60,193 nucleotides of DNA from Verrucomicrobiia bacterium (GTDB lineage: Bacteria > Verrucomicrobiota > Verrucomicrobiia > Limisphaerales > CAIMTB01). The stretch spans positions 1 through 60,193 of the forward strand of contig JAHCBA010000039.1 of the NCBI GenBank assembly GCA_019634625.1, in the 5' to 3' direction. Made by a program: the position numbers and the translations under genes. A model generated the notes under the pieces. The model was not told where the DNA came from and made no database searches. It saw only the letters and a list, made by a program, of their open reading frames with translations. Every line of letters starts with the position of its first letter. Within the stretch, counting starts at the first letter, position 1. Of the stretch, positions 1 to 60,193 are shown piece after piece.

Positions 1-65
1 AGGTTACGGGGCGGTGAATTGACAAGGCAAGCGCCGGGGGGGCATGGTGACCGCCGTTCGCGAGC

Positions 66-139
66 GCGGGCGTAGCTTAGTGGTAAAGCTCCAGCCTTCC
101 AAGCTGGCTATGAGGGTTCGATTCCCTTCGCCCGCTCCA
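66..139 (+). tRNA. tRNA-Gly (anticodon TCC), CCA encoded
   Basis: The segment folds as a standard cloverleaf. The acceptor arms GCGGGCG (66-72) and CGCCCGC (129-135) pair perfectly, T136 is the discriminator and CCA is encoded at 137-139. The anticodon stem CCAGC/GCTGG encloses the loop CTTCCAA, giving anticodon TCC, which reads GGA glycine codons. The T arm has the usual GGTTCGATTCC core. The total length is 74 nt. Confidence 0.97.
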
Positions 140-147
140 CTTCCTGG

Positions 148-170
148 GGAATCCGTCTTCTGGGGATTCC
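148..170 (+). terminator. Hairpin just after tRNA-Gly, possible weak terminator
   Basis: The perfect 7-bp arms GGAATCC and GGATTCC are separated by a 9-nt loop and begin 9 nt after the tRNA CCA end. No T tract follows, so this may be a processing or attenuation structure and not an intrinsic terminator. Confidence 0.35.
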
Positions 171-228
171 GTATCCATCCGCCACGGTCAGGTTGCCACG
201 GGAATGCCGACAGGGTGAAGGTGGAGCC

Positions 229-897
229 ATGACGACGATGCTTCCGATCCGGGCGCTTCTGATTTCGTGGGTGAGCTGCATGACGGTGTGGGGGGCCGGG
301 GCGAGCCGGTTCGAGGACGACTTCCGGGGCGGGCCGGCATCGGGTTGGACCGTACTGCGGGAGCGTTCCGATGCCTGGCGGATCGGGGAGCGGGGACTGG
401 AGGTGCGGGCATTGCCGGGGAACCTGTGGGGCCCGGCGAACGATGCTCCGAACACGTGGGTGCGTCCGGCACCGGATCCGGAGAAGGGGCCGGTAACCGT
501 CACGGTCGAGGTGGAGAACCGTCCGACCGAGCAATACGAGCAGGTGAACCTGGTGTGGTATTACGACGACGGGCACCAGGTGAAGCTGGGCCAGGAGATG
601 GTGGACGGGAAGCTCTGCATTGTGATGGGGCGGGAGGAAGGAGACCGGACCCGGACCATTGCGATCGTTCCGATCGAGGCCGACGCCTGGGTGGTGGAGG
701 TGCGGTTCGAGGTGGAGGGGCGGACGATCAGGGGGTTGTTCCGGATGCCGGGATCGGAGGACTGGCGGGAAGCGGGTGTGTGCGATCTGCCGGTGAAGGG
801 GGAACCGAAGATCAGTCTTCAGGTGTACCAGGGGACGGACCGGGTGGAACGGTGGGCGCGGTTTGGTCGGTTCCGCATGGAACAGCGGCGGGAGTAG
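229..897 (+). CDS. Secreted concanavalin-A-like (DUF1349-type) domain protein
   Basis: The protein has 222 residues. An upstream in-frame ATG at 193 exists, but the ATG at 229 is preceded by a GGTGGA element and opens directly into a signal peptide (LLISWVSCMTVWGAGA). The mature part is one beta-rich domain with WTVLRERSDAWRI near the start and QVNLVWYYDD in the middle. These resemble the concanavalin-A-like fold found at the C-terminus of beta-xylosidases and in DUF1349 proteins, which usually bind or act near carbohydrates. No catalytic residues can be named. It stands alone between the tRNA and a convergent histidine kinase. A carbohydrate-binding role is an inference from the fold. Confidence 0.7.
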   Translation: MTTMLPIRALLISWVSCMTVWGAGASRFEDDFRGGPASGWTVLRERSDAWRIGERGLEVRALPGNLWGPANDAPNTWVRPAPDPEKGPVTVTVEVENRPTEQYEQVNLVWYYDDGHQVKLGQEMVDGKLCIVMGREEGDRTRTIAIVPIEADAWVVEVRFEVEGRTIRGLFRMPGSEDWREAGVCDLPVKGEPKISLQVYQGTDRVERWARFGRFRMEQRRE

Positions 898-1013
898 CCC
901 TGCAGCGACGCAGGGGTGGGGGGACAATGGAGACGGACATCGTCCGGACTAGACGTTGAGGCCGGGGGTCCGGGATGCGGCGGGTTCCGTCCGAACGATT
1001 TTCGGGCGACCGT

Positions 1014-3575
1014 TCAGGCGGGGACGGTTTCGTCCACGGGTTTGTCCACGGGTTCGATTCTGACGTCGGCCGGGGCGGGCAGGGATGGCGGCGGTTCGTC
1101 GTGGGTCCGGGCGGCATCCTCCCAACGGTCGAGGACCTTCTTCAGTTCGGCGAGGGTGACGGGTTTGGCGAGGTGATCATCCATGCCGGCGTCGAGGCAG
1201 CGTTCGCGGTCGCCGGTCATGGCGTTGGCGGTGAGGGCGACGATGGGGAGGCGCCGGCTGGGGGCATGGAGGAGGCCGACGCGCTGACGTTCCAGTTGGC
1301 GGATGGCGCGGGTGGACTCGTAGCCGTCCATGTCGGGCATGAGGCAGTCCATGAAGACGAGTTCGTAGGGGAAGCGCCGGACCATCTGCACGGCTTCGCG
1401 GCCGTTGCCGGCGACGTCCACGCGGCAGCCCAGACGTTCGAGCATGCGGATGCCGACGCGTTGGTTGACCGGGTTGTCCTCGGCGAGGAGGACGCGGCGG
1501 CGGGGGTGGTTGCCGTTGGGCTGGGTTGGGGGGGAGGGAACCGGGGATTGGGAGGGGTCCGGTGCCAGAGGCGGGGAGGAGGGACCGGGGGCAATGCGGA
1601 GGGGATGATTGGTCCAGGCCTGGGCAAGGACGTCCAGGAGCTGGCGGGGACGGACGACGGGTTTGAGGAGGAAGCCTGCGAAGCCGGCATCGAGGAAGCG
1701 TCGGGCGTCGCCGCGCTGGCTTCCCGAAGTGAGCATGATGAGGGCGGTCGAGCGGAGCGTGGGATCCTGGAGGATGCGGGCGCCGAGGGTCGCGCCGTCG
1801 GTCCCGGGCATGAGGTAATCGAGGAGGGCGATGTGGAAGGGTTCGCCGGCGGCGGCGGCGGACTGGAGGCATTCGAGGGCCTCGTCGGCGGAGGCGGCGG
1901 CGTGGCAAACCAGGTGCCAGCGATGGAGCTGGGTGGTGAGGACGCGGCGATTGATGTCGAGGTCGTCCACCACCAGGACACGGAGACGGGCGAGGTCGGC
2001 GGGATGAACGAGGGCTGCCGGACCTTCGTCGTGGGCGTGTGCGGGGGCGATGGGGAGGGTGAACCAGAAGGTGGAGCCGCGACCGGGCACGCTTTCGACG
2101 CCGATCGTGCCGCCCATGCGTTCGACGAGGCAGCGGCAGATGGCGAGGCCGAGTCCGGTCCCGCCGTAGCGGCGGGTGGTGGAGGAATCGACCTGTTGGA
2201 ACCGGTGGAACAGGATGGAGATCTTGTCGCGGGGGATGCCGATGCCGGTGTCGTGGATGGCAAAGCGGAGGCGGGGGGAGGGATGGTCGGGATGGTCGAT
2301 CCCGACCTGGAGGGCGACGTGGCCCCGGGCGGTGAACTTGATGGCGTTGCCGACGAGATTGAGGAGGACCTGACGGAACCGGCTGACATCGCCGAGGCCC
2401 TGCGGGAGGGAGTCGAGGCCGGGGTGGAGGACCAGTTCGATCTGCCTGGCCTCGGCCTGGGGGGCGAGGAGGTCGAAGACTTCCTCGACGGCGGCGGCGA
2501 CGGGGAAGGGGACGGATTCGAGGGCGAGGTGACCGGCCTCGATCTTGGAGAAGTCGAGGATGTCGTTGAGGAGGTTGAGGAGGGAGTGGCCCGAGGACTG
2601 AATGGTCTCGGCGTAGTCCCGCTGCTCGTCGGAAAGGGGGGTATCGAGGAGGAGGTTGGTGCAGCCGATGACACCGTTCATGGGGGTGCGGATTTCGTGG
2701 CTCATGGTGGCCAGGAAATCGCTCTTGGCGCGGTTGGCCTCCTCGGCGCGGGCGGCGGTCTGCTTCAGTTCGTCCTCGATGCGTATGCGTTCCTCGATTT
2801 CGAGGCGGAGGTCGCGGGTACGTTCCTCGACGCGGAGTTCGAGTTCCGAGTGGCTCCGGCGGAGGGCGTCGTCGCGCCCGGCGATCTCGTCGAGCATGGC
2901 ATTGAAGCTGTCGATGAGCGTGCCGATCTCGTCGGCGGTCCTCTTGCTGGCCCGGACACTGAAGTCCTTGTGCTCTCCGACGCGGCGGGCGACGCGGGTG
3001 AGATCGAGGATGGGCGAGGAGACGATGCGCTGGAGGCCGCTGGAGACGCCGAACGTGACAAGGAGCGAGACGAGGAGGGAGACGCCGAGGAGGCGGGCGT
3101 GGTGGTGGAGCCGGTCATGGAACTCGCGAAGATCCGACTGGAGGAGGACGGCGCCGATGGGCTGACCGTTGACGAGGATGGATCGATGGACGGTGAGGCG
3201 GTCCTTGTGGAACTCGTGTCCGCCGAGGGAAAGAAGATTAGGGCTGGCGGGATCGGCGGGAAGGCCCGGGCGTCGATACTCGGCGAAGGGCTGGCCGTCG
3301 CGGTCGTACACCCAGCCGGCGACAACGCCGGGTTCGGATTCGACGGACCCCAGGATACTGTGGGCGGTTTCCGGGTCCTCGAAGGTGAGCGCGGCGTCGA
3401 GGTTCCGGCCGACGACATCGGCGACGGTGGAAAGGTGGCGGACGGTGGTCTGGCGGAGGTTGAAGAGTTCCTGGGTGGCCAGTGCGAGGCCCAGGGCCAG
3501 CAGTCCGATGGCACTGGCGGCGACGATCACCAGGCTGAGCTTGCTGCGGATCGAAAGGCTCCGGAAGCGTGACAT
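1014..3575 (-). CDS. Hybrid sensor histidine kinase with two receiver domains
   Basis: The protein has 853 residues. It is membrane-anchored, with TM1 at about 12-34, an extracytoplasmic CHASE8-like sensor at 35-160, TM2 at about 161-182 and HAMP at about 183-240. A coiled coil leads to the HisKA box [15 protein letters not shown], with phospho-acceptor His293. A HATPase domain follows with its N, G1 and G2 boxes (DTGIGIP, GGTGLGL). Two receiver domains come last, with acceptor sites [11 protein letters not shown] and [11 protein letters not shown]. The start was chosen at ATG 3573-3575, 1 nt after the stop of the YfiR gene; the longer open frame upstream would overlap that gene. Gene order makes it the output arm of a TonB receptor-YfiR-kinase system. 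No separate response regulator or Hpt protein lies next to it. Confidence 0.93.
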
Positions 3576-3576
3576 A

Positions 3577-4212
3577 TCAGGGGGAGGGTTCGTTGGGTGC
3601 GCGGTGGATCCGTTGGGCAAGGCGCAGGAGTTGGGCGTGGACGCGGAGGTTGGCGGTGGAGGCGGAGGCGAGGTTGACCTCGAAGCGCAGGCGGGTGCCG
3701 TCACGAACCAGGTGAATGACGCCGCCGCGACGGGCGAATCCGTCGATCTCGCCGGTGGTGAGGGTTCCGGCGGTGTGGAGGGACTGGAGTGCTTCGGCGA
3801 GGCGCCAGTCGGCGTTGGCGGCGAAGTGGACGATGTGGCACGCGGGCAGGTCGCGCCAGGTCGGGGCGGGGCGCACGACGACGGGGCGTCCGTCGAGGCC
3901 GCGTTCGCGGAGGATGGATTCCAGGTCGGAGGCGAGTCTGGGGTCGGCCACGATGCCGAAGACCAACGGGGTGTCGGCCGACTCGAAGACGTGGGACGGC
4001 CAGGTGACGAAGCGGGCGAAGTTGAGGAGGAAGGCGGCCTTCAACTGGGATTCGGTGGGCGTCTGGGCGGCCGGGCTGGCGGCGCGGGCCGGCGCGAGAA
4101 GGAGGGACAGGCAGAGACCCAGTTGGAGGGCGGAAGAAAGGGCCCGCACAACGGCGTTTCCGGCCGCGCGGGGAAGCGGGACTGGATCGCGGTGGCTGGG
4201 GGTGGGGCCCAT
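3577..4212 (-). CDS. YfiR family periplasmic regulator (DUF4154)
   Basis: The protein has 211 residues with an N-terminal signal peptide ending near ARAASPA (about residue 46). The mature region begins ESQLKAAFLLNFARFVTWP, the typical opening of YfiR/DUF4154 proteins. GIVADP, the GRPVVVR segment and ACHIVHF follow as expected. YfiR of Pseudomonas binds in the periplasm to the CHASE8 sensor domain of the cyclase YfiN and represses it. Here the gene is 2 nt downstream of a TonB receptor and 1 nt upstream of a histidine kinase whose sensor looks CHASE8-like. The kinase is therefore the probable partner, which is an inference from the operon. Confidence 0.9.
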   Translation of the reverse strand: MGPTPSHRDPVPLPRAAGNAVVRALSSALQLGLCLSLLLAPARAASPAAQTPTESQLKAAFLLNFARFVTWPSHVFESADTPLVFGIVADPRLASDLESILRERGLDGRPVVVRPAPTWRDLPACHIVHFAANADWRLAEALQSLHTAGTLTTGEIDGFARRGGVIHLVRDGTRLRFEVNLASASTANLRVHAQLLRLAQRIHRAPNEPSP

Positions 4213-4214
4213 TT

Positions 4215-6323
4215 CTAGAAGCGGTAGGTGAGTTTGAGGCGGAATCCGAGGCCGTCCTGGGGGATGGTGTCCTGACGATGGTCTGCGGCCCCGGGGATGG
4301 CGTAGCGGGTGTCGAAGAGGTTGTAGAGGGTGGCTGAGGCGTCGAGGCCGGGGAGGAGTTCGCGTCCGAAGAGCGTCAGGTTGACGAGGGCGAAGTCATC
4401 GGCGGTGTTGCCGAGGAGGGTGCGGGATTCGCCGCGATAGCGGACTTCGAGGCCGGCGAAGAGCTTCTGCCGGTGGATCGGGGCGAGGAGGTGAAGGCGG
4501 GCGAGGTGCCGGGGGGAATTGCTGAGTTCGGCGCCGGTGGTGCAGTCTTCGGCCCGCTGGAGGGCGTAGCTTGCCTGGGCGATGATGCCGTGGCCCAGGT
4601 GGCTTTCCCAGGCGAGTTCGACGCCGTGGGACAGGGCGCGGTCGAGGTTGGCGTAGAAGATGGAGCCATCGTCCGGATCCACGGTCTGGGAGATGAGGTC
4701 GTCGATCGTGTAGCGGTAGGCGGAGAGGCGGAATCGATGGGCCGGGGCGAGGCGCTGTTCCCAGACGAGTTCGTAGGTGTCAATGGTCTCGGGGCCGAGC
4801 TGGTCGGAGGCGCGGAAGTTGCTGGCGGACAGATAGTGCTGCTCGAAGTCGTTGGGGGCGCGGAAGGCGCGGCCGTAGAGGGCCTTGAAGGTCGTCGAGG
4901 ACCATGGGTGGTAGATCAGTGCGGCCCGCGGATTCACGCTGTCGCCGAAGGACGAGTAGTGGTCGTAGCTCAGCCCGGCGATGAGGTGGAGGTCCTGAAG
5001 AAGGGCGATGTCGCCCTGGGCGAAGGCGCCGACATTGCGGCTTCCATGTTCGTCGTCCAGGTACACCGCCGGGGGGTCGTCGTCGGTATTGGACTGGAAT
5101 TGGCGGAGGTTCTCGCGGTAGTCGGCGCCGGCGATGAGGACGTGGCGGTCGGCGAGGGTGCGGTTGTACTGGATCTCGGCACCGGCCCATTCGCCGGCCG
5201 ACCGGTCCCGGTTGAGGATGACGCCTCCGGGGCCGGAGTCGTCCGCGTAGGGGTAGGTTCCCCGGTAGTGGTACCGGTCGTAGAAGACGCGGCCGAGAAG
5301 GCGGCTGTCGTCGTCGAGTTCGCGGTCGAAGGCGAGATCCAGGTAGGCGCGGGTGTCGCGGGTGGCTTCCCGGCCGTCATTGAAGACCGTGCCGTAGGAG
5401 GCGGTGGGGACGGTCTTGTCCCTTTGATTGAAGGCCCCGGTGAGGGTGAAGCCGCCGAGGGAGGCACGGGCGGAGAACCGGTACGCCTGTTCGTCGTCGA
5501 GGCGGCGGGCCCAGCCGTCGCCGTCCTCCGGGTTGTCGAACTCCGGGTAGTAGAGGGCGCTGTGGCCGGCGCTGTCGTAGAGGGAGGCGGAGGCGACGAG
5601 GTCGAGATCGTTCTGGAAGCGTTGACCGAAGGTGAGGCGGCCCGAGTAGGTGTCGAGGCTGCCCGCCTCGGCGGAGGCCTGGAGGCCATTGATGGCGGCG
5701 CCGGACTTGGTGACGACATGGACGACGCCCAGCAGGGCGTTGCTCCCGTAGAGGGTCGAGCCGGGTCCGGGGATGAACTCGATGCGCTCGATCAGGTCGA
5801 GATCGACGATCCCGTCGGCGCCCAGGTAGAAGCTGTCGTAGAGGTTGTCGTTGATCCGGTGGCCATCGACGAGCATGAGGACCCGCGAATTGTAGTCGCC
5901 CGGACGGAGGAAGCCGCGGACCCCGAGGTAGGAATAGTTGCGGTCGTTGGAGACGTAGAGGCCGGGGATGGCTCCGAGGGCTTCGCCGAGGTTGCGATAG
6001 CCGAAGTGTTCGATGTCGCGGGCGGTGAGGACGGTGACCGCGGCCGGGGCGCGGTTGGCCTTCTGGCTGAAGCGGGAGGCACCGTACACGGTGGGAACCT
6101 CGATCTTCATGAGGGCATCGAGGTCGAGGGCGGCCAGGTCGAGGGGGTCGGGGTCGGACGTGGCGGGGAGCTCGGCAGCCGGCAAGGGGGTGGTCAGGGC
6201 GCCCAGCAAGGCGGCCAGCGCGAGGCCGGGGGAAGATCCGTGCGGGCGGCTTCGGGCATCGGGGCCCCTGGAGACAGGGGGCCGAGGGTGGCGCCGGCTC
6301 TGGACTGGGAATGGATGAATCAC
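4215..6323 (-). CDS. TonB-dependent outer-membrane receptor
   Basis: The protein has about 702 residues from the GTG at 6321-6323. The start is uncertain: a longer open frame runs to 6488 but would overlap the NUDIX gene. After a signal sequence (ALAALLGALTTPLPAA), the plug domain shows VTVLTARDIEHFGY, the GALGAIPGLYVS region, LMLVDGHRIN and ERIEFIPGPGSTLYGSNA. These are typical of BtuB/cobalamin- or siderophore-type receptors. A 22-strand barrel is expected for the remainder, and the protein ends in LTYRF with the terminal aromatic residue needed for Bam assembly. It is the first gene of the receptor-YfiR-kinase operon, so it may act as a sensor, a transporter or both. No cobalamin riboswitch was recognised upstream. 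Confidence 0.92.
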   Translation of the reverse strand: MIHPFPVQSRRHPRPPVSRGPDARSRPHGSSPGLALAALLGALTTPLPAAELPATSDPDPLDLAALDLDALMKIEVPTVYGASRFSQKANRAPAAVTVLTARDIEHFGYRNLGEALGAIPGLYVSNDRNYSYLGVRGFLRPGDYNSRVLMLVDGHRINDNLYDSFYLGADGIVDLDLIERIEFIPGPGSTLYGSNALLGVVHVVTKSGAAINGLQASAEAGSLDTYSGRLTFGQRFQNDLDLVASASLYDSAGHSALYYPEFDNPEDGDGWARRLDDEQAYRFSARASLGGFTLTGAFNQRDKTVPTASYGTVFNDGREATRDTRAYLDLAFDRELDDDSRLLGRVFYDRYHYRGTYPYADDSGPGGVILNRDRSAGEWAGAEIQYNRTLADRHVLIAGADYRENLRQFQSNTDDDPPAVYLDDEHGSRNVGAFAQGDIALLQDLHLIAGLSYDHYSSFGDSVNPRAALIYHPWSSTTFKALYGRAFRAPNDFEQHYLSASNFRASDQLGPETIDTYELVWEQRLAPAHRFRLSAYRYTIDDLISQTVDPDDGSIFYANLDRALSHGVELAWESHLGHGIIAQASYALQRAEDCTTGAELSNSPRHLARLHLLAPIHRQKLFAGLEVRYRGESRTLLGNTADDFALVNLTLFGRELLPGLDASATLYNLFDTRYAIPGAADHRQDTIPQDGLGFRLKLTYRF

Positions 6324-6393
6324 GTGGAGTGCGACAGTGGCACTCCATGGACTAACGGCGTCATCCGCTCGAACTGAAGGTCCCGAGGCCGGA

Positions 6394-6903
6394 TCAAGGG
6401 GCCCGGCGGTTGCGGAACCGCCTCCAGATGAGGATGAAGCCGCTGGCGAAGTCTTCCGGGCGCCGGTCCACCCAGGACGACACGACATCCGGGTGGAACC
6501 ATTCGCCGCGGTCGATTTCCTCGGGTTGGAGTTGGAAGGGGCCGTCCGAGGCGCATCGGTACACCCAGACGAATTCGTGGCCGGTTTCGGGGCAGGCCCG
6601 GACGTAGAAAAGTCGTTGGGGCGGGGTATCGAGGGTCAGGCCGAGTTCCTCACGGAGTTCGCGGACGGCGCAGGGGTCGTAGTCTTCGCCGCGGTCGAGA
6701 TGCCCGGAAGCCGAGGAATCCCAGGTGCCGGGAAAGCAGTCTTTGCGGAGGGAACGCTTCTGGAGGAAGAGGCGTCCGGCGGAATCGAAGACCAGGACAT
6801 GGACGGCCCTGTGGTTCAGGCGGAGACGGTGCACTTCCGAGCGCGGCCGTTGACCGATGACGACGTCGTGGTCGTCCACCACATCGAAGATTTCCTCGCT
6901 CAT
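6394..6903 (-). CDS. NUDIX hydrolase (IPP-isomerase-like/YfcD type)
   Basis: The protein has 169 residues starting at MSEEIFDVVDD; the open frame extends upstream only through low-complexity sequence. A complete Nudix box is present: GHLDRGE followed by REL, REELGL (pattern GX5EX7REUXEEXGU). It coordinates Mg2+ for pyrophosphate-bond hydrolysis. The early segment NHRAVHVLVFDSAGRLFLQKR and the later ETGHEFVWVYR resemble the YfcD/isopentenyl-diphosphate isomerase-like branch. Substrates in this branch are rarely known. The gene lies 140 nt downstream of rsmA on the same strand and 70 nt upstream of the TonB receptor start. It is not clearly in either operon. Confidence 0.9.
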   Translation of the reverse strand: MSEEIFDVVDDHDVVIGQRPRSEVHRLRLNHRAVHVLVFDSAGRLFLQKRSLRKDCFPGTWDSSASGHLDRGEDYDPCAVRELREELGLTLDTPPQRLFYVRACPETGHEFVWVYRCASDGPFQLQPEEIDRGEWFHPDVVSSWVDRRPEDFASGFILIWRRFRNRRAP

Positions 6904-6994
6904 GTGGGGAGTGTCGGGGGAGGGCGGGGAAGGGGAAAGCGGGAAGAGGGAAGGGGAGGGGTGCGATCGGAGGGCCGAGCTCTGCGAGGCCGCA

Positions 6995-7040
6995 GGGGAG
7001 TGGAGCGATGGATTGAGGACTCGCGGAGCTCGTCCCTCCG
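6995..7040. repeat. Dispersed intergenic repeat, copy A
   Basis: The segment contains GAGTGGAGCG, then GGACTCGCGGAGCTCGTCCC. Closely related strings occur at 35420-35466 and 45021-45060, also between genes. The core is partly palindromic (GGAC...GTCC). It sits between the end of rsmA and the NUDIX start. Confidence 0.55.
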
Positions 7041-7043
7041 GGT

Positions 7044-7880
7044 TCACGGGACCGGGGTGTTAAGGAGGTGGGTGAGATCGGCGAAGGTCCCGGGGGGAAG
7101 GGTTTCGGCGCGGGCGTCGTCGGACAGGTGCAGGGCGGTCCAGGCGGGGGCGAGGCGTTCGTCGGGCCAGGCGGCGCGGAGGACTTTGCGGACGCGTTTC
7201 CGGCGCTGGGAGAAGGCGAGCTTCACGAGGCGGGAGTAGTTCCGGGCGGATTCGCGGGTGGGGGTCAGGGGTTGGGGGCGGCGGACGAGGCGGACGCAGG
7301 CGGAGGTGACATCCGGGACGGGGAAGAAGCAGGTGGCGGGGATGGGAAACGACGTTTCGACGGAGAAGGTGTGGGCGAGCAGGAGGGAGAGGATGCCATA
7401 GGCGCCGGTGCCGGGCCGGGCACGGATGCGGTCCACCACCTCGGCCTGGAGGGTCACAGTGGCAGACGTGGGGGGGAGGGGGAGCTGGGCGAGTTCGACG
7501 AGGATTGGGGAGCCGACGGAATAGGGGAGATTGGAGACGACGTGCTGGTCGGAGAGATCGGGTTGATCGCGGACCAGCCAGTCGAGGGCGTCGGCTTCGA
7601 GGATCTGAAGATCGGGGTGATGGGCGAGGCGCTCCCGAAGGATGGGGATGAGGCGGCGGTCTTTTTCGATGGCGAGGACCCGGGCCCCGGCGGCGAGGAG
7701 GACTTCGGTGAGGGGACCGAGGCCGGGCCCGATTTCGAGGACGCGATCTCCGGGGCGGATCCGGGCGAGTTCGACGATCCGGCGGAGCTGGTTGGCGTCG
7801 TGGAGGAAGTTCTGGCCGAGGGACCGGGTGAGGCGGAGTCCGCGGGCATCGAGGAGCTGGCGCATTTCAGAAGGCGTCAT
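7044..7880 (-). CDS. rsmA: 16S rRNA (adenine1518/1519-N6,N6)-dimethyltransferase
   Basis: RsmA/KsgA dimethylates two adjacent adenines in the 3'-terminal helix 45 of 16S rRNA late in 30S assembly, using S-adenosylmethionine. The protein has 278 residues from ATG 7878-7880; the frame is open further upstream but has no family similarity there. Diagnostic segments are SLGQNFLHD at the N-terminus, the SAM loop VLEIGPGLGPLTEVLL, the acidic loop end LAIEKD, and NLPYSVGSPIL, the catalytic NLPY motif. The helical C-terminal domain contains FFPVPDVTSACV and KLAFSQRRKRVRKVL, both typical. Length matches the family (about 260-290 residues). Confidence 0.96.
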   Translation of the reverse strand: MTPSEMRQLLDARGLRLTRSLGQNFLHDANQLRRIVELARIRPGDRVLEIGPGLGPLTEVLLAAGARVLAIEKDRRLIPILRERLAHHPDLQILEADALDWLVRDQPDLSDQHVVSNLPYSVGSPILVELAQLPLPPTSATVTLQAEVVDRIRARPGTGAYGILSLLLAHTFSVETSFPIPATCFFPVPDVTSACVRLVRRPQPLTPTRESARNYSRLVKLAFSQRRKRVRKVLRAAWPDERLAPAWTALHLSDDARAETLPPGTFADLTHLLNTPVP

Positions 7881-8136
7881 GTCTCGTTTTTGTAACGCTA
7901 CGTCCCTTGCGCCTTTTCGGAATGTGGGGAACCTAGGCGCGCACCGCCGTTCCACCCCCGGCCAAGACGTACCATGAAAACTGCGACCGACACGATGTTC
8001 CGCCCGGAGGCGTTGCGTGCCACCGGCCGGTGGTCGCCCGCTGAGGGGCGCCTGCAAGTCAACACGAGCGACTCGGATTCGCCGTTGCTGCGACTCCTGG
8101 CGCACCGCCTGCAACGGCGGGAACGGCGGCGGTTGT

Positions 8137-9504
8137 TCAGCACGCGGCCAGTTCCTCTCCCAGCGCGCGTATCGCCCGCGATAATTCCGTCTGCGGAATG
8201 ACCAGTGGCGGGGTGATTCCGATCACCTCGCCCTCGGGACCTTCCGGAAGGAGGATGAACCCGCGATCGAGCAGGCGCCGGACGACGCCCAGTGCGGCCG
8301 GGCCGTCCGGGCTTCCCGCCGGAGTGCGCAGTTCCAGGCCCTGCATCAATCCCACGCCGCGAGCGACGGCGGGACGTCCGCGTTTCGAGGTCTGGCGGGC
8401 GAGGGTGACAAGGTTGCTGGACAGGGACCGGCCCAGCCGTTCGGCGCGGGCGGGAAGACGGAGGCGGCGGAGTTCCCGGATCTGGGCGAGCGCCATGGCG
8501 CACCCGACCGGGTGTCCCAGGAAGGTGCTGGTGTGGATGGCTTCGCCGGTGCTCTCGGGCCAGGCGTCGTCCATGATCGATGCCCGTCCCACGCACGCGG
8601 AAAGGGGGAATCCGCCGGTCATGGCCTTGCCGAGGCAGACGACATCCGGGACGACCCCGACGCGATCCGAGGCGAACCAGCGTCCGGTGCGCCCGAAGCC
8701 GGTGTAGATCTCGTCGAGGATGAGGAGGATGCCGTGCTCGTCGGCGCATCGTCGGAGGAACGGAAGGAAGTCATCGGGCGGGACGCGGACGCCGCCGCGG
8801 GCCTGGATCGGTTCGACCAGGATCGCGCCGATGGGGTGATCGCGGAGGAGGCGGGGCAGGTGGGAACGGACGGCGTCCATCGAGGCGCCGGACGGCTCGT
8901 GGACATCCGGGAACGGGAGGAACCGGGCGAATTCGCGGAGCTGATCGCGGAAAGGATCCCGGAAGTGGGTTCGGTGGGTGGCGTTGAGGGCGCCGTAGCC
9001 GAGCCCGTGATAGGCGCCCTGAAAGGCGATGATGCCGGGCTTGCCGGTGGCGAGGCGGGCGGTCTTGAGGGCGGCCTCGACGGCTTCGAAGCCGCTGTTG
9101 GTGAAGAGCGTTTTTCCAGGGCCGGCCTGGTGACGTTCGAAGACCAGGCGGCTGAGTTCCCGGGCGAGTTCCCCTTTGAGGGCATGGGGATGAACGTCGC
9201 CCATGGCATGGAGGAGAGAGGCCATCTGGCGCTGGCCGGCACGGACTACGGCCGGGGCGGCATGACCCGCCGCGGCGACGCCAAAGGCGGCGGTGAGGTC
9301 GAGGTAGCGGCGGCCCTCAATGTCCCAAACGTGGGAGCCTCGGGCCCGGGTCCAGACGATCGGCCAGCCACCGTCGTGGGCGATGAAGGTGACATTGCGG
9401 CATTCGTGGCGCCGGAGCGTGTCGAGGACGGCGCGGGTTTTTCGGCCGGGCCGGGGCCTGGATCGGGAACCGGCGGGGCGAGGTGGTTTCGGGGGAGGTT
9501 TCAT
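8137..9504 (-). CDS. Class III PLP-dependent aminotransferase
   Basis: The protein has 455 residues. It is a fold-type I aminotransferase: the PLP-stacking region is FTNSGFEAVEAALK, the phosphate-handling region is YHGLGYGA, the cofactor aspartate lies in LILDEIYTGFGRTG (Asp274), and the Schiff-base lysine is Lys303 in CLGKAMTGG. The basic, Pro-rich first 25 residues are unusual and the true start could be later. The family includes acetylornithine, beta-alanine, taurine and diaminobutyrate aminotransferases; the sequence alone does not fix the substrate. The start codon overlaps the queE stop by 4 nt (ATGA), so the two are translationally coupled, but no functional link is obvious. Confidence 0.9.
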   Translation of the reverse strand: MKPPPKPPRPAGSRSRPRPGRKTRAVLDTLRRHECRNVTFIAHDGGWPIVWTRARGSHVWDIEGRRYLDLTAAFGVAAAGHAAPAVVRAGQRQMASLLHAMGDVHPHALKGELARELSRLVFERHQAGPGKTLFTNSGFEAVEAALKTARLATGKPGIIAFQGAYHGLGYGALNATHRTHFRDPFRDQLREFARFLPFPDVHEPSGASMDAVRSHLPRLLRDHPIGAILVEPIQARGGVRVPPDDFLPFLRRCADEHGILLILDEIYTGFGRTGRWFASDRVGVVPDVVCLGKAMTGGFPLSACVGRASIMDDAWPESTGEAIHTSTFLGHPVGCAMALAQIRELRRLRLPARAERLGRSLSSNLVTLARQTSKRGRPAVARGVGLMQGLELRTPAGSPDGPAALGVVRRLLDRGFILLPEGPEGEVIGITPPLVIPQTELSRAIRALGEELAAC

Positions 9505-10277
9505 ACCCCGCGCTGGTCGGGGGGCCAGATGAGCTTGTGGAGCTGGGATTGGAACCGGACGGGCAGGGCGTCGACGACGAGGGCCTCGACGAGTTCGCGG
9601 CGGTCCATCGGGGTGTGGTGCGCGGGGACGGGGCGAAGGGATGGGTCCTGTTGCTCGCGACTCAGGGGATGGACCCAGGAGACGAGGAGCGGGCAGATCG
9701 AGGCGAGGCGGTGCCGTTCGATGATGTCGCGGGTCCAGGCGTAGTCCTCATGCGTGCCGATGACGAACTTGATTTCGTCGGTGGGACGAAGGAGGGCGAG
9801 GTTTTCCCAGCGGTTCCGTTCGGCCTCGCCGCTGCTCGGGCATTTGAGGTCCATGATTCGGCGGACGCGGGGATCCAGAGGGGAGAGGTCCACGGCACCG
9901 CCGGTTTCGACGAGGGTGGTGTAGCCAAGGTCGCAGAGGGCGGTGAGAAGCGGGATGGCGGCGGGTTGGAGGAGGGGTTCGCCACCGGTCAACTCCACCA
10001 GCGGCAGGCGATGCGCGACGGCCGTTGGGGATGGAGGAAAGGGTTGGGCGAGGCGATCCACTTCCGCGAGCACCTCGTCGGGGTGGCGTCGCGTGCCGCC
10101 GGTGAAGGCGTAGGCGGTGTCGCAGTAGGAGCAGCGGAGGTGACAGCCGGTGAGACGGATGAAGACACAGGGGAGCCCGGCGAAGGTGCTTTCGCCCTGG
10201 AGGCTCAGGTAGATCTCGTGGACCCGAAGGCTGTCGGACACCGGGGCAGGGTAGCGGGAGGCGGGCTGGCGGGCCAT
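9501..10277 (-). CDS. queE: 7-carboxy-7-deazaguanine synthase
   Basis: QueE is a radical-SAM enzyme that converts 6-carboxytetrahydropterin to 7-carboxy-7-deazaguanine, the ring-contraction step of queuosine biosynthesis. The protein has 258 residues from ATG 10275-10277; a GTG at 10241 just before SDSLRVHEIY is an alternative. It shows EIYLSLQGEST, the 4Fe-4S motif CHLRCSYC (CX3CX2C), the GGEP-type segment VELTGGEPLLQ, VETGGAVDLSP and MDLKCPSSGE, all characteristic of QueE. No other queuosine gene is in the window. Its stop overlaps the aminotransferase start. Confidence 0.93.
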   Translation of the reverse strand: MARQPASRYPAPVSDSLRVHEIYLSLQGESTFAGLPCVFIRLTGCHLRCSYCDTAYAFTGGTRRHPDEVLAEVDRLAQPFPPSPTAVAHRLPLVELTGGEPLLQPAAIPLLTALCDLGYTTLVETGGAVDLSPLDPRVRRIMDLKCPSSGEAERNRWENLALLRPTDEIKFVIGTHEDYAWTRDIIERHRLASICPLLVSWVHPLSREQQDPSLRPVPAHHTPMDRRELVEALVVDALPVRFQSQLHKLIWPPDQRGV

Positions 10278-10408
10278 CCCCGTGAGCGTTCGGATGGGGA
10301 CCGGGATGCCGCGACGGCGTGACATCCCGGTTTCGATTCGCCGCAGTCGCCGCTTTCGACTTGAACCGTCGGCGCGATTCCCCAGCCTGACCGGCTCACA
10401 GTAACGCG

Positions 10409-13400
10409 ATGCAATTCGTACCTACCCAAAACATGAGCAAGACCCTCCGCTGCCACCTTGCGGCGGCCTTGGTGAGCGCCGCTATCGGGCTCGCCCCGGC
10501 CTCGCACGCGGCCATCACCGATGGCCTCGTGGTTCACCTGCCGTTCGACGACACCTTCAACGACGCCACCGGGCGCGGCAATCACGGCACGCCCGTGGTG
10601 GTCGAGGATGCGGATGTCGTCGATCCCACGCTGCCCGGATTTGTCTCGGGTGGGGCGATCGGCTCGCACGCCTTGCGGTTGACGCTTGGCCAGTACGTCA
10701 CCCTGGGCAGCCCGTCGGATCTCCACTTCGGTCCGGACGTCGATTTCTCGGTGGCCTTCTGGGTCAAGGGCGATCCGGGCGCATGGACCAGCGATCCGTC
10801 CTTCTTTTCGAACAAGGCATGGGCATCGGGCGGGAATCTCGGTTGGATCATTGCCGCGCAGGGCAACGGCGGCTGGAAATGGAACTGGCGCGCCTCCGAC
10901 TTCGGCCGTCGCGACACTCCGAACCTCGCGGTCATCGCCACGGGCGGATGGCGACACATCGCGGTGACCCACAACCGGCAGGGAAATGCCGTTTTCTATC
11001 TGGACGGCGTTCCCATCGGTGCGGAGATCCCGATCGTGGATGACGGGGACATCGACAACTTCGACACGGTCTACAACATCGGCAACGACGGCACCGGCGG
11101 GTACGGCTTCAACAACGACCGTGGTGCGCGATTCCTGGATGTGCAGATGGACGATTTCGGCGTGTGGCGCCGGGCGTTGTCCGCGGGGGAAGTGGCCGAG
11201 ATCTACGGTGCGGGTCTGCAGGGATACAATCTCGCCAGCACGGCCCAGGCCGGGGCGTTCTTCCAGAATCTTGCGCCGGCTCCCGGGGCCGTCGATGCGC
11301 CCGCTTCGCCGATCATTCGCGGCGAAATTCAGGCCGGCGCGTCGGCCATCAGTGCCGACAGCGTCCGCCTTCTCCTCAATGGCACGGCGGTTGCGGCCGA
11401 GGTTACGCAGGCCGGAGGTGTGACCTCCGTGCGCTACGCCGTTCCGTCCCTCGTTCCGGCGGGATCCGTCCACACGGTGCGCATCGAGGCCCGGGACGCC
11501 GCGAACATCGAGGTGGTGCAGGAATGGTCCTTCACGGTGGCGAATTACCAGACCCTGCCCGCCAGTCTGGCCCGTCCGCTGGACAGCCGCGGCAGTCCCG
11601 GACTTCTCTTCCGTTCGGTCTGGGCGTCTTTCGGGTCCCTGGCCAATACCATTGCGCGCGCCGAGGCCCAGCTTGCCGGCACCCTGATCGACCCGGCGAC
11701 TGAGGAGCCGTACTTCGATGATGCCGAGCCCGGCCCGATCAACGGGTTCTACGCGGTCGATGTGATCAACTTCGAGCAGGCCGCCCAGAACGCCGGGAAC
11801 TTCCCCGGAGATCAGGCGTTCCCCGGTCTGCCGGAGATGGACGTGAACAATTTCTCGACCGAGGCGCTGGCGTGGCTGGAACTGGCGCCCGGATTCTACC
11901 GACTTGGCGTCAATTCCGACGACGGCTTTGAGTTGCGCACCGGCGCTCCGCCGCGGGACGTGCTCGACGGGATCCGGATTGGTGCCTTTGATGGCGGACG
12001 CGGGGCGGCGGACTCGTTGATGGACATTGTGGTCACGGAAGCGGGTTTGTATCCGATCCGGCTGATCCACTTCGAGGGCACCGGCGGTGCCAGTTGCGAA
12101 CTCTTCTCCGTGGACGTGGCCACCGGCGACAAGATCCTCGTCAACAACCTGGGCGATTCGCGCGCCATCAAGGCCTACCAGACCTCCGTTGGGGCACCCA
12201 GCCTTCCGTTCACCCGAAGCGTCTCTCCGGCGCCTGGCTCGACCGGCGTTCGGGAGAACGATCCGATCACCGTGACCATCGTCGATGGCAGCGCGCAGGT
12301 GAACACCTCGGGGATTCAATTGCGCGTCAACGGCGTGGACGTCACGCCGACCCGCAGTCGCGACGGCAATGTTTCCACGGTGAACTACGTGCCTTCGCCC
12401 CTGCTGCCTTCCGACAGCCAGGTGACCGCCACGGTGATCTACGGCGATGGTTCCAACACCAAGACCCAGTCGTGGACCTTTACCACCCAGCCGCCGAGCC
12501 AGCCGCCGGCGATCGTTGGGCATTGGGACTTCAACGGAAATCTGGGCGCCACCGTCGGGTTCCCGCTGGAATACAGCAGTGCGGCGGCGCAGGCTGCTTC
12601 GCAGTTCGGTACGACCGAGAGTTTTGGGATTCCCGGGATCGGCGGGCAAACCCTCCAGGTGCTCCGCTTTGCCGGTGCCTCGGCTCGGGACATCCACTAC
12701 ACCATGCGGCACAATGCCGCGCCCAACGGGGATGGACGCCTTGTCAATCTCTGGACCCTCATTCTGGATCTGCACTTCCCCGAGAACGGCTCTGGCTCCT
12801 GGTTTTCCTTCGGGCAGATTGACAACCTCGACAACACCAACGACGGGGAATTGTTCGTCAATTTCGCCGATCGGGATGGCGACGGGATCCCCGACGGCGG
12901 CATCGGCATCGGCGGTCAGTACACCAACGTCGAGGACTTCGAGACCTACATCCAGCGCGGCTCCTGGCACCGGATCGCCTTTGCCGTGGACAAGACCAAC
13001 GACAACGACTTTGGCGAGGCGGTGCTGTCGAAGTTCATCGACGGAAAGCCGTTCCAGAACCAGCTCCGCGGAAACACCCAACTGGACGGTCGTCACGCGC
13101 TGCGCGACCGGTTGCTTCTCTTCGCCGACGAGGACGGCGAGTCGCAGGTGGTGTTTGTGGGCAGCATCCAGATCCGCAACTACAAGATGACCGATGCCGA
13201 GATCGCGGCTCTGGGTGGACCCAGCGCCACCGGCATCCCGATCAACACCGCGGTCATCAATCCGCCGGCGCCGGTCGATGACGTGGAACTGGCCGCAACG
13301 ATCGCAGGCAACCAGCTCACGCTGACCTGGACCGGTGGCAGTGGCACCTTCCAGGTCCAGCGCCGGGCGGCCTTCGGGGAAGGCACATGGACGACCGTTG

Positions 13401-13471
13401 GCACGACCACCGACCGGACTTTCACGACTGAGGTGACCGGCGACGCTGCGTTCTACCGGATCGCCCAGTAA
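10409..13471 (+). CDS. Large secreted LamG/PA14-like/Ig-like multidomain protein
   Basis: The protein has 1,020 residues, or 1,012 if it starts at the ATG at 10433. A signal peptide ends at PASHA. Domains in order: a LamG/concanavalin-like jelly-roll at about 30-235 (GLVVHLPFDDTFNDATGRGNHG, WRHIAVTHNRQGNAVFYLDG); an Ig-like domain at about 285-375; a PA14-like region at about 450-570 (GFYRLGVNSDDGFELRTG); a second Ig-like domain; a second LamG domain at about 700-940; and a C-terminal sandwich ending FYRIAQ. These proteins are expanded in Verrucomicrobiota and Planctomycetota and are presumed to bind surface polysaccharides or mediate adhesion. No catalytic domain was seen. Confidence 0.85.
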   Translation: MQFVPTQNMSKTLRCHLAAALVSAAIGLAPASHAAITDGLVVHLPFDDTFNDATGRGNHGTPVVVEDADVVDPTLPGFVSGGAIGSHALRLTLGQYVTLGSPSDLHFGPDVDFSVAFWVKGDPGAWTSDPSFFSNKAWASGGNLGWIIAAQGNGGWKWNWRASDFGRRDTPNLAVIATGGWRHIAVTHNRQGNAVFYLDGVPIGAEIPIVDDGDIDNFDTVYNIGNDGTGGYGFNNDRGARFLDVQMDDFGVWRRALSAGEVAEIYGAGLQGYNLASTAQAGAFFQNLAPAPGAVDAPASPIIRGEIQAGASAISADSVRLLLNGTAVAAEVTQAGGVTSVRYAVPSLVPAGSVHTVRIEARDAANIEVVQEWSFTVANYQTLPASLARPLDSRGSPGLLFRSVWASFGSLANTIARAEAQLAGTLIDPATEEPYFDDAEPGPINGFYAVDVINFEQAAQNAGNFPGDQAFPGLPEMDVNNFSTEALAWLELAPGFYRLGVNSDDGFELRTGAPPRDVLDGIRIGAFDGGRGAADSLMDIVVTEAGLYPIRLIHFEGTGGASCELFSVDVATGDKILVNNLGDSRAIKAYQTSVGAPSLPFTRSVSPAPGSTGVRENDPITVTIVDGSAQVNTSGIQLRVNGVDVTPTRSRDGNVSTVNYVPSPLLPSDSQVTATVIYGDGSNTKTQSWTFTTQPPSQPPAIVGHWDFNGNLGATVGFPLEYSSAAAQAASQFGTTESFGIPGIGGQTLQVLRFAGASARDIHYTMRHNAAPNGDGRLVNLWTLILDLHFPENGSGSWFSFGQIDNLDNTNDGELFVNFADRDGDGIPDGGIGIGGQYTNVEDFETYIQRGSWHRIAFAVDKTNDNDFGEAVLSKFIDGKPFQNQLRGNTQLDGRHALRDRLLLFADEDGESQVVFVGSIQIRNYKMTDAEIAALGGPSATGIPINTAVINPPAPVDDVELAATIAGNQLTLTWTGGSGTFQVQRRAAFGEGTWTTVGTTTDRTFTTEVTGDAAFYRIAQ

Positions 13472-13489
13472 TCCCATCGCTCCCATCGC

Positions 13490-13512
13490 ACGCTCCCTGT
13501 TGGAGGGAACGT
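13490..13512 (+). terminator. Hairpin after the LamG gene
   Basis: ACG plus TCCCT pairs with AGGGA plus CGT around a GTTGG loop with one internal mismatch, 19 nt past the stop codon. There is no T tract, so confidence as a terminator is low. Confidence 0.35.
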
Positions 13513-13576
13513 GGAACTCACGGGCGCCGCAGGTGGCCAATTCCAGGCTGCCGCGGCGCCCGCAACGTTTGGCGAC

Positions 13577-14557
13577 TTACGACACCGCATCGACTCGCAG
13601 ATCGCGCAGCACGGTAAGCCCCGGGATCGGGGCGCCTCGAATGATCCGTGCGCCGCTCTTGCGGCCCTTGCTGAACTTGTCCCGGTGCTGCTCCCACATC
13701 CGGTCCACAAACTCCTTCGATCCCAGGAACACCCCGTCGGTCATATGCCGGATCCGCAACCGCAGGATCTGACCCAGCGGCAGTTGACCGCCCCGCGCCA
13801 GTTCCGCCCGGATCGCCTCAGGGTCCAGCGCCCGCTTGTCACTTCGTCCTGACGTCCCGCCAATCACGTAAAGCGCCAGGCGATATTCTGCTGACGCCGC
13901 GCTCCAGTCGGCTGCGCCCAGAAAGCCCATGATTCCGCGGCGGATGACCTTGTCGCCGGTGAGGGCGGCGGCGTAGCCGCAGAAGCGGTAGTCCTTGGGA
14001 TCGTTGACCAGGCCGGCACGGACGGGGTTGAGGTCGATGTAGGCGGCGATGGCGCGGAGGGTGCTGGGACAGTCCTCCACCAGGACACTGCGGAAGCGTT
14101 CGCCCCAGAGGTAGCCGGTGCGGTCGTGACGGCGGTTGTACCAGCGGGAGAAGCGTTGTTTGAACTCCTGGAGGAAGATGGAGAGGTCGGCGATGCGGGA
14201 GAGGACGGCCTGGCGGATGTCGTCGGGGATGGGTTGGCCCTTATTGAGGGCGGCACGGGCGAGGGTGGGGAGGGTGGCCTTGGACCCGTAGAAGTCCTCG
14301 AGTTTGGCGAGGATGACGTCGTCCGGGATGGAGTCGGGGAGGGGTTTGGGAGGGACGCGGATGAGGAGATGGAAGTGGTTGGACATCATGCAGAAGGTGA
14401 TGACGTCGATGTCGCAGAAGCGGGCGAGGTGGTGGAGGATGTTGATGAGCTTGTGTCTGGCGGCGTCGTCGAGGAGGTGGAGGCGGCCGGCGACGCGGGA
14501 CATGCAGTGATAGACCGCCGGGAGGGAGGGATCGGCTTTGATGCGGTGAGTTCTCAT
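13577..14557 (-). CDS. REP-associated tyrosine transposase (RAYT, Y1 family)
   Basis: The protein has 326 residues from ATG 14555-14557; another ATG lies at 14576-14578. It is a single-strand DNA transposase of the IS200-like Y1 superfamily. The metal-binding HUH motif is NHFHLLI (His61, His63), preceded by YHCMSRVAGR. The candidate catalytic tyrosine lies in the helix region FKQRFSRWYNRR...GYLWGERFRS. The segment DLNPVRAGLVNDPKDYRFCGYAA is a RAYT signature. RAYTs are domesticated single-copy transposases thought to mobilise REP hairpins. No flanking insertion-sequence ends were recognised, but a structured G-rich repeat lies 45 nt upstream of the start. Confidence 0.92.
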   Translation of the reverse strand: MRTHRIKADPSLPAVYHCMSRVAGRLHLLDDAARHKLINILHHLARFCDIDVITFCMMSNHFHLLIRVPPKPLPDSIPDDVILAKLEDFYGSKATLPTLARAALNKGQPIPDDIRQAVLSRIADLSIFLQEFKQRFSRWYNRRHDRTGYLWGERFRSVLVEDCPSTLRAIAAYIDLNPVRAGLVNDPKDYRFCGYAAALTGDKVIRRGIMGFLGAADWSAASAEYRLALYVIGGTSGRSDKRALDPEAIRAELARGGQLPLGQILRLRIRHMTDGVFLGSKEFVDRMWEQHRDKFSKGRKSGARIIRGAPIPGLTVLRDLRVDAVS

Positions 14558-14601
14558 AAAGAGTGGGGGCATTAGCATTAGCAGAGTGTCAGGGTGTCAA
14601 G

Positions 14602-14659
14602 AGTTCACGGCGAGGGGGGCGACAAAGTGGGGGGCGACAAAGTGGGGGGCGGGTGAACT
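14602..14659. repeat. G-rich 15-bp tandem repeat between inverted 7-bp arms
   Basis: The arms AGTTCAC (14602-14608) and GTGAACT (14653-14659) are exact inverted repeats. Between them GGGGGGCGACAAAGT is repeated exactly at 14614-14628 and 14629-14643, with a partial third copy from 14644. The block lies immediately upstream of the RAYT gene and may be a REP-like partner; this is an inference from position. Confidence 0.6.
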
Positions 14660-14708
14660 AGAATGAAGTGAATGCTTGGATGAGAGGATGCACGACGTGG
14701 GCGACCAA

Positions 14709-14785
14709 GTCAATTTCATTTAAACTGTCTTATTGTAGTTTGTTAAGTTAATATACCTGTCATATTGACATTGATATTGAGTCTC
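14709..14785. repeat. AT-rich GTCAA-type intergenic element
   Basis: This AT-rich patch interrupts GC-rich sequence in the 359-bp gap between the RAYT and ACP genes. It begins GTCAATTT and contains CTGTCTTATTG 14 nt later, matching the core of the elements at 33005 and 33138. TGTCATATTGACA-like text follows. Apart from this element and the 15-bp tandem repeat, nothing else was seen in the gap. Confidence 0.5.
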
Positions 14786-14916
14786 GGGACGGACACTCGG
14801 GACGGACCGTCTTGCCATGGGAACGGGATCGGGGGAGGGTCGTCCATTCCTGGTGCACGGATCGGAGGTGGATCGGTGCCGGGCCGGGCGATCAACCACA
14901 CGAGCCTGAAACGAAA

Positions 14917-15195
14917 ATGACCGAGGATATGCTGCTGGAGGCGGTACGAGAGGTGTTGGGCCGGTACACGGAGGTGCCGGGGCACCAGATCCATGCGGGG
15001 CTGAGCTTTGAAGACCTGGGCATCGATTCCCTGACGGCGGTGGGGGTGGTGGCGGATCTCGAGGAAAAGCTGGGGATCACCATTCCGAACGACGAGGCGC
15101 TGGAGGTGCGGTCGGTGGGGGATGTGCTGGAGAGGCTGGGCCGGCACTTGGGCCTGGAGGGAGGCGAGGCCGGGGGGACGGTGACGGCAGGGTAG
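14917..15195 (+). CDS. Acyl carrier protein
   Basis: The protein has 92 residues from ATG 14917-14919; an open frame extends upstream without similarity. It is a typical four-helix carrier protein with the 4'-phosphopantetheine attachment motif LGIDSLTAVG (Ser38) and the following VVADLEEKLGITIPNDE helix. The gene is 4 nt upstream of a ketoacyl synthase. The pair probably loads and extends an acyl chain together. It is unlikely to be the housekeeping fatty-acid ACP, because no fabD, fabG or fabH is adjacent, so a specialised lipid or polyene role is possible but unproven. Confidence 0.9.
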   Translation: MTEDMLLEAVREVLGRYTEVPGHQIHAGLSFEDLGIDSLTAVGVVADLEEKLGITIPNDEALEVRSVGDVLERLGRHLGLEGGEAGGTVTAG

Positions 15196-15199
15196 GATC

Positions 15200-16429
15200 A
15201 TGCGGCGCGTGGTGGTCACGGGGATGGGGGTGATCAGTGCGCTTGGGCGCGGGCGCGAGGCGTTCCGGGAGGGGTTGCGGGTAGGGCGATGCGGCATCGG
15301 GCCCTGGCAGGGGTCGTTGGGGGAGGGCTTGCGCATGGCGGTGGGGGCGCAGGTGACGGGCTTCGACCCGGCGACGATCTTCCAGCGTGGCCCCTTGAAT
15401 GTGATGGATCGATTCGCGCAGTTCGGAGTGTGGGCGGCGCGGGAGGCGTGCGAGCAGGCGGGGTTGAAGGGCGGCGGGGCATGGCAGGAAACGGCGGGGG
15501 TGGTGATGGGCACGTGCGTGGGGGGGCAGCAGTCCACCGATGATGGGTACGCGGCGCTCTACCGGGAGGGGAAGGCGGCGATCAGTCCGTTCACGGTGCC
15601 GCGTGTGATGGGGAACGCAGCGGCGAGCCAGATTTCGATGGAGTTCGGATTGCGCGGCCCGTCGTTTTCGGTGGCGTCGGCATGCGCCTCTTCGAATCAT
15701 GCCCTGGGGTTGGCGCTGCACCTTGTGCGGTCGGGTCTGGGAGAGGTCATGATGGCGGGCGGCAGCGAGGCGCCGCTGGTGTACGGGCACCTGAAGGCGT
15801 GGGAGGCGTTGCGGGTGGTGGCGCCGGAGGTCTGCCGGCCCTTCTGCGCCGAGCGCCGGGGAATGGTGCTCGGGGAGGGGGCGGCGGTGCTGGTGCTGGA
15901 GTCCCTCGACCATGCGCGACGTCGGGGCGCGACGGTGCTGGGGGAACTGGCGGGGGCCGGGATGAGCAGCGATGCGGGCCACATTACGCAACCCTCGGTG
16001 GAAGGTGCATCGGTGGCCATGGAGCGGGCCCTGGCGGACGCAGGCCTGACTCCGGACGACATCGATTACATCAACGCGCACGGCACCGGAACGAAGGTCA
16101 ATGACGTGACCGAGTCGCGGGCGATCGGGAGGGTGTTCGGGGAGCGGGCGCGGACGATTCCGGTGAGTTCGACCAAGTCGATGCATGGACACACGCTGGG
16201 GGCGGCCGGGGCGATCGAGGCGGTGGCGACGCTGCTGGCGCTGGGGGATGGGTTTGTGCCGCCGACGATGGGGTTCGTCCGGGCGGATCCGGAGTGTCCG
16301 CTCGACGTGGTTCCGAACCGGTCCCGTCCGGCACGATTGCGGGCGGCGATGTCGAACGGGTTTGCGTTCGGAGGGCTGAATGCGGTGCTGGTGTTTCGGC
16401 GGTTGCCCGCGGAGGACGGGGGCGGGTAG
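15200..16429 (+). CDS. Beta-ketoacyl-ACP synthase II (FabF-like)
   Basis: The protein has 409 residues, the usual KAS II length. It condenses malonyl-ACP with an acyl-enzyme. The catalytic triad is complete: Cys162 in SVASACASSNHALG, His294 in YINAHGTGT, and His331 in KSMHGHTLGAAGAIE. The C-terminus NGFAFGGLNAVLVF is conserved in the family. Because the active-site Cys is present, it is a true synthase and not a chain-length-factor partner. It starts 4 nt after the ACP stop and ends 9 nt before YifB. Confidence 0.93.
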   Translation: MRRVVVTGMGVISALGRGREAFREGLRVGRCGIGPWQGSLGEGLRMAVGAQVTGFDPATIFQRGPLNVMDRFAQFGVWAAREACEQAGLKGGGAWQETAGVVMGTCVGGQQSTDDGYAALYREGKAAISPFTVPRVMGNAAASQISMEFGLRGPSFSVASACASSNHALGLALHLVRSGLGEVMMAGGSEAPLVYGHLKAWEALRVVAPEVCRPFCAERRGMVLGEGAAVLVLESLDHARRRGATVLGELAGAGMSSDAGHITQPSVEGASVAMERALADAGLTPDDIDYINAHGTGTKVNDVTESRAIGRVFGERARTIPVSSTKSMHGHTLGAAGAIEAVATLLALGDGFVPPTMGFVRADPECPLDVVPNRSRPARLRAAMSNGFAFGGLNAVLVFRRLPAEDGGG

Positions 16430-16438
16430 AGTTGTCCC

Positions 16439-17965
16439 GTGCTCGCCAAGGTGCGCTCTGCCGCCGTGCAGGGCGTAGAAGCATACGCCATTGAAGTGGA
16501 GGTCAACGTCGGCTGGGGGGACACCCAGATCGTCGTCGTTGGCCTGCCCGATGCTGCCGTGAAGGAGTCCCGGGACCGGGTGATCACGGCGCTGACGAAC
16601 TCCGGGTACAAGTTCCCGCTGGGCAAGACCACCATCAATCTTGCACCGGCCGATGTGCGGAAGGCGGGGCCGAGCTTCGATCTGCCGATCGCGCTGGGGA
16701 TGCTGAAGGCCAACGGGCAGATGACCGGGGAACGGCTCGACCGGTATCTGGTTCTGGGGGAACTGGCGCTGGACGGGGCGGTGCGCCCCGTGAAGGGGGT
16801 GCTGCCGGCGGTGCTGCATGCGCGCGAGGCGGGACTGGCGGGGGCCCTGGTGCCTCTGGACAATGCCGCCGAGGCGGCGGTGGTAGGGGAACTCGAGGTC
16901 ATCCCGGTGGGCAATCTGCGTGAGGCGGCGGCGTTTTTGGACGGGGAGATCCTCCTTGAACCATGCCGGGTGGATGTCGAGGCGCTGTTCGCGTCGGCGG
17001 GGTCGGATGAGATCGATTTCTCGGAGGTGGGCGGGCAGGAATCGGTGAAGCGGGCCCTGGAAATCGCGGCGGCGGGTGGGCACAACGTGCTGCTATTGGG
17101 TCCGCCGGGGACGGGGAAATCGATGCTGGCGCGGCGGCTTCCGACCATTTTGCCGCCCCTGACGCTTGAGGAGGCGCTGGAGACCACCAAGGTGCACAGC
17201 ATCGCGGGGATGCTGGGTTCCGGGCAGGCGCTGATCACGAGGAGGCCGTTCCGGTCACCGCACCACACGGCCAGCGACGCCGGTCTGTTGGGGGGCAACG
17301 TCCAGCCCACGCCGGGGGAGATTTCGCTGGCCCATCACGGTGTGTTGTTTCTGGACGAACTGCCGGAGTTCCGCCGTTCGGTGCTGGAGACGCTGCGTCA
17401 GCCGATCGAGGAGGGGAGTGTGACCATCAGCCGGGCGGCCGGGACCATGACCTTTCCGGCCGAGTTCATGCTGGTGGCCGCGATGAATCCCACGCCGGAC
17501 GGCAAGATGCCGCACGAGAGCAAGTGTTCGCCCCGGCAGATCCAGTCGTATCTCGGGCGGATCAGCGGGCCGTTGCTGGACCGGATCGACCTGCATATCG
17601 AGGTTGGCGCGGTGCAGTTCCACGAGATCTCGGGCGAACGGAGCGGGGAAAGTTCGGCCGCCATCCGGGCCCGGGTGATGGCGGCACGGGAACGGCAACG
17701 AAGCCGGTTCGGGAACGGGTCCGGCCCCACCTGCAACGCGCGGATGAGCGGGCGGGAGGTGCGCCGTCATTGCCGGCTGGACGAGGTGACGCGCGAGGCG
17801 CTTCGCAATGCGATGTCGGAGTTGGGGCTGAGCGCGCGGGCCTACGACCGGATCCTCAAGGTCTCGCGGACGATCGCGGACCTCGCGGGGGCGGACGATC
17901 TGGTGCAGGAGCACGTCCTGGAAGCGATCCAGTTGAGGTCACTCGACCGGCAGATCTGGGGGTAG
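16439..17965 (+). CDS. YifB/ComM family Mg-chelatase-like AAA+ ATPase
   Basis: The protein has 508 residues and a GTG start, placed 9 nt after the ketoacyl synthase gene. The N-terminal ChlI-type domain contains GVEAYAIEVEV and VVVGLPDAAVKESRDRV. The AAA+ core has Walker A GPPGTGKS (221-228), the Mg-chelatase FRSPHHTASDAGLLGG, Walker B VLFLDELPEF and sensor text AAMNPTPDGKMPHE. The C-terminal helical domain ends in IADLAGADDLVQEHVLEAIQLRSLDR. ComM is a branch-migration helicase that helps integrate DNA during natural transformation. Linkage to ACP and KAS looks positional only. Confidence 0.94.
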   Translation: MLAKVRSAAVQGVEAYAIEVEVNVGWGDTQIVVVGLPDAAVKESRDRVITALTNSGYKFPLGKTTINLAPADVRKAGPSFDLPIALGMLKANGQMTGERLDRYLVLGELALDGAVRPVKGVLPAVLHAREAGLAGALVPLDNAAEAAVVGELEVIPVGNLREAAAFLDGEILLEPCRVDVEALFASAGSDEIDFSEVGGQESVKRALEIAAAGGHNVLLLGPPGTGKSMLARRLPTILPPLTLEEALETTKVHSIAGMLGSGQALITRRPFRSPHHTASDAGLLGGNVQPTPGEISLAHHGVLFLDELPEFRRSVLETLRQPIEEGSVTISRAAGTMTFPAEFMLVAAMNPTPDGKMPHESKCSPRQIQSYLGRISGPLLDRIDLHIEVGAVQFHEISGERSGESSAAIRARVMAARERQRSRFGNGSGPTCNARMSGREVRRHCRLDEVTREALRNAMSELGLSARAYDRILKVSRTIADLAGADDLVQEHVLEAIQLRSLDRQIWG

Positions 17966-18004
17966 GGCGAATTGCGGAACCCGCGATCCGACGATCGCCC
18001 AGCC

Positions 18005-19777
18005 TCAATCGTCAATGGATGGATTTGACCCTATTGCCTCCATCGCCTGGGGCCGGCCGGAGCCGCGGGGGAGGGTGGTGAGGCGGTCGAGGGGGATGCC
18101 GGAGAAGGATTCGACAGTGCCGTCGGGCCATCGGACTTCGACGCGGTCGATGGCGGTGACGGGGCCGAGTCCGAAGTGGAGACGAGGATCGTGGCTGGAG
18201 AGGTAGCTGGTGGCGGGTTGCAGGACGGCGATGAAACGACGGGAGCCGGCAACGACGGTGGCCTGGGCGCCGATGGCGTCGCGTCCGCCCACCGCGGGAT
18301 CGATGAGGCGCAGCAGGACCCAGCGGCCGCGGCGGGGAGCGATGTTGCGAAAGAGCCGCACGGGTCCGGCGGTGCCGGCGAGGACGAGATCCGGGGCGCC
18401 GTCGTTGTCGAGGTCGGCGACGGCCAGACTGCGCCCGACCATGGCCCAGCGGGTGAAAGAAGGCTGGGCCTCGGAGACGTCGCGGAAGCGGCCGCGTCCG
18501 TCGTTGGCGAAGAGTTGGGGGCGCTGGGCGTAGCGGGCCCACCATTCGGGGACGCCTGGCAGGACCGGGGTCTGGCCCGGGGTTGCGCGGCGGACGAGTC
18601 CGTTGGCGATGGCGAGGTCCGGGGCACCGTCGAGGTCGAAGTCGGCGAGGACGGTGCCGAAGCCGGTGCCGCGCCAGGCCTGTTGCTGGAGGCCGGCCTG
18701 GGCGACGGCATCGAGGAAGAGCCCGGGAGCATCCTGGCGGAAGAGGGAATGGAATTCCTCGGCGAGGTGGGTGACGAAGAGGTCGGGACGTCCATCGCCA
18801 TCGACATCGGCCCAGGCGACGCCCATGTCGGCGGCGGGCCGGCCCATGGCGTTGAGGGCGAGGCCTCGGGGGACGGCCTCTTCGCGGAAGGTGCCGTCCC
18901 GGCGGTTGATGAAGAGCCGGTTGGGGCGGCCGTCGTCGGCGCAGAAGATGTCAGGCCAGCCGTCGCCATCGAGATCGGCGGCGAGGAGGCCGAGAGCGGC
19001 GCCGGGATGGGCGGCGAGGCCGGCGGCGACGGTGTGGTCTTCGAAGGTGGGGGTGGCGCCCGGGGTGGAGGTGGTGTTGCGCCAGAGGCGGGTGAGGGTG
19101 GGTGGGAAGGCGTGGGGGGCGCAGAAATCCTGGCGCCCGTGGGAGTCATGGCAGACCTGGGTGGGGTCGTAGTCGAGGTAGTTGCCGATGACGACATCGA
19201 GCCGGCCGTCGCGATCGAAGTCGAGGAAGGCGGCCGGGGCGGCCCAACCGGGATGATCGAGGCCGGATTCGGCGGTGACCTCCTGGAACCGGCCATTGCC
19301 CAGGTTTTGGAAGACCCGGACGCCGCCGTACTCGGTGACGACCAGATCGGTCCAGCCGTCGTTGTTGAGGTCGGCGGCAAAGGCACCCATGCCGAGGCCG
19401 GTGATGTCGAGACCGGAGCCGGCGGACACGTCCTCGAAGGTGCCGTCCTGGCGCTGGCGCCAGAGGCTGTTGCGGGCGGGGGAATCGGGACCGCCGAGCT
19501 GCACGAGGTAGAGATCGAGGAGACCGTCGTTGTCGAAGTCGAGGATGGCGATGCCCGAACCGACCTGATCGGGCATGAAGTAGCGGGTGCCGGCGACGTG
19601 ATGGAAGGCGAGGCCACGGGCATCGGTGACGTCCTCGAACCACGGCGGGTCGAGGGGTGTGGAAGTCGGCAGGGCGGGGTCGGGGCGCGGGGTGGTTTGC
19701 GGACCGCAGGCCGTGAGCCCGACTGCGAGGGCCATCAGGGCGACGAGCGTGGGTGCGGGGATCGGGATGGCGCTCAT
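18005..19777 (-). CDS. FG-GAP/VCBS repeat lipoprotein with ASPIC/UnbV domain
   Basis: The protein has 590 residues from ATG 19775-19777. The N-terminus carries a lipoprotein signal with lipobox LTAC. The body is a beta-propeller of FG-GAP/VCBS repeats, each with a calcium-binding DxDxDGxxD-like loop (DFDNDGLLD, DLNNDGWTD, DFDRDGRLD, DLDGDGWPD, DVDGDGRPD, DFDLDGAPD, DLDNDGAPD). The C-terminal 100 residues match ASPIC/UnbV (GAQATVVAG, LHFGLG, VEVRWPDGTVE). Such CRTAC1-like proteins are surface-exposed and of unknown function. It lies 116 nt downstream of the halogenase on the same strand and may belong to that sigma-controlled group. Confidence 0.9.
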   Translation of the reverse strand: MSAIPIPAPTLVALMALAVGLTACGPQTTPRPDPALPTSTPLDPPWFEDVTDARGLAFHHVAGTRYFMPDQVGSGIAILDFDNDGLLDLYLVQLGGPDSPARNSLWRQRQDGTFEDVSAGSGLDITGLGMGAFAADLNNDGWTDLVVTEYGGVRVFQNLGNGRFQEVTAESGLDHPGWAAPAAFLDFDRDGRLDVVIGNYLDYDPTQVCHDSHGRQDFCAPHAFPPTLTRLWRNTTSTPGATPTFEDHTVAAGLAAHPGAALGLLAADLDGDGWPDIFCADDGRPNRLFINRRDGTFREEAVPRGLALNAMGRPAADMGVAWADVDGDGRPDLFVTHLAEEFHSLFRQDAPGLFLDAVAQAGLQQQAWRGTGFGTVLADFDLDGAPDLAIANGLVRRATPGQTPVLPGVPEWWARYAQRPQLFANDGRGRFRDVSEAQPSFTRWAMVGRSLAVADLDNDGAPDLVLAGTAGPVRLFRNIAPRRGRWVLLRLIDPAVGGRDAIGAQATVVAGSRRFIAVLQPATSYLSSHDPRLHFGLGPVTAIDRVEVRWPDGTVESFSGIPLDRLTTLPRGSGRPQAMEAIGSNPSIDD

Positions 19778-19893
19778 GTCTGACCGGCGGTGCGGTGCGG
19801 TATCTGAGGTTCTCTCAGCACGCCTCCCACTGGCCTTCGGGATGCACGGGTGGGAGTTCGATCGCAGCCCTTCGACTGGCGCGGGGACGAGGT

Positions 19894-21390
19894 TCAGCGG
19901 TGGGCGGCCGTTCCCTTGACGCCATGACGGCGGAGGCTGGCGAGGCATTGGGGGACATCGAGGCCGCGGCGGGCTTCGGCGGCCCAGGAGTGGCAGCGTT
20001 TGCGCCAGGCGGCGGTTTCGCCGGGAGGGGCGGGGTAGGGTTTCTGGTGGGGGACATCCTGACCGATGAGGAGGGCGAGGTAGCCATCCATGCCGAAGGA
20101 ATTGGAGGCATGGAGGAGCTGGGCGCCGGCGACCACGCTGGGGCCGTTTTCGCGGTAGAAATCGACGAGGAACTGGGCGCCGTGAAGGGGGGTGTCGGCG
20201 CGGCAGGCACGCCAGAAGGGGGTGTCGAGGCGGGTATTGAACTTGTAGTGGACGGCGAGGAAATCGCGGATGTCGTCCCAGGCCTGTCCGTTGTAGCGGT
20301 TGTAGAGTTCGACGAGGGTGGGAGTGGGCTGGCAGAGGCTGTCGAGGAGGGAATCGGCGAGGGTGCTGGTCTCGACGCAGATGATCTGGAGGGCGGTGGC
20401 TTCGAGGGGTTCGACGAAGCCGACGGAATTGCCGATCCCGACGACGTTGCCGACCCAGTTGCGGGTGCGGCGACCGGAGCGGAAGCGGACGACGCGGGGT
20501 TCGGTGGCGAGTTTGGGATTGCGCTCGCGGAGTTCGGCGAGGGCGGCGTCGTCGTCGAGGAAGGCGGAGGCGAAGACGTAGCCGCGATTGATGAAGTGTT
20601 CGTGTTCGATCTGCCAGCACCAGCCGGCGTTCATGGTCTCGACGGTGGTGTAGGGGGCGACGGGTTCATCGGTGCGGGGCCAACCGGCGATGACGGCACG
20701 GTCGCAGAAGAGGGTGTCGGCGTAGGAGAGGAAGGGTTCATCGAGGGTGCGGCCGAGGATTTCGGAGCGGAAGCCGGAGGCGTCGAGGTAAAGGTCGGCG
20801 GTCCAGCGTTCGCCGGAATCGGAGACCAGGGCGGCGACGGTGCCATCGTCGGCGCGTTCGGCGCGGACGGTGGCGTTGGTGATGGGGATGGAGAAGGTGG
20901 CGCAGAGGCGTTCGAGCCAGGCGACGAACCGGGTGTTCTCGATGTGATAGGCGTGGCTGTTATGGAACTGGGGTTCGCCGTTGGGGCGGCGGGGGAAGGC
21001 TTTGTCATGGGCCATGAAGGCGGAGACGGGTCCGGCCCAGGGGGTGGAGGGGTCGTAGTAGAAGCCGTTGTTGCGGTTGAGTTCGGGGAGGCGCTGCTGG
21101 AACTCGTAGGCGAAGGTGTAGAAGAAGCAGGGGTGGGGTCCCCAGAGGAACTTGAGGCCCAGTTTCCAGGTGGGTTCGGCCAGATCGTAGAAGCCCTGGG
21201 GCTGGAGCTTGAGGTATTCGAAGAAGTGTTTGGGGAAGGCGAGCGTGGTGCCTTCGCCGACGCCGATGATGCCGAGTTCCGGGCTGCGCACGACCTGGAC
21301 ATCGAGTTGGGGCAGGCGGCGTTTGAGGGTGATGGCGGCCATCAGTCCGGCGCTTCCCGCCCCGAGGACCAGCACGCGGCGCACGTTCAT
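19894..21390 (-). CDS. Flavin-dependent (tryptophan-type) halogenase
   Basis: The protein has 498 residues. FADH2-dependent halogenases make hypohalous acid and pass it to an active-site lysine. Visible features: FAD motif LGAGSAG, GVGEGTT, the catalytic lysine in TWKLGLKF (Lys76, near the family's Lys79), the WxWxI segment AGWCWQIEHEH (the usual Pro after Ile is Glu), and the glutamate segment GFVEPLEATALQ. The start at 21388-21390 is supported by an ATGA overlap with the anti-sigma gene and an AGGA element 8 nt upstream. The substrate is unknown; no tryptophan or natural-product genes are adjacent. Many relatives in environmental genomes are uncharacterised, so activity on tryptophan should not be assumed. 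Confidence 0.88.
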   Translation of the reverse strand: MNVRRVLVLGAGSAGLMAAITLKRRLPQLDVQVVRSPELGIIGVGEGTTLAFPKHFFEYLKLQPQGFYDLAEPTWKLGLKFLWGPHPCFFYTFAYEFQQRLPELNRNNGFYYDPSTPWAGPVSAFMAHDKAFPRRPNGEPQFHNSHAYHIENTRFVAWLERLCATFSIPITNATVRAERADDGTVAALVSDSGERWTADLYLDASGFRSEILGRTLDEPFLSYADTLFCDRAVIAGWPRTDEPVAPYTTVETMNAGWCWQIEHEHFINRGYVFASAFLDDDAALAELRERNPKLATEPRVVRFRSGRRTRNWVGNVVGIGNSVGFVEPLEATALQIICVETSTLADSLLDSLCQPTPTLVELYNRYNGQAWDDIRDFLAVHYKFNTRLDTPFWRACRADTPLHGAQFLVDFYRENGPSVVAGAQLLHASNSFGMDGYLALLIGQDVPHQKPYPAPPGETAAWRKRCHSWAAEARRGLDVPQCLASLRRHGVKGTAAHR

Positions 21391-22232
21391 GGGCGGCATC
21401 CTAGGCGGGGGGAGGGGAGGAGGGCAAAGGTTGCGGAGGCGTGGGAGGGGGAATCGGCGGCTGGCGCGGGTCTGGCGGCATCGAAGGCCGAGGGGTCGAG
21501 GAGCAGGCGCTGGAGCGCCTCCGGGGCGAGATCTCCGGCGAGCAGGAAGAGAAGGTTGTCGGCCGTCCAGGCCACGGTGCCGAGACGATTGACGGCCCCT
21601 TGGGTCGGTTGGTCAGGAAGCCTGCCGTGCAGGGAGCGGGTGGAGACGACGAAGAGGTAGAACATGCCGCGCTCGGCGCCGTCGAGGCAGACCATGGCAA
21701 CCTTGTGGCCCTGCCAGGAGAGGATTCCACACCCGGCGGGAGGGATCCGGGCGAAGGCTTCCGGGATCGGGAAGGAGGCGGGGGCCTCGCGGGATTCGAG
21801 GAAGTTGCGGATCCGGTCGAGGTCGGCGGTGACGAGATCCATGCGGTATTCGCGGAGGACGGTTCGCACCATGCGGTCGGCGAAGGTTGGGAAATCGGCG
21901 CGTTCGCGTCCGGAGGGTCGAAGGGCGAAGAGGACCAGAGCGATCACCAGGCAGGCGGCGGCGGCGAGCCAGGCAGGTGGGAAGGGTAGCAAGCTGCGCC
22001 GGGATGGGGTGGCGGTCTGGCGCAGGATGCGGTCTGCGAGGCCGGGTGGGGGCGGCAGTTTCCGGAGGGCGAGGCGGGTGCCGGCCTGGAAGGCGCGGTG
22101 CCGTTCGAACCAGTCGCGGAGTTCGGGATCGCGGGCGGCGAGATCGAGGGCCCGGGTCCATTCGGGATCGTCCGGAACGTGGGGTTCCGGGCGCCACAGG
22201 CTGAGGATGTGCCGCGCTTGGTCGCGGTTCAT
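21387..22232 (-). CDS. Anti-sigma-factor-like membrane protein
   Basis: The protein has 281 residues. The cytoplasmic N-terminal 85 residues include HILSLWRPEPHVPDDPEW and LRDWFERHRAF. A single transmembrane segment follows at about 86-106 (PPAWLAAAACLVIALVLFAL). The outer domain includes CGILSWQGHKVAMVCLDG. No zinc-binding HxxxCxxC motif is present, so it is not a classical ZAS anti-sigma factor. Assignment rests on topology and on 4-nt overlaps with the ECF sigma gene upstream and the halogenase downstream. Confidence 0.75.
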   Translation of the reverse strand: MNRDQARHILSLWRPEPHVPDDPEWTRALDLAARDPELRDWFERHRAFQAGTRLALRKLPPPPGLADRILRQTATPSRRSLLPFPPAWLAAAACLVIALVLFALRPSGRERADFPTFADRMVRTVLREYRMDLVTADLDRIRNFLESREAPASFPIPEAFARIPPAGCGILSWQGHKVAMVCLDGAERGMFYLFVVSTRSLHGRLPDQPTQGAVNRLGTVAWTADNLLFLLAGDLAPEALQRLLLDPSAFDAARPAPAADSPSHASATFALLPSPRLGCRP

Positions 22233-22804
22233 GGGCGGGGTTTTGCAGGGGTGTCGGAGGTTCGGCTGAGCAGGTGCCGCTGGAGTTGGGCGATGCCGCG
22301 GGCGACGCGTGACTTCACCGTGCCGACGGGAACCCGGAGGATGCCGGCGATTTCTGGGTAGGTGTAGTTCTCGAGGTAGAACAGGGCAACGGCGGCGGCG
22401 AACGGGGCGTCGAGGCGGGCAAGGGCTTCGAGGACCAGGCGGCCGTCGGTCTCGGCGGGGGCGGCGGGTGGGATATCGGGGAGTTCGGGCTCGACGTCCG
22501 CCAGGGAGAAGTGCGGGAAGCGGAGGAGGCGTCGGCGTCGGGCGCCCGCCTCCCGATAGAGGGTGGTGAAGAGCCAGGCACGAACGCGGCTGGGATCGGC
22601 GAGGCGATGTCCGTGGCGGGCCCAGCGAAGAAAGGTCTCCTGGACAAGATCGGCGGCGTCGGATGGCTGGCGGGACATGCTGAGGGCAAACCGATACAGG
22701 GCGGCGTGGTGATCCCTTACAAGTTCCTCGAAGTCCACGTCGCTGCGTATCACGGGGTGCCGAGGTTGAGAGGCGTGAAACGAGTCTTGGGTTCCCGGGG
22801 CCAT
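22229..22804 (-). CDS. ECF-type RNA polymerase sigma factor
   Basis: The protein has 191 residues from ATG 22802-22804; an in-frame ATG at 22904-22906 would add 34 residues without similarity. Region 2 is DFEELVRDHHAALYRFALSMSRQPSDAADLVQETFLRWAR, including the polymerase- and -10-contacting DLVQETFLR. Region 4 is LARLDAPFAAAVALFYLENYTYPEIAGILRVPVGTVKSRVARG, with a clear helix-turn-helix that would read the -35 element. It overlaps the anti-sigma gene by 4 nt. This is the standard arrangement for a sigma factor held at the membrane and released by a signal. Confidence 0.93.
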   Translation of the reverse strand: MAPGTQDSFHASQPRHPVIRSDVDFEELVRDHHAALYRFALSMSRQPSDAADLVQETFLRWARHGHRLADPSRVRAWLFTTLYREAGARRRRLLRFPHFSLADVEPELPDIPPAAPAETDGRLVLEALARLDAPFAAAVALFYLENYTYPEIAGILRVPVGTVKSRVARGIAQLQRHLLSRTSDTPAKPRP

Positions 22805-23352
22805 GGGCCGGCCGTCAGGATGTCGCGGGATGCGGCGTGGGGACGACTCCGAATTCCGGCGGTGGAGGACACCCGAATCCTTGATGGATCCCTGGATGCC
22901 CCGCATCGCCGCCTTTGCCGGCCTGCTTCCCGGATCTGGAATGGGTTCAACGACATCAAGGACAACGCCTTGTCTACGGCTACGCGGCCGACAAGGCGGG
23001 AACGTCAGCCGCTGCAGCCTGATGGGGGGAAGGCGTGGGCATGTCTTGGGGGGGGCTGGACAAGGGGGCAGCGTCAACAGTAATGAGCCTGACATTCTAT
23101 TGCTTCTGTGGCGTCAACAGCAATCAGCCTGACAACCTGTTATGCTTCTGCGGTCAATGTAACAAGACGGTCCAATTATTTTAAGATGTTGACCGACAGA
23201 GGATTCGTCCGGTAGTGAGACTTTCTCGGGCGTGACACGGATTCTTGGGAGAAGAATTCCGGGAACCCTATCCGGGGGAAGATGCTCTTACCGCCGTGAA
23301 CCAACTCGATGTGATTCTACCTGGAGAGGCGGCGCACCGGCATAGTCTTTGC
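22805..23352. other. Divergent 548-bp intergenic region
   Basis: The gap lies between the ECF sigma start (minus) and the CHRD gene start (plus), so promoters for both should be inside. The GC-rich part next to sigma shows nothing clear. The middle holds the tandem AT-rich repeat at 23073-23192. I could not identify a convincing promoter. Confidence 0.5.
23073..23192. repeat. 40-bp tandem repeat of GTCAACA type
   Basis: GTCAACAG begins at 23073 and 23113, and GTCAATGT begins at 23153, exactly 40 bp apart each time. The first two units also share AGCCTGACA and TGCTTCTG. A final GTTGACC closes the block. It is the only AT-rich stretch in the gap and has no coding potential. Confidence 0.7.
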
Positions 23353-25335
23353 ATGTCCAGAGCCCGAGAGGGTTGGATCGCAGTGCTGACGTTACTGGCT
23401 TGGGGGGGGCCTCCGGCGGTCAAGGCGATGGACTTCCGGGTGGCGCAGCTTCCCAACGGGCATGTCTTTCAATGCGCGAACTGCCATGTCAGTCCGGGGG
23501 GAGGCGGGCCGCGCAATCCATTCGGGCAGGCCGTCGAGGCGATCACCGGGACGACTTCGAGGGCCTTCTGGTCGGCGGCGCTGGCGGCGCTGGATTCGGA
23601 TGGGGACGGCTTCACCAACGGGGAGGAACTGGGCGATCCCGAGGGGACCCGCAATCTGATTCCCAATCATCAGGTGACGAATCCGGGCGATCCCAACAGC
23701 CGCCCGGCGCCTCCCGCCAACCAGCCGCCGACTGTGGCGCTGATTGCTCCGCTGGACGGAGCACGGTTCGAGGCTCCGGCTTTGGTCGAGATGGTGGCCG
23801 AAGCGTCCGACCCGGACGGGAACGTGGTCCGGGTTGAGTTTCTGAGGAACGGGGAGGTGGCTGGCGAGGTGGCGGTGCCGCCCTACGTGCTGACGCTCCC
23901 GTTGGCGCCCGGGGTCCACATGCTGGCGGTGCGGGCCACCGACGACGACGGCGACACGGCGACCTCCACTGCCATCTCGGTTGAAGTGGGCGACGCGCCC
24001 GGGGTGGAGCCGACGCGGTTGACCGGCGTGACTCCAGTGGCGGAGGGGTTGGAACTGAGCTGGTCCGATGGGGTCGGCCCGTTCGTGGTGCAGTCGGCGG
24101 TGCATCTCGATGAGCCATGGGTGGCCACGGGTGGCGTTTCGGCGGCGCGGATGGCGACGGTGCCCTCCGATGGGGCAGGGGGCTACTTTCGGATCGTGGA
24201 CTTGGCGGGGGCGGGACCGATCGGGTTCACGGTGACCCTGGCGGGGGCGTTCGAACGACCGGAACCGGTGATCACCGACGGCACGGGGGCGGGCACGCTG
24301 CGGTTGGATGGCGAGACACTGACCTTCGAGATCGAGTATGCGGGGCTGTCGGGTCCGGCGGTGGCAGCGCATATCCACGGTCCTTCGGACATGACGGCAA
24401 GCTCCGGGGTGATGGTCAACCTGGCGCCGTTCCATGAGGGTGACTTCGGCGCTTCGGGACGATTCTCGGGCTCGGTCCCGCTTGAGCCCGCCGTCAAGGC
24501 CGCGCTGCTCGACGGGCGGACCTATGTGAACATCCACACCGGGGCGCATGGGGGTGGGGAGATTCGCGGGCAGGTGCTCCCGATTTTGCATCAGGCGGTT
24601 CTCAATGGGGCCAGCGAGCGGCCCAATCCGGTGGTGTCGAACGGGCGGGGCACGGCCTTGTTCCTGCTCGACGGGCTTCAGCTCACCCTGGAGATCGCCT
24701 ACCGCGGATTGTCGGGGCCGGCGACGATGGCTCACATCCACGGTCCCGCGAATGCCGCGGGCACGGCCGGGGTGCTCATTGACCTGGAGCCGTTCCACGC
24801 CGGGCCGTTCGGGGTGTCCGGGCATTTTTCCGGGACGGCGACCCTGACCCCTGCGCAACTGGAGGCGTTGGCCGGAGGGTTGACCTACGTGAACGTGCAC
24901 ACCGCCGCGAATCCGGGTGGGGAAATTCGCGGCCAGATCCGCGGGTCCGTCACCGCCATGCCGTTTGCCGTGGCCATGTCAGGCGCGGCCGAGCGACCGA
25001 ACCCGGTGGAGACGCCGGGCACCGGTTCCGGGATGGTCGCGCTGGAAGGGAATACGGTGTGGATGAACCTGCAGTATCGGGACCTCACCGGGCCGGCGGT
25101 GGCGGCGCACATTCATGGTCCCGCGGGTGTGGAGGAAAGCGCCGGGGTGCTGGTCAATCTCGCCCCGCAGCACGTCGGGCCATTTGGGGCGGGTGGAGCC
25201 TTCTTCGGCGTTGCTCACCTGACGTCGGAACAGGTGACAATGCTCCGGGACGGGTTGACCTATGTGAATATCCACACCGGGGCACATGGGGGAGGGGAGA
25301 TCCGGGGACAGGTGGTGTCCGCAGTTTCGCCGTGA
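23353..25335 (+). CDS. Secreted protein: CxxCH motif, Ig-like domain, three CHRD domains
   Basis: The protein has 660 residues from ATG 23353-23355. After a signal peptide comes CANCH (Cys41, Cys44, His45), a possible c-type heme site, then the calcium-type loop DSDGDGFTNGEELGDP. An Ig-like domain follows at about 130-215 (PTVALIAPLDGARFEAPALVEM). Three CHRD domains occupy about 290-660, each with an AHIHGP motif and the closing YVN(I/V)HT...GGEIRGQ. CHRD domains occur in bacterial secreted proteins and in chordin, and their ligand is unknown. The first and third repeats are most alike. It faces a convergent fasciclin gene. Confidence 0.88.
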   Translation: MSRAREGWIAVLTLLAWGGPPAVKAMDFRVAQLPNGHVFQCANCHVSPGGGGPRNPFGQAVEAITGTTSRAFWSAALAALDSDGDGFTNGEELGDPEGTRNLIPNHQVTNPGDPNSRPAPPANQPPTVALIAPLDGARFEAPALVEMVAEASDPDGNVVRVEFLRNGEVAGEVAVPPYVLTLPLAPGVHMLAVRATDDDGDTATSTAISVEVGDAPGVEPTRLTGVTPVAEGLELSWSDGVGPFVVQSAVHLDEPWVATGGVSAARMATVPSDGAGGYFRIVDLAGAGPIGFTVTLAGAFERPEPVITDGTGAGTLRLDGETLTFEIEYAGLSGPAVAAHIHGPSDMTASSGVMVNLAPFHEGDFGASGRFSGSVPLEPAVKAALLDGRTYVNIHTGAHGGGEIRGQVLPILHQAVLNGASERPNPVVSNGRGTALFLLDGLQLTLEIAYRGLSGPATMAHIHGPANAAGTAGVLIDLEPFHAGPFGVSGHFSGTATLTPAQLEALAGGLTYVNVHTAANPGGEIRGQIRGSVTAMPFAVAMSGAAERPNPVETPGTGSGMVALEGNTVWMNLQYRDLTGPAVAAHIHGPAGVEESAGVLVNLAPQHVGPFGAGGAFFGVAHLTSEQVTMLRDGLTYVNIHTGAHGGGEIRGQVVSAVSP

Positions 25336-25411
25336 ACTCCGATGGGGAGGATGGACGGACCTCTCCGTCGATCCTCCCCGGGATGCGAATGACCGGACTG
25401 ATCAGGGTCGT

Positions 25412-25457
25412 CCCCAAAGAAAAGGCCCGAGGCACCTTGAGTGAGGCGCTTCGGGCC
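25412..25457 (-). terminator. Intrinsic terminator of the fasciclin gene
   Basis: On the minus strand GGCCCGAAGC pairs with GCCTCGGGCC (one mismatch), and TTTTCTTTGG follows. It lies 17 nt past the fasciclin stop at 25474, where an intrinsic terminator is expected. Confidence 0.8.
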
Positions 25458-25473
25458 GGAGGGGGCGGTGGGT

Positions 25474-25962
25474 TCAGCTCCGGGGGAGAATGACCGAATC
25501 GATGACGTGGATCACGCCGTTGCTCGCGGAGATGTCGGTCTTCACGACCGTGGCCTTGTCCACCTGGACCTTCCCATCCGTCACGCTCACGGTGAACTCC
25601 TGACCCTGGACCGTCTTGACCTTGCCGGGCTTGACGTCGGCGGCTTTCACGGTGCCGGGGACGACATGGTACTTGAGGATGGCCTGCAACTTCGCCTTGT
25701 TCTCCGGCTTGAGCAGTTCGGCGACGGTCCCTTCGGGGAGTTTGGCGAACGCCTCGTCCGTGGGGGCGAAGACGGTGAAGGGACCCTTGCCCTGCAGGGT
25801 TTCGACGAGACCGGCCGCCTGGACTGCGGCAACCAGCGTCTTGAACTGTCCCGCCGACTGGGCGACAGCAACGATATCGGACGGCTTCTTGTAATCGGCC
25901 TGAGCGACGCCGATCAGGGCGGAGGTGGCAGCGACGGTGAGGATGGCAACGAGCTTTTTCAT
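25474..25962 (-). CDS. Secreted fasciclin (FAS1) domain protein
   Basis: The protein has 162 residues with signal peptide [22 protein letters not shown]. One FAS1 domain follows with the two hallmark boxes: H1-like [17 protein letters not shown], and H2-like [13 protein letters not shown] at the C-terminus. The YH motif is present in [11 protein letters not shown]1 domains mediate adhesion to polymers or cells. The AT-rich 268 bp upstream probably carries its promoter. A good intrinsic terminator follows. Confidence 0.95.
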
Positions 25963-26230
25963 GGTTTTACGAGTTCGGATGGATGATTTGGTTGGTACAG
26001 GTTCGAACGACGAACGGGTTCAAGGTGGCCAAGGTTTATGTAGTGTCAAAAAAGAGTTTAGTATTTGTCTAAATAACTTTTGGAGTCTTGGCTCTTGTTG
26101 ATCTTTTGGATAGCATTTGTCGATTGAACGCGGTGGGAGTGGGGCTGCCGAGGTCGCGTGGGTTGGGAAGCGCGATCGGTCTGGGGCGGCGAGGGGCGGG
26201 CTCCGTGTTCGTTCCGGCGGAGGCCTGGGG

Positions 26231-27862
26231 TTAGCGGGGCGGTGAATGCCTTGGGAATCTGGGCCGGCCGACGCCGATGGCGGTGACCGCGACGCAAAGC
26301 CATCCGAAAAGGTCGCCGAACCGGCGATAAGGTGTCGCCGGGCCGTTGGACCATCCGATCGAGGCGATTTCCACCCCGGCGCGGTACACGTCGTCGCCCC
26401 GGGTCAGGCGGGACGCGTGGATCCGTCCGTGGGGATCGATCCAGCAGGTGATTCCGTTATTGGAGCAGCGGACGAGGGGCAGGCCGGTTTCGATGGCACG
26501 GAAGACGGCGTTGGCCATGTGCTGCCATTGGGCGGCGCTTTCGCCGAACCAGGCGTTGTTGGTAAGATTGAGGAGAAAATCGACGCCCTCCTCGGCATGC
26601 TGGCGGGCCTGCTGGGGAAAGTTGTCTTCAAAGCAGATCAGGACGGAGGTGGTGGCGTTGAGGTCTGCCAACGGGAAGCGGACAGGGGCATTGCCGGGCT
26701 GGAATCCGTCACCGATGGGCGCGAGGCGGCGCAGGAACGGAAGCCAGCGACCGAAGGGGATGTATTCCCCGAACATGACCAGGCGGCGCTTGCGATAGAA
26801 GGCCAGTACCTGGCCGTCCGGGTTGACGAGGAAGGCGGCGTTGTAGTAGCGGACGGCACCGTTTGCGGCGGGATCGGGATCCTCCTCGGAATCGTCCGCG
26901 CCGAAGATCATCCAGACCCGGGCGGAGCGGACCACCTCGATGAGTCGTTCAAAATCGTCCGGCCCGAGCCCACCCGGCAGCGAAGCCTCGGGCCAGACGA
27001 TGAGGTTGGGTTGGAAAGCGACTGCCTGGCGGGTGAGATCGAGGAGGGCTTCAAAGCGATTGGCGGACTCTGCCGGATCGAAGATGACGGTCTGCGGGAT
27101 GCTGGGCTGGACCATGGCGACGGCGAGGCGCGATGGGGGGGGCGGAGCGCGGAGCGCAGCGAATCCGGCAACGCAGGCGACGAGGACGGCAAGACCGGGA
27201 GGGGCCAGCGTGCCGTACCAGAGGGTGCGTTGCCCCGGATAGCGGACCAGCAGGAGGAGGGCGATGGCCAGAGCGGACGAGAACCAGACCACGAGGAAGC
27301 TGATGCCGTACACGCCTGCGATCGAAGCCGTCTGCACGAGAGGAAGAATCCGGTACTGGGAGGCTCCGAGGAGGTTCCATGGAAAGCCTCCGAACAGGCG
27401 GGCGAGAAGCATTTCCCAGGCGACCCAGGCGGCGGCGGCGGTGAGGCACCAACCTTGCAGTCGCCAGGCGGAGATCCCGCGGAGGTGCACGGCCCACTGC
27501 CGGGGTGGGCACGGTTCGGCTCCCAGCACACCGAGGCGGCGTCCGCAGGTGGTGACGGCGAGTACCCAGAGGGGCGGGAAAAGGGCCAGGAAGAGGCTGA
27601 GTGCCACCCATCCGGCGTAGGCGCCGGCTGGGAAAGGGATGTAGCGGAGCCAGGACAGGCTGATGGCGTAGTGGACGGCCCCGGCGACGTAGGCGGTGCG
27701 GAAGGCTAGGCCGGGTTGGGCGCCGGTGACCAGGAGCAGCAGGGCACCCGGGACCAGCCAGGCAAAGGCGGCCATGTCGAGGCGGGGGAACGACGCCGCC
27801 CACAAGGTGCCCACGCCTGCCGCCGCGGCGAGTCTCCAGCCATCCGAAGCGAGTGCCTTCAA
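26231..27862 (-). CDS. lnt: Apolipoprotein N-acyltransferase
   Basis: Lnt adds the third acyl chain to the N-terminal cysteine of lipoproteins at the inner membrane. The protein has 543 residues with several N-terminal transmembrane helices (about 10-235), a periplasmic nitrilase-type domain (about 245-480) and a C-terminal helix. The catalytic triad is visible: Glu292 in WPEASLP, Lys358 in YRKRRLVMFGEYIPFG and Cys410 in VLICFEDNFP. The later NLTNNAWFGES segment is also characteristic. It is consistent with a Gram-negative envelope and with the lipoprotein encoded at 18005-19777. Confidence 0.95.
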   Translation of the reverse strand: MKALASDGWRLAAAAGVGTLWAASFPRLDMAAFAWLVPGALLLLVTGAQPGLAFRTAYVAGAVHYAISLSWLRYIPFPAGAYAGWVALSLFLALFPPLWVLAVTTCGRRLGVLGAEPCPPRQWAVHLRGISAWRLQGWCLTAAAAWVAWEMLLARLFGGFPWNLLGASQYRILPLVQTASIAGVYGISFLVVWFSSALAIALLLLVRYPGQRTLWYGTLAPPGLAVLVACVAGFAALRAPPPPSRLAVAMVQPSIPQTVIFDPAESANRFEALLDLTRQAVAFQPNLIVWPEASLPGGLGPDDFERLIEVVRSARVWMIFGADDSEEDPDPAANGAVRYYNAAFLVNPDGQVLAFYRKRRLVMFGEYIPFGRWLPFLRRLAPIGDGFQPGNAPVRFPLADLNATTSVLICFEDNFPQQARQHAEEGVDFLLNLTNNAWFGESAAQWQHMANAVFRAIETGLPLVRCSNNGITCWIDPHGRIHASRLTRGDDVYRAGVEIASIGWSNGPATPYRRFGDLFGWLCVAVTAIGVGRPRFPRHSPPR

Positions 27863-27986
27863 GCGGCGGCAGCTTGGTTGCGAAGCGCTGCCGGCGGCAA
27901 GGATGCGTCTTGGGGAGGGTTGATTCGAGGACTGGGGCGATTGACAAGGGAGGGCGTGCCGTATTTGACTGGTCCCCCGCCCATGT

Positions 27987-28061
27987 GGCGCGTTCGTCTA
28001 TCGGTTAGGACACGGCCCTCTCAAGGCTGAAAGACGGGTTCGATTCCCGTACGCGCTACCA
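27987..28061 (+). tRNA. tRNA-Glu (anticodon CTC), CCA encoded
   Basis: The acceptor GGCGCGT pairs with ACGCGCT (one G-U at the end), followed by discriminator A and encoded CCA at 28059-28061. The anticodon stem CGGCC/GGCTG holds the loop CTCTCAA, giving anticodon CTC, which reads GAG. The T arm ACGGG/CCCGT with TTCGATT is standard. Length 75 nt. Confidence 0.96.
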
Positions 28062-28284
28062 AGCTTCCAGGCTCCTCATTTCCAGAGCTCCAGGCTCATC
28101 GAATCCCCGGGATCGAGGGTGCGGTGACGACTCCGAGGTGGCGAAGGAGAGGATCCGCCCGGGCCGCAAGCCGCGTAACATCAGCGAGCCGATGGCTGCC
28201 ATGTGCGGGCAAATCGCCTGGCGGGCGATGAACCTGTTCCCAGTCATCGAGGACGCTCGCCCCTCCCCCCGTTCCGGATGGACG

Positions 28285-30738
28285 TTAATGCGAGGCGGAC
28301 TCGGGGGGGGCGGCGCTGATCTTCAGGCCTTCGAGTCTTTCTCCGGTGGAGGTGCGGAGGCGGAGGCAGAACTCCCAGGGGCCGGTGTCCTGGGTGATCT
28401 TGAGGAGGAGGAGATTCCAGCCCTGGCGGAGGGAGACGATGGTCTTGAATTCGCCGGGGACGGCGGCGCCACCGCGGTTTGCCTGGGAGACGGGTTCGCC
28501 GTTGCACCAGAGTTTGTGTCCGTCATCGGCTCCGAGTTCGACCTGGGCGGGCTGGGCGACGGCGGAGTGGACCCAGGTACGGGCATAACCGGCGCAGCGG
28601 TTGGGTCCGGTGCCGGTGGCGAGGAGGTCCATCATCCAGGGGCGATGGGCCTGGGTGCCGGCGGGGAGGGGTTGCCACTGGACTGAGGGATCGTCTCTTT
28701 CCGGGGGGAACTCCCGGGCGAAGAGGGAACCGCCTTCGCCGGCGAAGAGGGTGTAGGCACCGGCGAACTGCCAGGCCGTGATGTAGTCGCCGTATTGGTC
28801 GAGGCGTTCGAGGACCCGGGCGGCCTGGTCCCGGATGGAGGCATCGGTGGAGGAGGCTTTCAGTTGTTTGGCCAGGGCTTCGGCCTGGGCGGGGGCGGAG
28901 GAGGTGAGATGGGTGGCGATGCTGAGGAGGGCGGATTCGGCCTCGGTCCGGATGGAGGGATCGGCGAGGAGCGGCTGGACGACGGGGATGGCGTCGGGAT
29001 CGGGGACGGAGCCGAGGCCGGAGAGGATGAGTTTGCGGTCGTCGGGTCGTTGGGCCAGGGCGAGGAGGTCGCGATAGGCGGGGAGGCGTTGGGCGGGGGC
29101 GAGATTGCCTTGGGCGAGGAGGCGGACGGCGCCGCGGAGGGCGAGGGTTTGGTGGACGGGTTGGGCGGGGGAACGGAGGACCTGAACGAGGGCGGGGATG
29201 GCCGCGGGATCGCGCCAGGCTGCGAGCACGCGGAAGGCGGTATCACGGACGGATTCGTCGGGGTGGGCAAGATGGGCGTGGACCGCCCGGAGACCCCCTG
29301 GGGTGGCGGTGGTGCCGAGGATTCGGAGGAGGGCGGCACGGCCCTCGGGTTCGGCGTTGGCGAGTCTGGACAGCAGGGGGGCGGTGGCGCCGGCCTTGTC
29401 GGAGATCCGGTCGCAGGCGGTATCGAGGGCGGTTTCGAGGTCTTCCAGTTCCTCTTCGGAAGGGGCGGCGAGGAGGAGATCGGCAAGGGGGCCGACATGG
29501 GCGGCGGTGCTGGCTTCGCCGAGGGCCTGGATGGCCTGGCGACGGAGCTGGGGGTTGTCGGATTGTGCGGACTGGAGGAGTTCGGGGACGGCCTCGGCGA
29601 TGCGGCGCTGGCCGGCGAGGGAGACGAGGAGGAGGCGGGTGGGGCCGGAGGCCTGGGGGAGGCGGGCGGCCAGGGCGCGGTCGATGGCGTCGCCGGGGAG
29701 GCGGGTGAGGGCGCTTTGAGCGGCCTGGGCGACATCGGGTTGGGGATCGACGCCGGCCTGAAGGAGGGCGGGGATGGCGTCGGCGGAGCCCTGGCGTTCG
29801 AGGGTGGAGATGGCGGCAAGGCGGAGCGGGGTGGAACCGCGATTGACCGCGCCGAGGATGGCCGGGGCGACGGCATCGTCACGACGGTCGGCAAGGGCGA
29901 GGAGGAGGAGGGACTGGCGGTCGTCCGGGAGGCGGTAGAGTTCGGCGGCGAGGGCTTCGGTGACGGGCTGGCCTGGGAGTTCGCGGGCGGTCCGGAGGCC
30001 CATGGCGAAGGCGGGGTGGAGGGGATTGCGGAGGGTGTCGAGGAGGAGGGGGAGGCCGGAGGCCGGTTGGGCGAGGATGGCGCCGCGGGTGGCTTCGAGC
30101 TGGCGTTGGAGGGGGACGTTCGCCTGGCGGACGGTGTGGAAGAGCCGGGAGGCCTGCCCGGGTTGTTGCTGATCGAGGGCGCTTTCCGCGGCGAGGATCA
30201 GGGCCTCGGCGACGGAGGAGCGGAGGGCGGATGGGGTTGACGCGAGGGCGGCTTCGAGAGCGGCGACGGCGGGGGTTGAGGCGATGCGACCGAGCGCGAT
30301 GGCGGCGGCGTTGGCGACTTCGGTGTTGGGATCCTGGAGGTGGAGGATCAGGGGATCCACGGCCAAGGCGTCCTGGCGGACGCCGATGGAATTGATGACC
30401 CCGGCGAGGAGGTTGCCATTGAGGCGGGAGAGCGCCTGACGGAGGGCCAGGTCGGCTTCGGGACCGGGGATGACTTCGAGCGGGATGCGGGCCCAGGAGG
30501 CGAGTTGGGGATCGGAGAGGAGGTTGGCGAGGGCGGGGACGGCCTCGGGTCCGCCGTACACGGCGAGGCGTTTGCAGGCCACGGCCTTTTCGGAGGGGGG
30601 GGCGCTGGATTGGAGGATGGAGAGTGCCTGGCGGGCCTGTTCGGCCGAGGCGTAGGGAGGCTCGGCGGCGAGGGTGGGGAGGGCCGCCAGCAGGGCGATC
30701 AGGGAGGCGGCAAGGGAGGCGATCGAGGAGCGGTTCAT
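28285..30738 (-). CDS. Secreted HEAT-repeat protein
   Basis: The protein has 817 residues from ATG 30736-30738. A signal peptide MNRSSIASLAASLIALLAALPTLA-like segment precedes a long array of HEAT/PBS-lyase-like repeats (about 40-680), for example GGPEAVPALANLLSDPQ, EVANAAAIALGRIAS and ESVRDTAFRVLAAWRDPAAIPALVQVL. A C-terminal beta-rich region of about 130 residues has QVELGADDGHKLWCNGEPV, which resembles carbohydrate-binding or PA14-like modules in secreted Verrucomicrobiota proteins. It lies 43 nt downstream of the MocA oxidoreductase on the same strand, so the two may be cotranscribed. The function is unknown; HEAT arrays usually bind protein partners. Confidence 0.85.
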   Translation of the reverse strand: MNRSSIASLAASLIALLAALPTLAAEPPYASAEQARQALSILQSSAPPSEKAVACKRLAVYGGPEAVPALANLLSDPQLASWARIPLEVIPGPEADLALRQALSRLNGNLLAGVINSIGVRQDALAVDPLILHLQDPNTEVANAAAIALGRIASTPAVAALEAALASTPSALRSSVAEALILAAESALDQQQPGQASRLFHTVRQANVPLQRQLEATRGAILAQPASGLPLLLDTLRNPLHPAFAMGLRTARELPGQPVTEALAAELYRLPDDRQSLLLLALADRRDDAVAPAILGAVNRGSTPLRLAAISTLERQGSADAIPALLQAGVDPQPDVAQAAQSALTRLPGDAIDRALAARLPQASGPTRLLLVSLAGQRRIAEAVPELLQSAQSDNPQLRRQAIQALGEASTAAHVGPLADLLLAAPSEEELEDLETALDTACDRISDKAGATAPLLSRLANAEPEGRAALLRILGTTATPGGLRAVHAHLAHPDESVRDTAFRVLAAWRDPAAIPALVQVLRSPAQPVHQTLALRGAVRLLAQGNLAPAQRLPAYRDLLALAQRPDDRKLILSGLGSVPDPDAIPVVQPLLADPSIRTEAESALLSIATHLTSSAPAQAEALAKQLKASSTDASIRDQAARVLERLDQYGDYITAWQFAGAYTLFAGEGGSLFAREFPPERDDPSVQWQPLPAGTQAHRPWMMDLLATGTGPNRCAGYARTWVHSAVAQPAQVELGADDGHKLWCNGEPVSQANRGGAAVPGEFKTIVSLRQGWNLLLLKITQDTGPWEFCLRLRTSTGERLEGLKISAAPPESASH

Positions 30739-30781
30739 GAGGATGGGGGACGGGGGTGGCTGGCAGGTGCAGGGAGGGGGT

Positions 30782-32080
30782 TCAGATGCGCCAGGGTTCG
30801 CGGAGGGCCTCCGAGCGGAGGCGGTTGGCCTCGTCATCGCCGATGAACGCCAGCTTCACGGGGTCGAAGGTGACTTTGCGACCGAGGAAGAGGGCAATGT
30901 TGGCGGCGTGGCAGGTGATATGGGACCAGCAGGCGACGTCGGCGTTGGCGCGGGGTTGGGCGCGGGAACGGACGCAGGCGAGGAAATCGCGCACATGGAA
31001 GTTGGCGGGGTATCCGGCGATTTTGGGTCGGGAGCGGTCGATGAGGTTTTCGGGGTGGGCGGCGACTTCGCCGTTGTCGCCGGTTTCGACCCAGCCGAGG
31101 GAGCCTTCGTAGCGGACGGGGCAGGAGCCGAGGGGGAGCCAGCCATCGTTGCGGAGGACGAGTTTGACGCCGTTGGCGTAGCGGGCGTGAAGTTGATCAC
31201 CCACGGGCCAGTACTCGACCGCGGCGGTGTCGTCGGCCTGGTTGGCCCATTGGCAGAGGTCCACGCAGTGGGAGCCCCATTCGAGGCAGCCGCCGCCGAC
31301 CATGCCGCCGCCTTTTTCGAAGCCGCCGCCGTTATTGAGGAGGCTGCGATTGAAGGGGCGCCAGGCGGCCGGGCCGAGGTAGAGGTCCCAGTCGGCGTCG
31401 TCCTTGTCGGGTTCGGGTTGGGGTTCGGCCCAGCCGCTGGTGCCGGTGCCGAGGCCGCCGGGGTGGGCGTGGAGGGTATGGAGCTGGCCGAGGCGTCCCT
31501 GGTGGCAGAGTTCGGCGGCGAAGGCGAAGTTGGGGAGGCTGCGGCGCTGGGTGCCGGCTTGGAAGACGCGGCCGGTGCGGCGGAAGGTTTGGGCGAGGGC
31601 GATACTTTCGGCGATGTTCTTGGTGCAGGGTTTTTCGCAATAGACGTCTTTGCCGGCCCTGGCGGTGAGAATGGAGGCCGGAGCATGCCAGTTGGGTCCG
31701 GTGGCGATCAGGACGGCGTCGATGTCGGGGCGGGCGAGGAACTCGCGGAGGTCGCGGTAGGTGGCGCAGTTGGTGTTGCCATAGCGGGTGTCGGCCATGC
31801 GCTTGACCGCCTGCCGGCGGTTGGCTTTGACATCGCAGATGGCGACGAACTGGACGCCCGGTTCATGGAGGAAGGCTTCCAGGACGTGGGTGCCACGGCC
31901 CCCGATGCCGATGGCTCCGAGGGTGATGCGGTCGCTGGGCGGGGTATGGCCGTCGCGGCCGAGGGCCCGGGCAGGAATGAACGTTGGGAGGGCGACGGCA
32001 CCGCCGGCGAGGGCCCCGAGGCGACCGAGGAATGAGCGGCGGCTGGAGGCTGGGCTGGGAGTATGGTGGGAGGCGTTCAT
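30782..32080 (-). CDS. Tat-exported Gfo/Idh/MocA family oxidoreductase
   Basis: The protein has 432 residues. The Tat signal is SRRSFLGRLGALAGGAVALPTF. A Rossmann NAD(P) domain follows (ITLGAIGIGGRGTHV, FVAICDVKANRR). The Gfo/Idh/MocA signature YCEKPCTKNIAES carries the catalytic-region lysine in EKP. The second half contains GGCLEWGSHCVDLCQWA, typical of the C-terminal alpha/beta domain with a conserved histidine. Exported MocA paralogues are greatly expanded in Planctomycetota and Verrucomicrobiota and probably oxidise unusual sugars or their derivatives. The substrate cannot be read from the sequence. Confidence 0.93.
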   Translation of the reverse strand: MNASHHTPSPASSRRSFLGRLGALAGGAVALPTFIPARALGRDGHTPPSDRITLGAIGIGGRGTHVLEAFLHEPGVQFVAICDVKANRRQAVKRMADTRYGNTNCATYRDLREFLARPDIDAVLIATGPNWHAPASILTARAGKDVYCEKPCTKNIAESIALAQTFRRTGRVFQAGTQRRSLPNFAFAAELCHQGRLGQLHTLHAHPGGLGTGTSGWAEPQPEPDKDDADWDLYLGPAAWRPFNRSLLNNGGGFEKGGGMVGGGCLEWGSHCVDLCQWANQADDTAAVEYWPVGDQLHARYANGVKLVLRNDGWLPLGSCPVRYEGSLGWVETGDNGEVAAHPENLIDRSRPKIAGYPANFHVRDFLACVRSRAQPRANADVACWSHITCHAANIALFLGRKVTFDPVKLAFIGDDEANRLRSEALREPWRI

Positions 32081-32164
32081 GGGACTCGATGGGGGTTGGA
32101 GTTGGGGACGGTATCGAAGATGGGGGATGAGGGGGTAATGGGAGCTGGAGGGAGCTGGATTGGC

Positions 32165-32860
32165 TCAAGGAAGGGCGTAGCCGTACACCTCGATTTCCTG
32201 GCGGACGTTGAGGGCGCTGAGGCTGCTGCCGGTGGTGTAGGAGCGGATATAGCGGGCGACCACGCCGCCAGCGTCGAAGGTTCGGCCCTGGTAGGTTTCG
32301 AAGTACTCCTTGTCGGTGCCCACCCCCTGGCCGGCTGAGTTGTCGCGGTCGTTGTTGTAAAGAGTTCGGACGTTTTCGATGAAGTCCGGATCGTCCGCCA
32401 CCTGGATAATCACATCGCGGAAGAGCTGGAGGAACCGGTGGTCATGCCAGACGACGATGGCATGGAGGGTGGCCGGGGCACCGAGGTCGATTTGGACCCA
32501 TTGCGTTCCACGGCGGAACTCCACCACCTGATCATCATCCGGTTCCTTCCGGCCGTCGGTCACTTGGGCGAGGCTGCCCGTGAAGGGGCGGACGCTGCTG
32601 GTGACCCGTTTGGCGAGGGCGAGGTTGGTGACGCCTGGGGGTGCAAGGAAAGGGGGGAGCGGCTTCTCCGGAGGGGGTTCGACGTGAGGCCCTGAGGGAA
32701 GGTCGCTGGGGGTTCCGCGGAGGGTGGGGGCCGGGAATTGAACCGGCAGCGGAGCGAGTTCCTCGCCATGAACGAGGAGGGGCCCGGACATGAGGGCGAT
32801 GGACAGCCACGTGGAAAGGCGGAAGCGGCGGGGGGCCCTGGTCGGTTTCACGAGCCCCAT
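32165..32860 (-). CDS. Secreted discoidin (F5/8 type C)-like protein
   Basis: The protein has 231 residues. A signal peptide ends near LLVHG. A proline-rich linker (about 35-80) leads to one discoidin-like beta-sandwich: NLALAKRVTSSVRPFTGSLAQVTDG, then WVQIDLGAPATLHAIVVWHDH and a C-terminal ARYIRSYT...QEIEVYGYAL. Such domains usually bind carbohydrates. The gene is 84 nt upstream of the MocA oxidoreductase on the same strand, suggesting a small secreted-protein group with the HEAT protein. Confidence 0.82.
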   Translation of the reverse strand: MGLVKPTRAPRRFRLSTWLSIALMSGPLLVHGEELAPLPVQFPAPTLRGTPSDLPSGPHVEPPPEKPLPPFLAPPGVTNLALAKRVTSSVRPFTGSLAQVTDGRKEPDDDQVVEFRRGTQWVQIDLGAPATLHAIVVWHDHRFLQLFRDVIIQVADDPDFIENVRTLYNNDRDNSAGQGVGTDKEYFETYQGRTFDAGGVVARYIRSYTTGSSLSALNVRQEIEVYGYALP

Positions 32861-33004
32861 CCCATCGCGAGGACGGGGACGTTGCCAAGTATATTGCGGC
32901 CGGGCGCGGGAGGGAGGGACGATGGGAGCGGCAATGAGGCGCCTGGGGTGGGGAGAAGCGGGGGAGTGGAGAGGTGGTGCGGATCAAGCAAGGCAGAAGG
33001 CAGG

Positions 33005-33080
33005 GTCAATTTATAAATCGTCTGTCTTATTGAATGGAATCGGTAAATGTTTAAATCGCCTGGCCTATTATTTATTTATT
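33005..33080. repeat. AT-rich GTCAA-type element, first of a pair
   Basis: It starts GGTCAATTT and contains TAAATCGTCTGTCTTATT (from 33014), then TAAATCGCCTGGCCTATT (from 33052), a 38-bp internal period. A second copy starts at 33138. Both lie in the 472-bp gap between the discoidin gene and the end of dnaX. No gene was seen in that gap. Confidence 0.65.
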
Positions 33081-33137
33081 TGGCGGTGGCGGGGTGGTGG
33101 GGAGTGAAGAGTGGAAACCTGGTGCAGCTCAGGCAGG

Positions 33138-33206
33138 GTCAAAATTAAATCGACTGTCTCATTAGCAATCAGTAAACAATTAAAGCGCCTGGCCTATTGT
33201 TTTGGT
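33138..33206. repeat. AT-rich GTCAA-type element, second of a pair
   Basis: GGCAGGGTCAAAATTAAATC resembles the first copy 133 bp upstream. Internal units TAAATCGACTGTCTCATTA (33146) and TAAAGCGCCTGGCCTATTG (33181) are 35 bp apart. The two copies share the same 5' to 3' order of motifs, so this is a direct duplication, not an inverted repeat. Confidence 0.65.
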
Positions 33207-33332
33207 GTTTTGGTGATGGTCAAGAATCCAAGAACCGCCTGGTCACTTAACAGGGTTACGGGTCAAGGGGGGGCAATGAGGGGGTTGGAGGCGATTGTGG
33301 GAGTGGTCGTAGGAAGGCGCCCTGAATGCTTG

Positions 33333-35165
33333 CTACTCGGGGGCTGGGGTGTCGGGGATGACGAGTTCGCCTTTGAAGAGTTCGAGGGCCTCCTTGATGA
33401 GGGGGTCGTTCTTGAACTCGACCGGGTCGATCTTGATGGGGGCGACTTTGTCGGTGGGGGCAGGGCGGCGACGGGCCGGGGCGGCCGTTGAAGATGCGGC
33501 AGGGGGCGGGGTGCGCGGGGTGGATGCGGGCGGTGGCGTCGGGGCAGGCGAGGGGGTGGCGGGATCGGCGGCGGGGTCGTCGGGGAGGCGGATGAACCGG
33601 AGGGTGAGCGGGGCGCCCAGTGCGGACAACCGTGCCTCGAGGGCCTTCCGGGTGCGTTCCTGATCCACCAGGGTGCGCTGATGGTCGTGGGCGGGCGGGT
33701 AACCGACCGAGAGAACGCCGCGTTCGATGTGCAGGGGGTGTCCGGACTGGAGGGCGGCGCGTGCCATCGGACTGGCGGCGGCAACGAGGCGGGTCCAAAG
33801 GGAGACGGGATCGTCGGGAATGCCTTCTTGGGCCGGGGCGGAAGGGGCGGACGAGGTTGGAGCCGGGATGGGGGGTGCGGGTGCGGGTGCCCGTGCGGGG
33901 GCAGCGGCGGGTGTGTCAACGGATGGGCGGGAGGCAGGGTGGGAGGGGTTGGCGGCGACCGGCGCGGCGGTTGGGGCGGCCGGTGAGGAGGGCGGCGTCG
34001 GAGGTTGGGGTGCGGCAGGTGCGGCTTCGTGACGAAGTTGCTGGAGGTGCTGGAGGACGAGGTCGAGGTTGACAGCGTTGCGGGCCTCGATGGCTTTGAG
34101 GAGAGTCACTTCGAAGAAGATCTTCCGGGCCACGGCGTCGCGGAGGCGGCGTTCGGCGGAGGTGAGGATATCCAGGATGCGGGTGACGGCGTCCTGGGAG
34201 GCAGTGGAGGTCTGGCCGGCAAGTTCGAGGGCCTCGGATTCGGTGACTTCGAGGAGGGAAAGGTCGCCATGGGTGACCTGGGCGATCATGAGGTTGCGGA
34301 AGTGTTGGAGCAGATCGTGGAGGAGTCGGCTGAGGTCCTTGCCGTTGCGGGCGAGTTCGTTGAGTTCCGTGAGAGCGGCGGCGGGATTGGATTCAAGGAC
34401 GGCGCGGGCGAGGGCGAGGATCTGGCCTCGGGCGGCGAGCCCGAACATGGAGAGGACATCGGACTCCTCGATGCGGTCTCCGCAGAAACTGATGAGCTGA
34501 TCGAGCGTGCTTTCGGCGTCGCGCATGCCGCCATCGGCGCCGCGGGCGATGGCCTGAAGGGCGGGCGTGGCGATGGTGACACCCTCGGCTTCGGCGATCG
34601 ATTGAAGGTGGCGGACGATGAGGGTGGCGGGGATGCGGCGCAGGTCGAAGCGCTGGCAGCGGGAGAGGATGGTGGGGAGGACGCGTTCGGGGTCGGTGGT
34701 GGCGAAGAGGAATTTCACATGGGCGGGGGGTTCCTCGAGGGTTTTGAGGAGGGCATTGAAGGCCGCCGTGGTGAGCATGTGGACCTCGTCGATGATGTAG
34801 ATCTTGTAGGTCGAGGCGGCGGGGGCGAAGCGGGCGGTATCGCGGAGTTCGCGGACTTGTTCGACGCCATTGTTGGAAGCGCCGTCGATTTCGAGGACAT
34901 CGAGGGAGCGGCCTTCGGCGATTTCCCGGCAGCGGGGGTCGTCGAGGTCAAAATCGGCGCTGGGTCCGCCGGTGGCGTTGAGGGCCATGGCGAAGATGCG
35001 GGCGATGGTGGTTTTGCCGGTGCCGCGGGGGCCGCAGAAGAGGTAGGCGTGGGCGATGCGTCCCGAGCGGATGGCGTTGGCGAGGGTCTGGGTGACGTGT
35101 TCCTGTCCGACGACCTCGGCAAAGCGCTGGGGGCGGTATTTGCGGGCGATGACCTGGTAGCTCAT
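33333..35165 (-). CDS. dnaX: DNA polymerase III gamma/tau subunit
   Basis: DnaX is the ATPase motor of the clamp loader. The protein has 610 residues from ATG 35163-35165 (MSYQVIARKYRPQRF). The frame continues upstream but would translate the SRP RNA gene. Walker A is GPRGTGKTT (45-53), Walker B is YIIDEVHML, sensor 1 lies in LFATTDPERVLPTI and the SRC motif is LSRCQRF. The zinc-module region is atypical: only the Cys in DPRCREIAEG remains of four. Residues from about 365 form a long Pro/Ala-rich linker typical of tau, ending in a C-terminal domain. I saw no A-rich slippery heptamer for programmed frameshifting. Confidence 0.95.
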   Translation of the reverse strand: MSYQVIARKYRPQRFAEVVGQEHVTQTLANAIRSGRIAHAYLFCGPRGTGKTTIARIFAMALNATGGPSADFDLDDPRCREIAEGRSLDVLEIDGASNNGVEQVRELRDTARFAPAASTYKIYIIDEVHMLTTAAFNALLKTLEEPPAHVKFLFATTDPERVLPTILSRCQRFDLRRIPATLIVRHLQSIAEAEGVTIATPALQAIARGADGGMRDAESTLDQLISFCGDRIEESDVLSMFGLAARGQILALARAVLESNPAAALTELNELARNGKDLSRLLHDLLQHFRNLMIAQVTHGDLSLLEVTESEALELAGQTSTASQDAVTRILDILTSAERRLRDAVARKIFFEVTLLKAIEARNAVNLDLVLQHLQQLRHEAAPAAPQPPTPPSSPAAPTAAPVAANPSHPASRPSVDTPAAAPARAPAPAPPIPAPTSSAPSAPAQEGIPDDPVSLWTRLVAAASPMARAALQSGHPLHIERGVLSVGYPPAHDHQRTLVDQERTRKALEARLSALGAPLTLRFIRLPDDPAADPATPSPAPTPPPASTPRTPPPAASSTAAPARRRPAPTDKVAPIKIDPVEFKNDPLIKEALELFKGELVIPDTPAPE

Positions 35166-35183
35166 GGCGCGGGAGGGGAAAGG

Positions 35184-35283
35184 GAATGCCAGGGACACCA
35201 CGGCAGATGCGGAGCGAGCTACCGTTGCTGCCTTCCGGCCCTGGCGGGGTTTGCAGGTCCGCATTCCATGGGCCCTGGCGGCG
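35184..35283 (-). ncRNA. ffs: Small bacterial SRP RNA (4.5S type)
   Basis: Read on the minus strand, GCCAGGG at the 5' side (35273-35279) pairs with CCCTGGC at the 3' side (35188-35194). Inside, ATGCGGA pairs with TCCGCAT. The apical part contains CAGGGCCGGAAGGCAGCAAC, matching the conserved GGAAGCAGC domain IV loop that binds Ffh. Length is about 100 nt without an Alu domain, the usual small SRP RNA of Gram-negative bacteria. It lies just upstream of dnaX on the same strand, a common location. The exact ends are estimates. Confidence 0.9.
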
Positions 35284-35599
35284 TCAGTGTGGGGGGACGG
35301 GCGCGCGGTGGGGCAAGGAGATTATCCGGAGGAAGTGCAGGGCCCGTGCAACCCGGAGTTGTGGGGAGAGGGGCGAGCCTGGCGAAGCGTGGCATTGGGG
35401 GGGCGGGTTCCACGCGGCCGCAACGGTGGGGTGCAGTGGGTTGGGGACTCGCGAACTCGTCCCTTCGATTCGGGCCTCCGCACCCACATAGACGGGGATG
35501 CACCGGGGCAGGCCAGAGGGGCTGACCCAGGCGGGGGCGAGGGCGGACTTTTGCTTCTCCGGGGAGGGAGGGGTGGCCTAGGGTACCGGGGTGGGCGTG
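35284..35599. other. 316-bp divergent gap between SRP RNA and ccsA-like gene
   Basis: The region must hold the SRP RNA promoter (minus) and the ccsA-hemA-hemC promoter (plus). The only clear element is copy B of the dispersed GGACTCGCG repeat at 35420-35466. No other gene was found. Confidence 0.45.
35420..35466. repeat. Dispersed intergenic repeat, copy B
   Basis: GTGCAGTGGGTTGGGGACTC then GCGAACTCGTCCC resembles copies at 6995-7040 and 45021-45060. GGGGAC and GTCCC form the ends of an imperfect palindrome. Confidence 0.5.
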
Positions 35600-36415
35600 A
35601 TGTCCGACCGATTGCTGTTTGGGGTGGCGGTGCTGTTCTATGCGGCAGCGACCGGGTATGCGGTGCTGTTGTGGCGGCGCGGGTTCCGGCGGGACGACAG
35701 CTGGTGTTACACGTGGCTGGCGCTGGCGTGCGTCCCCCACACGGCGGCATTGCTGGCGCGTGGATTCTCGCTGCAACGCTGCCCTGTGACCAACCTGTTC
35801 GAGGCGGTGATGTTCATTTCCTGGACCGTGGTGGTGCTGCACCTGGTGGTGGGGATGTGGTCGCGACTGCGGTTTCTGTGTGCTTTTGGGGCGCCGCTGT
35901 TGCTGATGATGGGGGTCTTTGGGCTGCAGCCCGGATTGGACCGGCCTGCACCGGCGATGGAATGGGAGGTGACGCGCGGCCTGGTGAGTCTGCATGCGGG
36001 GTTGATTCTGCTGTCGTACGGGACGTTCGGGCTGGGGGCGGCGGCGGCGATGCTGTATCTGGCGCAGGAGCACGATCTGAAGTTCCACAAGGTGCGGGCG
36101 CTGCTGTCGCGATTGCCGGCGATGGAGCGGTTGGAGAAGGTGGTGACGGGATCGTTGGGGGTGGGGTTGGGATTGCTGACGGCGGGGCTGTTGCTGACGG
36201 TGGGGTTGATGCGGGAGGTGGGTGTGGCGGCGGTACGGGGGGATCCGAAGGTGGTGTGGTCGGCGGTGGTGTGGGTGGCGTATGCGGCGCTGCTGGGATT
36301 GCGGTTGCGGCACGGGTGGGGTCCGAGGCCGCTGGCATGGGGGGCGCTGGGGAGTTTTGCCTTCGTCATGCTGACCTTCTGGGGTACGAACCTGATGTCG
36401 CCGCTGCACAAATAG
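35600..36415 (+). CDS. CcsA/HemX-like cytochrome c assembly membrane protein
   Basis: The protein has 271 residues from ATG 35600-35602, or 274 from a GTG at 35591. About eight transmembrane helices are apparent. The segment PVTNLFEAVMFISWTVV and the later WEVTRGLVSLHAGLILLSYGTFGLGA match the CcsA/CcmC/HemX superfamily; histidines in such positions can ligate heme. It ends 4 nt before hemA. HemX next to hemA is common and may regulate GluTR level, whereas CcsA handles heme for cytochrome c. The C-terminal FWGTNLMSPLHK fits either assignment. Confidence 0.85.
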   Translation: MSDRLLFGVAVLFYAAATGYAVLLWRRGFRRDDSWCYTWLALACVPHTAALLARGFSLQRCPVTNLFEAVMFISWTVVVLHLVVGMWSRLRFLCAFGAPLLLMMGVFGLQPGLDRPAPAMEWEVTRGLVSLHAGLILLSYGTFGLGAAAAMLYLAQEHDLKFHKVRALLSRLPAMERLEKVVTGSLGVGLGLLTAGLLLTVGLMREVGVAAVRGDPKVVWSAVVWVAYAALLGLRLRHGWGPRPLAWGALGSFAFVMLTFWGTNLMSPLHK

Positions 36416-36419
36416 CGTC

Positions 36420-37472
36420 ATGCCGGTTTACTGTGTTGGCCTGAGTCATCGGACCGCGCCCGTGGAGGTGCGCGAGCGTTTCGCCTTGGAGGAGACGGCG
36501 ATCCCGGCGGCGCTGGAGGGGTTGCGGACGGGAGGCATTGCCGCGGAGGCGGTATGGTTATCGACGTGCAACCGGGTGGAGGTGTACCTGGAGATCGAGA
36601 CTGCCCGGGTTGAGGAGGCGCGGCGTTACCTGATCGAGGCGAGCCGGTGGGATGGAGAACCGCCGGGCGAGGTCTTGTATGTGCATTCCGAGCCGGCCAG
36701 CATCGAGCACCTGTTCCGGGTGGCGAGCGGGTTGGATTCGATGGTGCTGGGGGAGACGGAGATTCTGGGGCAGTTGAAGCGGGCGTACGAACTGGCGCGG
36801 CGTCACGGGCACACCGGGGCCCGGCTGAACCGGGCGTTTCAGAGGGCGTTCAATGTGGCCAAGCAGATCCGGTCGGAAACGCAGATTCAGCGCGGGGGCA
36901 TTTCGGTGGCGTCGGTGGCGGTTGAGTTGACCGAGCGGATTTTCGAGACGGTGGAGGGGCGGCAGGTGCTGGTGGTGGGCGCGGGGGACACCGGGGAGAA
37001 GGTGGCGCGGGCGTTGTTGTCGCGCGGGGTGGCCCAGGTGTGGATTGCCAACCGGACGGTGGAGCGGGCGGAGGCGCTGGCGGGGGTGCTGGGGGAGCGG
37101 ACGCGGGCGATCGCGGACTGGGAGGAGGCGGCGCCGGACGCGGACGTCTGGATCAGCAGCACGTCGTCGCCGGGGTATGTGCTGGATGTCGGGCGGGTGG
37201 AGGCGTTGATGGTGGCGCGGGGGCGGCGTCCGCTGTTGCTGGTGGATCTGGCGGTACCGCGGGACATCGACCCCGGGGTGATCGGAATTTCGGACGTGTA
37301 TCTTTTCAACGTGGACGATTTGGAGGCCATCGCGAAGGCGCATCTGCGGCAGCGCGAGGCCGAGGTGGCGCGGTGCGAGGCATTGATCCGGGAGCGGGCG
37401 TCCGGTCTGCTCACGGCGGTGGTTTCGGCCCGGGGCGCGGCGGCATCGGGGGCCATGTCGGCCCCGGCCTAG
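36420..37472 (+). CDS. hemA: Glutamyl-tRNA reductase, apparently lacking most of the C-terminal dimerisation domain
   Basis: HemA reduces glutamyl-tRNA to glutamate-1-semialdehyde with NADPH, the first step of C5 tetrapyrrole synthesis. The protein has 350 residues; the family is usually 410-450. The catalytic domain is intact, with nucleophile Cys50 in VWLSTCNRVEVYL, SGLDSMVLGETEILGQ, and a Rossmann domain with VLVVGAGDTGEKVARAL. It ends soon after FNVDDLEAIAKAHL, without about 80 residues that normally form the dimer helices. The stop lies 13 nt before hemC, so the end looks genuine. Followed by hemC in the same operon. Confidence 0.95.
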   Translation: MPVYCVGLSHRTAPVEVRERFALEETAIPAALEGLRTGGIAAEAVWLSTCNRVEVYLEIETARVEEARRYLIEASRWDGEPPGEVLYVHSEPASIEHLFRVASGLDSMVLGETEILGQLKRAYELARRHGHTGARLNRAFQRAFNVAKQIRSETQIQRGGISVASVAVELTERIFETVEGRQVLVVGAGDTGEKVARALLSRGVAQVWIANRTVERAEALAGVLGERTRAIADWEEAAPDADVWISSTSSPGYVLDVGRVEALMVARGRRPLLLVDLAVPRDIDPGVIGISDVYLFNVDDLEAIAKAHLRQREAEVARCEALIRERASGLLTAVVSARGAAASGAMSAPA

Positions 37473-37485
37473 AAGGAGCACCGAG

Positions 37486-38502
37486 ATGGCGCATCGGAGG
37501 GACGACGAAACGAGGCGGGTACGCATTGCGACCCGGGGCAGCGCGCTGGCGATGGCGCAGTCGAGGTTGGTCGCGGGGTTGTGCCGGGACGCGGACGGGC
37601 GGCTGGAGGTGGGGTTGCAGGTGATCAAGACCACGGGGGACAGGATGCAGGCGGCGTCGTGGCGCGCCTCCGGGCAGACACTGCCGAAGGGGCTGTTCAC
37701 GAAGGAACTCGAGGTGGCCTTGATCGAGGGTGAGGCGGACCTGGCGGTGCACAGCTTGAAGGATCTGCCCACCGAACTGCCGGACGGCCTGCGTCTGGGC
37801 GGCGTGCTGCTTCGGGCTGACCCGAGGGATGTGCTGGTGGGCCGTCGCGGTTGGGACGTGCGGTGTCCCGGCGGCGGCATGGAAGCGTTGCGGGAGGGGG
37901 CGGTGGTGGCGACGAGCAGCACCCGGCGGGCGGCGCAGTTGCGGTGGCGACGTCCCGACATTCGGATCGTGGGAATCCGCGGGAACGTGCCGACGCGGTT
38001 GGCGAAGCTGGCGGCGACGCAGGAATTCGATGCCACGCTGCTGGCGGCGGCGGGTTTGGAGCGGTTGGGGATCCGGCTCGACGCCGAAGGGCGGGTCCTC
38101 GAAGCGGAGGATGGAAGCGTCGGGGGATGGGGGTTGGAACTGCGCGGTCGTCCTCTTGACCTGGAGGAGATGCTGCCTGCGCCCGGCCAGGCGGCGATCG
38201 GTCTGGAGATCCGCAAGGGCGATCGGCGATTGCTGGCTCTTTGCCGGCGAATCGAGGACGCCGTCAGCCGGGAGTGTGTGGAGGCTGAGCGGGCTTTTCT
38301 GGCGGGCTTCGGCGGCGGCTGCCTGAGTCCGGTGGCGGCCTGGGCCCGGGTCGAGGGCGAGGCGTTGCGTTTGCGGGCGGTGGCTTTCGAAGGCGAGCGA
38401 CGGTGGGAAGGAACCGGAAATGCGCCGGTGTCCGGGGCCCGGCGGTTGGGCCGCACGATGGGTCGGGAGGCCCGGCGGGCGCTGGCGCGACGGAGCGGCT
38501 GA
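37486..38502 (+). CDS. hemC: Hydroxymethylbilane synthase (porphobilinogen deaminase)
   Basis: HemC polymerises four porphobilinogens to hydroxymethylbilane. The protein has 338 residues. The N-terminal RIATRGSALAMAQ, the catalytic-aspartate segment AVHSLKDLPTELP, the STRRAAQLRWRRPD region and RGNVPTRLAKL are diagnostic. The dipyrromethane cofactor Cys lies in FGGGCLSPVAAW. It is slightly longer than the usual 310, with an insertion at CPGGGMEALREGA. It is third in the ccsA-hemA-hemC operon and faces the fused cobA-hemD gene across 25 bp. Confidence 0.95.
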   Translation: MAHRRDDETRRVRIATRGSALAMAQSRLVAGLCRDADGRLEVGLQVIKTTGDRMQAASWRASGQTLPKGLFTKELEVALIEGEADLAVHSLKDLPTELPDGLRLGGVLLRADPRDVLVGRRGWDVRCPGGGMEALREGAVVATSSTRRAAQLRWRRPDIRIVGIRGNVPTRLAKLAATQEFDATLLAAAGLERLGIRLDAEGRVLEAEDGSVGGWGLELRGRPLDLEEMLPAPGQAAIGLEIRKGDRRLLALCRRIEDAVSRECVEAERAFLAGFGGGCLSPVAAWARVEGEALRLRAVAFEGERRWEGTGNAPVSGARRLGRTMGREARRALARRSG

Positions 38503-38527
38503 GTCCCGGGGGCGTCTTGAACCCTGG

Positions 38528-40066
38528 TCAGCGGGTGGGGTCTGAAGCGAGCAGGGCGGCCACCAGCCCGTCGAGGGTGTGGGGTCGTGCCTCGGCCGCG
38601 GGGCTCAGGTCGAGGGCGGTGATGGCCTTGGAGGTCTCGGGTCCGATCGAGGCCAGACGGAGCTGTGGATGGCGGGCAAGGAGGGCGGTCAGGGGGAAGC
38701 GCTTGTGGAAATGCTCGACGGTCGAGGCACTGGTGAAGGTGATCCAGTCCACGCCCTCCTCGAGCCAGCGCGCGTGGGGGTCTGACGGGGAAGCGGGTGC
38801 GGCGAGGGTCTCGTAGAAGGCGACATCGTCCACGATGGCACCGTGCTTCTCGAGTTCGCGGCAGACGTCGGGATTGGCCACCTGGGCGCGGGCGAGGAGG
38901 ATGCGGAGGTTGTCGAGGCTTTCCTGTTCGGCGATGGCGGCGGCGAGGTGGCGCCCGAGGAATTCGGAGGGGACGGCGTCGGCACGGACGTGGAAGTCGC
39001 GGAGACGGGCGACGGTGGCGGGCCCGACGGCGGCCAGACGGGCACGTCCGAGGGTGCGGATGTCGTCGTAGGCAGCGAGGAGGGCACCGAAGAAGGCGGA
39101 CACGCCGTTGGGGCTGCTGAAGACGATCCAGTCGTATTCGCCCAGGCCGGCGAGCGCCTCGACGACGGGTTGCCGGGCGGTGGGGGCCTGGATGGCGATG
39201 GCGGGGATTTCAAGGACTTCGGCGCCCAGTTCTTCGAGGCGGGCGGTGAGGTCGGCGGCCTGTTCACGGCGGCGAGTGACGACGATACGCCGGCCGAACA
39301 GGGGGCGTTTTTCGAACCAGTTGAGGTGGTCGCGGAGGCGGACGACCTCGCCGACGACCGCCAGGGCGGGGGCGGCGAGGCCGACGGTACGAACCTTTTC
39401 GGCGATGTCGGCCAGGGAGCCGGTGACCGTCTGCTGGCGGGCGGTGGTGCCCCAGCGGATGACGGCCACGGGGGTGGTTGGGGGGAGGCCTCCGGCGACG
39501 AGGGCCTCCACGATGGCAGGCAGTCGTTCGAGGCCCATGAGGATGACTTTCGTGCCATGGGCCCGGGCCACTGCGCCCCAGTCCACCATGGATCCCGGCT
39601 TGCCGGGATCTTCATGACCAGTGACCACGGTGACGGCCGAGGCGTATTCGCGGTGAGTGACGGGAATGCCGGCGGAGGCGGGTGCAGCCAGGAATGAAGA
39701 GACGCCCGGGACGATCTCGAAGGGGATCCCGGCGTCGGCGAGTTCCTCGGCCTCTTCGCCGCCGCGTCCGAAGAGGCAGGGATCGCCGCCCTTGAGGCGG
39801 ACCACTGTGCGGCCTGCGCGGGCATGCTCGATGAGCAGGCGGTTGATGTCCTCCTGAGAGCGGGGAGGGGCGGGCGGGGTCGGGCGGGCCGGAATGGACT
39901 CGGCCTGGGGCGGGGCATGTCGGATCAGGAGCGCGGTGGGAACCAAGGCGTCATGCACCACCACGTCCGCGCGTCCGAGGACCTGAGCCCCGCGGAGTGT
40001 TAGGAGTGACGGATCGCCCGGACCTGCGCCCACGAGATAAACCTTCCCCGGCTTGCCATGCGCCAT
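38528..40066 (-). CDS. Fused uroporphyrinogen-III C-methyltransferase / uroporphyrinogen-III synthase
   Basis: The protein has 512 residues from ATG 40064-40066. The N-terminal half (about 1-255) is CobA/SUMT: KVYLVGAGPGDPSLLTLRGAQVL, the GGDPCLFGRGGEEAEEL motif, and VTGHEDP, using SAM to make precorrin-2. The C-terminal half (about 260-505) is HemD, which cyclises and flips ring D (PLFGRRIVVTRRREQAADLTARLEELGAEVLEIPAI; VFSSPNGVSAFF; ITFTSASTVEHF). It supplies both heme and siroheme/cobalamin branches. It is transcribed toward hemC, so control is separate from hemA-hemC. The 510-bp upstream gap contains the repeat at 40191-40357. Confidence 0.93.
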   Translation of the reverse strand: MAHGKPGKVYLVGAGPGDPSLLTLRGAQVLGRADVVVHDALVPTALLIRHAPPQAESIPARPTPPAPPRSQEDINRLLIEHARAGRTVVRLKGGDPCLFGRGGEEAEELADAGIPFEIVPGVSSFLAAPASAGIPVTHREYASAVTVVTGHEDPGKPGSMVDWGAVARAHGTKVILMGLERLPAIVEALVAGGLPPTTPVAVIRWGTTARQQTVTGSLADIAEKVRTVGLAAPALAVVGEVVRLRDHLNWFEKRPLFGRRIVVTRRREQAADLTARLEELGAEVLEIPAIAIQAPTARQPVVEALAGLGEYDWIVFSSPNGVSAFFGALLAAYDDIRTLGRARLAAVGPATVARLRDFHVRADAVPSEFLGRHLAAAIAEQESLDNLRILLARAQVANPDVCRELEKHGAIVDDVAFYETLAAPASPSDPHARWLEEGVDWITFTSASTVEHFHKRFPLTALLARHPQLRLASIGPETSKAITALDLSPAAEARPHTLDGLVAALLASDPTR

Positions 40067-40190
40067 GCGGGGCAAGGTAACGGGAGAGGAGTGCGCTGGG
40101 CAAACAGGGGTGCGATTTGGTGTGGGCGGATGGCCCCGAGGCTTTGGCGAGCTGGTTGGCTTGAGAAGAATGAGAGTAACACTGGGATAA

Positions 40191-40357
40191 TATTGTTGAC
40201 TATGCAGACAACACTCCCGGCATCATATTGTTGACTATTTAGGCAAATAGACCGGCACTCTATTGTTGACGGACGTATACATACAAAACGCCCTGCACGT
40301 AGTTATTGACTGTCTAATAAGAATTGACCGACCTATTATATTATATTACTTGTTGAC
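40191..40357. repeat. 35-bp tandem array headed by TATTGTTGAC
   Basis: TATTGTTGAC occurs at 40191, 40226 and 40261, exactly 35 bp apart; degenerate heads follow at 40303-40310, 40322-40328 and 40351-40357. The 25 bp between heads vary but share CCGGCA in two units. The reverse complement GTCAACAATA links it to the elements at 23073, 33005 and 33138. It lies in the 510-bp gap 5' of the minus-strand cobA-hemD and 3' of rlmI. No gene was seen in the gap. Confidence 0.72.
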
Positions 40358-40576
40358 GATCGGAGATCAGGGCGTCCCAGGCGGGACGATGAGATTCAAG
40401 GGGGGGCGGGCAGAGGAATGTGCGGCAACAATAAAGAGTCGGACTCTATAAATTGGTTAGTGGTTAGAGTTCACCCGGCCCCGAGGCCTGAATTTCCCGC
40501 CAAGCGCCTCGTGCAGGATTCGCGCGACGGGTGCCTCGTCGCCCCAAAAACCAGCAGCTTACTGCATGGTTACGGC

Positions 40577-41779
40577 TTAGAGGACCCGGGTCCAGCGGAC
40601 CTTGAGGTAGCGGCTTTCGGGGCAGGTGGAGAGGACGGGGTGGTCGGGGGCGGCGCCGGTGCGGTCGAGGAACTGGAGTCGTCGTCCCTGCCGGTGGGCG
40701 GCCTTGATCACGATCCGGTCGAATTCGTCCTCGTCCACCATCCCGGAGCAGGAGCAGGTCACGAAGAGGCCGCCGGGACGGACCAGGGAAAGGCCGAGGA
40801 TGTTGAGGTCCTCGTACTTCTTCGTGCCGCCGTCGGTGTCTTCGCGGTCGAAGACGAGCTTGGGGGGGTCGAGGACCACCACGTCCCAGCGTTCGCGGTT
40901 CTTCTGCATCTGGCGGCACCAGGTGAAGGCGTCGCAGTGGATCCACTCGATGCGGGCCTGATTGAGGTTGGCGTTGCGGCGGGCGCGGGCGATGGCGGTT
41001 TCGTCGAGGTCCACACCGGTCACTTCGGTTGCCTCTCCTGCGATCCTGGCGGCGAGTGCAAACCCGCCGGTGTAGCAGCAGAGGTCGAGGACGCGGGCGC
41101 CGCGGGTGAAGGCGGTGAGGCGACGTCGGTTGTCGCGCTGGTCGCAGAAGAAGCCGGTCTTGTGGCCCTCCGCGAAGTCCACTTCGTGGCGGATGCCGTG
41201 TTCGCGGATCTTGACCGACTGGAGCGGGGGCGGGGGAGCGCCGGCGCGGCGGATGCCTTCGAAGCGGGCGGCTCGTTCGTCGACCTCGATCACGGCATGG
41301 CGGGTTCCGAGGCGGCGATGGAGATGATCCAGCCAGTTGGGGAGGCGTTGGAAGACGCCGAGGCTGTGGACGGAGACGCTGAGGACATCGGCGAAGCGGT
41401 CCACGACGAGGCCGCTGAGGCTGTCGCCATCGGAGTGGACGACGCGGTAGGCGTCGGTGTGGTCGGGGAGGCGGAGGACGTCATGGCGCAGGGCGACAGC
41501 GCGGTCGAGTTGATCGAGGAGGTGCTGTTCGGTAACGGCGTCGGGTCCGTGGTGGAGGACGCGGAGGGGGACGCGCGCGCGGGGATGGTAGAAGCCGGCA
41601 CCGAAGGGGTAGCCGTCCTTGTCGTAGACGGCGACCAGGGAACCGGGGGTGGCGTCGGGGGACGCTCCTCGGATCATGGCCGGGTAGAGGGTTGGGTGAT
41701 AGCTGAAGGTGCGGAGTTGCACCCAGGGGGTGCGGCGTTCGGTGGGGGGATGGGCGGGGGCAGGGACGGGCGGGGGCAT
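40577..41779 (-). CDS. RlmI-like 23S rRNA (cytosine-C5) methyltransferase
   Basis: The protein has 400 residues from ATG 41777-41779; the frame is open further upstream but overlaps proA and is low complexity. An N-terminal PUA-like RNA-binding domain (about 20-90) with GSLVAVYDKDGYPFGAGFYHP precedes a class I SAM methyltransferase: VLDLCCYTGGFALAA, TGVDLDETAIARARRNANLN, DVVVLDPPKLVF and a late catalytic CSCSGMVDEDEF. RlmI makes m5C1962 in 23S rRNA. The EGHKTGFFCDQRDNR motif also fits. It starts 22 nt after the proA stop. Confidence 0.9.
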   Translation of the reverse strand: MPPPVPAPAHPPTERRTPWVQLRTFSYHPTLYPAMIRGASPDATPGSLVAVYDKDGYPFGAGFYHPRARVPLRVLHHGPDAVTEQHLLDQLDRAVALRHDVLRLPDHTDAYRVVHSDGDSLSGLVVDRFADVLSVSVHSLGVFQRLPNWLDHLHRRLGTRHAVIEVDERAARFEGIRRAGAPPPPLQSVKIREHGIRHEVDFAEGHKTGFFCDQRDNRRRLTAFTRGARVLDLCCYTGGFALAARIAGEATEVTGVDLDETAIARARRNANLNQARIEWIHCDAFTWCRQMQKNRERWDVVVLDPPKLVFDREDTDGGTKKYEDLNILGLSLVRPGGLFVTCSCSGMVDEDEFDRIVIKAAHRQGRRLQFLDRTGAAPDHPVLSTCPESRYLKVRWTRVL

Positions 41780-41801
41780 GGCGGAGGGAGGGGGCGCGGG
41801 G

Positions 41802-43088
41802 TTATTCCCGGATCTGTCCGGTGCCGGTGCCGATCCACTTGTACGTGCAGAGTTCGTCGAGGCCCATGGGGCCGCGGGCGCCGAGTTTGTCGGTGCTGAT
41901 GCCGATTTCGGCGCCCATGCCGAACTCGGCGCCATCGGTGAACCGGGTGGAGGCATTCCAGTACACGGCGGCGGAATCGACTTCGAGAAGGAAGCGGCGG
42001 GCGGCGGCCTCGTTGCGGGTGACGATGGATTCGGAGTGGGCGGAGCCGTGGCGGCTGATGTGGGCGATGGCGTCGCCGAGGCCGTCCACAACGCGGACAT
42101 TGAGGATGAGATCGTTGTATTCGCGGGACCAGTCGTCGGGCTGGGCGGCGACGAGTTTTCCCTCGGGGGGGCGGCCTTTCATGCCGAGGAGGGTGCGGGT
42201 GGGGACATCGGTGCGGAGTTCGACCCCGCGTTCCCAGAGTTGGGCGGCGAGGGAAGGAAGGAACCCGGTGGCGATGGGCCAGTCCACGAGGACGGTTTCG
42301 GCGGCATTGCAGGTGGAGGGGCGCTGGCATTTGGCATTGACGACGATGGCCTCGGCCATGGCCGGGTCGGCCTCGCGATCCACGAAGATGTGGCAGACGC
42401 CCTTGTAATGTTTGATGACGGGGACCTTGGAGCAGTCGGTGACGGCGCGGATGAGGCCTTCGCCACCGCGGGGGATGCAGAGGTCCACCAGGTCGGGATG
42501 GGAAAGCAGGGCGGGGATGGCTTCGCGGTCGGGGACGGGGACGACCTGGATGGCGTGTTCGGGGAAGGCGGGAACGGCGTCGCGGGCGGCGGCGACCATG
42601 GTGGCGGCGATGAGGCGATTCGAGTGGAGGGCTTCCTTGCCGCCGCGGAGGATGGTGGCGTTGCCGGTTTTGAAGCAGAGGCTGGCGGCGTCGGCGGTGA
42701 CGTTGGGGCGCGACTCGTAGATGATGACGATGACGCCGATGGGAGTGGCGACTTTCTGGAGACGGAGGCCATTGGGGCGGGTGCGATCGTCGAGGACACG
42801 TCCGACCGGATCGGGGAGGGCGGCGACATCGCGGAGGCCCTGGGCCATGGCGGCGACGCGTTTCCCGTCGAGTTTGAGGCGGTCGAGCATGGCGGCGGAC
42901 AGGCCGAGTTCGCGTCCGGTCTCGAGGTCGCGGGCGTTGGCGTCGAGCAGCGCGGGGAGGGCGCGATCGAGGGCGTCGGCCATGGCCCGGAGGCAGGCGT
43001 CCTTGTCGGCGGTGGACAGTTTGGCGAGACCGCGGGAGGCGCATTTGGCCTCCGCGGCGAGGAGCCTCATCTGCTCGGCCAGCGTCAT
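41802..43088 (-). CDS. proA: Gamma-glutamyl phosphate reductase
   Basis: ProA reduces gamma-glutamyl phosphate to glutamate-5-semialdehyde in proline biosynthesis. The protein has 428 residues, the normal length. Family segments: RPNGLRLQKVATPIGVIVIIYESRPNV (NADPH region, split here), the IPRGGEGLI loop, and catalytic Cys260 in QRPSTCNAAETVLV. It ends ELCTYKWIGTGTGQIRE, typical of ProA. proB is not adjacent. It lies immediately upstream of rlmI on the same strand. Confidence 0.96.
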   Translation of the reverse strand: MTLAEQMRLLAAEAKCASRGLAKLSTADKDACLRAMADALDRALPALLDANARDLETGRELGLSAAMLDRLKLDGKRVAAMAQGLRDVAALPDPVGRVLDDRTRPNGLRLQKVATPIGVIVIIYESRPNVTADAASLCFKTGNATILRGGKEALHSNRLIAATMVAAARDAVPAFPEHAIQVVPVPDREAIPALLSHPDLVDLCIPRGGEGLIRAVTDCSKVPVIKHYKGVCHIFVDREADPAMAEAIVVNAKCQRPSTCNAAETVLVDWPIATGFLPSLAAQLWERGVELRTDVPTRTLLGMKGRPPEGKLVAAQPDDWSREYNDLILNVRVVDGLGDAIAHISRHGSAHSESIVTRNEAAARRFLLEVDSAAVYWNASTRFTDGAEFGMGAEIGISTDKLGARGPMGLDELCTYKWIGTGTGQIRE

Positions 43089-43156
43089 GGAGCCGAGCCT
43101 AAGGGGCTAGCGGCTGGGCGGCGAGCGTGGAGACGAGCCCGGAGCGGTCCTGCGGT

Positions 43157-43873
43157 TCAGGCGGCGGCCGGGGAGTCCGGGAAGCGGCGGAGGACGGCAT
43201 GGCCGAGGATTTCGGCGGCCTCCTCGACGGAGAAGGTGTCGGTATTGAGAACCAGGTGGTAGGCGAGCGGATCGTCGATGTCGGCGTCGAAGTGGGACTT
43301 GAGGTGGCGACGGCGGGCGGCGTCCTCCTTCTGGATGTAATCGTGGGCGGCGGCGAGATCGAGCTGGCGGAGGTCGGCGATGCGCTGGGCGCGTTTCCCG
43401 GGGGAGCCGACCAGGCGCAGGTGGAAGGCGGTGGGGAGGCTGGCGAGGATGAGATGGGCACCGCGTCCGACGAGGATGCAATTCCCGAGCTGGGCGAGGC
43501 CGAGGGTGGTCTCGGCGACCTGCTTGTCGAGGGTGGTGGAGGAGGGGTGAAGGCCGAGGAGTTCCTCCATGGTATCCCGGATGTAGGAGACGCGGTCCTC
43601 GGGCATGTAACGGACGAGGGTGGCGGGGAGATTATGTTCGGCGAGAGCTTTCTCGACGAGGCTTCGGTGGAAGACGGTCCACGGGGCACGGTTGCCGGGG
43701 CGATGCTTCTGGAGGAACCGGGCGAGGTGTTCGGCGACGGCGATGCCACCGGAGCCGGCCATGCGGGAGAGGGTGACCGTGGGCGGGGTTCGCGGGTGCT
43801 CGTGGCGTTTCCAGGGGGCGATCTGGGTCTCGACGTAACTCAGCGCGTGTTCGAGTGAGGCGACGGTATTCAT
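43157..43873 (-). CDS. Cytidylate-kinase-like family protein
   Basis: The protein has 238 residues from ATG 43871-43873; an ATG at 43907-43909 is possible. It belongs to the cytidylate-kinase-like family, not canonical Cmk. The N-terminal P-loop region is VTLSRMAGSGGIAVAEHLARFL (altered from GxxGxGK). FHRSLVEKALAEHNLP and the adenylate-type SVLGRGAH-like CILVGRGAHLIL follow, and the LID-like basic segment is DAARRRHLKSHF. Family members are poorly characterised nucleotide kinases. The lack of a clear GK in the loop makes catalytic activity uncertain. Confidence 0.8.
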   Translation of the reverse strand: MNTVASLEHALSYVETQIAPWKRHEHPRTPPTVTLSRMAGSGGIAVAEHLARFLQKHRPGNRAPWTVFHRSLVEKALAEHNLPATLVRYMPEDRVSYIRDTMEELLGLHPSSTTLDKQVAETTLGLAQLGNCILVGRGAHLILASLPTAFHLRLVGSPGKRAQRIADLRQLDLAAAHDYIQKEDAARRRHLKSHFDADIDDPLAYHLVLNTDTFSVEEAAEILGHAVLRRFPDSPAAA

Positions 43874-44093
43874 GGCGTCAGGGTGGGGGTGGTTTCTGAA
43901 GCTGATCATCTCCACGGCACGGGGAAAGTCTCGTCCCGAATTGGCGGAAGGGCACCGTGGGTTGGCGGGTGTCGAAGGGGCGTCGGTGCATCGTTGAATT
44001 GCGGGTGAGGAGGTGGCGAATTGGCGTCTTCGGGCTTTTCCCTGGGGGGGCGCGGGAGTAGAAGGGCCCAGATCGTTCAACCCAGGAAGCCCC

Positions 44094-45005
44094 ATGAAGA
44101 TCGCACGACGCCAGTTTCTCAAGACTTCGGCCCTTGGTATCGGCGGCGCCATGCTTGGCGCGCAAAGCGGCTGGGCCGCCACCGAGCCGCGCCTTTCTGC
44201 CCTTGGGGCTTATGACACGGTGACGCTGGGGCGGACGGGCATTCGGACGTCGCGGGTGAGCATGGGGACCGGGGTGCGGGGAGGGATGCGGGAATCGAAT
44301 CACACGCGAATGGGGGTGGAGAATGCGCACCGATTGATCCGGGAGATCCATGAGCGTGGGGTTCGGAGTTTTGATCTGGCCGACATGTATGGGACGCACG
44401 GGTTGTTTCCTCCCGCTCTGGAGGGGGTGCCGCGCGACCAGTACATGCTGATGAGCAAGATCTGGTTCCGGCCGGGGGGGATTCCCGAGCCGGAACGGTT
44501 GGATGCGGACGTGGTGGTGGGGCGGTTTCTGAAGGAACTGAAGACCGATTACCTGGACCTGGTGCTGCTGCACTGCGTGGAGTCGGCGACGTGGCCGAGG
44601 GAGCTGGCGCGGCAGATGGAGATCCTGGCGGAGCTGAAGCGCAAGGGGGTGATCCGGGCCCACGGGGTGTCGTGTCATTCGCTGGCGGCGCTGGAGGCGG
44701 TGGTGGATGAACCGTGGGTGGATTCGGTGCATGCCCGGATCAATCCGTTTCAGATGGTGATGGACGGGCCGCCCGAGAAGGTGGCGCCGGTGCTCGAACG
44801 GATTCGGGCACAAGGCAAGGGCGTGGTGGGGATGAAGATCATCGGCGAGGGCCGGCTGAGGAACGACGAGGAGAAGAAGGATCAGTCGATCGGTTACGCC
44901 TGGGCGAATGGCCTGGTGGACATGGTGACGGTGGGCTTCGAGAAGACGGAGGAGCTGGACGATTTCGATGTGCGGTTGCGGCGGGTGACACGGTTGGCGG
45001 CGTGA
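44094..45005 (+). CDS. Tat-exported aldo/keto reductase
   Basis: The protein has 303 residues from ATG 44094-44096. The Tat signal is ARRQFLKTSALGIGGAMLGA. A TIM-barrel aldo/keto reductase follows: VTLGRTGIRTSRVSMGTG, catalytic-region SFDLADMYGTHG (Asp and Tyr of the tetrad), LMSKIW with the lysine, and DLVLLHC with the histidine. An NADP-binding C-terminal region ends in GYAWANGLVDMVTVGFEKTEELDD. Substrate unknown. Exported AKRs next to sugar-oxidising enzymes are frequent in Verrucomicrobiota. Confidence 0.9.
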   Translation: MKIARRQFLKTSALGIGGAMLGAQSGWAATEPRLSALGAYDTVTLGRTGIRTSRVSMGTGVRGGMRESNHTRMGVENAHRLIREIHERGVRSFDLADMYGTHGLFPPALEGVPRDQYMLMSKIWFRPGGIPEPERLDADVVVGRFLKELKTDYLDLVLLHCVESATWPRELARQMEILAELKRKGVIRAHGVSCHSLAALEAVVDEPWVDSVHARINPFQMVMDGPPEKVAPVLERIRAQGKGVVGMKIIGEGRLRNDEEKKDQSIGYAWANGLVDMVTVGFEKTEELDDFDVRLRRVTRLAA

Positions 45006-45020
45006 CGGGCCTGGAGAGGG

Positions 45021-45060
45021 CGCATGGGAGTGGAGCGGAGGGATGAGGACTCACGGAGGG
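45021..45060. repeat. Dispersed intergenic repeat, copy C
   Basis: GGGAGTGGAGCGGAGGGATG then AGGACTCACGGAGG. It matches copy A at 6995-7040 over GAGTGGAGCG and GGACTC(A/G)CGGAG, and more weakly copy B at 35420-35466. Confidence 0.55.
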
Positions 45061-45066
45061 GTGCTG

Positions 45067-45171
45067 CGACCCCTGGCGGGGTCGTGTGCGAGTGGGGATA
45101 GCTGCCCGGGGGTCGAACCCGCGGAGCCGGGTCCGACCCCCGGCTAATCTCTGGAAACCCTCCGGGTTTCC
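45067..45171. other. Three consecutive strong hairpins
   Basis: Hairpin 1: CGACCCC (45067-45073) with GGGGTCG (45078-45084). Hairpin 2: CCGGGGGTCG (45106-45115) with CGACCCCCGG (45134-45143), extended by AACCC and GGGT inside. Hairpin 3: GGAAACCC (45153-45160) with GGGTTTCC (45164-45171). All arms are exact. No T tract follows any of them, so termination of the aldo/keto reductase transcript is only one possible role. Confidence 0.7.
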
Positions 45172-45247
45172 GGGACCCGATCGCAGGGAAACTGCCGGCC
45201 CTCCAGGGCGATTCACAAAGTCACGAGGCGTCTGGTCTGAGGCTCTT

Positions 45248-45368
45248 GGACAGGATGATCAGGATGAACAGGATGGAGCGGAGCAACAGACAGGGAGTTC
45301 TCGACCCACCGCGAAACCCGGCAGGCAGGCGGATCTTCTGGATCCTGTGGATCCTGTGAATCCTGTCC
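45248..45368. repeat. Inverted repeat built of CAGGAT units
   Basis: GGACAGGATGATCAGGATGA and following CAGGATGG (45248-45276) face the complementary series GGATCCTGTGGATCCTGTGA and ATCCTGTCC (45340-45368). Each arm repeats CAGGAT every 9-10 bp. The arms are separated by about 60 bp. Similar CAGGAT arrays are scattered in many environmental genomes; this is recalled from general knowledge, not searched. Confidence 0.65.
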
Positions 45369-45527
45369 AAACAACTGCGGGTCCTCCTTGGGGACTATGT
45401 CAAAGACCCCGACCCCGACGTTCCCCTCGTTGTATGCCTCGACCGATGGAATCTCCGACACCATGGAGATGCGTCCGGGGGGGAATTCGGTCGGGACAAT
45501 GAAAGGCGGCAGGCGCAGGGTACGGCG

Positions 45528-47267
45528 ATGCGCGTTCGAATGGCTTGGGTGACGGGCTGTCTGGGTCTTGCGATGGCAGGCGTGGTTCCGGCGGCGGATG
45601 AGTACCGGCTGGGTCTGGAATCGACGGAACGGGCGGCTGGGGTGCCGAAGGGGCGGGTGGAGTCGTTCGAGTTCGAGGCGTCGCGGGTGTTTCCGGGAAC
45701 GCATCGGCACGGCTGGATCTACATCCCGGCGCAATACCAGGGTCGGGAGCCGGCAGCGGTCATGGTGTTTCAGGATGGGCACGCGTATGTGGGCGAGACG
45801 GGACTGATGCGGGTACCGATCGTGTTGGACAACCTGATTGCGAAGGGGGCGATGCCGGTGACGATCGGGGTGTTCGTCAATCCGGGGCACCGGGGCGGGG
45901 GCGGGCCGGACGGATCGGGCTGGGGCAACCGGAACAACCGGAGTGTGGAGTACGATTCCCTGGGGGACGCCTATGCGCGGTTTCTGATCGAGGAGTTGCT
46001 GCCCTTTGTGGAGCGAACCTTCGAGGTGCGGTTGTCGGACGATCCGGCACGGAACGCGGTGGCGGGGATGAGCAGCGGCGGGATCTGCGCCTGGACGGTG
46101 GCGTGGGAACGGCCGGACCGGTTCGGGAAGGTGCTGAGCCACATTGGGAGCTTTGTGAACATCCGGGGCGGGCATGTCTATCCGGCGTTGATCCGCAAGA
46201 CCGGGAGGAAGCCGATCCGGGTGTTTCTGCAGGATGGAAGCAACGATCTGAACAACGCGCACGGGAACTGGCCGCTGGCGAACCTGGAGATGGCGAGTGC
46301 GCTGGCGTTTGCGGGGTACGATCACCGGTTCGTGTACGGGGACGGAGCGCACAACGGGCGGCACGGGGGCGCGATCCTGCCCGAGTCGTTGCGCTGGCTG
46401 TGGCGCGAGGAACCCGGGGCGGGGGTGGGTCTGGAGGCGGTGCTGCCGGATGGGGGCATCCGGGAGGGGTGGGAATTGGTGGGCGAAGGGTATGCGTTCA
46501 CCGACGCCGCGGCCTCGGATGCCGACGGCAACTTCCATTTCAGCGACCTGCCCCGCGGGGATGTGTACCGGGTGCCGGCCGCGGGGGGGACGCCGCGGCT
46601 CTGGCTGGAGAACGGGCCGAAGATCAGCGGGATGAAGTTCGGCGCCGATGGCTGGCTCTATGCCTGCGTCCAGGCGACCGGCACCAACGAGACGCGCCGC
46701 ATCGTGGCGATCGAGCCCGGATCGAAACGGGTGGAAACCATGGCGACGGGCGTGCAGCCAAACGACCTGGTGGTGACGCGGAGCGGCCATGTGTTTTTCA
46801 CCGACACCGCGGCGGGCCAGATCCAGCGGGTGCCGACGAGCGCCCGTGAGATGTCACGTCCGCCGACCGTGGCGGGGGGGATCGCCCGGCCCAACGGGAT
46901 TGCGCTGAGTTCCGACGAATCGGAGCTCTGGGTCAGCGAACACGGAGGACGTCACGTCTGGCGGTTTGCCCTGAATCCGGACGGCAGTCTGGGCGGCGGC
47001 GAACGGCGGGCGGTTCTGGCGGTGCCGAACGGGGGGGCGGACAGCGGCGGGGACGGGGCGGCGACGGATGGGGAGGGGAGGGTCTGGGTGACGTCGCATC
47101 TCGGCATCCAGGTGTTCGACGGCGAAGGGCGGTCGCTCGGGGTGGTGTCGCGTCCGCAGGACAAGGGGAGCGTGAGTGTGGCATTTGGGGGGACGGGACA
47201 TCGAATGCTGTACGTGTGCAGCAGCGACCGGGTGTACCGGCGGATGACGCGGACGTTGGGGCGGTAG
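45528..47267 (+). CDS. Secreted esterase-SMP-30/gluconolactonase fusion protein
   Basis: The protein has 579 residues and a signal peptide ending VVPAA. The first half (about 40-295) is an esterase D/enterochelin-esterase-like alpha/beta hydrolase: HGWIYIPAQY, VMVFQDGHAYV, and nucleophile elbow AGMSSGG with Ser182. A candidate acid/histidine pair is in DGSNDLNN and HNGRHGG. The second half (about 315-579) is an SMP-30/gluconolactonase six-bladed propeller: FTDAAASDADGNFHFSD, GPKISGMKFGADGWLYAC, RPNGIALSSDESELWVSEHG and VWVTSHLGIQVF. The combination suggests release of an acyl- or uronate-ester and then opening of a lactone, an inference. It is convergent with glnE. Confidence 0.88.
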   Translation: MRVRMAWVTGCLGLAMAGVVPAADEYRLGLESTERAAGVPKGRVESFEFEASRVFPGTHRHGWIYIPAQYQGREPAAVMVFQDGHAYVGETGLMRVPIVLDNLIAKGAMPVTIGVFVNPGHRGGGGPDGSGWGNRNNRSVEYDSLGDAYARFLIEELLPFVERTFEVRLSDDPARNAVAGMSSGGICAWTVAWERPDRFGKVLSHIGSFVNIRGGHVYPALIRKTGRKPIRVFLQDGSNDLNNAHGNWPLANLEMASALAFAGYDHRFVYGDGAHNGRHGGAILPESLRWLWREEPGAGVGLEAVLPDGGIREGWELVGEGYAFTDAAASDADGNFHFSDLPRGDVYRVPAAGGTPRLWLENGPKISGMKFGADGWLYACVQATGTNETRRIVAIEPGSKRVETMATGVQPNDLVVTRSGHVFFTDTAAGQIQRVPTSAREMSRPPTVAGGIARPNGIALSSDESELWVSEHGGRHVWRFALNPDGSLGGGERRAVLAVPNGGADSGGDGAATDGEGRVWVTSHLGIQVFDGEGRSLGVVSRPQDKGSVSVAFGGTGHRMLYVCSSDRVYRRMTRTLGR

Positions 47268-47334
47268 GGCCGGTGCGATGAGGGAGCAGGGACGCTTTGC
47301 TCCCTGCTGCATGGCGGCGGGTCAGGTTCGGCGG

Positions 47335-50319
47335 CTACGCAGCGGGGAGGTGACGACGATAGATCTCGCGGATTTCGGCGCGCCAGCGGGCGAGGTCGTT
47401 GAGGAACGGTTCGGTGGCGGAGTAGCCGCAGCGGGTGGCGACGCGGAGCAGGGCGGCGGGGTCGTCGGGGAGGACGGCTTCGCCTTCGAAGCTCCAGCGG
47501 CGGAGGATGGATTCCATGTGGCGGAGGCGGCGGAAGTTGGCGATGAGGCGGGTGGCGTCGTCGGGGGTGAGGGCGTGCTGGTCGGCGGCGTGGCGGAGGG
47601 AGAGGAGGGTGTTGGGTTGGAACCAGCCGTGTTGGAGGGCGAGGGTCTGGGCGAGGAATTCAGCGTCGATGAGGCCGCCGGAGCCGGTTTTGAAGGCGAG
47701 GGCGTCGCGGCCCTTGGGGGTTCGTTCGAGTTCGATGCGGCGTCGCATGCGGGCGATTTCCCGATCCCAGCCGGGCTGGAGGGCGGCGAGGGGAAGGGAG
47801 GGCGTGTGGAAGTTGGTGAGGCAGCGGGCGAGGGATTCGAAGGCGCGGCCGGTGGCGTCGTGTCCGGCGACGGCGCGGGCGCGGGTGAGGGCCTGGATTT
47901 CCCAGAGCAGGGCGCGTTGACGGTAGTAGTCCTCGTGGGCCTGGAGGGTGTTGACGAGGAGGCCCTTGTCGCCGTCGGGGCGAAGGCGGGTATCGAGGGG
48001 GAAGACGGCGCCCTGGGGGGTGCGGGTGGCGAGGAGGTCGATGACTTCGTTGGCGAGTTTCTGGAGGCGCGGGAGGTCTCTGGTGTCGGTGGGGGCGACG
48101 AAGATGACATCGAGATCGGAGCCGTACACGAGTTCGGCGCCGCCGAGTTTGCCGAGGCCGATGACGGCGAAGGGCGGGGTGCGGAGGCGGGCGCGCCGGG
48201 TGACGACCTCGACGGCGTACTGGATGCAGGCTTCGGCGAGGTGGGTGAGTTCGCGGTTGGCGTGTTCGAAGTCGGCGAGGCCGAGGATGTCGCGAAGGCC
48301 GAGGCGCATGAATTCGGTTTGGAAGTAGCGCCGGAGCCAGAGGTGCTGGTCGGGATCGTCACGACCGTGGCGGAGGTCGGCGAGGGTGAGGGCGGCGTCC
48401 TTGTGGCGTTGGAGGTGGGCGCCGGCTTCGAGCTGGTCCACGAGGTCGGGTTCGCGGATGGCGAGTTCGGCGAGGAACTCGGAGCGATCGAAGAGTTTGA
48501 GGATGTGTTCGAAGACGTTGGGGCGGGCGGTCCAGAGTTCGTAGAGGGAGGCGCGGGCGCCGTAGTTGCCGATGTAGCTGTCGAGGCGGACGAGGACGCG
48601 GTCGGGATCGGAGAGCTGGAAGGGGGGGGCGTCGGGGGACGGCGTGAGCGAGGGATCGGCGGCCCGGGGCTCGGGGGCGTCGGCGGCGGGGGCGGAGGCG
48701 GGGATGCAGAGTTCGAGGAATCGGGCGAGGAGCTGGCGTCCGAGTTCGCTGGTGCGACGGGAGACATGACCGAAGCCGGGGCCTTCGAGGAAGGCGCGGA
48801 CCATGCGCAGGGCCTGGTCGGGGTCACGGAAGCGATGGTGCCGGAGGAGTTCGAGCCATGTCGGAGTGTGGGGCGGATCGAAGGTGGGGGGGAAGGGATC
48901 GGCCGGGCGGGCGGCGGGGTCGGACTGGAAGACGCGTTCGTAGTGGGACCGGACCTGGCTGGTGTGACGGCGGAGGATTCGGGCGAAGGCCTTCCGGTCC
49001 GGGGCGCCCATCAGGCGGGCGATGCGGTCGAGGGCGGCGGGATCGTCGGGGAGGGTATGGGTCTGACGGAGTTCATCCATTTGCAGCCGGTGTTCGACGT
49101 CGCGGAGGAGGCGGTAGGCATCGGACAGGGCATGGGCATCGGCTTCGGGGAGCAGTTGATAATGGGCGAGTTTGTTGAGGGCTGGGAGGGTTTGATGGGA
49201 TTGGAGGAACGGATTGCGACCGGCGTGGAGGACCTGGAGGGACTGGGCGATGAATTCGATTTCGCGGATTCCGCCGCGGCCGAGCTTGACGTTGCGATCG
49301 AGTTCGCCGGGCCGGACGATTTCCTGTTCGAGCCGGGCCTTCATGGCGGCCATTTCGTGGAGGATGCCTTCGCCGAGGGCGCGCGGGTACCGGAAGGGAT
49401 GGATGACCTCGATGAATTCGCCGGCGAGGGACAGGCTGCCGGCGACGCCGCGGGCCTTGAGGAGCATCATGCGTTCCCAGGACTGGCCCCACTCGGCGTA
49501 GAAGTTTTCGTAGGAGTCGAGGGAGCGGACGAGGGGACCGGCGTCGCCTTCCGGGCGGAGGCGCATGTCGATGCGGAGGGCGCCGACGTCCACGCCGCGG
49601 CTGGAGGCTTCATGGATGAGGGCTTCGGCGAGCCGCTTGAAGAAGGCGTGGTTGGAGAGGACGGCGGAGGAGGTGGAGGTGCGTTGTTTGGGGGGGGTGC
49701 GGAAGGAGTAGCCCTCGTCGGTGTACAGGAAGAGGAGATCGACGTCGGAGCTGTAGTTGAGTTCCTGGCCACCGAGCTTGCCCATGCCGAGGACGCAGAA
49801 GGCGGTCTGGGTCCAGCGCTGGTCGGGGTCGTGGTGCCAGGGGGAACCCCAGCGTTCGGTGAGTTCGGGGGTGATGCGGCGGAGGATGCCCTCGAGGAAG
49901 ACATCGGCGGCGTTGGAGAGTTCGAGGAGGATCTCGGGGAGGGGCGCGACCCGGGCGAGGTCGCGGGCGGCGATGCGGAGGAGTTCGCGCTGGCGCAGGC
50001 GGTGAAGTCCGTCGAGGGCGGCGGTGCGATCGGGGAGGGCGGTCAGGGTGTCGATTTCGCGATCGAGTCCCTGACGGCGGCGGGGCTGGCGGAGGGCGTC
50101 GGGATCGGTGGCTTCGGCGATCCAGTCGGGATGTTGCCGGAGGAGGCTGGTGAGCCAGCGGGAGGCGGCGAGCAGGTTGATCAGGAGCTGGCGGGGTTCG
50201 GGCGGGCCGGCTTCGAGGGGGGCGAGGTCGGCGGCCTCGGCGAGGATTTGAAGGTGATGGGTGGCGCGCCTGGGATCGGGGGCGTCTCCGAGGAGGGATT
50301 TCCAGCGCCGGGGGTCCAT
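47335..50319 (-). CDS. glnE: Bifunctional glutamine synthetase adenylyltransferase/adenylyl-removing enzyme
   Basis: GlnE adenylylates and deadenylylates glutamine synthetase in response to PII. The protein has 994 residues, full length for the family. There are two nucleotidyltransferase domains, each with the GxxxxxxDxD pattern: GMGKLGGQELNYSSDVDLLF near residue 175 and GLGKLGGAELVYGSDLDVIF near 720. Each is followed by a helical GlnD-PII-uridylyl-type domain (DMRLRPEGDAGPLV; DTRLRPDGDKGLLV). Both catalytic halves look intact. No glnA or glnB is in the window. Confidence 0.96.
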   Translation of the reverse strand: MDPRRWKSLLGDAPDPRRATHHLQILAEAADLAPLEAGPPEPRQLLINLLAASRWLTSLLRQHPDWIAEATDPDALRQPRRRQGLDREIDTLTALPDRTAALDGLHRLRQRELLRIAARDLARVAPLPEILLELSNAADVFLEGILRRITPELTERWGSPWHHDPDQRWTQTAFCVLGMGKLGGQELNYSSDVDLLFLYTDEGYSFRTPPKQRTSTSSAVLSNHAFFKRLAEALIHEASSRGVDVGALRIDMRLRPEGDAGPLVRSLDSYENFYAEWGQSWERMMLLKARGVAGSLSLAGEFIEVIHPFRYPRALGEGILHEMAAMKARLEQEIVRPGELDRNVKLGRGGIREIEFIAQSLQVLHAGRNPFLQSHQTLPALNKLAHYQLLPEADAHALSDAYRLLRDVEHRLQMDELRQTHTLPDDPAALDRIARLMGAPDRKAFARILRRHTSQVRSHYERVFQSDPAARPADPFPPTFDPPHTPTWLELLRHHRFRDPDQALRMVRAFLEGPGFGHVSRRTSELGRQLLARFLELCIPASAPAADAPEPRAADPSLTPSPDAPPFQLSDPDRVLVRLDSYIGNYGARASLYELWTARPNVFEHILKLFDRSEFLAELAIREPDLVDQLEAGAHLQRHKDAALTLADLRHGRDDPDQHLWLRRYFQTEFMRLGLRDILGLADFEHANRELTHLAEACIQYAVEVVTRRARLRTPPFAVIGLGKLGGAELVYGSDLDVIFVAPTDTRDLPRLQKLANEVIDLLATRTPQGAVFPLDTRLRPDGDKGLLVNTLQAHEDYYRQRALLWEIQALTRARAVAGHDATGRAFESLARCLTNFHTPSLPLAALQPGWDREIARMRRRIELERTPKGRDALAFKTGSGGLIDAEFLAQTLALQHGWFQPNTLLSLRHAADQHALTPDDATRLIANFRRLRHMESILRRWSFEGEAVLPDDPAALLRVATRCGYSATEPFLNDLARWRAEIREIYRRHLPAA

Positions 50320-50448
50320 GGGCCGCGATTGAGCCCGAACCGGCGGGCGGCGGCACGTGCAAAGTCGGAGAGGGCGAGGCGAACGCCTCCTGACGTTGGC
50401 GACGAGAGAACTGGAGGATTGTAAATGGACGTGTCTGACCCGGTTGCC

Positions 50449-51210
50449 CTAGCCGGGGGCGATGACCACTTCGATGCCGCGCTGGCGGAGCCGGTCGAGG
50501 AGCGCAGCGGGGGCGGCGCGGTCGGTGACGAGGGTGTCGATGGCGTCGAGGTCGCAGAGGGGGGAAATGGAGCGGCGTCCGAACTTGGTGTGATCGAGGC
50601 AGAGGATGACCCGTCCGGCGGCGGCGATCATGGCCCGCTGGATGTCGATGAGGAGCCCGTGGGAGTTGGTGATGCCTTCGAGGGTGAGGCCGCCGCTGCT
50701 CATGATGGCGACGTCGGCGTGCATGCGGGAGAAGGTCTCGACGGCCAGCGGGCCGACCAGCACGCCGAGGCGCGGGTAGAGCACACCGCCGGACAGGAGC
50801 ACTTCGACGCGCGAACTGGAGGTGAACAGGTTGGCGACCGGGAGGGAGTTGGTGATGATCTGGGGAGTACGGGATTCCAGGTGGCGGGCAACGTGGAAGA
50901 CGGTGGTGCCGGCATCGAGGATGAGACTCTGGTTGGGGCGGATCAGCTCCGCGCAGGCGCGTCCGATCGCCTCCTTTTCGTCGAGTTCATGGGTATCCCG
51001 TGCGGCGAAGACGAATTCGTCGGAGCGGGGGTTGACCAGCCGGGCGCCGCCATGGGTACGGCGGACGGTGCCGCGTCCCTCGAGGGTCTGGAGGTCGCGA
51101 CGGACGGTGGAGGGGGAGGCATCGACGAGTTCGGCGAGTTCGTCGAGGGACGCGAACTCGGCACGATTGAGGTGGTCTTCGATGCGGGCCTGACGTTCCT
51201 CGGCTTGCAT
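50449..51210 (-). CDS. DeoR family transcriptional regulator of the microcompartment operon
   Basis: The protein has 253 residues from ATG 51208-51210. The N-terminal winged helix-turn-helix has SLDELAELVDASPSTVRRDLQTLE and the DeoR signature RRTHGGARL. The C-terminal DeoRC sugar-phosphate sensor domain has LILDAGTTVFHVARHL, IITNSLPVANLF and DHTKFGRRSISPLCDLDAIDTLVTD. DeoR regulators usually respond to a phosphorylated sugar. The gene is divergent from pduL across 114 bp containing three phased 10-bp repeats, so it probably controls both directions. The ligand is likely a deoxysugar phosphate, by inference. Confidence 0.93.
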   Translation of the reverse strand: MQAEERQARIEDHLNRAEFASLDELAELVDASPSTVRRDLQTLEGRGTVRRTHGGARLVNPRSDEFVFAARDTHELDEKEAIGRACAELIRPNQSLILDAGTTVFHVARHLESRTPQIITNSLPVANLFTSSSRVEVLLSGGVLYPRLGVLVGPLAVETFSRMHADVAIMSSGGLTLEGITNSHGLLIDIQRAMIAAAGRVILCLDHTKFGRRSISPLCDLDAIDTLVTDRAAPAALLDRLRQRGIEVVIAPG

Positions 51211-51247
51211 GAGGCGGGGTTGAGAGGGCCTGAACGCGGGGAGAGTT

Positions 51248-51277
51248 TGGAAGATTTTGGAAGATTCTGCAAGATTT
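51248..51277. promoter_or_regulatory. Three phased 10-bp direct repeats, candidate DeoR operators
   Basis: Three adjacent decamers, TGGAAGATTT (51248), TGGAAGATTC (51258) and TGCAAGATTT (51268), share TGnAAGATT at exactly one helical turn spacing. They sit in the 114-bp gap between the divergent DeoR and PduL starts. A TTGACC (51281-51286) next to them could be a -35 element of the shell operon, although no good -10 was found. DeoR proteins often bind direct repeats; binding here is an inference. Confidence 0.6.
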
Positions 51278-51324
51278 GGATTGACCCGGGAGGCGATGCC
51301 TGTCGGGATGCGGGGCATCGATAC

Positions 51325-52002
51325 ATGGCAGTAGCCTCGTCTTCCATGCCTCGGGCGGTTGTTGAGCACCTGGTGCGCCAGGAGGTGTACCGGCGTTTGG
51401 GGAAGCCTTTGCCGCGGTCGGCGGGGGGGCCGAGTCCGCTGGTGGTGAACGTGAGTGCGCGGCATTGTCACCTGACGCAGGCGGCGGTGGAGGCGTTGTT
51501 CGGGGTGGGGCATTCGTTGACGCCGTACAAGTGGTTGTACCAGGAGGGGCAGTTTGCGGCGCGGGAGACGGTGACGTTGATCGGGCCGCGGAGCCGGGTG
51601 ATTTCGAACCTGCGGATCCTGGGTCCGTGCCGGAGTTTGAACCAGGTGGAGCTGGCCTATACGGATTCGATCTCGCTGGGGTTCGAGGTGCCGTTGCGGA
51701 GTTCGGGGAACATCCAGGGGACGCCTGGCTGCATGCTGATGGGGCCGGCGGGGTTTTTCGAGATGAACGAGGGGGTGATCCGGGCGCTGCGGCATGTGCA
51801 CATGCATCCGGACGACGCGGTGCATCACAAGGTGAAGAACGGGGAGACGATGCGGTTGCGGGTGGGCGGCGGGTGCGGCGTGGTTTTCGAGAAGCTGCTG
51901 GTGCGGGTCGATCCGAGTTTCAAGCTGGAGGTGCACATCGACACCGACGAGGGCAACGCGTGCCATTTGCAGCCGGACACGCCCTGCGAACTGCTGCGGT
52001 AG
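51325..52002 (+). CDS. pduL: PduL-type microcompartment phosphotransacylase
   Basis: PduL converts acyl-CoA plus phosphate to acyl-phosphate inside the shell, recycling CoA. The protein has 225 residues from ATG 51325-51327; ATG 51346 is possible and would keep the helix. The N-terminal amphipathic helix AVVEHLVRQEVYRRLG (11-26) looks like an encapsulation peptide. PduL features: VNVSARHCHL (His47, His49, zinc and catalytic histidines), LTPYKWLYQEGQFA, and RHVHMHPDD (His157, His159, His161). The C-terminal half has the internal duplication LLVRVDPSFKLEVHIDTDE. It is the first gene of the operon. Confidence 0.94.
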   Translation: MAVASSSMPRAVVEHLVRQEVYRRLGKPLPRSAGGPSPLVVNVSARHCHLTQAAVEALFGVGHSLTPYKWLYQEGQFAARETVTLIGPRSRVISNLRILGPCRSLNQVELAYTDSISLGFEVPLRSSGNIQGTPGCMLMGPAGFFEMNEGVIRALRHVHMHPDDAVHHKVKNGETMRLRVGGGCGVVFEKLLVRVDPSFKLEVHIDTDEGNACHLQPDTPCELLR

Positions 52003-52030
52003 GGTGGCGGCCGTAGGATGGCTGCGGAAG

Positions 52031-52044
52031 GGAACGCGGAGCGG
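52031..52044 (+). repeat. Operon leader 14-mer GGAACGCGGAGCGG (first copy)
   Basis: This exact 14-mer recurs at 52450-52463, and a 12/13-matching variant lies at 54844-54856. All three are in gaps between genes of the microcompartment operon, 32-89 nt before a start codon. The role is unknown. Confidence 0.5.
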
Positions 52045-52132
52045 CGCGGGAGATGGGAACGATTTGAGAGATTGGAGTGGTTGAAGCGATTCGGACAGAG
52101 CGAGACGAGAGAACTGAGCATTCCCACAGCGT

Positions 52133-52429
52133 ATGAGCGAAGCCATCGGCATGATCGAAACGAAGGGCTTCACCGGCAGCGTCGAGGCGACCGACGCGAT
52201 GGTGAAGGCCGCCAATGTAAGCGTGGCCCGGACGATCCCCATCGGGGGAGGGCTGATGACCGTCGTGGTGCGGGGCGACGTGGCCAGCGTGAAGGCCGCG
52301 GTGGATGCCGGATCACGGGCGGCGGCCAAGGTTGGCGAGCTGGTGAGTGCGCATGTGATTGCGCGTCCCCACGACGACCTGGTGAAGGGATTCCTGGCGG
52401 AGTCCGGGGCGGTCAAGGCGGCGAAGTGA
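52133..52429 (+). CDS. BMC-H hexameric shell protein 1
   Basis: The protein has 98 residues, the standard Pfam00936 single-domain size. It starts [27 protein letters not shown] and has the [14 protein letters not shown] helix. The pore loop is IGGGL (37-41), glycine-rich, which usually gives a narrow pore. [10 protein letters not shown] is the C-terminal edge motif, followed by a short Lys-rich tail. BMC-H hexamers tile the shell facets. A 14-bp string GGAACGCGGAGCGG lies 89 nt upstream. Confidence 0.96.
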
Positions 52430-52498
52430 GCGAAGCGAGGGCGAAGCGAGGAACGCGGAGCGGAGAGAGAGCAACCATCAACCGGGATTCGGAGATTT

Positions 52499-52774
52499 AT
52501 GTCTCAAGCCATCGGCATGATTGAAACCAAGGGTCTGTGCGCGCTTCTGGAGGCGACGGACGCCGCGCTGAAGGCGGCGCACGTGACCTTCACCGGCTGG
52601 GAGAAGGTGGGCAGCGGATTTGTGACCGCGTTTTTCCGGGGCGACGTGGCCAGCGTGAAGGCCGCGGTGGACGCGGGCGCGGCGGCGGCCTCGTCGATCG
52701 GGCAGATTGTCTGTGTGCAGGTGATTCCGAGGCCGCACGAGGGATTGAGCGGCCTGGGGAAGTGGCTGCAGTGA
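52499..52774 (+). CDS. BMC-H hexameric shell protein 2
   Basis: The protein has 91 residues. It shares [11 protein letters not shown] and the [19 protein letters not shown] helix with BMC-H1, but its pore loop is VGSGFV (37-42), a serine-containing pore typical of shells that pass small aldehydes or acids. Its lumen-facing helix contains CALLEATDAALKAAHV. The tail GLGKWLQ differs from the other BMC-H proteins. It lies 69 nt after BMC-H1 and 124 nt before the kinase. Confidence 0.96.
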   Translation: MSQAIGMIETKGLCALLEATDAALKAAHVTFTGWEKVGSGFVTAFFRGDVASVKAAVDAGAAAASSIGQIVCVQVIPRPHEGLSGLGKWLQ

Positions 52775-52898
52775 GCGGGTGCCGCGGGCTGCCGGGCCGG
52801 GACGTCGGGGAGTTTTGGGCGGGCGGTGCCGCCCGACGGGTGTTGCCGGGCGCGACATCCAATCCTGCGAGGCCCGTGCCGGGCCGGCGTTGATCGTG

Positions 52899-54092
52899 AT
52901 GAAGATTCTCGTCGCCAATCTGGGGTCCACGTCGCTGAAGTGGCGCCTGTTCGAGTTTTCGGACGGGGGCGAGCGGATGCTGCACAAGGGGGGCTTCGAG
53001 CGGGTGAGCGATTATCCGCGGGCGATCGAGGACTGCCTTGGGCAGTTGCGGGAGGGGGGGCATATCACGGACGAGCGGGAGTTGGCGGCGGTGGGGTTCA
53101 AGACGGTGATGGCGCGGGGGGTGGATGGCTGTGTGCGACTGGACGAGGCGGCGGTGCGGGCGATGGAGGCGTACAACGCGATCGCGCCGGCCCACAATCC
53201 TCCGTACATCTCGGGGGTGCGACTCTTCGCGCAACGGCTTCCGGAGGTGCCGTTGATCGGGTTGTTCGAGACGGCCTTCTACCAGTGGATTCCCGAGCCG
53301 GCGCGACGTTACGCGGTGCCCGGGGCGTGGCATGAGGCGGGGGTGCGGCGCTGGGGATTCCATGGGGCCAGCCACAAGTTCATCGCGGAACGCTCGGCGG
53401 AACTACTGGGGCGTCCGGACGTGGCGGAGCGGGCGAGGCGGCTTTATGTGGACGGGGGGAGCACGGCGGTGACGGGGCCGGAACTGCGGGTGATCTCGTG
53501 TCATCTGGGCGGGAGTTCGAGCGTGACGGGGATCCGCAACGGGGTGGCGATTGGGAACAGCCTGGGAATGAGTCCGCAGTCGGGGATTCCGCACAACAAC
53601 CGGGTGGGCGATCTGGACGCCTTCGCGGTGCCGTTCGTAATGCGGACGCTGGGATTGAGTCTGGAGGAGGTCGAACGGCAGTTGTGCAAGGAGTCGGGAT
53701 TGAAGGGGGTGAGCGGGGTGTCGAACGACGTGCGGGACATTCTGGCGGCGGCCGGGCAGGGCGACGCGGGGGCGAAGCGGGCGATGGAACTTTTTGTGCA
53801 CGAGGTGCGGCGATGGATCGGCGCGTATCTCGTCGAGCTGGACGGGGCGGATGCCGTGGTGTTCACGGCGGGGATTGGTGAGAACCAGGGCGGTCTCCGG
53901 GCGGCGATCGTCTCCGGGATGGAGAAGCTCGGGCTGGTGCTGGATGGGGAACGCAACGCGGCGGCGCGGGGGGTGGAGGCGGAGGTGTCGGCGGCGGGTT
54001 CGCCGGTGCGGCTGCTGGTGATTCCGACCAACGAGGAATGGGTGGTGGCGCGGGAGGCGAAGCGCTTTCTGGAACGGGGATCCGGAGGATGA
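52899..54092 (+). CDS. Acetate/propionate-kinase-like protein of the microcompartment
   Basis: The protein has 397 residues from ATG 52899-52901. It is expected to convert acyl-phosphate plus ADP to the acid plus ATP. ASKHA kinase elements are present: VANLGSTSLKW, IAPAHNPP, GFHGASHKFIAER (His155, the catalytic-site histidine), VFTAGIGENQGG and VIPTNEEWVVARE. However, usual active-site residues differ: the HRxVHGG arginine position is Lys68 (GFKTVMARG), the catalytic Asp position is Glu124 (LFETAFYQ), and the HLGNG asparagine is Gly205 (HLGGSS). Arg235 is kept. Lactyl-phosphate is the likely substrate by context. Activity is probable but not certain. Confidence 0.88.
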   Translation: MKILVANLGSTSLKWRLFEFSDGGERMLHKGGFERVSDYPRAIEDCLGQLREGGHITDERELAAVGFKTVMARGVDGCVRLDEAAVRAMEAYNAIAPAHNPPYISGVRLFAQRLPEVPLIGLFETAFYQWIPEPARRYAVPGAWHEAGVRRWGFHGASHKFIAERSAELLGRPDVAERARRLYVDGGSTAVTGPELRVISCHLGGSSSVTGIRNGVAIGNSLGMSPQSGIPHNNRVGDLDAFAVPFVMRTLGLSLEEVERQLCKESGLKGVSGVSNDVRDILAAAGQGDAGAKRAMELFVHEVRRWIGAYLVELDGADAVVFTAGIGENQGGLRAAIVSGMEKLGLVLDGERNAAARGVEAEVSAAGSPVRLLVIPTNEEWVVAREAKRFLERGSGG

Positions 54093-54161
54093 AGGGGGTG
54101 GACGGACGACCGGACGGACGACGAATGAACGAAGCCGCGACGATTTGACCGAACAAACCAA

Positions 54162-54193
54162 CGACCGAACGACCGAACGACCGAACGACCGAA
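54162..54193. repeat. 8-bp tandem repeat CGACCGAA
   Basis: Four exact copies of CGACCGAA in the 125-bp gap between the kinase and BMC-H3, preceded by related GACCGAACAAACCAA text. A simple sequence repeat of this kind could vary in copy number and change spacing upstream of BMC-H3. Confidence 0.75.
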
Positions 54194-54217
54194 CGCAGCG
54201 CGCAGGAGAGAATTGAT

Positions 54218-54502
54218 ATGCCACAGCAAGCCATTGGATTGATTGAAACCCGCGGTCTGGTCGCCCTCGTGGAGGCGACCGACGCCATGCTCAAGGCCGC
54301 CAATGTGGAACTGGCGGGGCCGATGACCCAGGTGGGCAACGCCCTGGTGACGGCCGCCGTGGTGGGCGACGTCGCGGCGGTGAAGGCCGCCACCGACGCC
54401 GGGGCCCAGGCGGTGAAAGCCATCAAGGGCGAACTGGTGAGCGTGCACGTGATTGCCAGGCCGCACGCCGACACCGACCAGGTTCTGCCGAGGAAGAAGT
54501 AG
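54218..54502 (+). CDS. BMC-H hexameric shell protein 3
   Basis: The protein has 94 residues with AIGLIETRGLVALVEATDAMLKAANV. The pore loop is VGNALV (39-44), different from the GGG and GSG loops of its siblings. It ends in HVIARPHADTDQVLPRKK. A clear ribosome-binding site AGGAGAGA lies 7 nt upstream. Its stop TAG is immediately followed by the ATG of the first BMC-P. Confidence 0.96.
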   Translation: MPQQAIGLIETRGLVALVEATDAMLKAANVELAGPMTQVGNALVTAAVVGDVAAVKAATDAGAQAVKAIKGELVSVHVIARPHADTDQVLPRKK

Positions 54503-54820
54503 ATGTTTCTCGCCCGGGTCGAAGGTCTGGTGGTCTGCACCAAGAAGGACGCGGCCATGAGCGGCCGGAAGCTGCTCCTGTTGCGGCCCCTGTTGGTGGA
54601 CGAGAAGGACCCGACACAGTTCCGGCCGGGAATGAACACGGTGGTGGCGGTGGACAGCGTGGGGGCGGGGCAGGGGGAGACCGTGTTGTTCTGCCAGGGC
54701 AGCAGCGCGCGGCTGGCCCCGGGGATGAAGGAAGCCCCGGTGGACGCCGTGATCATCGGGATTGTCGATTCGGTGGATGTGTTCGGCAGGCAGATTTATT
54801 CGGCGCGCGCGGCGTCATGA
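54503..54820 (+). CDS. BMC-P (EutN/CcmL) pentameric vertex protein 1
   Basis: The protein has 105 residues. BMC-P pentamers cap shell vertices. It begins MFLARVEGLVVCTKKDAAMSG, has the KLLLLRPLLVDE strand and the VVAVDSVGAGQGETVLFCQGSSAR core typical of EutN/CcmL, and ends PVDAVIIGIVDSVDV. It has no gap to BMC-H3, so the two are probably cotranslated. It is longer than BMC-P2 because of the KDPTQFRPG loop and C-terminal tail. Confidence 0.96.
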   Translation: MFLARVEGLVVCTKKDAAMSGRKLLLLRPLLVDEKDPTQFRPGMNTVVAVDSVGAGQGETVLFCQGSSARLAPGMKEAPVDAVIIGIVDSVDVFGRQIYSARAAS

Positions 54821-54887
54821 CCCATGAACCCGGCGGACCCGGCGAGCGCGGAGCGGGGCGGCGGGTGACCAGCGAGAGCGGTATTCC

Positions 54888-56399
54888 ATGAGCACTTTGA
54901 ACGAGACATTGATACGCGAGGTGGTGACCGAGGTGCTGTCGCGGCTGGGTTCCGGGGGGCGCCCCGGTTCCGGCGATGGGAGCGGCGGCGGCGGGGCGGG
55001 AGCCGGGACGTGCCGCGTGGACGGTGGAGCGGGGGGCGGAACGGGCTCGGCGAAGGGGCGTCGGGGGAGCTTCGGAGTGTTCCAGGACGCCGATGAGGCC
55101 TGCGCGGCGGCGCACGAGGCGTATCTCCAGCTTTCCGAGAAGGGCGTGGCCGGGCGGAACAAGGTCATCGGGATCGTCAAGGACCTCTGCGAACGCAACG
55201 CGGTCGAGTGGGGACGGATCGAGCTTGAGGAGACGAAGATCGGGCGGCTGGATCACAAGATCGAGAAGCTGAAGGCGCAGCGCGGCATTCCCGGGGTGGA
55301 GTTTCTGAATCCGTACGGATTGAGCGGCGATCACGGGATCACCCTGGAGGAGTATGCCCCGTTCGGGGTGGTGGGGGCGGTGACGCCGAGCACGCATTCG
55401 ATCCCGACGATGGCGTGCAACATCATCAGCCTGGCGGCGGCTGGGAACTCGGCGGTGTTCAATGCCCATCCCTCGGCCTACCGGTGCGCGGTGACGGCGG
55501 CGCGGGAATTCAACCGGGCGATCCATCGGGAACTGGGGATCGAGAACCTGGCCTGCATCGTCGAGCCGCCGACCCTGGAATCCTTTGCCGCCATCGGGAG
55601 GCACGAGGCGGTGAAGCTGTTGTGCGTGACGGGGGGCCCGGGGGTGGTCAAGGCGGCCATGGCCAGCGGCAAGCGGGCCATCTGCGCGGGCCCCGGCAAT
55701 CCGCCGGTGCTGGTGGATGGGACGAGTTGCCTGGACAACGCCGCGCGTTGCGTGGTGGCGGGGGCGGCGTACGACAACAACCTGCTTTGCATCGGGGAGA
55801 AGGAGGTCTTCGTGCTCGACGCCGTGGCCGATCGGTTGCTGTCGGCCCTCGAACGGCACGGGGCGCACCGGTTGAACGGGGAGCAGGTCGAAAGGCTGAC
55901 CCGGGCCGCCTTTGTATTTTCGGCGGGACAGGGGGCGGGCTGTCCGCATCCGGTGGTCAACCGGGACCTGGTGGGGCGCGATCCGGCGGTGCTGGCCCAG
56001 GCGGCCGGGGCGTCGGTGCCGGCGGGGACGCAACTGCTTTTTGCCGAGACGGCGGCCGACCATCCGTTTGTGGACGAGGAACAGATGATGCCGTTCCTGC
56101 CGGTGGTGCGGGTCCGTTCCGTCGAGGAGGGGGTGGCGTTGTCGAAGCGGGCGGAGAAGGGGTACAAGCATTCGGCGATGATCCATTCGCACGATGTGGC
56201 GCACATGACGGCGATGGCGCGGGCCCTGGAGACGACGTTGTTCGTGAAGAACGGCTCGTGCCTGGCGGGGCTGGGCAGCGGCGGCGAGGGGTACGCGAAT
56301 TTCAGCATTGCGACGACCACCGGCGAGGGCATCTGCAATCCGCGGACGTTCACCCGTGTGCGGCGCTGCGTGATGGTGGACAAGCTGAGAATCTTTTAG
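54888..56399 (+). CDS. CoA-acylating aldehyde dehydrogenase of the microcompartment
   Basis: The protein has 503 residues. It oxidises aldehyde (lactaldehyde by context) to acyl-CoA with NAD+. The N-terminus has helix TLIREVVTEVLSRLG (7-21) followed by a Gly-rich linker (22-57), the layout of an encapsulation peptide joined to the catalytic domain. The PduP/EutE core has VVGAVTPSTHSIPTMACNII, the LLCVTGGPGVV segment and catalytic Cys301 in YDNNLLCIGEKEVFV. The C-terminal EGICNPRTFTRVRRC is also typical. It is placed between the first and second BMC-P genes. Confidence 0.95.
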   Translation: MSTLNETLIREVVTEVLSRLGSGGRPGSGDGSGGGGAGAGTCRVDGGAGGGTGSAKGRRGSFGVFQDADEACAAAHEAYLQLSEKGVAGRNKVIGIVKDLCERNAVEWGRIELEETKIGRLDHKIEKLKAQRGIPGVEFLNPYGLSGDHGITLEEYAPFGVVGAVTPSTHSIPTMACNIISLAAAGNSAVFNAHPSAYRCAVTAAREFNRAIHRELGIENLACIVEPPTLESFAAIGRHEAVKLLCVTGGPGVVKAAMASGKRAICAGPGNPPVLVDGTSCLDNAARCVVAGAAYDNNLLCIGEKEVFVLDAVADRLLSALERHGAHRLNGEQVERLTRAAFVFSAGQGAGCPHPVVNRDLVGRDPAVLAQAAGASVPAGTQLLFAETAADHPFVDEEQMMPFLPVVRVRSVEEGVALSKRAEKGYKHSAMIHSHDVAHMTAMARALETTLFVKNGSCLAGLGSGGEGYANFSIATTTGEGICNPRTFTRVRRCVMVDKLRIF

Positions 56400-56429
56400 G
56401 CGGCGCATCGAGACGCCGTCATCCGACCG

Positions 56430-56705
56430 ATGTTGCTGGCCCGAGTCGAAGGCAACCTGACCGCCACCCGGAAGCATCCGAGCTTCGAGGGCTGGCGGCT
56501 TGTGGTGTGCCAGCCGATCGATGCCGGGGGCCGGCCCGAGGGCGTGCCGCAGGTGGCCATCGACCCGCTTGGGGTCGGGCTGCACCAGAGGGTGGTGTTG
56601 TCCAGCGATGGCGCGGCGGCCCGCAAGACGGTGGGCGATGAGCGGAGCCCGGTCCGCTGGCTCATCGCCGGGATCGTGGACGAGGCCGCGGGGAAGGGAC
56701 CGTGA
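56430..56705 (+). CDS. BMC-P (EutN/CcmL) pentameric vertex protein 2
   Basis: The protein has 91 residues. It begins LLARVEGNLTATRKHPSFEGWRLVVCQPI, with VAIDPLGVGLHQRVVLSSDGAAARKTVG and a closing LIAGIVDE, as in EutN/CcmL. The gene follows the dehydrogenase by 30 nt and precedes BMC-P3 by 4 nt. Confidence 0.95.
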   Translation: MLLARVEGNLTATRKHPSFEGWRLVVCQPIDAGGRPEGVPQVAIDPLGVGLHQRVVLSSDGAAARKTVGDERSPVRWLIAGIVDEAAGKGP

Positions 56706-56709
56706 CGTC

Positions 56710-57024
56710 ATGCGACTGGGCAAGGTCATAGGCCGGGTGACGTTGAGTCGTGTGGTTCCTGAACTGGTCGGGGCGCGCTGGCTGGTGGTGAACCCATGCA
56801 ACCGTCAGCAGTTTCCCAACGGGAGCGAGGCGCCGGACGGAATGACCACCGAGCCGAGCCTGGTCGTGTACGACAATCTGGGCGGCGGCGTGGGCGATCT
56901 GATCGGGTTCGTCGAGGGACGCGAAGCGGCCCAGCCCCTGGACCCGCTGGCGCCGATCGACGCCATTCACGCCGCGCTGGTGGACCATGTGTTTCATCGT
57001 CCGTTTCAAGGTCCGCCGCCCTGA
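56710..57024 (+). CDS. BMC-P (EutN/CcmL) pentameric vertex protein 3
   Basis: The protein has 104 residues from ATG 56710-56712. It begins RLGKVIGRVTLSRVVPELVGARWLVV and has LVVYDNLGGGVGDLIGFVEGREAAQP, the EutN/CcmL fold with a larger insertion (NRQQFPNGSEAPDGMTTE). The final part reaches IDAIHAALVDHV. With three BMC-P genes and no trimeric BMC-T gene, the locus matches the planctomycete-verrucomicrobial shell type. Confidence 0.94.
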   Translation: MRLGKVIGRVTLSRVVPELVGARWLVVNPCNRQQFPNGSEAPDGMTTEPSLVVYDNLGGGVGDLIGFVEGREAAQPLDPLAPIDAIHAALVDHVFHRPFQGPPP

Positions 57025-57036
57025 CCGCCATTCACC

Positions 57037-58113
57037 ATGCCAACAGTCATTACCGCGAAGGATGTCGAGGCCCTGATCGGCCGGGGGGAGGATCCCGCGA
57101 CCCTGCCTGCGGACGCCATCCTCACTCCGTCGGCCCGCGATGTCCTCCGGGACTGGCGCGGACGGAACGGGGCGGGAGCGTCCGGAGGGGGAGCGGGATC
57201 GGGGGAGCCGTTGAGCCAGACGGCCAGGGCGTTTCCGAAGCCGGTTTCGGCGGCCAGTTCGCCGGAGGAACTCGAGGCCTTTTTCCGGTCGGGTCCGATG
57301 GAGACGCTGAAGGAGCAGATCTGCGACATCGGCCGGCGGCTCTGGCAGCGGGAATACGTGGACGGCAACGGGGGCAACATCGCGATCCGGGTGGCGGACG
57401 ATCTGGCGCTGTGCACGCCGACGCTGGTCAGCAAGGGCTTCATGAAGCCGGCCGACATGTGCCTGGTGGATCTTGAAGGGACCCAGAAGGCGGGCCGGAA
57501 GAAGCGCACCAGCGAGATCCTGATGCACTTGCAGATCATGAAGCGGCAGCCGCGGGCCAAGGCCACGGTGCATTGTCACCCGCCCTACTCGACCGGGTTC
57601 GCGGTGGCGGGGGTCGCGCCTCCGACCTGCATGATCCCGGAGTACGAGGTGTTCGCGTCGGTGGCGGTGGCGCCGTACCGGACGCCGGGGACGCCGGAGA
57701 TGGGGCAGTTGGTGGCGGAGCTGGTGGACAAGCACAACACCGTGCTGATGGCCAACCATGGGGTGGTGGCCTGGAGCCATCTCGACGTCGAGGACGCCTA
57801 TTTCAAGATGGAGATCCTCGAGGCCTACTGCCGGACGATCCTGGTGTCGGCCCAGTTGGGAAAACCGCCCAACACGATGACCCCGGCCCAGCTCCAGGAT
57901 CTGTTGAAGATCAAGCAGGGGCTCGGCATCCCGGACCCGCGGCACGGGCTCAAGGAATGCGAGTTGTGCGACAACAACGACTGGCGTCCCGGGGTGGTCT
58001 GCGCGCTGCCCGCCAAACCGAGCGAGCCGGCAGCGCCTGAGGCCGGCCTGGATCCGGAAGCGGAAGCCGTGGTCAAGGCGGTGACGGATCAGATCCTGCG
58101 GCGGTTGGGATGA
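57037..58113 (+). CDS. Class II sugar-phosphate aldolase (fuculose/rhamnulose type) with terminal address helix
   Basis: The protein has 358 residues. It is expected to cleave a deoxyketose 1-phosphate into DHAP and lactaldehyde. Zinc and catalytic residues are visible: Glu160 in RTSEILMH, His179 and His181 in VHCHPPYS, His241 in ANHGVVAWS, with GNGGNIAIR for the phosphate. It carries an N-terminal extension of about 85 residues (KDVEALIGRGEDPA, then a Gly-rich linker) and a C-terminal tail whose last 15 residues (344-358) form an amphipathic helix ending LRRLG. Cys308 and Cys311 (CELC) precede the tail. Both ends could be targeting signals. Confidence 0.92.
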   Translation: MPTVITAKDVEALIGRGEDPATLPADAILTPSARDVLRDWRGRNGAGASGGGAGSGEPLSQTARAFPKPVSAASSPEELEAFFRSGPMETLKEQICDIGRRLWQREYVDGNGGNIAIRVADDLALCTPTLVSKGFMKPADMCLVDLEGTQKAGRKKRTSEILMHLQIMKRQPRAKATVHCHPPYSTGFAVAGVAPPTCMIPEYEVFASVAVAPYRTPGTPEMGQLVAELVDKHNTVLMANHGVVAWSHLDVEDAYFKMEILEAYCRTILVSAQLGKPPNTMTPAQLQDLLKIKQGLGIPDPRHGLKECELCDNNDWRPGVVCALPAKPSEPAAPEAGLDPEAEAVVKAVTDQILRRLG

Positions 58114-58115
58114 AG

Positions 58116-58164
58116 CCTGAGGCCTGAGGGCTGAGGCCTGAAACCTGAAACCTGAAACCTGAAA
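58116..58164. repeat. 7-bp tandem repeat CCTGAGG/CCTGAAA
   Basis: Seven units: CCTGAGG, CCTGAGG, GCTGAGG, then four CCTGAAA. The array begins 3 nt past the aldolase stop and ends 46 nt before the next start. The switch from AGG to AAA units suggests two expansion events. Confidence 0.8.
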
Positions 58165-58209
58165 CCGGAGACCGGAGAGGGGGAGTGGTGAGGTGGTGGG
58201 GTGCAAATC

Positions 58210-59505
58210 ATGAAGTCGCTTGATGCCAAGCTGGCGGAGATCAGGGCGAATCCCGGTTCGCGGGCGTTCATTCTGGCGGACGCGAAGGATGCCGACATGG
58301 CATTCGGGGTGCGGGCCCCGGGGCCACGCTCGTATCTGTCGCGGCGGGGGGCGAGGCCGGCCCAGTTTTCGCCGGAGGTGTGGCGTCGGGAGGAGTTCGG
58401 GTACCGGAACCTGCCCGAATTTCTCGATGTGATCCGGGAGGTCGTCGAGCAGGGGGTGGTGGACATCATGTTGATGTCTGCCTACGTCAACGAGCAGCTG
58501 GCGATCAAGGAGGGGCTGTTCCGGAATTCGGCGGTCACTCCAGCGGCGCGGGCCAACGACACCACGGACGTCTGGGCGGTGCGGGAAGGCTGTTATACGA
58601 GGGAACCGTCCCAGCCGTTCCGGTCCGCCAGCATCGATCAGATCCAGTGCGGACAGGTGGAGTGCGCGCGGGATGGCGATTCCTTTCCCGGGGCCAATCT
58701 CGGGCTGTATTCGGTCACGTTCGTCAACGAACTCGATCAGGACCGGGAGGCGTTGCTCTGGTACAAGGCGTTCCGGGAAGAGGCCGAGCGGAAGCGGTTC
58801 CGGCACTTCCTTGAGGTGTTCGATCCCAACGTCGAGAGCGGGATCGCCCCGGACAAGCTGGGAGCCTTCATCAACGACAACATTCTGCGGACGCTGGCGG
58901 GGGTGCCGGAGGCCGGGCGGCCGGTGTTCCTGAAGATCGTCTATCACGGGCCCCGGGCGATGGAGGAACTGGCCCAGTACGATCCGAACCTGGTGGTGGG
59001 GATTCTGGGGGGGGGCGCCGGAACCACGTACGATGCCTTCCGGCTCATCCACGACGCCCAGAAGTATGGGGCCCGGGTCGCGCTGTTCGGACGCAAGATC
59101 AACAACGCCGAACATCAACTGGCGTTCATCGAGATGCTGCGGCTCATCACCGACGGGCGGCTCGGTCCGGACGAGGCCGTGCGCGCCTACCACGGCGTGC
59201 TTCAGGCCCGGGGCATCCGGCCGCACCGGGATCTGGAGGCCGACCTTCAATTGACCGACCAGGCGATGAGCTACGATGGCAGCGCCGCGCGACGGTCCAC
59301 GGGGCCGGTTCGCGACAATCCGGTGCCGACGCTGCCGGCCCGCGCCGGGGACAAGCCGGTCGTATCGGGAGGCGCAGGCGGCGCTTCTGAGGGACAGGAT
59401 GAGGCATGGCCGGTGTTGTCGGGAGGCGGCCCTGACTTCGGCCGGATGACTTCCGCACAGCGACAGGCCTACGATGCCTGGCGGTTGAAGCGTCGGTTCG
59501 GGTAA
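58210..59505 (+). CDS. Unassigned beta/alpha-barrel-like protein of the microcompartment operon
   Basis: The protein has 431 residues from ATG 58210-58212; a GTG at 58201 is possible. I do not recognise a characterised enzyme. It starts with SLDAKLAEIRANPGSRAFILADAKDADMAFG, and includes VVDIMLMSAYVNEQLA, VTFVNELDQDREALLWYKAFREE, VFLKIVYHGPRAMEELAQYD and GILGGGAGTTYDAFRLIHDAQKYGARVALFGRKINNAEHQ, a pattern of alternating strands and helices like a class I aldolase/DhnA TIM barrel. After residue about 370 a Gly-rich linker leads to a final helix (AQRQAYDAWRLKRRFG) that could be an address tag. It is last in the operon, after the aldolase. A role in sugar or lactaldehyde metabolism is inferred from context only. 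Confidence 0.75.
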   Translation: MKSLDAKLAEIRANPGSRAFILADAKDADMAFGVRAPGPRSYLSRRGARPAQFSPEVWRREEFGYRNLPEFLDVIREVVEQGVVDIMLMSAYVNEQLAIKEGLFRNSAVTPAARANDTTDVWAVREGCYTREPSQPFRSASIDQIQCGQVECARDGDSFPGANLGLYSVTFVNELDQDREALLWYKAFREEAERKRFRHFLEVFDPNVESGIAPDKLGAFINDNILRTLAGVPEAGRPVFLKIVYHGPRAMEELAQYDPNLVVGILGGGAGTTYDAFRLIHDAQKYGARVALFGRKINNAEHQLAFIEMLRLITDGRLGPDEAVRAYHGVLQARGIRPHRDLEADLQLTDQAMSYDGSAARRSTGPVRDNPVPTLPARAGDKPVVSGGAGGASEGQDEAWPVLSGGGPDFGRMTSAQRQAYDAWRLKRRFG

Positions 59506-59525
59506 GGCGCAGGGGAGGCGTCTGC

Positions 59526-59879
59526 ATGATTCTTCTCCGCTGGGTGCTGGGATTGATCGCCGCCGGGCTGGGAGGCGGATTTCTGTTCCTGATCGTCCTG
59601 TCGAATGCCTTCCGGAAGAGCTTCGGCGCCTCGACCCACGGCCTGCTTTTCGCGGGGTTGCCGGTGGTGGCGCTCGGATTGCTGCTCGGGGCGGTTGTCC
59701 TTCCGGGCAACCGGATGCTGCTTCATGTCGCCGCGTTGGCTGCCGTGGGATTGGTGTCGTTCTGCATCTGGCAGATCGTGACCGAATCCGCGGTCGTGCT
59801 GTGGTTTGCATTGGCCTATCTGGCCGTCTGGTTTGTCTTCTACTGGCACGCCGCGTGGCGCATCTCGCCGCCGGCCTGA
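59526..59879 (+). CDS. Small four-helix membrane protein
   Basis: The protein has 117 residues. Four hydrophobic segments are evident, at about 5-25 (LLRWVLGLIAAGLGGGFLFL), 42-60, 65-83 and 90-108 (VVLWFALAYLAVWFVFYW). No domain is recognised. It starts 20 nt after the barrel gene and may be cotranscribed with the microcompartment operon, although nothing shows a functional link. Confidence 0.7.
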   Translation: MILLRWVLGLIAAGLGGGFLFLIVLSNAFRKSFGASTHGLLFAGLPVVALGLLLGAVVLPGNRMLLHVAALAAVGLVSFCIWQIVTESAVVLWFALAYLAVWFVFYWHAAWRISPPA

Positions 59880-59936
59880 GACAGGGAATGGCCGCTTGGA
59901 CGCCCTGGCCGAGGGGGACGGGTGGTGGGAGCCGGG

Positions 59937-60193
59937 GTTGATGAGAGGCAGGGGCGTGGTGTTGGGGAGGGGCGGGTGAAAATGGACGGAATTATCGTGC
60001 ATATGCACGAAGTTTGAGTTGGTGGAGAGGAGGGGACGTGTGGGAGTTGGAGTTGGGGTTGATGAGAGGCAGGGGCGGGGTGTGGGGAGGGGCGGGTGAA
60101 AATGGACGGAATGATCGTGCATATGCACGAAGTTTGCGTTGGTGGGGAGGAGGGGACGTGTGGGAATTGGGGTTGATGAGAGGCAGGGGCGTG
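59937..60193. repeat. About 120-bp tandem repeat with 16-bp palindrome, cut by window end
   Basis: ATGAGAGGCAGGGGCG occurs at 59941, 60062 and 60176. Two full units each hold the perfect palindrome TCGTGCATATGCACGA, at 59995-60010 and 60115-60130. The flanking GGGGAGGGGCGGGTGAAAAT and GAGGGGACGTGTGGGA are repeated too. No gene was seen in this 314-bp end segment. Confidence 0.8.

Follow-up and report, generated by a model that had tools for sequence, protein, structure and literature searches.

In published descriptions, PVM microcompartments (BMCs) are built around a single class II aldolase that handles fucose and rhamnose (PMC4207490, PMC8217296). SPU-type BMCs are known to contain class I aldolases (PMC8217296), and full-text literature searches, whose scope did not include the original PVM paper and supplementary tables, returned no description of such an enzyme in PVM compartments. 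Here, we examined the last gene of a PVM-type operon in a 60,193-nucleotide stretch of Verrucomicrobiota DNA (referred to below as “the window”). We consider it probable that this gene encodes a class I ketose-1-phosphate aldolase of an unnamed LacD/YihT/DhnA-type family that was recruited to the compartment as a second enzyme producing an aldehyde. Computational support comes from the fold class, conserved residues, the gene context of relatives, conservation of a C-terminal tail, and co-occurrence with shell genes.

The operon has the gene content of a PVM-type BMC, with all features on the forward strand. It encodes a PduL phosphotransacylase (51346..52002; PF06130), three BMC-H shell proteins named from operon position and sequence (52133..52429, 52499..52774, and 54218..54502), an acetate-kinase family protein, AckA (52899..54092; PF00871), three BMC-P shell proteins (54503..54820, 56430..56705, and 56710..57024; PF03319), the aldehyde dehydrogenase of the BMC (54888..56399; PF00171), and the class II aldolase that is the known PVM signature enzyme (57037..58113; PF00596). 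The latter is followed, after a 96-bp gap holding a perfect CCTGAAA heptamer array of 4.3 copies (58137-58166), by the gene of interest (58210..59505; 431 amino acids plus stop). An in-frame GTG at 58201 is likewise open, upstream of the ATG at 58210, which is the likely start because homologues begin MKSLD. The reading frame is undisrupted, the 6.7-Mb genome has one copy of it, and public genome contigs contain more than 570 related stretches, nearly all from Verrucomicrobiota; identity to the window protein is 65 to 84% for most of the best 80. Given this intact frame and its close homologues, the 431-residue gene of the original prediction is real, and its placement as the last gene is correct for the conserved operon: the next open reading frame (59526-59879), for a small membrane protein, was unmatched in 80 homologous loci. 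Downstream of the operon, at the window end, lies a 120-bp tandem repeat of 2.2 copies with 92% match (59934-60191).

The earlier impression that the protein carries no nameable family signature was borne out. No Pfam family was found for the protein at an E value of ≤1 or for its core even at ≤10, NCBIfam gave only subthreshold matches to a DhnA-type aldolase, and a PDB sequence search returned no relative. The DeoC/LacD class I aldolase family PF01791 matched 0 of 24 members of the protein's own family even at an E value of 10, and in a Pfam scan it does match FbaB, LsrF, YihT, and the DhnA-type aldolase L118. The class II family PF00596 (FucA/RhaD/AraD) matched the upstream neighbour but not the protein. 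By tblastn, the protein shares 28% identity with DhnA-type proteins over part of the barrel only; one of these, when scanned, was a DeoC/LacD aldolase by Pfam. Comparison of profiles connected the protein family with L118 (E value of 4e-7) and LsrF (4e-4) and gave no match to the class II aldolase GatY. Comparisons with Escherichia coli FbaB and YihT by hhalign gave nothing, which is weak evidence because the profile is shallow (Neff of 2.1). In a PDB profile search, a designed TIM barrel ranked first and the aldolases were not significant (LsrF E value of 0.11), and of three scans of viral contigs for diverse homologues, the first added one fragment only and the other two gave none. Given the negative PF01791 and hhalign results, homology to class I aldolases rests on the fold and one distant profile match, and we predict that the protein represents an unnamed class I aldolase family that is not filed under PF01791 but acts like a member.

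An AlphaFold2 model of the core (residues 1 to 356; 58210..59277), a segment also delimited by full-length homology to tail-less, non-BMC relatives, is of moderate quality (78 sequences; pTM of 0.71 and pLDDT of 68; residues 28 to 66 and 119 to 130 poor). It forms a predicted (beta/alpha)8 barrel of eight alternating strands and helices, as the phrase “barrel-like” had anticipated, with strands in barrel order at residues 21 to 25, 86 to 89, 110 to 114, 164 to 170, 198 to 204, 240 to 243, 262 to 265, and 289 to 296. A full-length model built from 47 close homologues had a pLDDT of 55 and a pTM of 0.44, and only its C-terminal helix was used. The top Foldseek matches to the core were LacD tagatose-1,6-bisphosphate aldolases, followed lower by MJ0400, LsrF, archaeal fructose-bisphosphate aldolase (FBA), and sulfohexulose-1-phosphate aldolase. 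With VIA-align 2, whose top Z scores lie about 1 apart and are mostly tied, sulfohexulose-1-phosphate aldolase (8tnf) scored 19.4, LacD 18.5, and YihT 18.2, and many class I FBP aldolases scored 16 to 18. LsrF and archaeal FBA were also among the rows listed at Z scores of 16 to 19, all of which were class I aldolases; the first nonaldolase row was HMG-CoA lyase at 15. In the fold search that had been proposed as a check, nearly every top match was a class I Schiff-base aldolase, nothing matched an unrelated family with confidence, and the class assignment is well supported at the level of the modeled fold.

The candidate active site fits this class. In class I aldolases, the Schiff-base lysine lies on strand 6. 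Strand 6 of the model (residues 240 to 243, FLKI) carries an invariant lysine, Lys242 (58933..58935), which the L118 profile alignment places on the lysine of LIKTFYTG and which is the predicted Schiff-base residue. The same alignment places the GILGGGAGTT loop after strand 7 (residues 264 to 273; 58999..59028) and GRKI after strand 8 (residues 294 to 297; 59089..59100) on the phosphate-binding region, so both are predicted phosphate sites. Glu202 on strand 5 (FLEVF; 58813..58815) is also invariant, and the conserved motif DAKDADM, where strand 1 ends (residues 24 to 30; 58279..58299), may be compared with AVDQREAM in YihT. Lys242, Glu202, the glycine loops, and the GR pair are invariant in both tailed and tail-less forms of the protein. 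This pattern bears on the idea that the barrel is catalytically dead and serves as a cargo scaffold: a structural role would be compatible with the conserved tail and the strong conservation of the sequence, but invariance of these residues with and without the tail, together with the metabolic neighbours of the tail-less relatives (below), makes it extremely unlikely.

Those relatives supply metabolic context. Homologues in other families of the phylum are 50 to 63% identical, end at about residue 356, and lie away from shell genes. At 18 of 18 tail-less loci (a plain count with no formal null), a PfkB-superfamily kinase and/or a D-lyxose/D-mannose isomerase is encoded within about 2.5 kb, and several of the kinases are PF25270 “prokaryotic ketohexokinase.” The common denominator would be a PfkB kinase that phosphorylates a ketose and an aldolase that then splits it; these neighbours thus point to cleavage of a ketose-1-phosphate to DHAP and an aldehyde. 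This coupling of kinase and aldolase is supported by gene context. Phosphorylation at C1 by these bacterial kinases, and with it the specificity for ketose-1-phosphates, is what we infer; a haloarchaeal ketohexokinase that makes fructose-1-phosphate is known experimentally (PMC11519228).

Individual cassettes differ in their likely sugars. Mannosidase-type genes (GH38, and GH2 with a mannosidase Ig domain) near the tail-less aldolases of L123 and L125 suggest mannose use, and an aldehyde dehydrogenase adjoins the aldolase of L131. In L160, from a member of the window's order, the gene row consists of a sodium:solute symporter, an SftI-like sulfoquinovose isomerase (NF048012 match at an E value of 7e-29, below the curated cutoff), a PfkB kinase with sulfofructose kinase as its top PDB match, the tail-less aldolase, and an aldehyde dehydrogenase. 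L137 also carries an SftI-like isomerase, and class II FBA-type aldolases occur in the L137 and L136 cassettes. The cassettes L160:1616-8498 and L137:5946-10712 look like possible uncharacterised pathways for sulfoquinovose or related sugars. One genome, G286, has four tail-less paralogues (L124, L136, L137, and L120); the three examined differ in their kinase and isomerase neighbours, which suggests that the paralogues are specialised for different ketoses.

This context also bears on whether the class I aldolase fold performs other chemistry here, as an LsrF-like thiolase, a transaldolase-type enzyme, or an HMG-CoA-lyase-like enzyme. LsrF is indeed among the sequence and fold matches, and HMG-CoA lyase reached a Z score of 15. 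Release of an aldehyde from a ketose-1-phosphate, however, fits the kinase and/or isomerase neighbours at all 18 loci and the aldehyde dehydrogenase that adjoins in two cassettes, and we regard such other chemistry as very improbable. In suggesting an additional enzyme, the original prediction had offered a second aldolase or an isomerase, with a scaffold as a further option; fold comparison and gene neighbourhoods together favour the aldolase and speak against the other two.

What distinguishes the window protein from these relatives is its C terminus. The core is followed by a variable Gly/Pro/Ala-rich linker (residues about 357 to 398; 59278..59403), the length of which varies strongly between homologues, and by a conserved tail that is a putative encapsulation peptide (residues 400 to 431, WPVLSGGGPDFGRMTSAQRQAYDAWRLKRRFG; 59407..59502). 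The last ~32 residues are conserved as WP....G.PDF..MTS.QR.AYD..RL.R.FG, and the full-length model places a helix at residues 415 to 430 (pLDDT of 75 to 82). The helical moment of the window tail peptide exceeds that of shuffles (P = 0.04). Of the earlier description of a Gly-rich linker and an amphipathic helix, the Gly/Pro/Ala-rich linker and the conserved, predicted helical end broadly hold, and amphipathicity is modest. The tail was found in 77 of 80 homologues (the best 80 of more than 570), and a search of 20 relatives' genomes gave no credible match on any other protein. The form with core, linker, and tail occurs in the window's order and in some Opitutae-labelled contigs; sequences of the tail-less clade do not carry the tail, and in a midpoint-rooted tree, the tailed sequences form one clade nested among tail-less sequences (support of 0.79).

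Within the window's order, the protein tracks the shell genes. It is present in 40 of 58 genomes, of which 38 also have BMC-P, compared with 4 of the 18 genomes without the protein (Fisher P = 3e-8, uncorrected for relatedness); 14 genomes have neither. The two genomes with the protein but without BMC-P are drafts, and in one of these the protein is a contig-edge fragment. This strong co-occurrence, named earlier as a check, extends to gene order: among the 62 loci for which 2.6 kb or more of upstream sequence was available, 52 have a class II aldolase gene just upstream on the same strand, 8 to 1,645 bp away. The remaining 10 either carry the gene at another place or gave no class II aldolase in the upstream position. 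Of these exceptional tailed loci, six adjoin Khk or PfkB, three of the six also having a lyxose isomerase, and 8 of 8 genomes searched that have a relocated tailed gene keep three BMC-P genes. Two relocated copies have additional or different neighbours. At L036:5343-9196, the genes that come after the tailed aldolase encode an FAD-linked oxidase (glycolate/lactate oxidase type), an Fe-S protein, and GlpX, a set that would suit a pathway in which a hydroxy-acid product is oxidised. The tailed copy at L047:8788-9933 lies outside the BMC locus; the gene immediately upstream of it encodes a GFO/IDH/MocA oxidoreductase, and a DeoR regulator and an FGGY kinase are encoded nearby in place of a PfkB kinase.

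The strongest argument for a targeting signal is that relocated copies keep the tail in genomes where the shell is also retained, and the conserved terminal sequence probably sends the enzyme into the protein shell. A cytosolic aldolase, with a tail for oligomerisation or some other interaction, operon linkage through co-regulation, and an aldehyde that diffuses to the BMC, would accommodate the copies that lie far from the BMC locus and a tail that is longer and more polar than classic encapsulation peptides as generally known. We judge it distinctly unlikely, since this tail does not occur in the tail-less clade, is conserved beyond a variable linker, and is kept after relocation in shell-retaining genomes. 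An encapsulated aldolase would not, for all that, be a universal BMC part. The expectation of an undescribed BMC component was supported within the order, where shell genes co-occur strongly, but outside the order the protein has tail-less relatives that are not linked to the shell genes, and many shell-bearing genomes have no homologue. Because of the unlinked tail-less relatives and the many BMC genomes without the protein, we regard it as recruited, lineage-specific cargo and not as a core PVM component.

A further question is which sugar phosphate an encapsulated class I aldolase would cleave. It could share the classic PVM substrates, with one aldolase each for L-fuculose-1-phosphate and L-rhamnulose-1-phosphate, both yielding L-lactaldehyde. 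The class II aldolase gene as its immediate upstream neighbour in 52 of 62 loci, the lack of a lyxose isomerase in the window genome, and the report that fucose and rhamnose are both processed by the PVM BMC (PMC4207490) fit such a division. However, the lyxose/mannose isomerase or ketohexokinase genes beside tail-less and relocated tailed copies point to D-ketoses with fructose-like stereochemistry, and many PVM genomes of the class lack the protein, so the class II aldolase suffices there. We therefore consider shared classic substrates unlikely.

Sugar supply and NAD recycling in the window genome itself were also surveyed. D-Lyxose isomerase was rejected as a partner there, being absent from this genome and from 55 of 58 genomes of the order. 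For Khk, the genome gave a single match, a divergent copy with a ParB-like gene next to it; across the order, Khk (PF25270) was not significant as a genome-level partner (P = 0.08), and most genomes match it. A lactate/malate dehydrogenase has been proposed to recycle NAD in PVM compartments (PMC4207490). A gene for this enzyme occurs in 28 of 80 homologous loci (including L009, L015, and L058); in the loci checked, it sits between the class II aldolase and the tagged aldolase gene and accounts for most of the ~1-kb gaps there. It is missing from the window (58114-58209), and the window genome has only a 25% identical relative.

In the mechanism that we propose, a sugar would be isomerised to a ketose in the cytosol and then phosphorylated at C1. 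The C-terminal tail would dock the aldolase in the shell interior. There, Lys242 would form a Schiff base with the ketose-1-phosphate, held by the glycine loops after strands 7 and 8, and cleavage between C3 and C4 would release DHAP and a short aldehyde; the sugar would determine whether this is lactaldehyde, glycolaldehyde, or glyceraldehyde. The resident aldehyde dehydrogenase, PduL, and acetate-kinase homologue may then turn this aldehyde into acyl-CoA, acyl-phosphate, and acid. We offer, as a real but tentative possibility, that in one Verrucomicrobiota order the PVM BMC is a two-input organelle, receiving aldehydes from L-fucose and L-rhamnose and also from D-ketose-1-phosphates (possibly those of deoxy- or sulfo-sugars) by way of a tagged enzyme, a class I aldolase from a new family, with a new type of tail that was kept after the gene moved to a separate sugar operon. 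A second tagged aldolase suggests that a fucose/rhamnose-type organelle could take a second group of sugars. If so, the substrate range of PVM compartments would be wider, and a new enzyme family would gain a testable function. It would also be a case in which a cytosolic enzyme was recruited to an organelle by gain of a tail, with tailed and tail-less sister clades available for comparison.

Compared with known systems, the protein is closest in fold to the LacD, YihT, and sulfohexulose-1-phosphate aldolases (class I, PF01791), with which it shares a predicted (beta/alpha)8 barrel, a candidate Schiff-base lysine on strand 6, a glutamate on strand 5, and GR after strand 8, and its relatives likewise occur in isomerase-kinase-aldolase cassettes. 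It differs from them in having only 9 to 12% identity, no PF01791 match, a longer strand 1-2 region, and other residues on strand 4. The best sequence-level match is to DhnA-type class I aldolases (archaeal FBA, MJ0400, and LsrF) across strands 6 to 8, including the lysine and both phosphate loops, but pairwise identity is about 28% over part of the barrel, and the N-terminal part has no significant match. With the PVM class II aldolase (PF00596), it shares an operon, a proposed role in aldehyde release within the shell, and a helix-like tail at the end of the protein, yet the two families are unrelated (PF00596 does not match the tagged aldolase) and the tail sequences differ. The DeoC aldolase of SPU-type BMCs (PF01791) belongs to another family, the PF01791 profile of which does not match the protein, and to another BMC type. 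What would be new relative to these systems is the recruitment of an unnamed aldolase family as a second signature-type cargo with its own tail.
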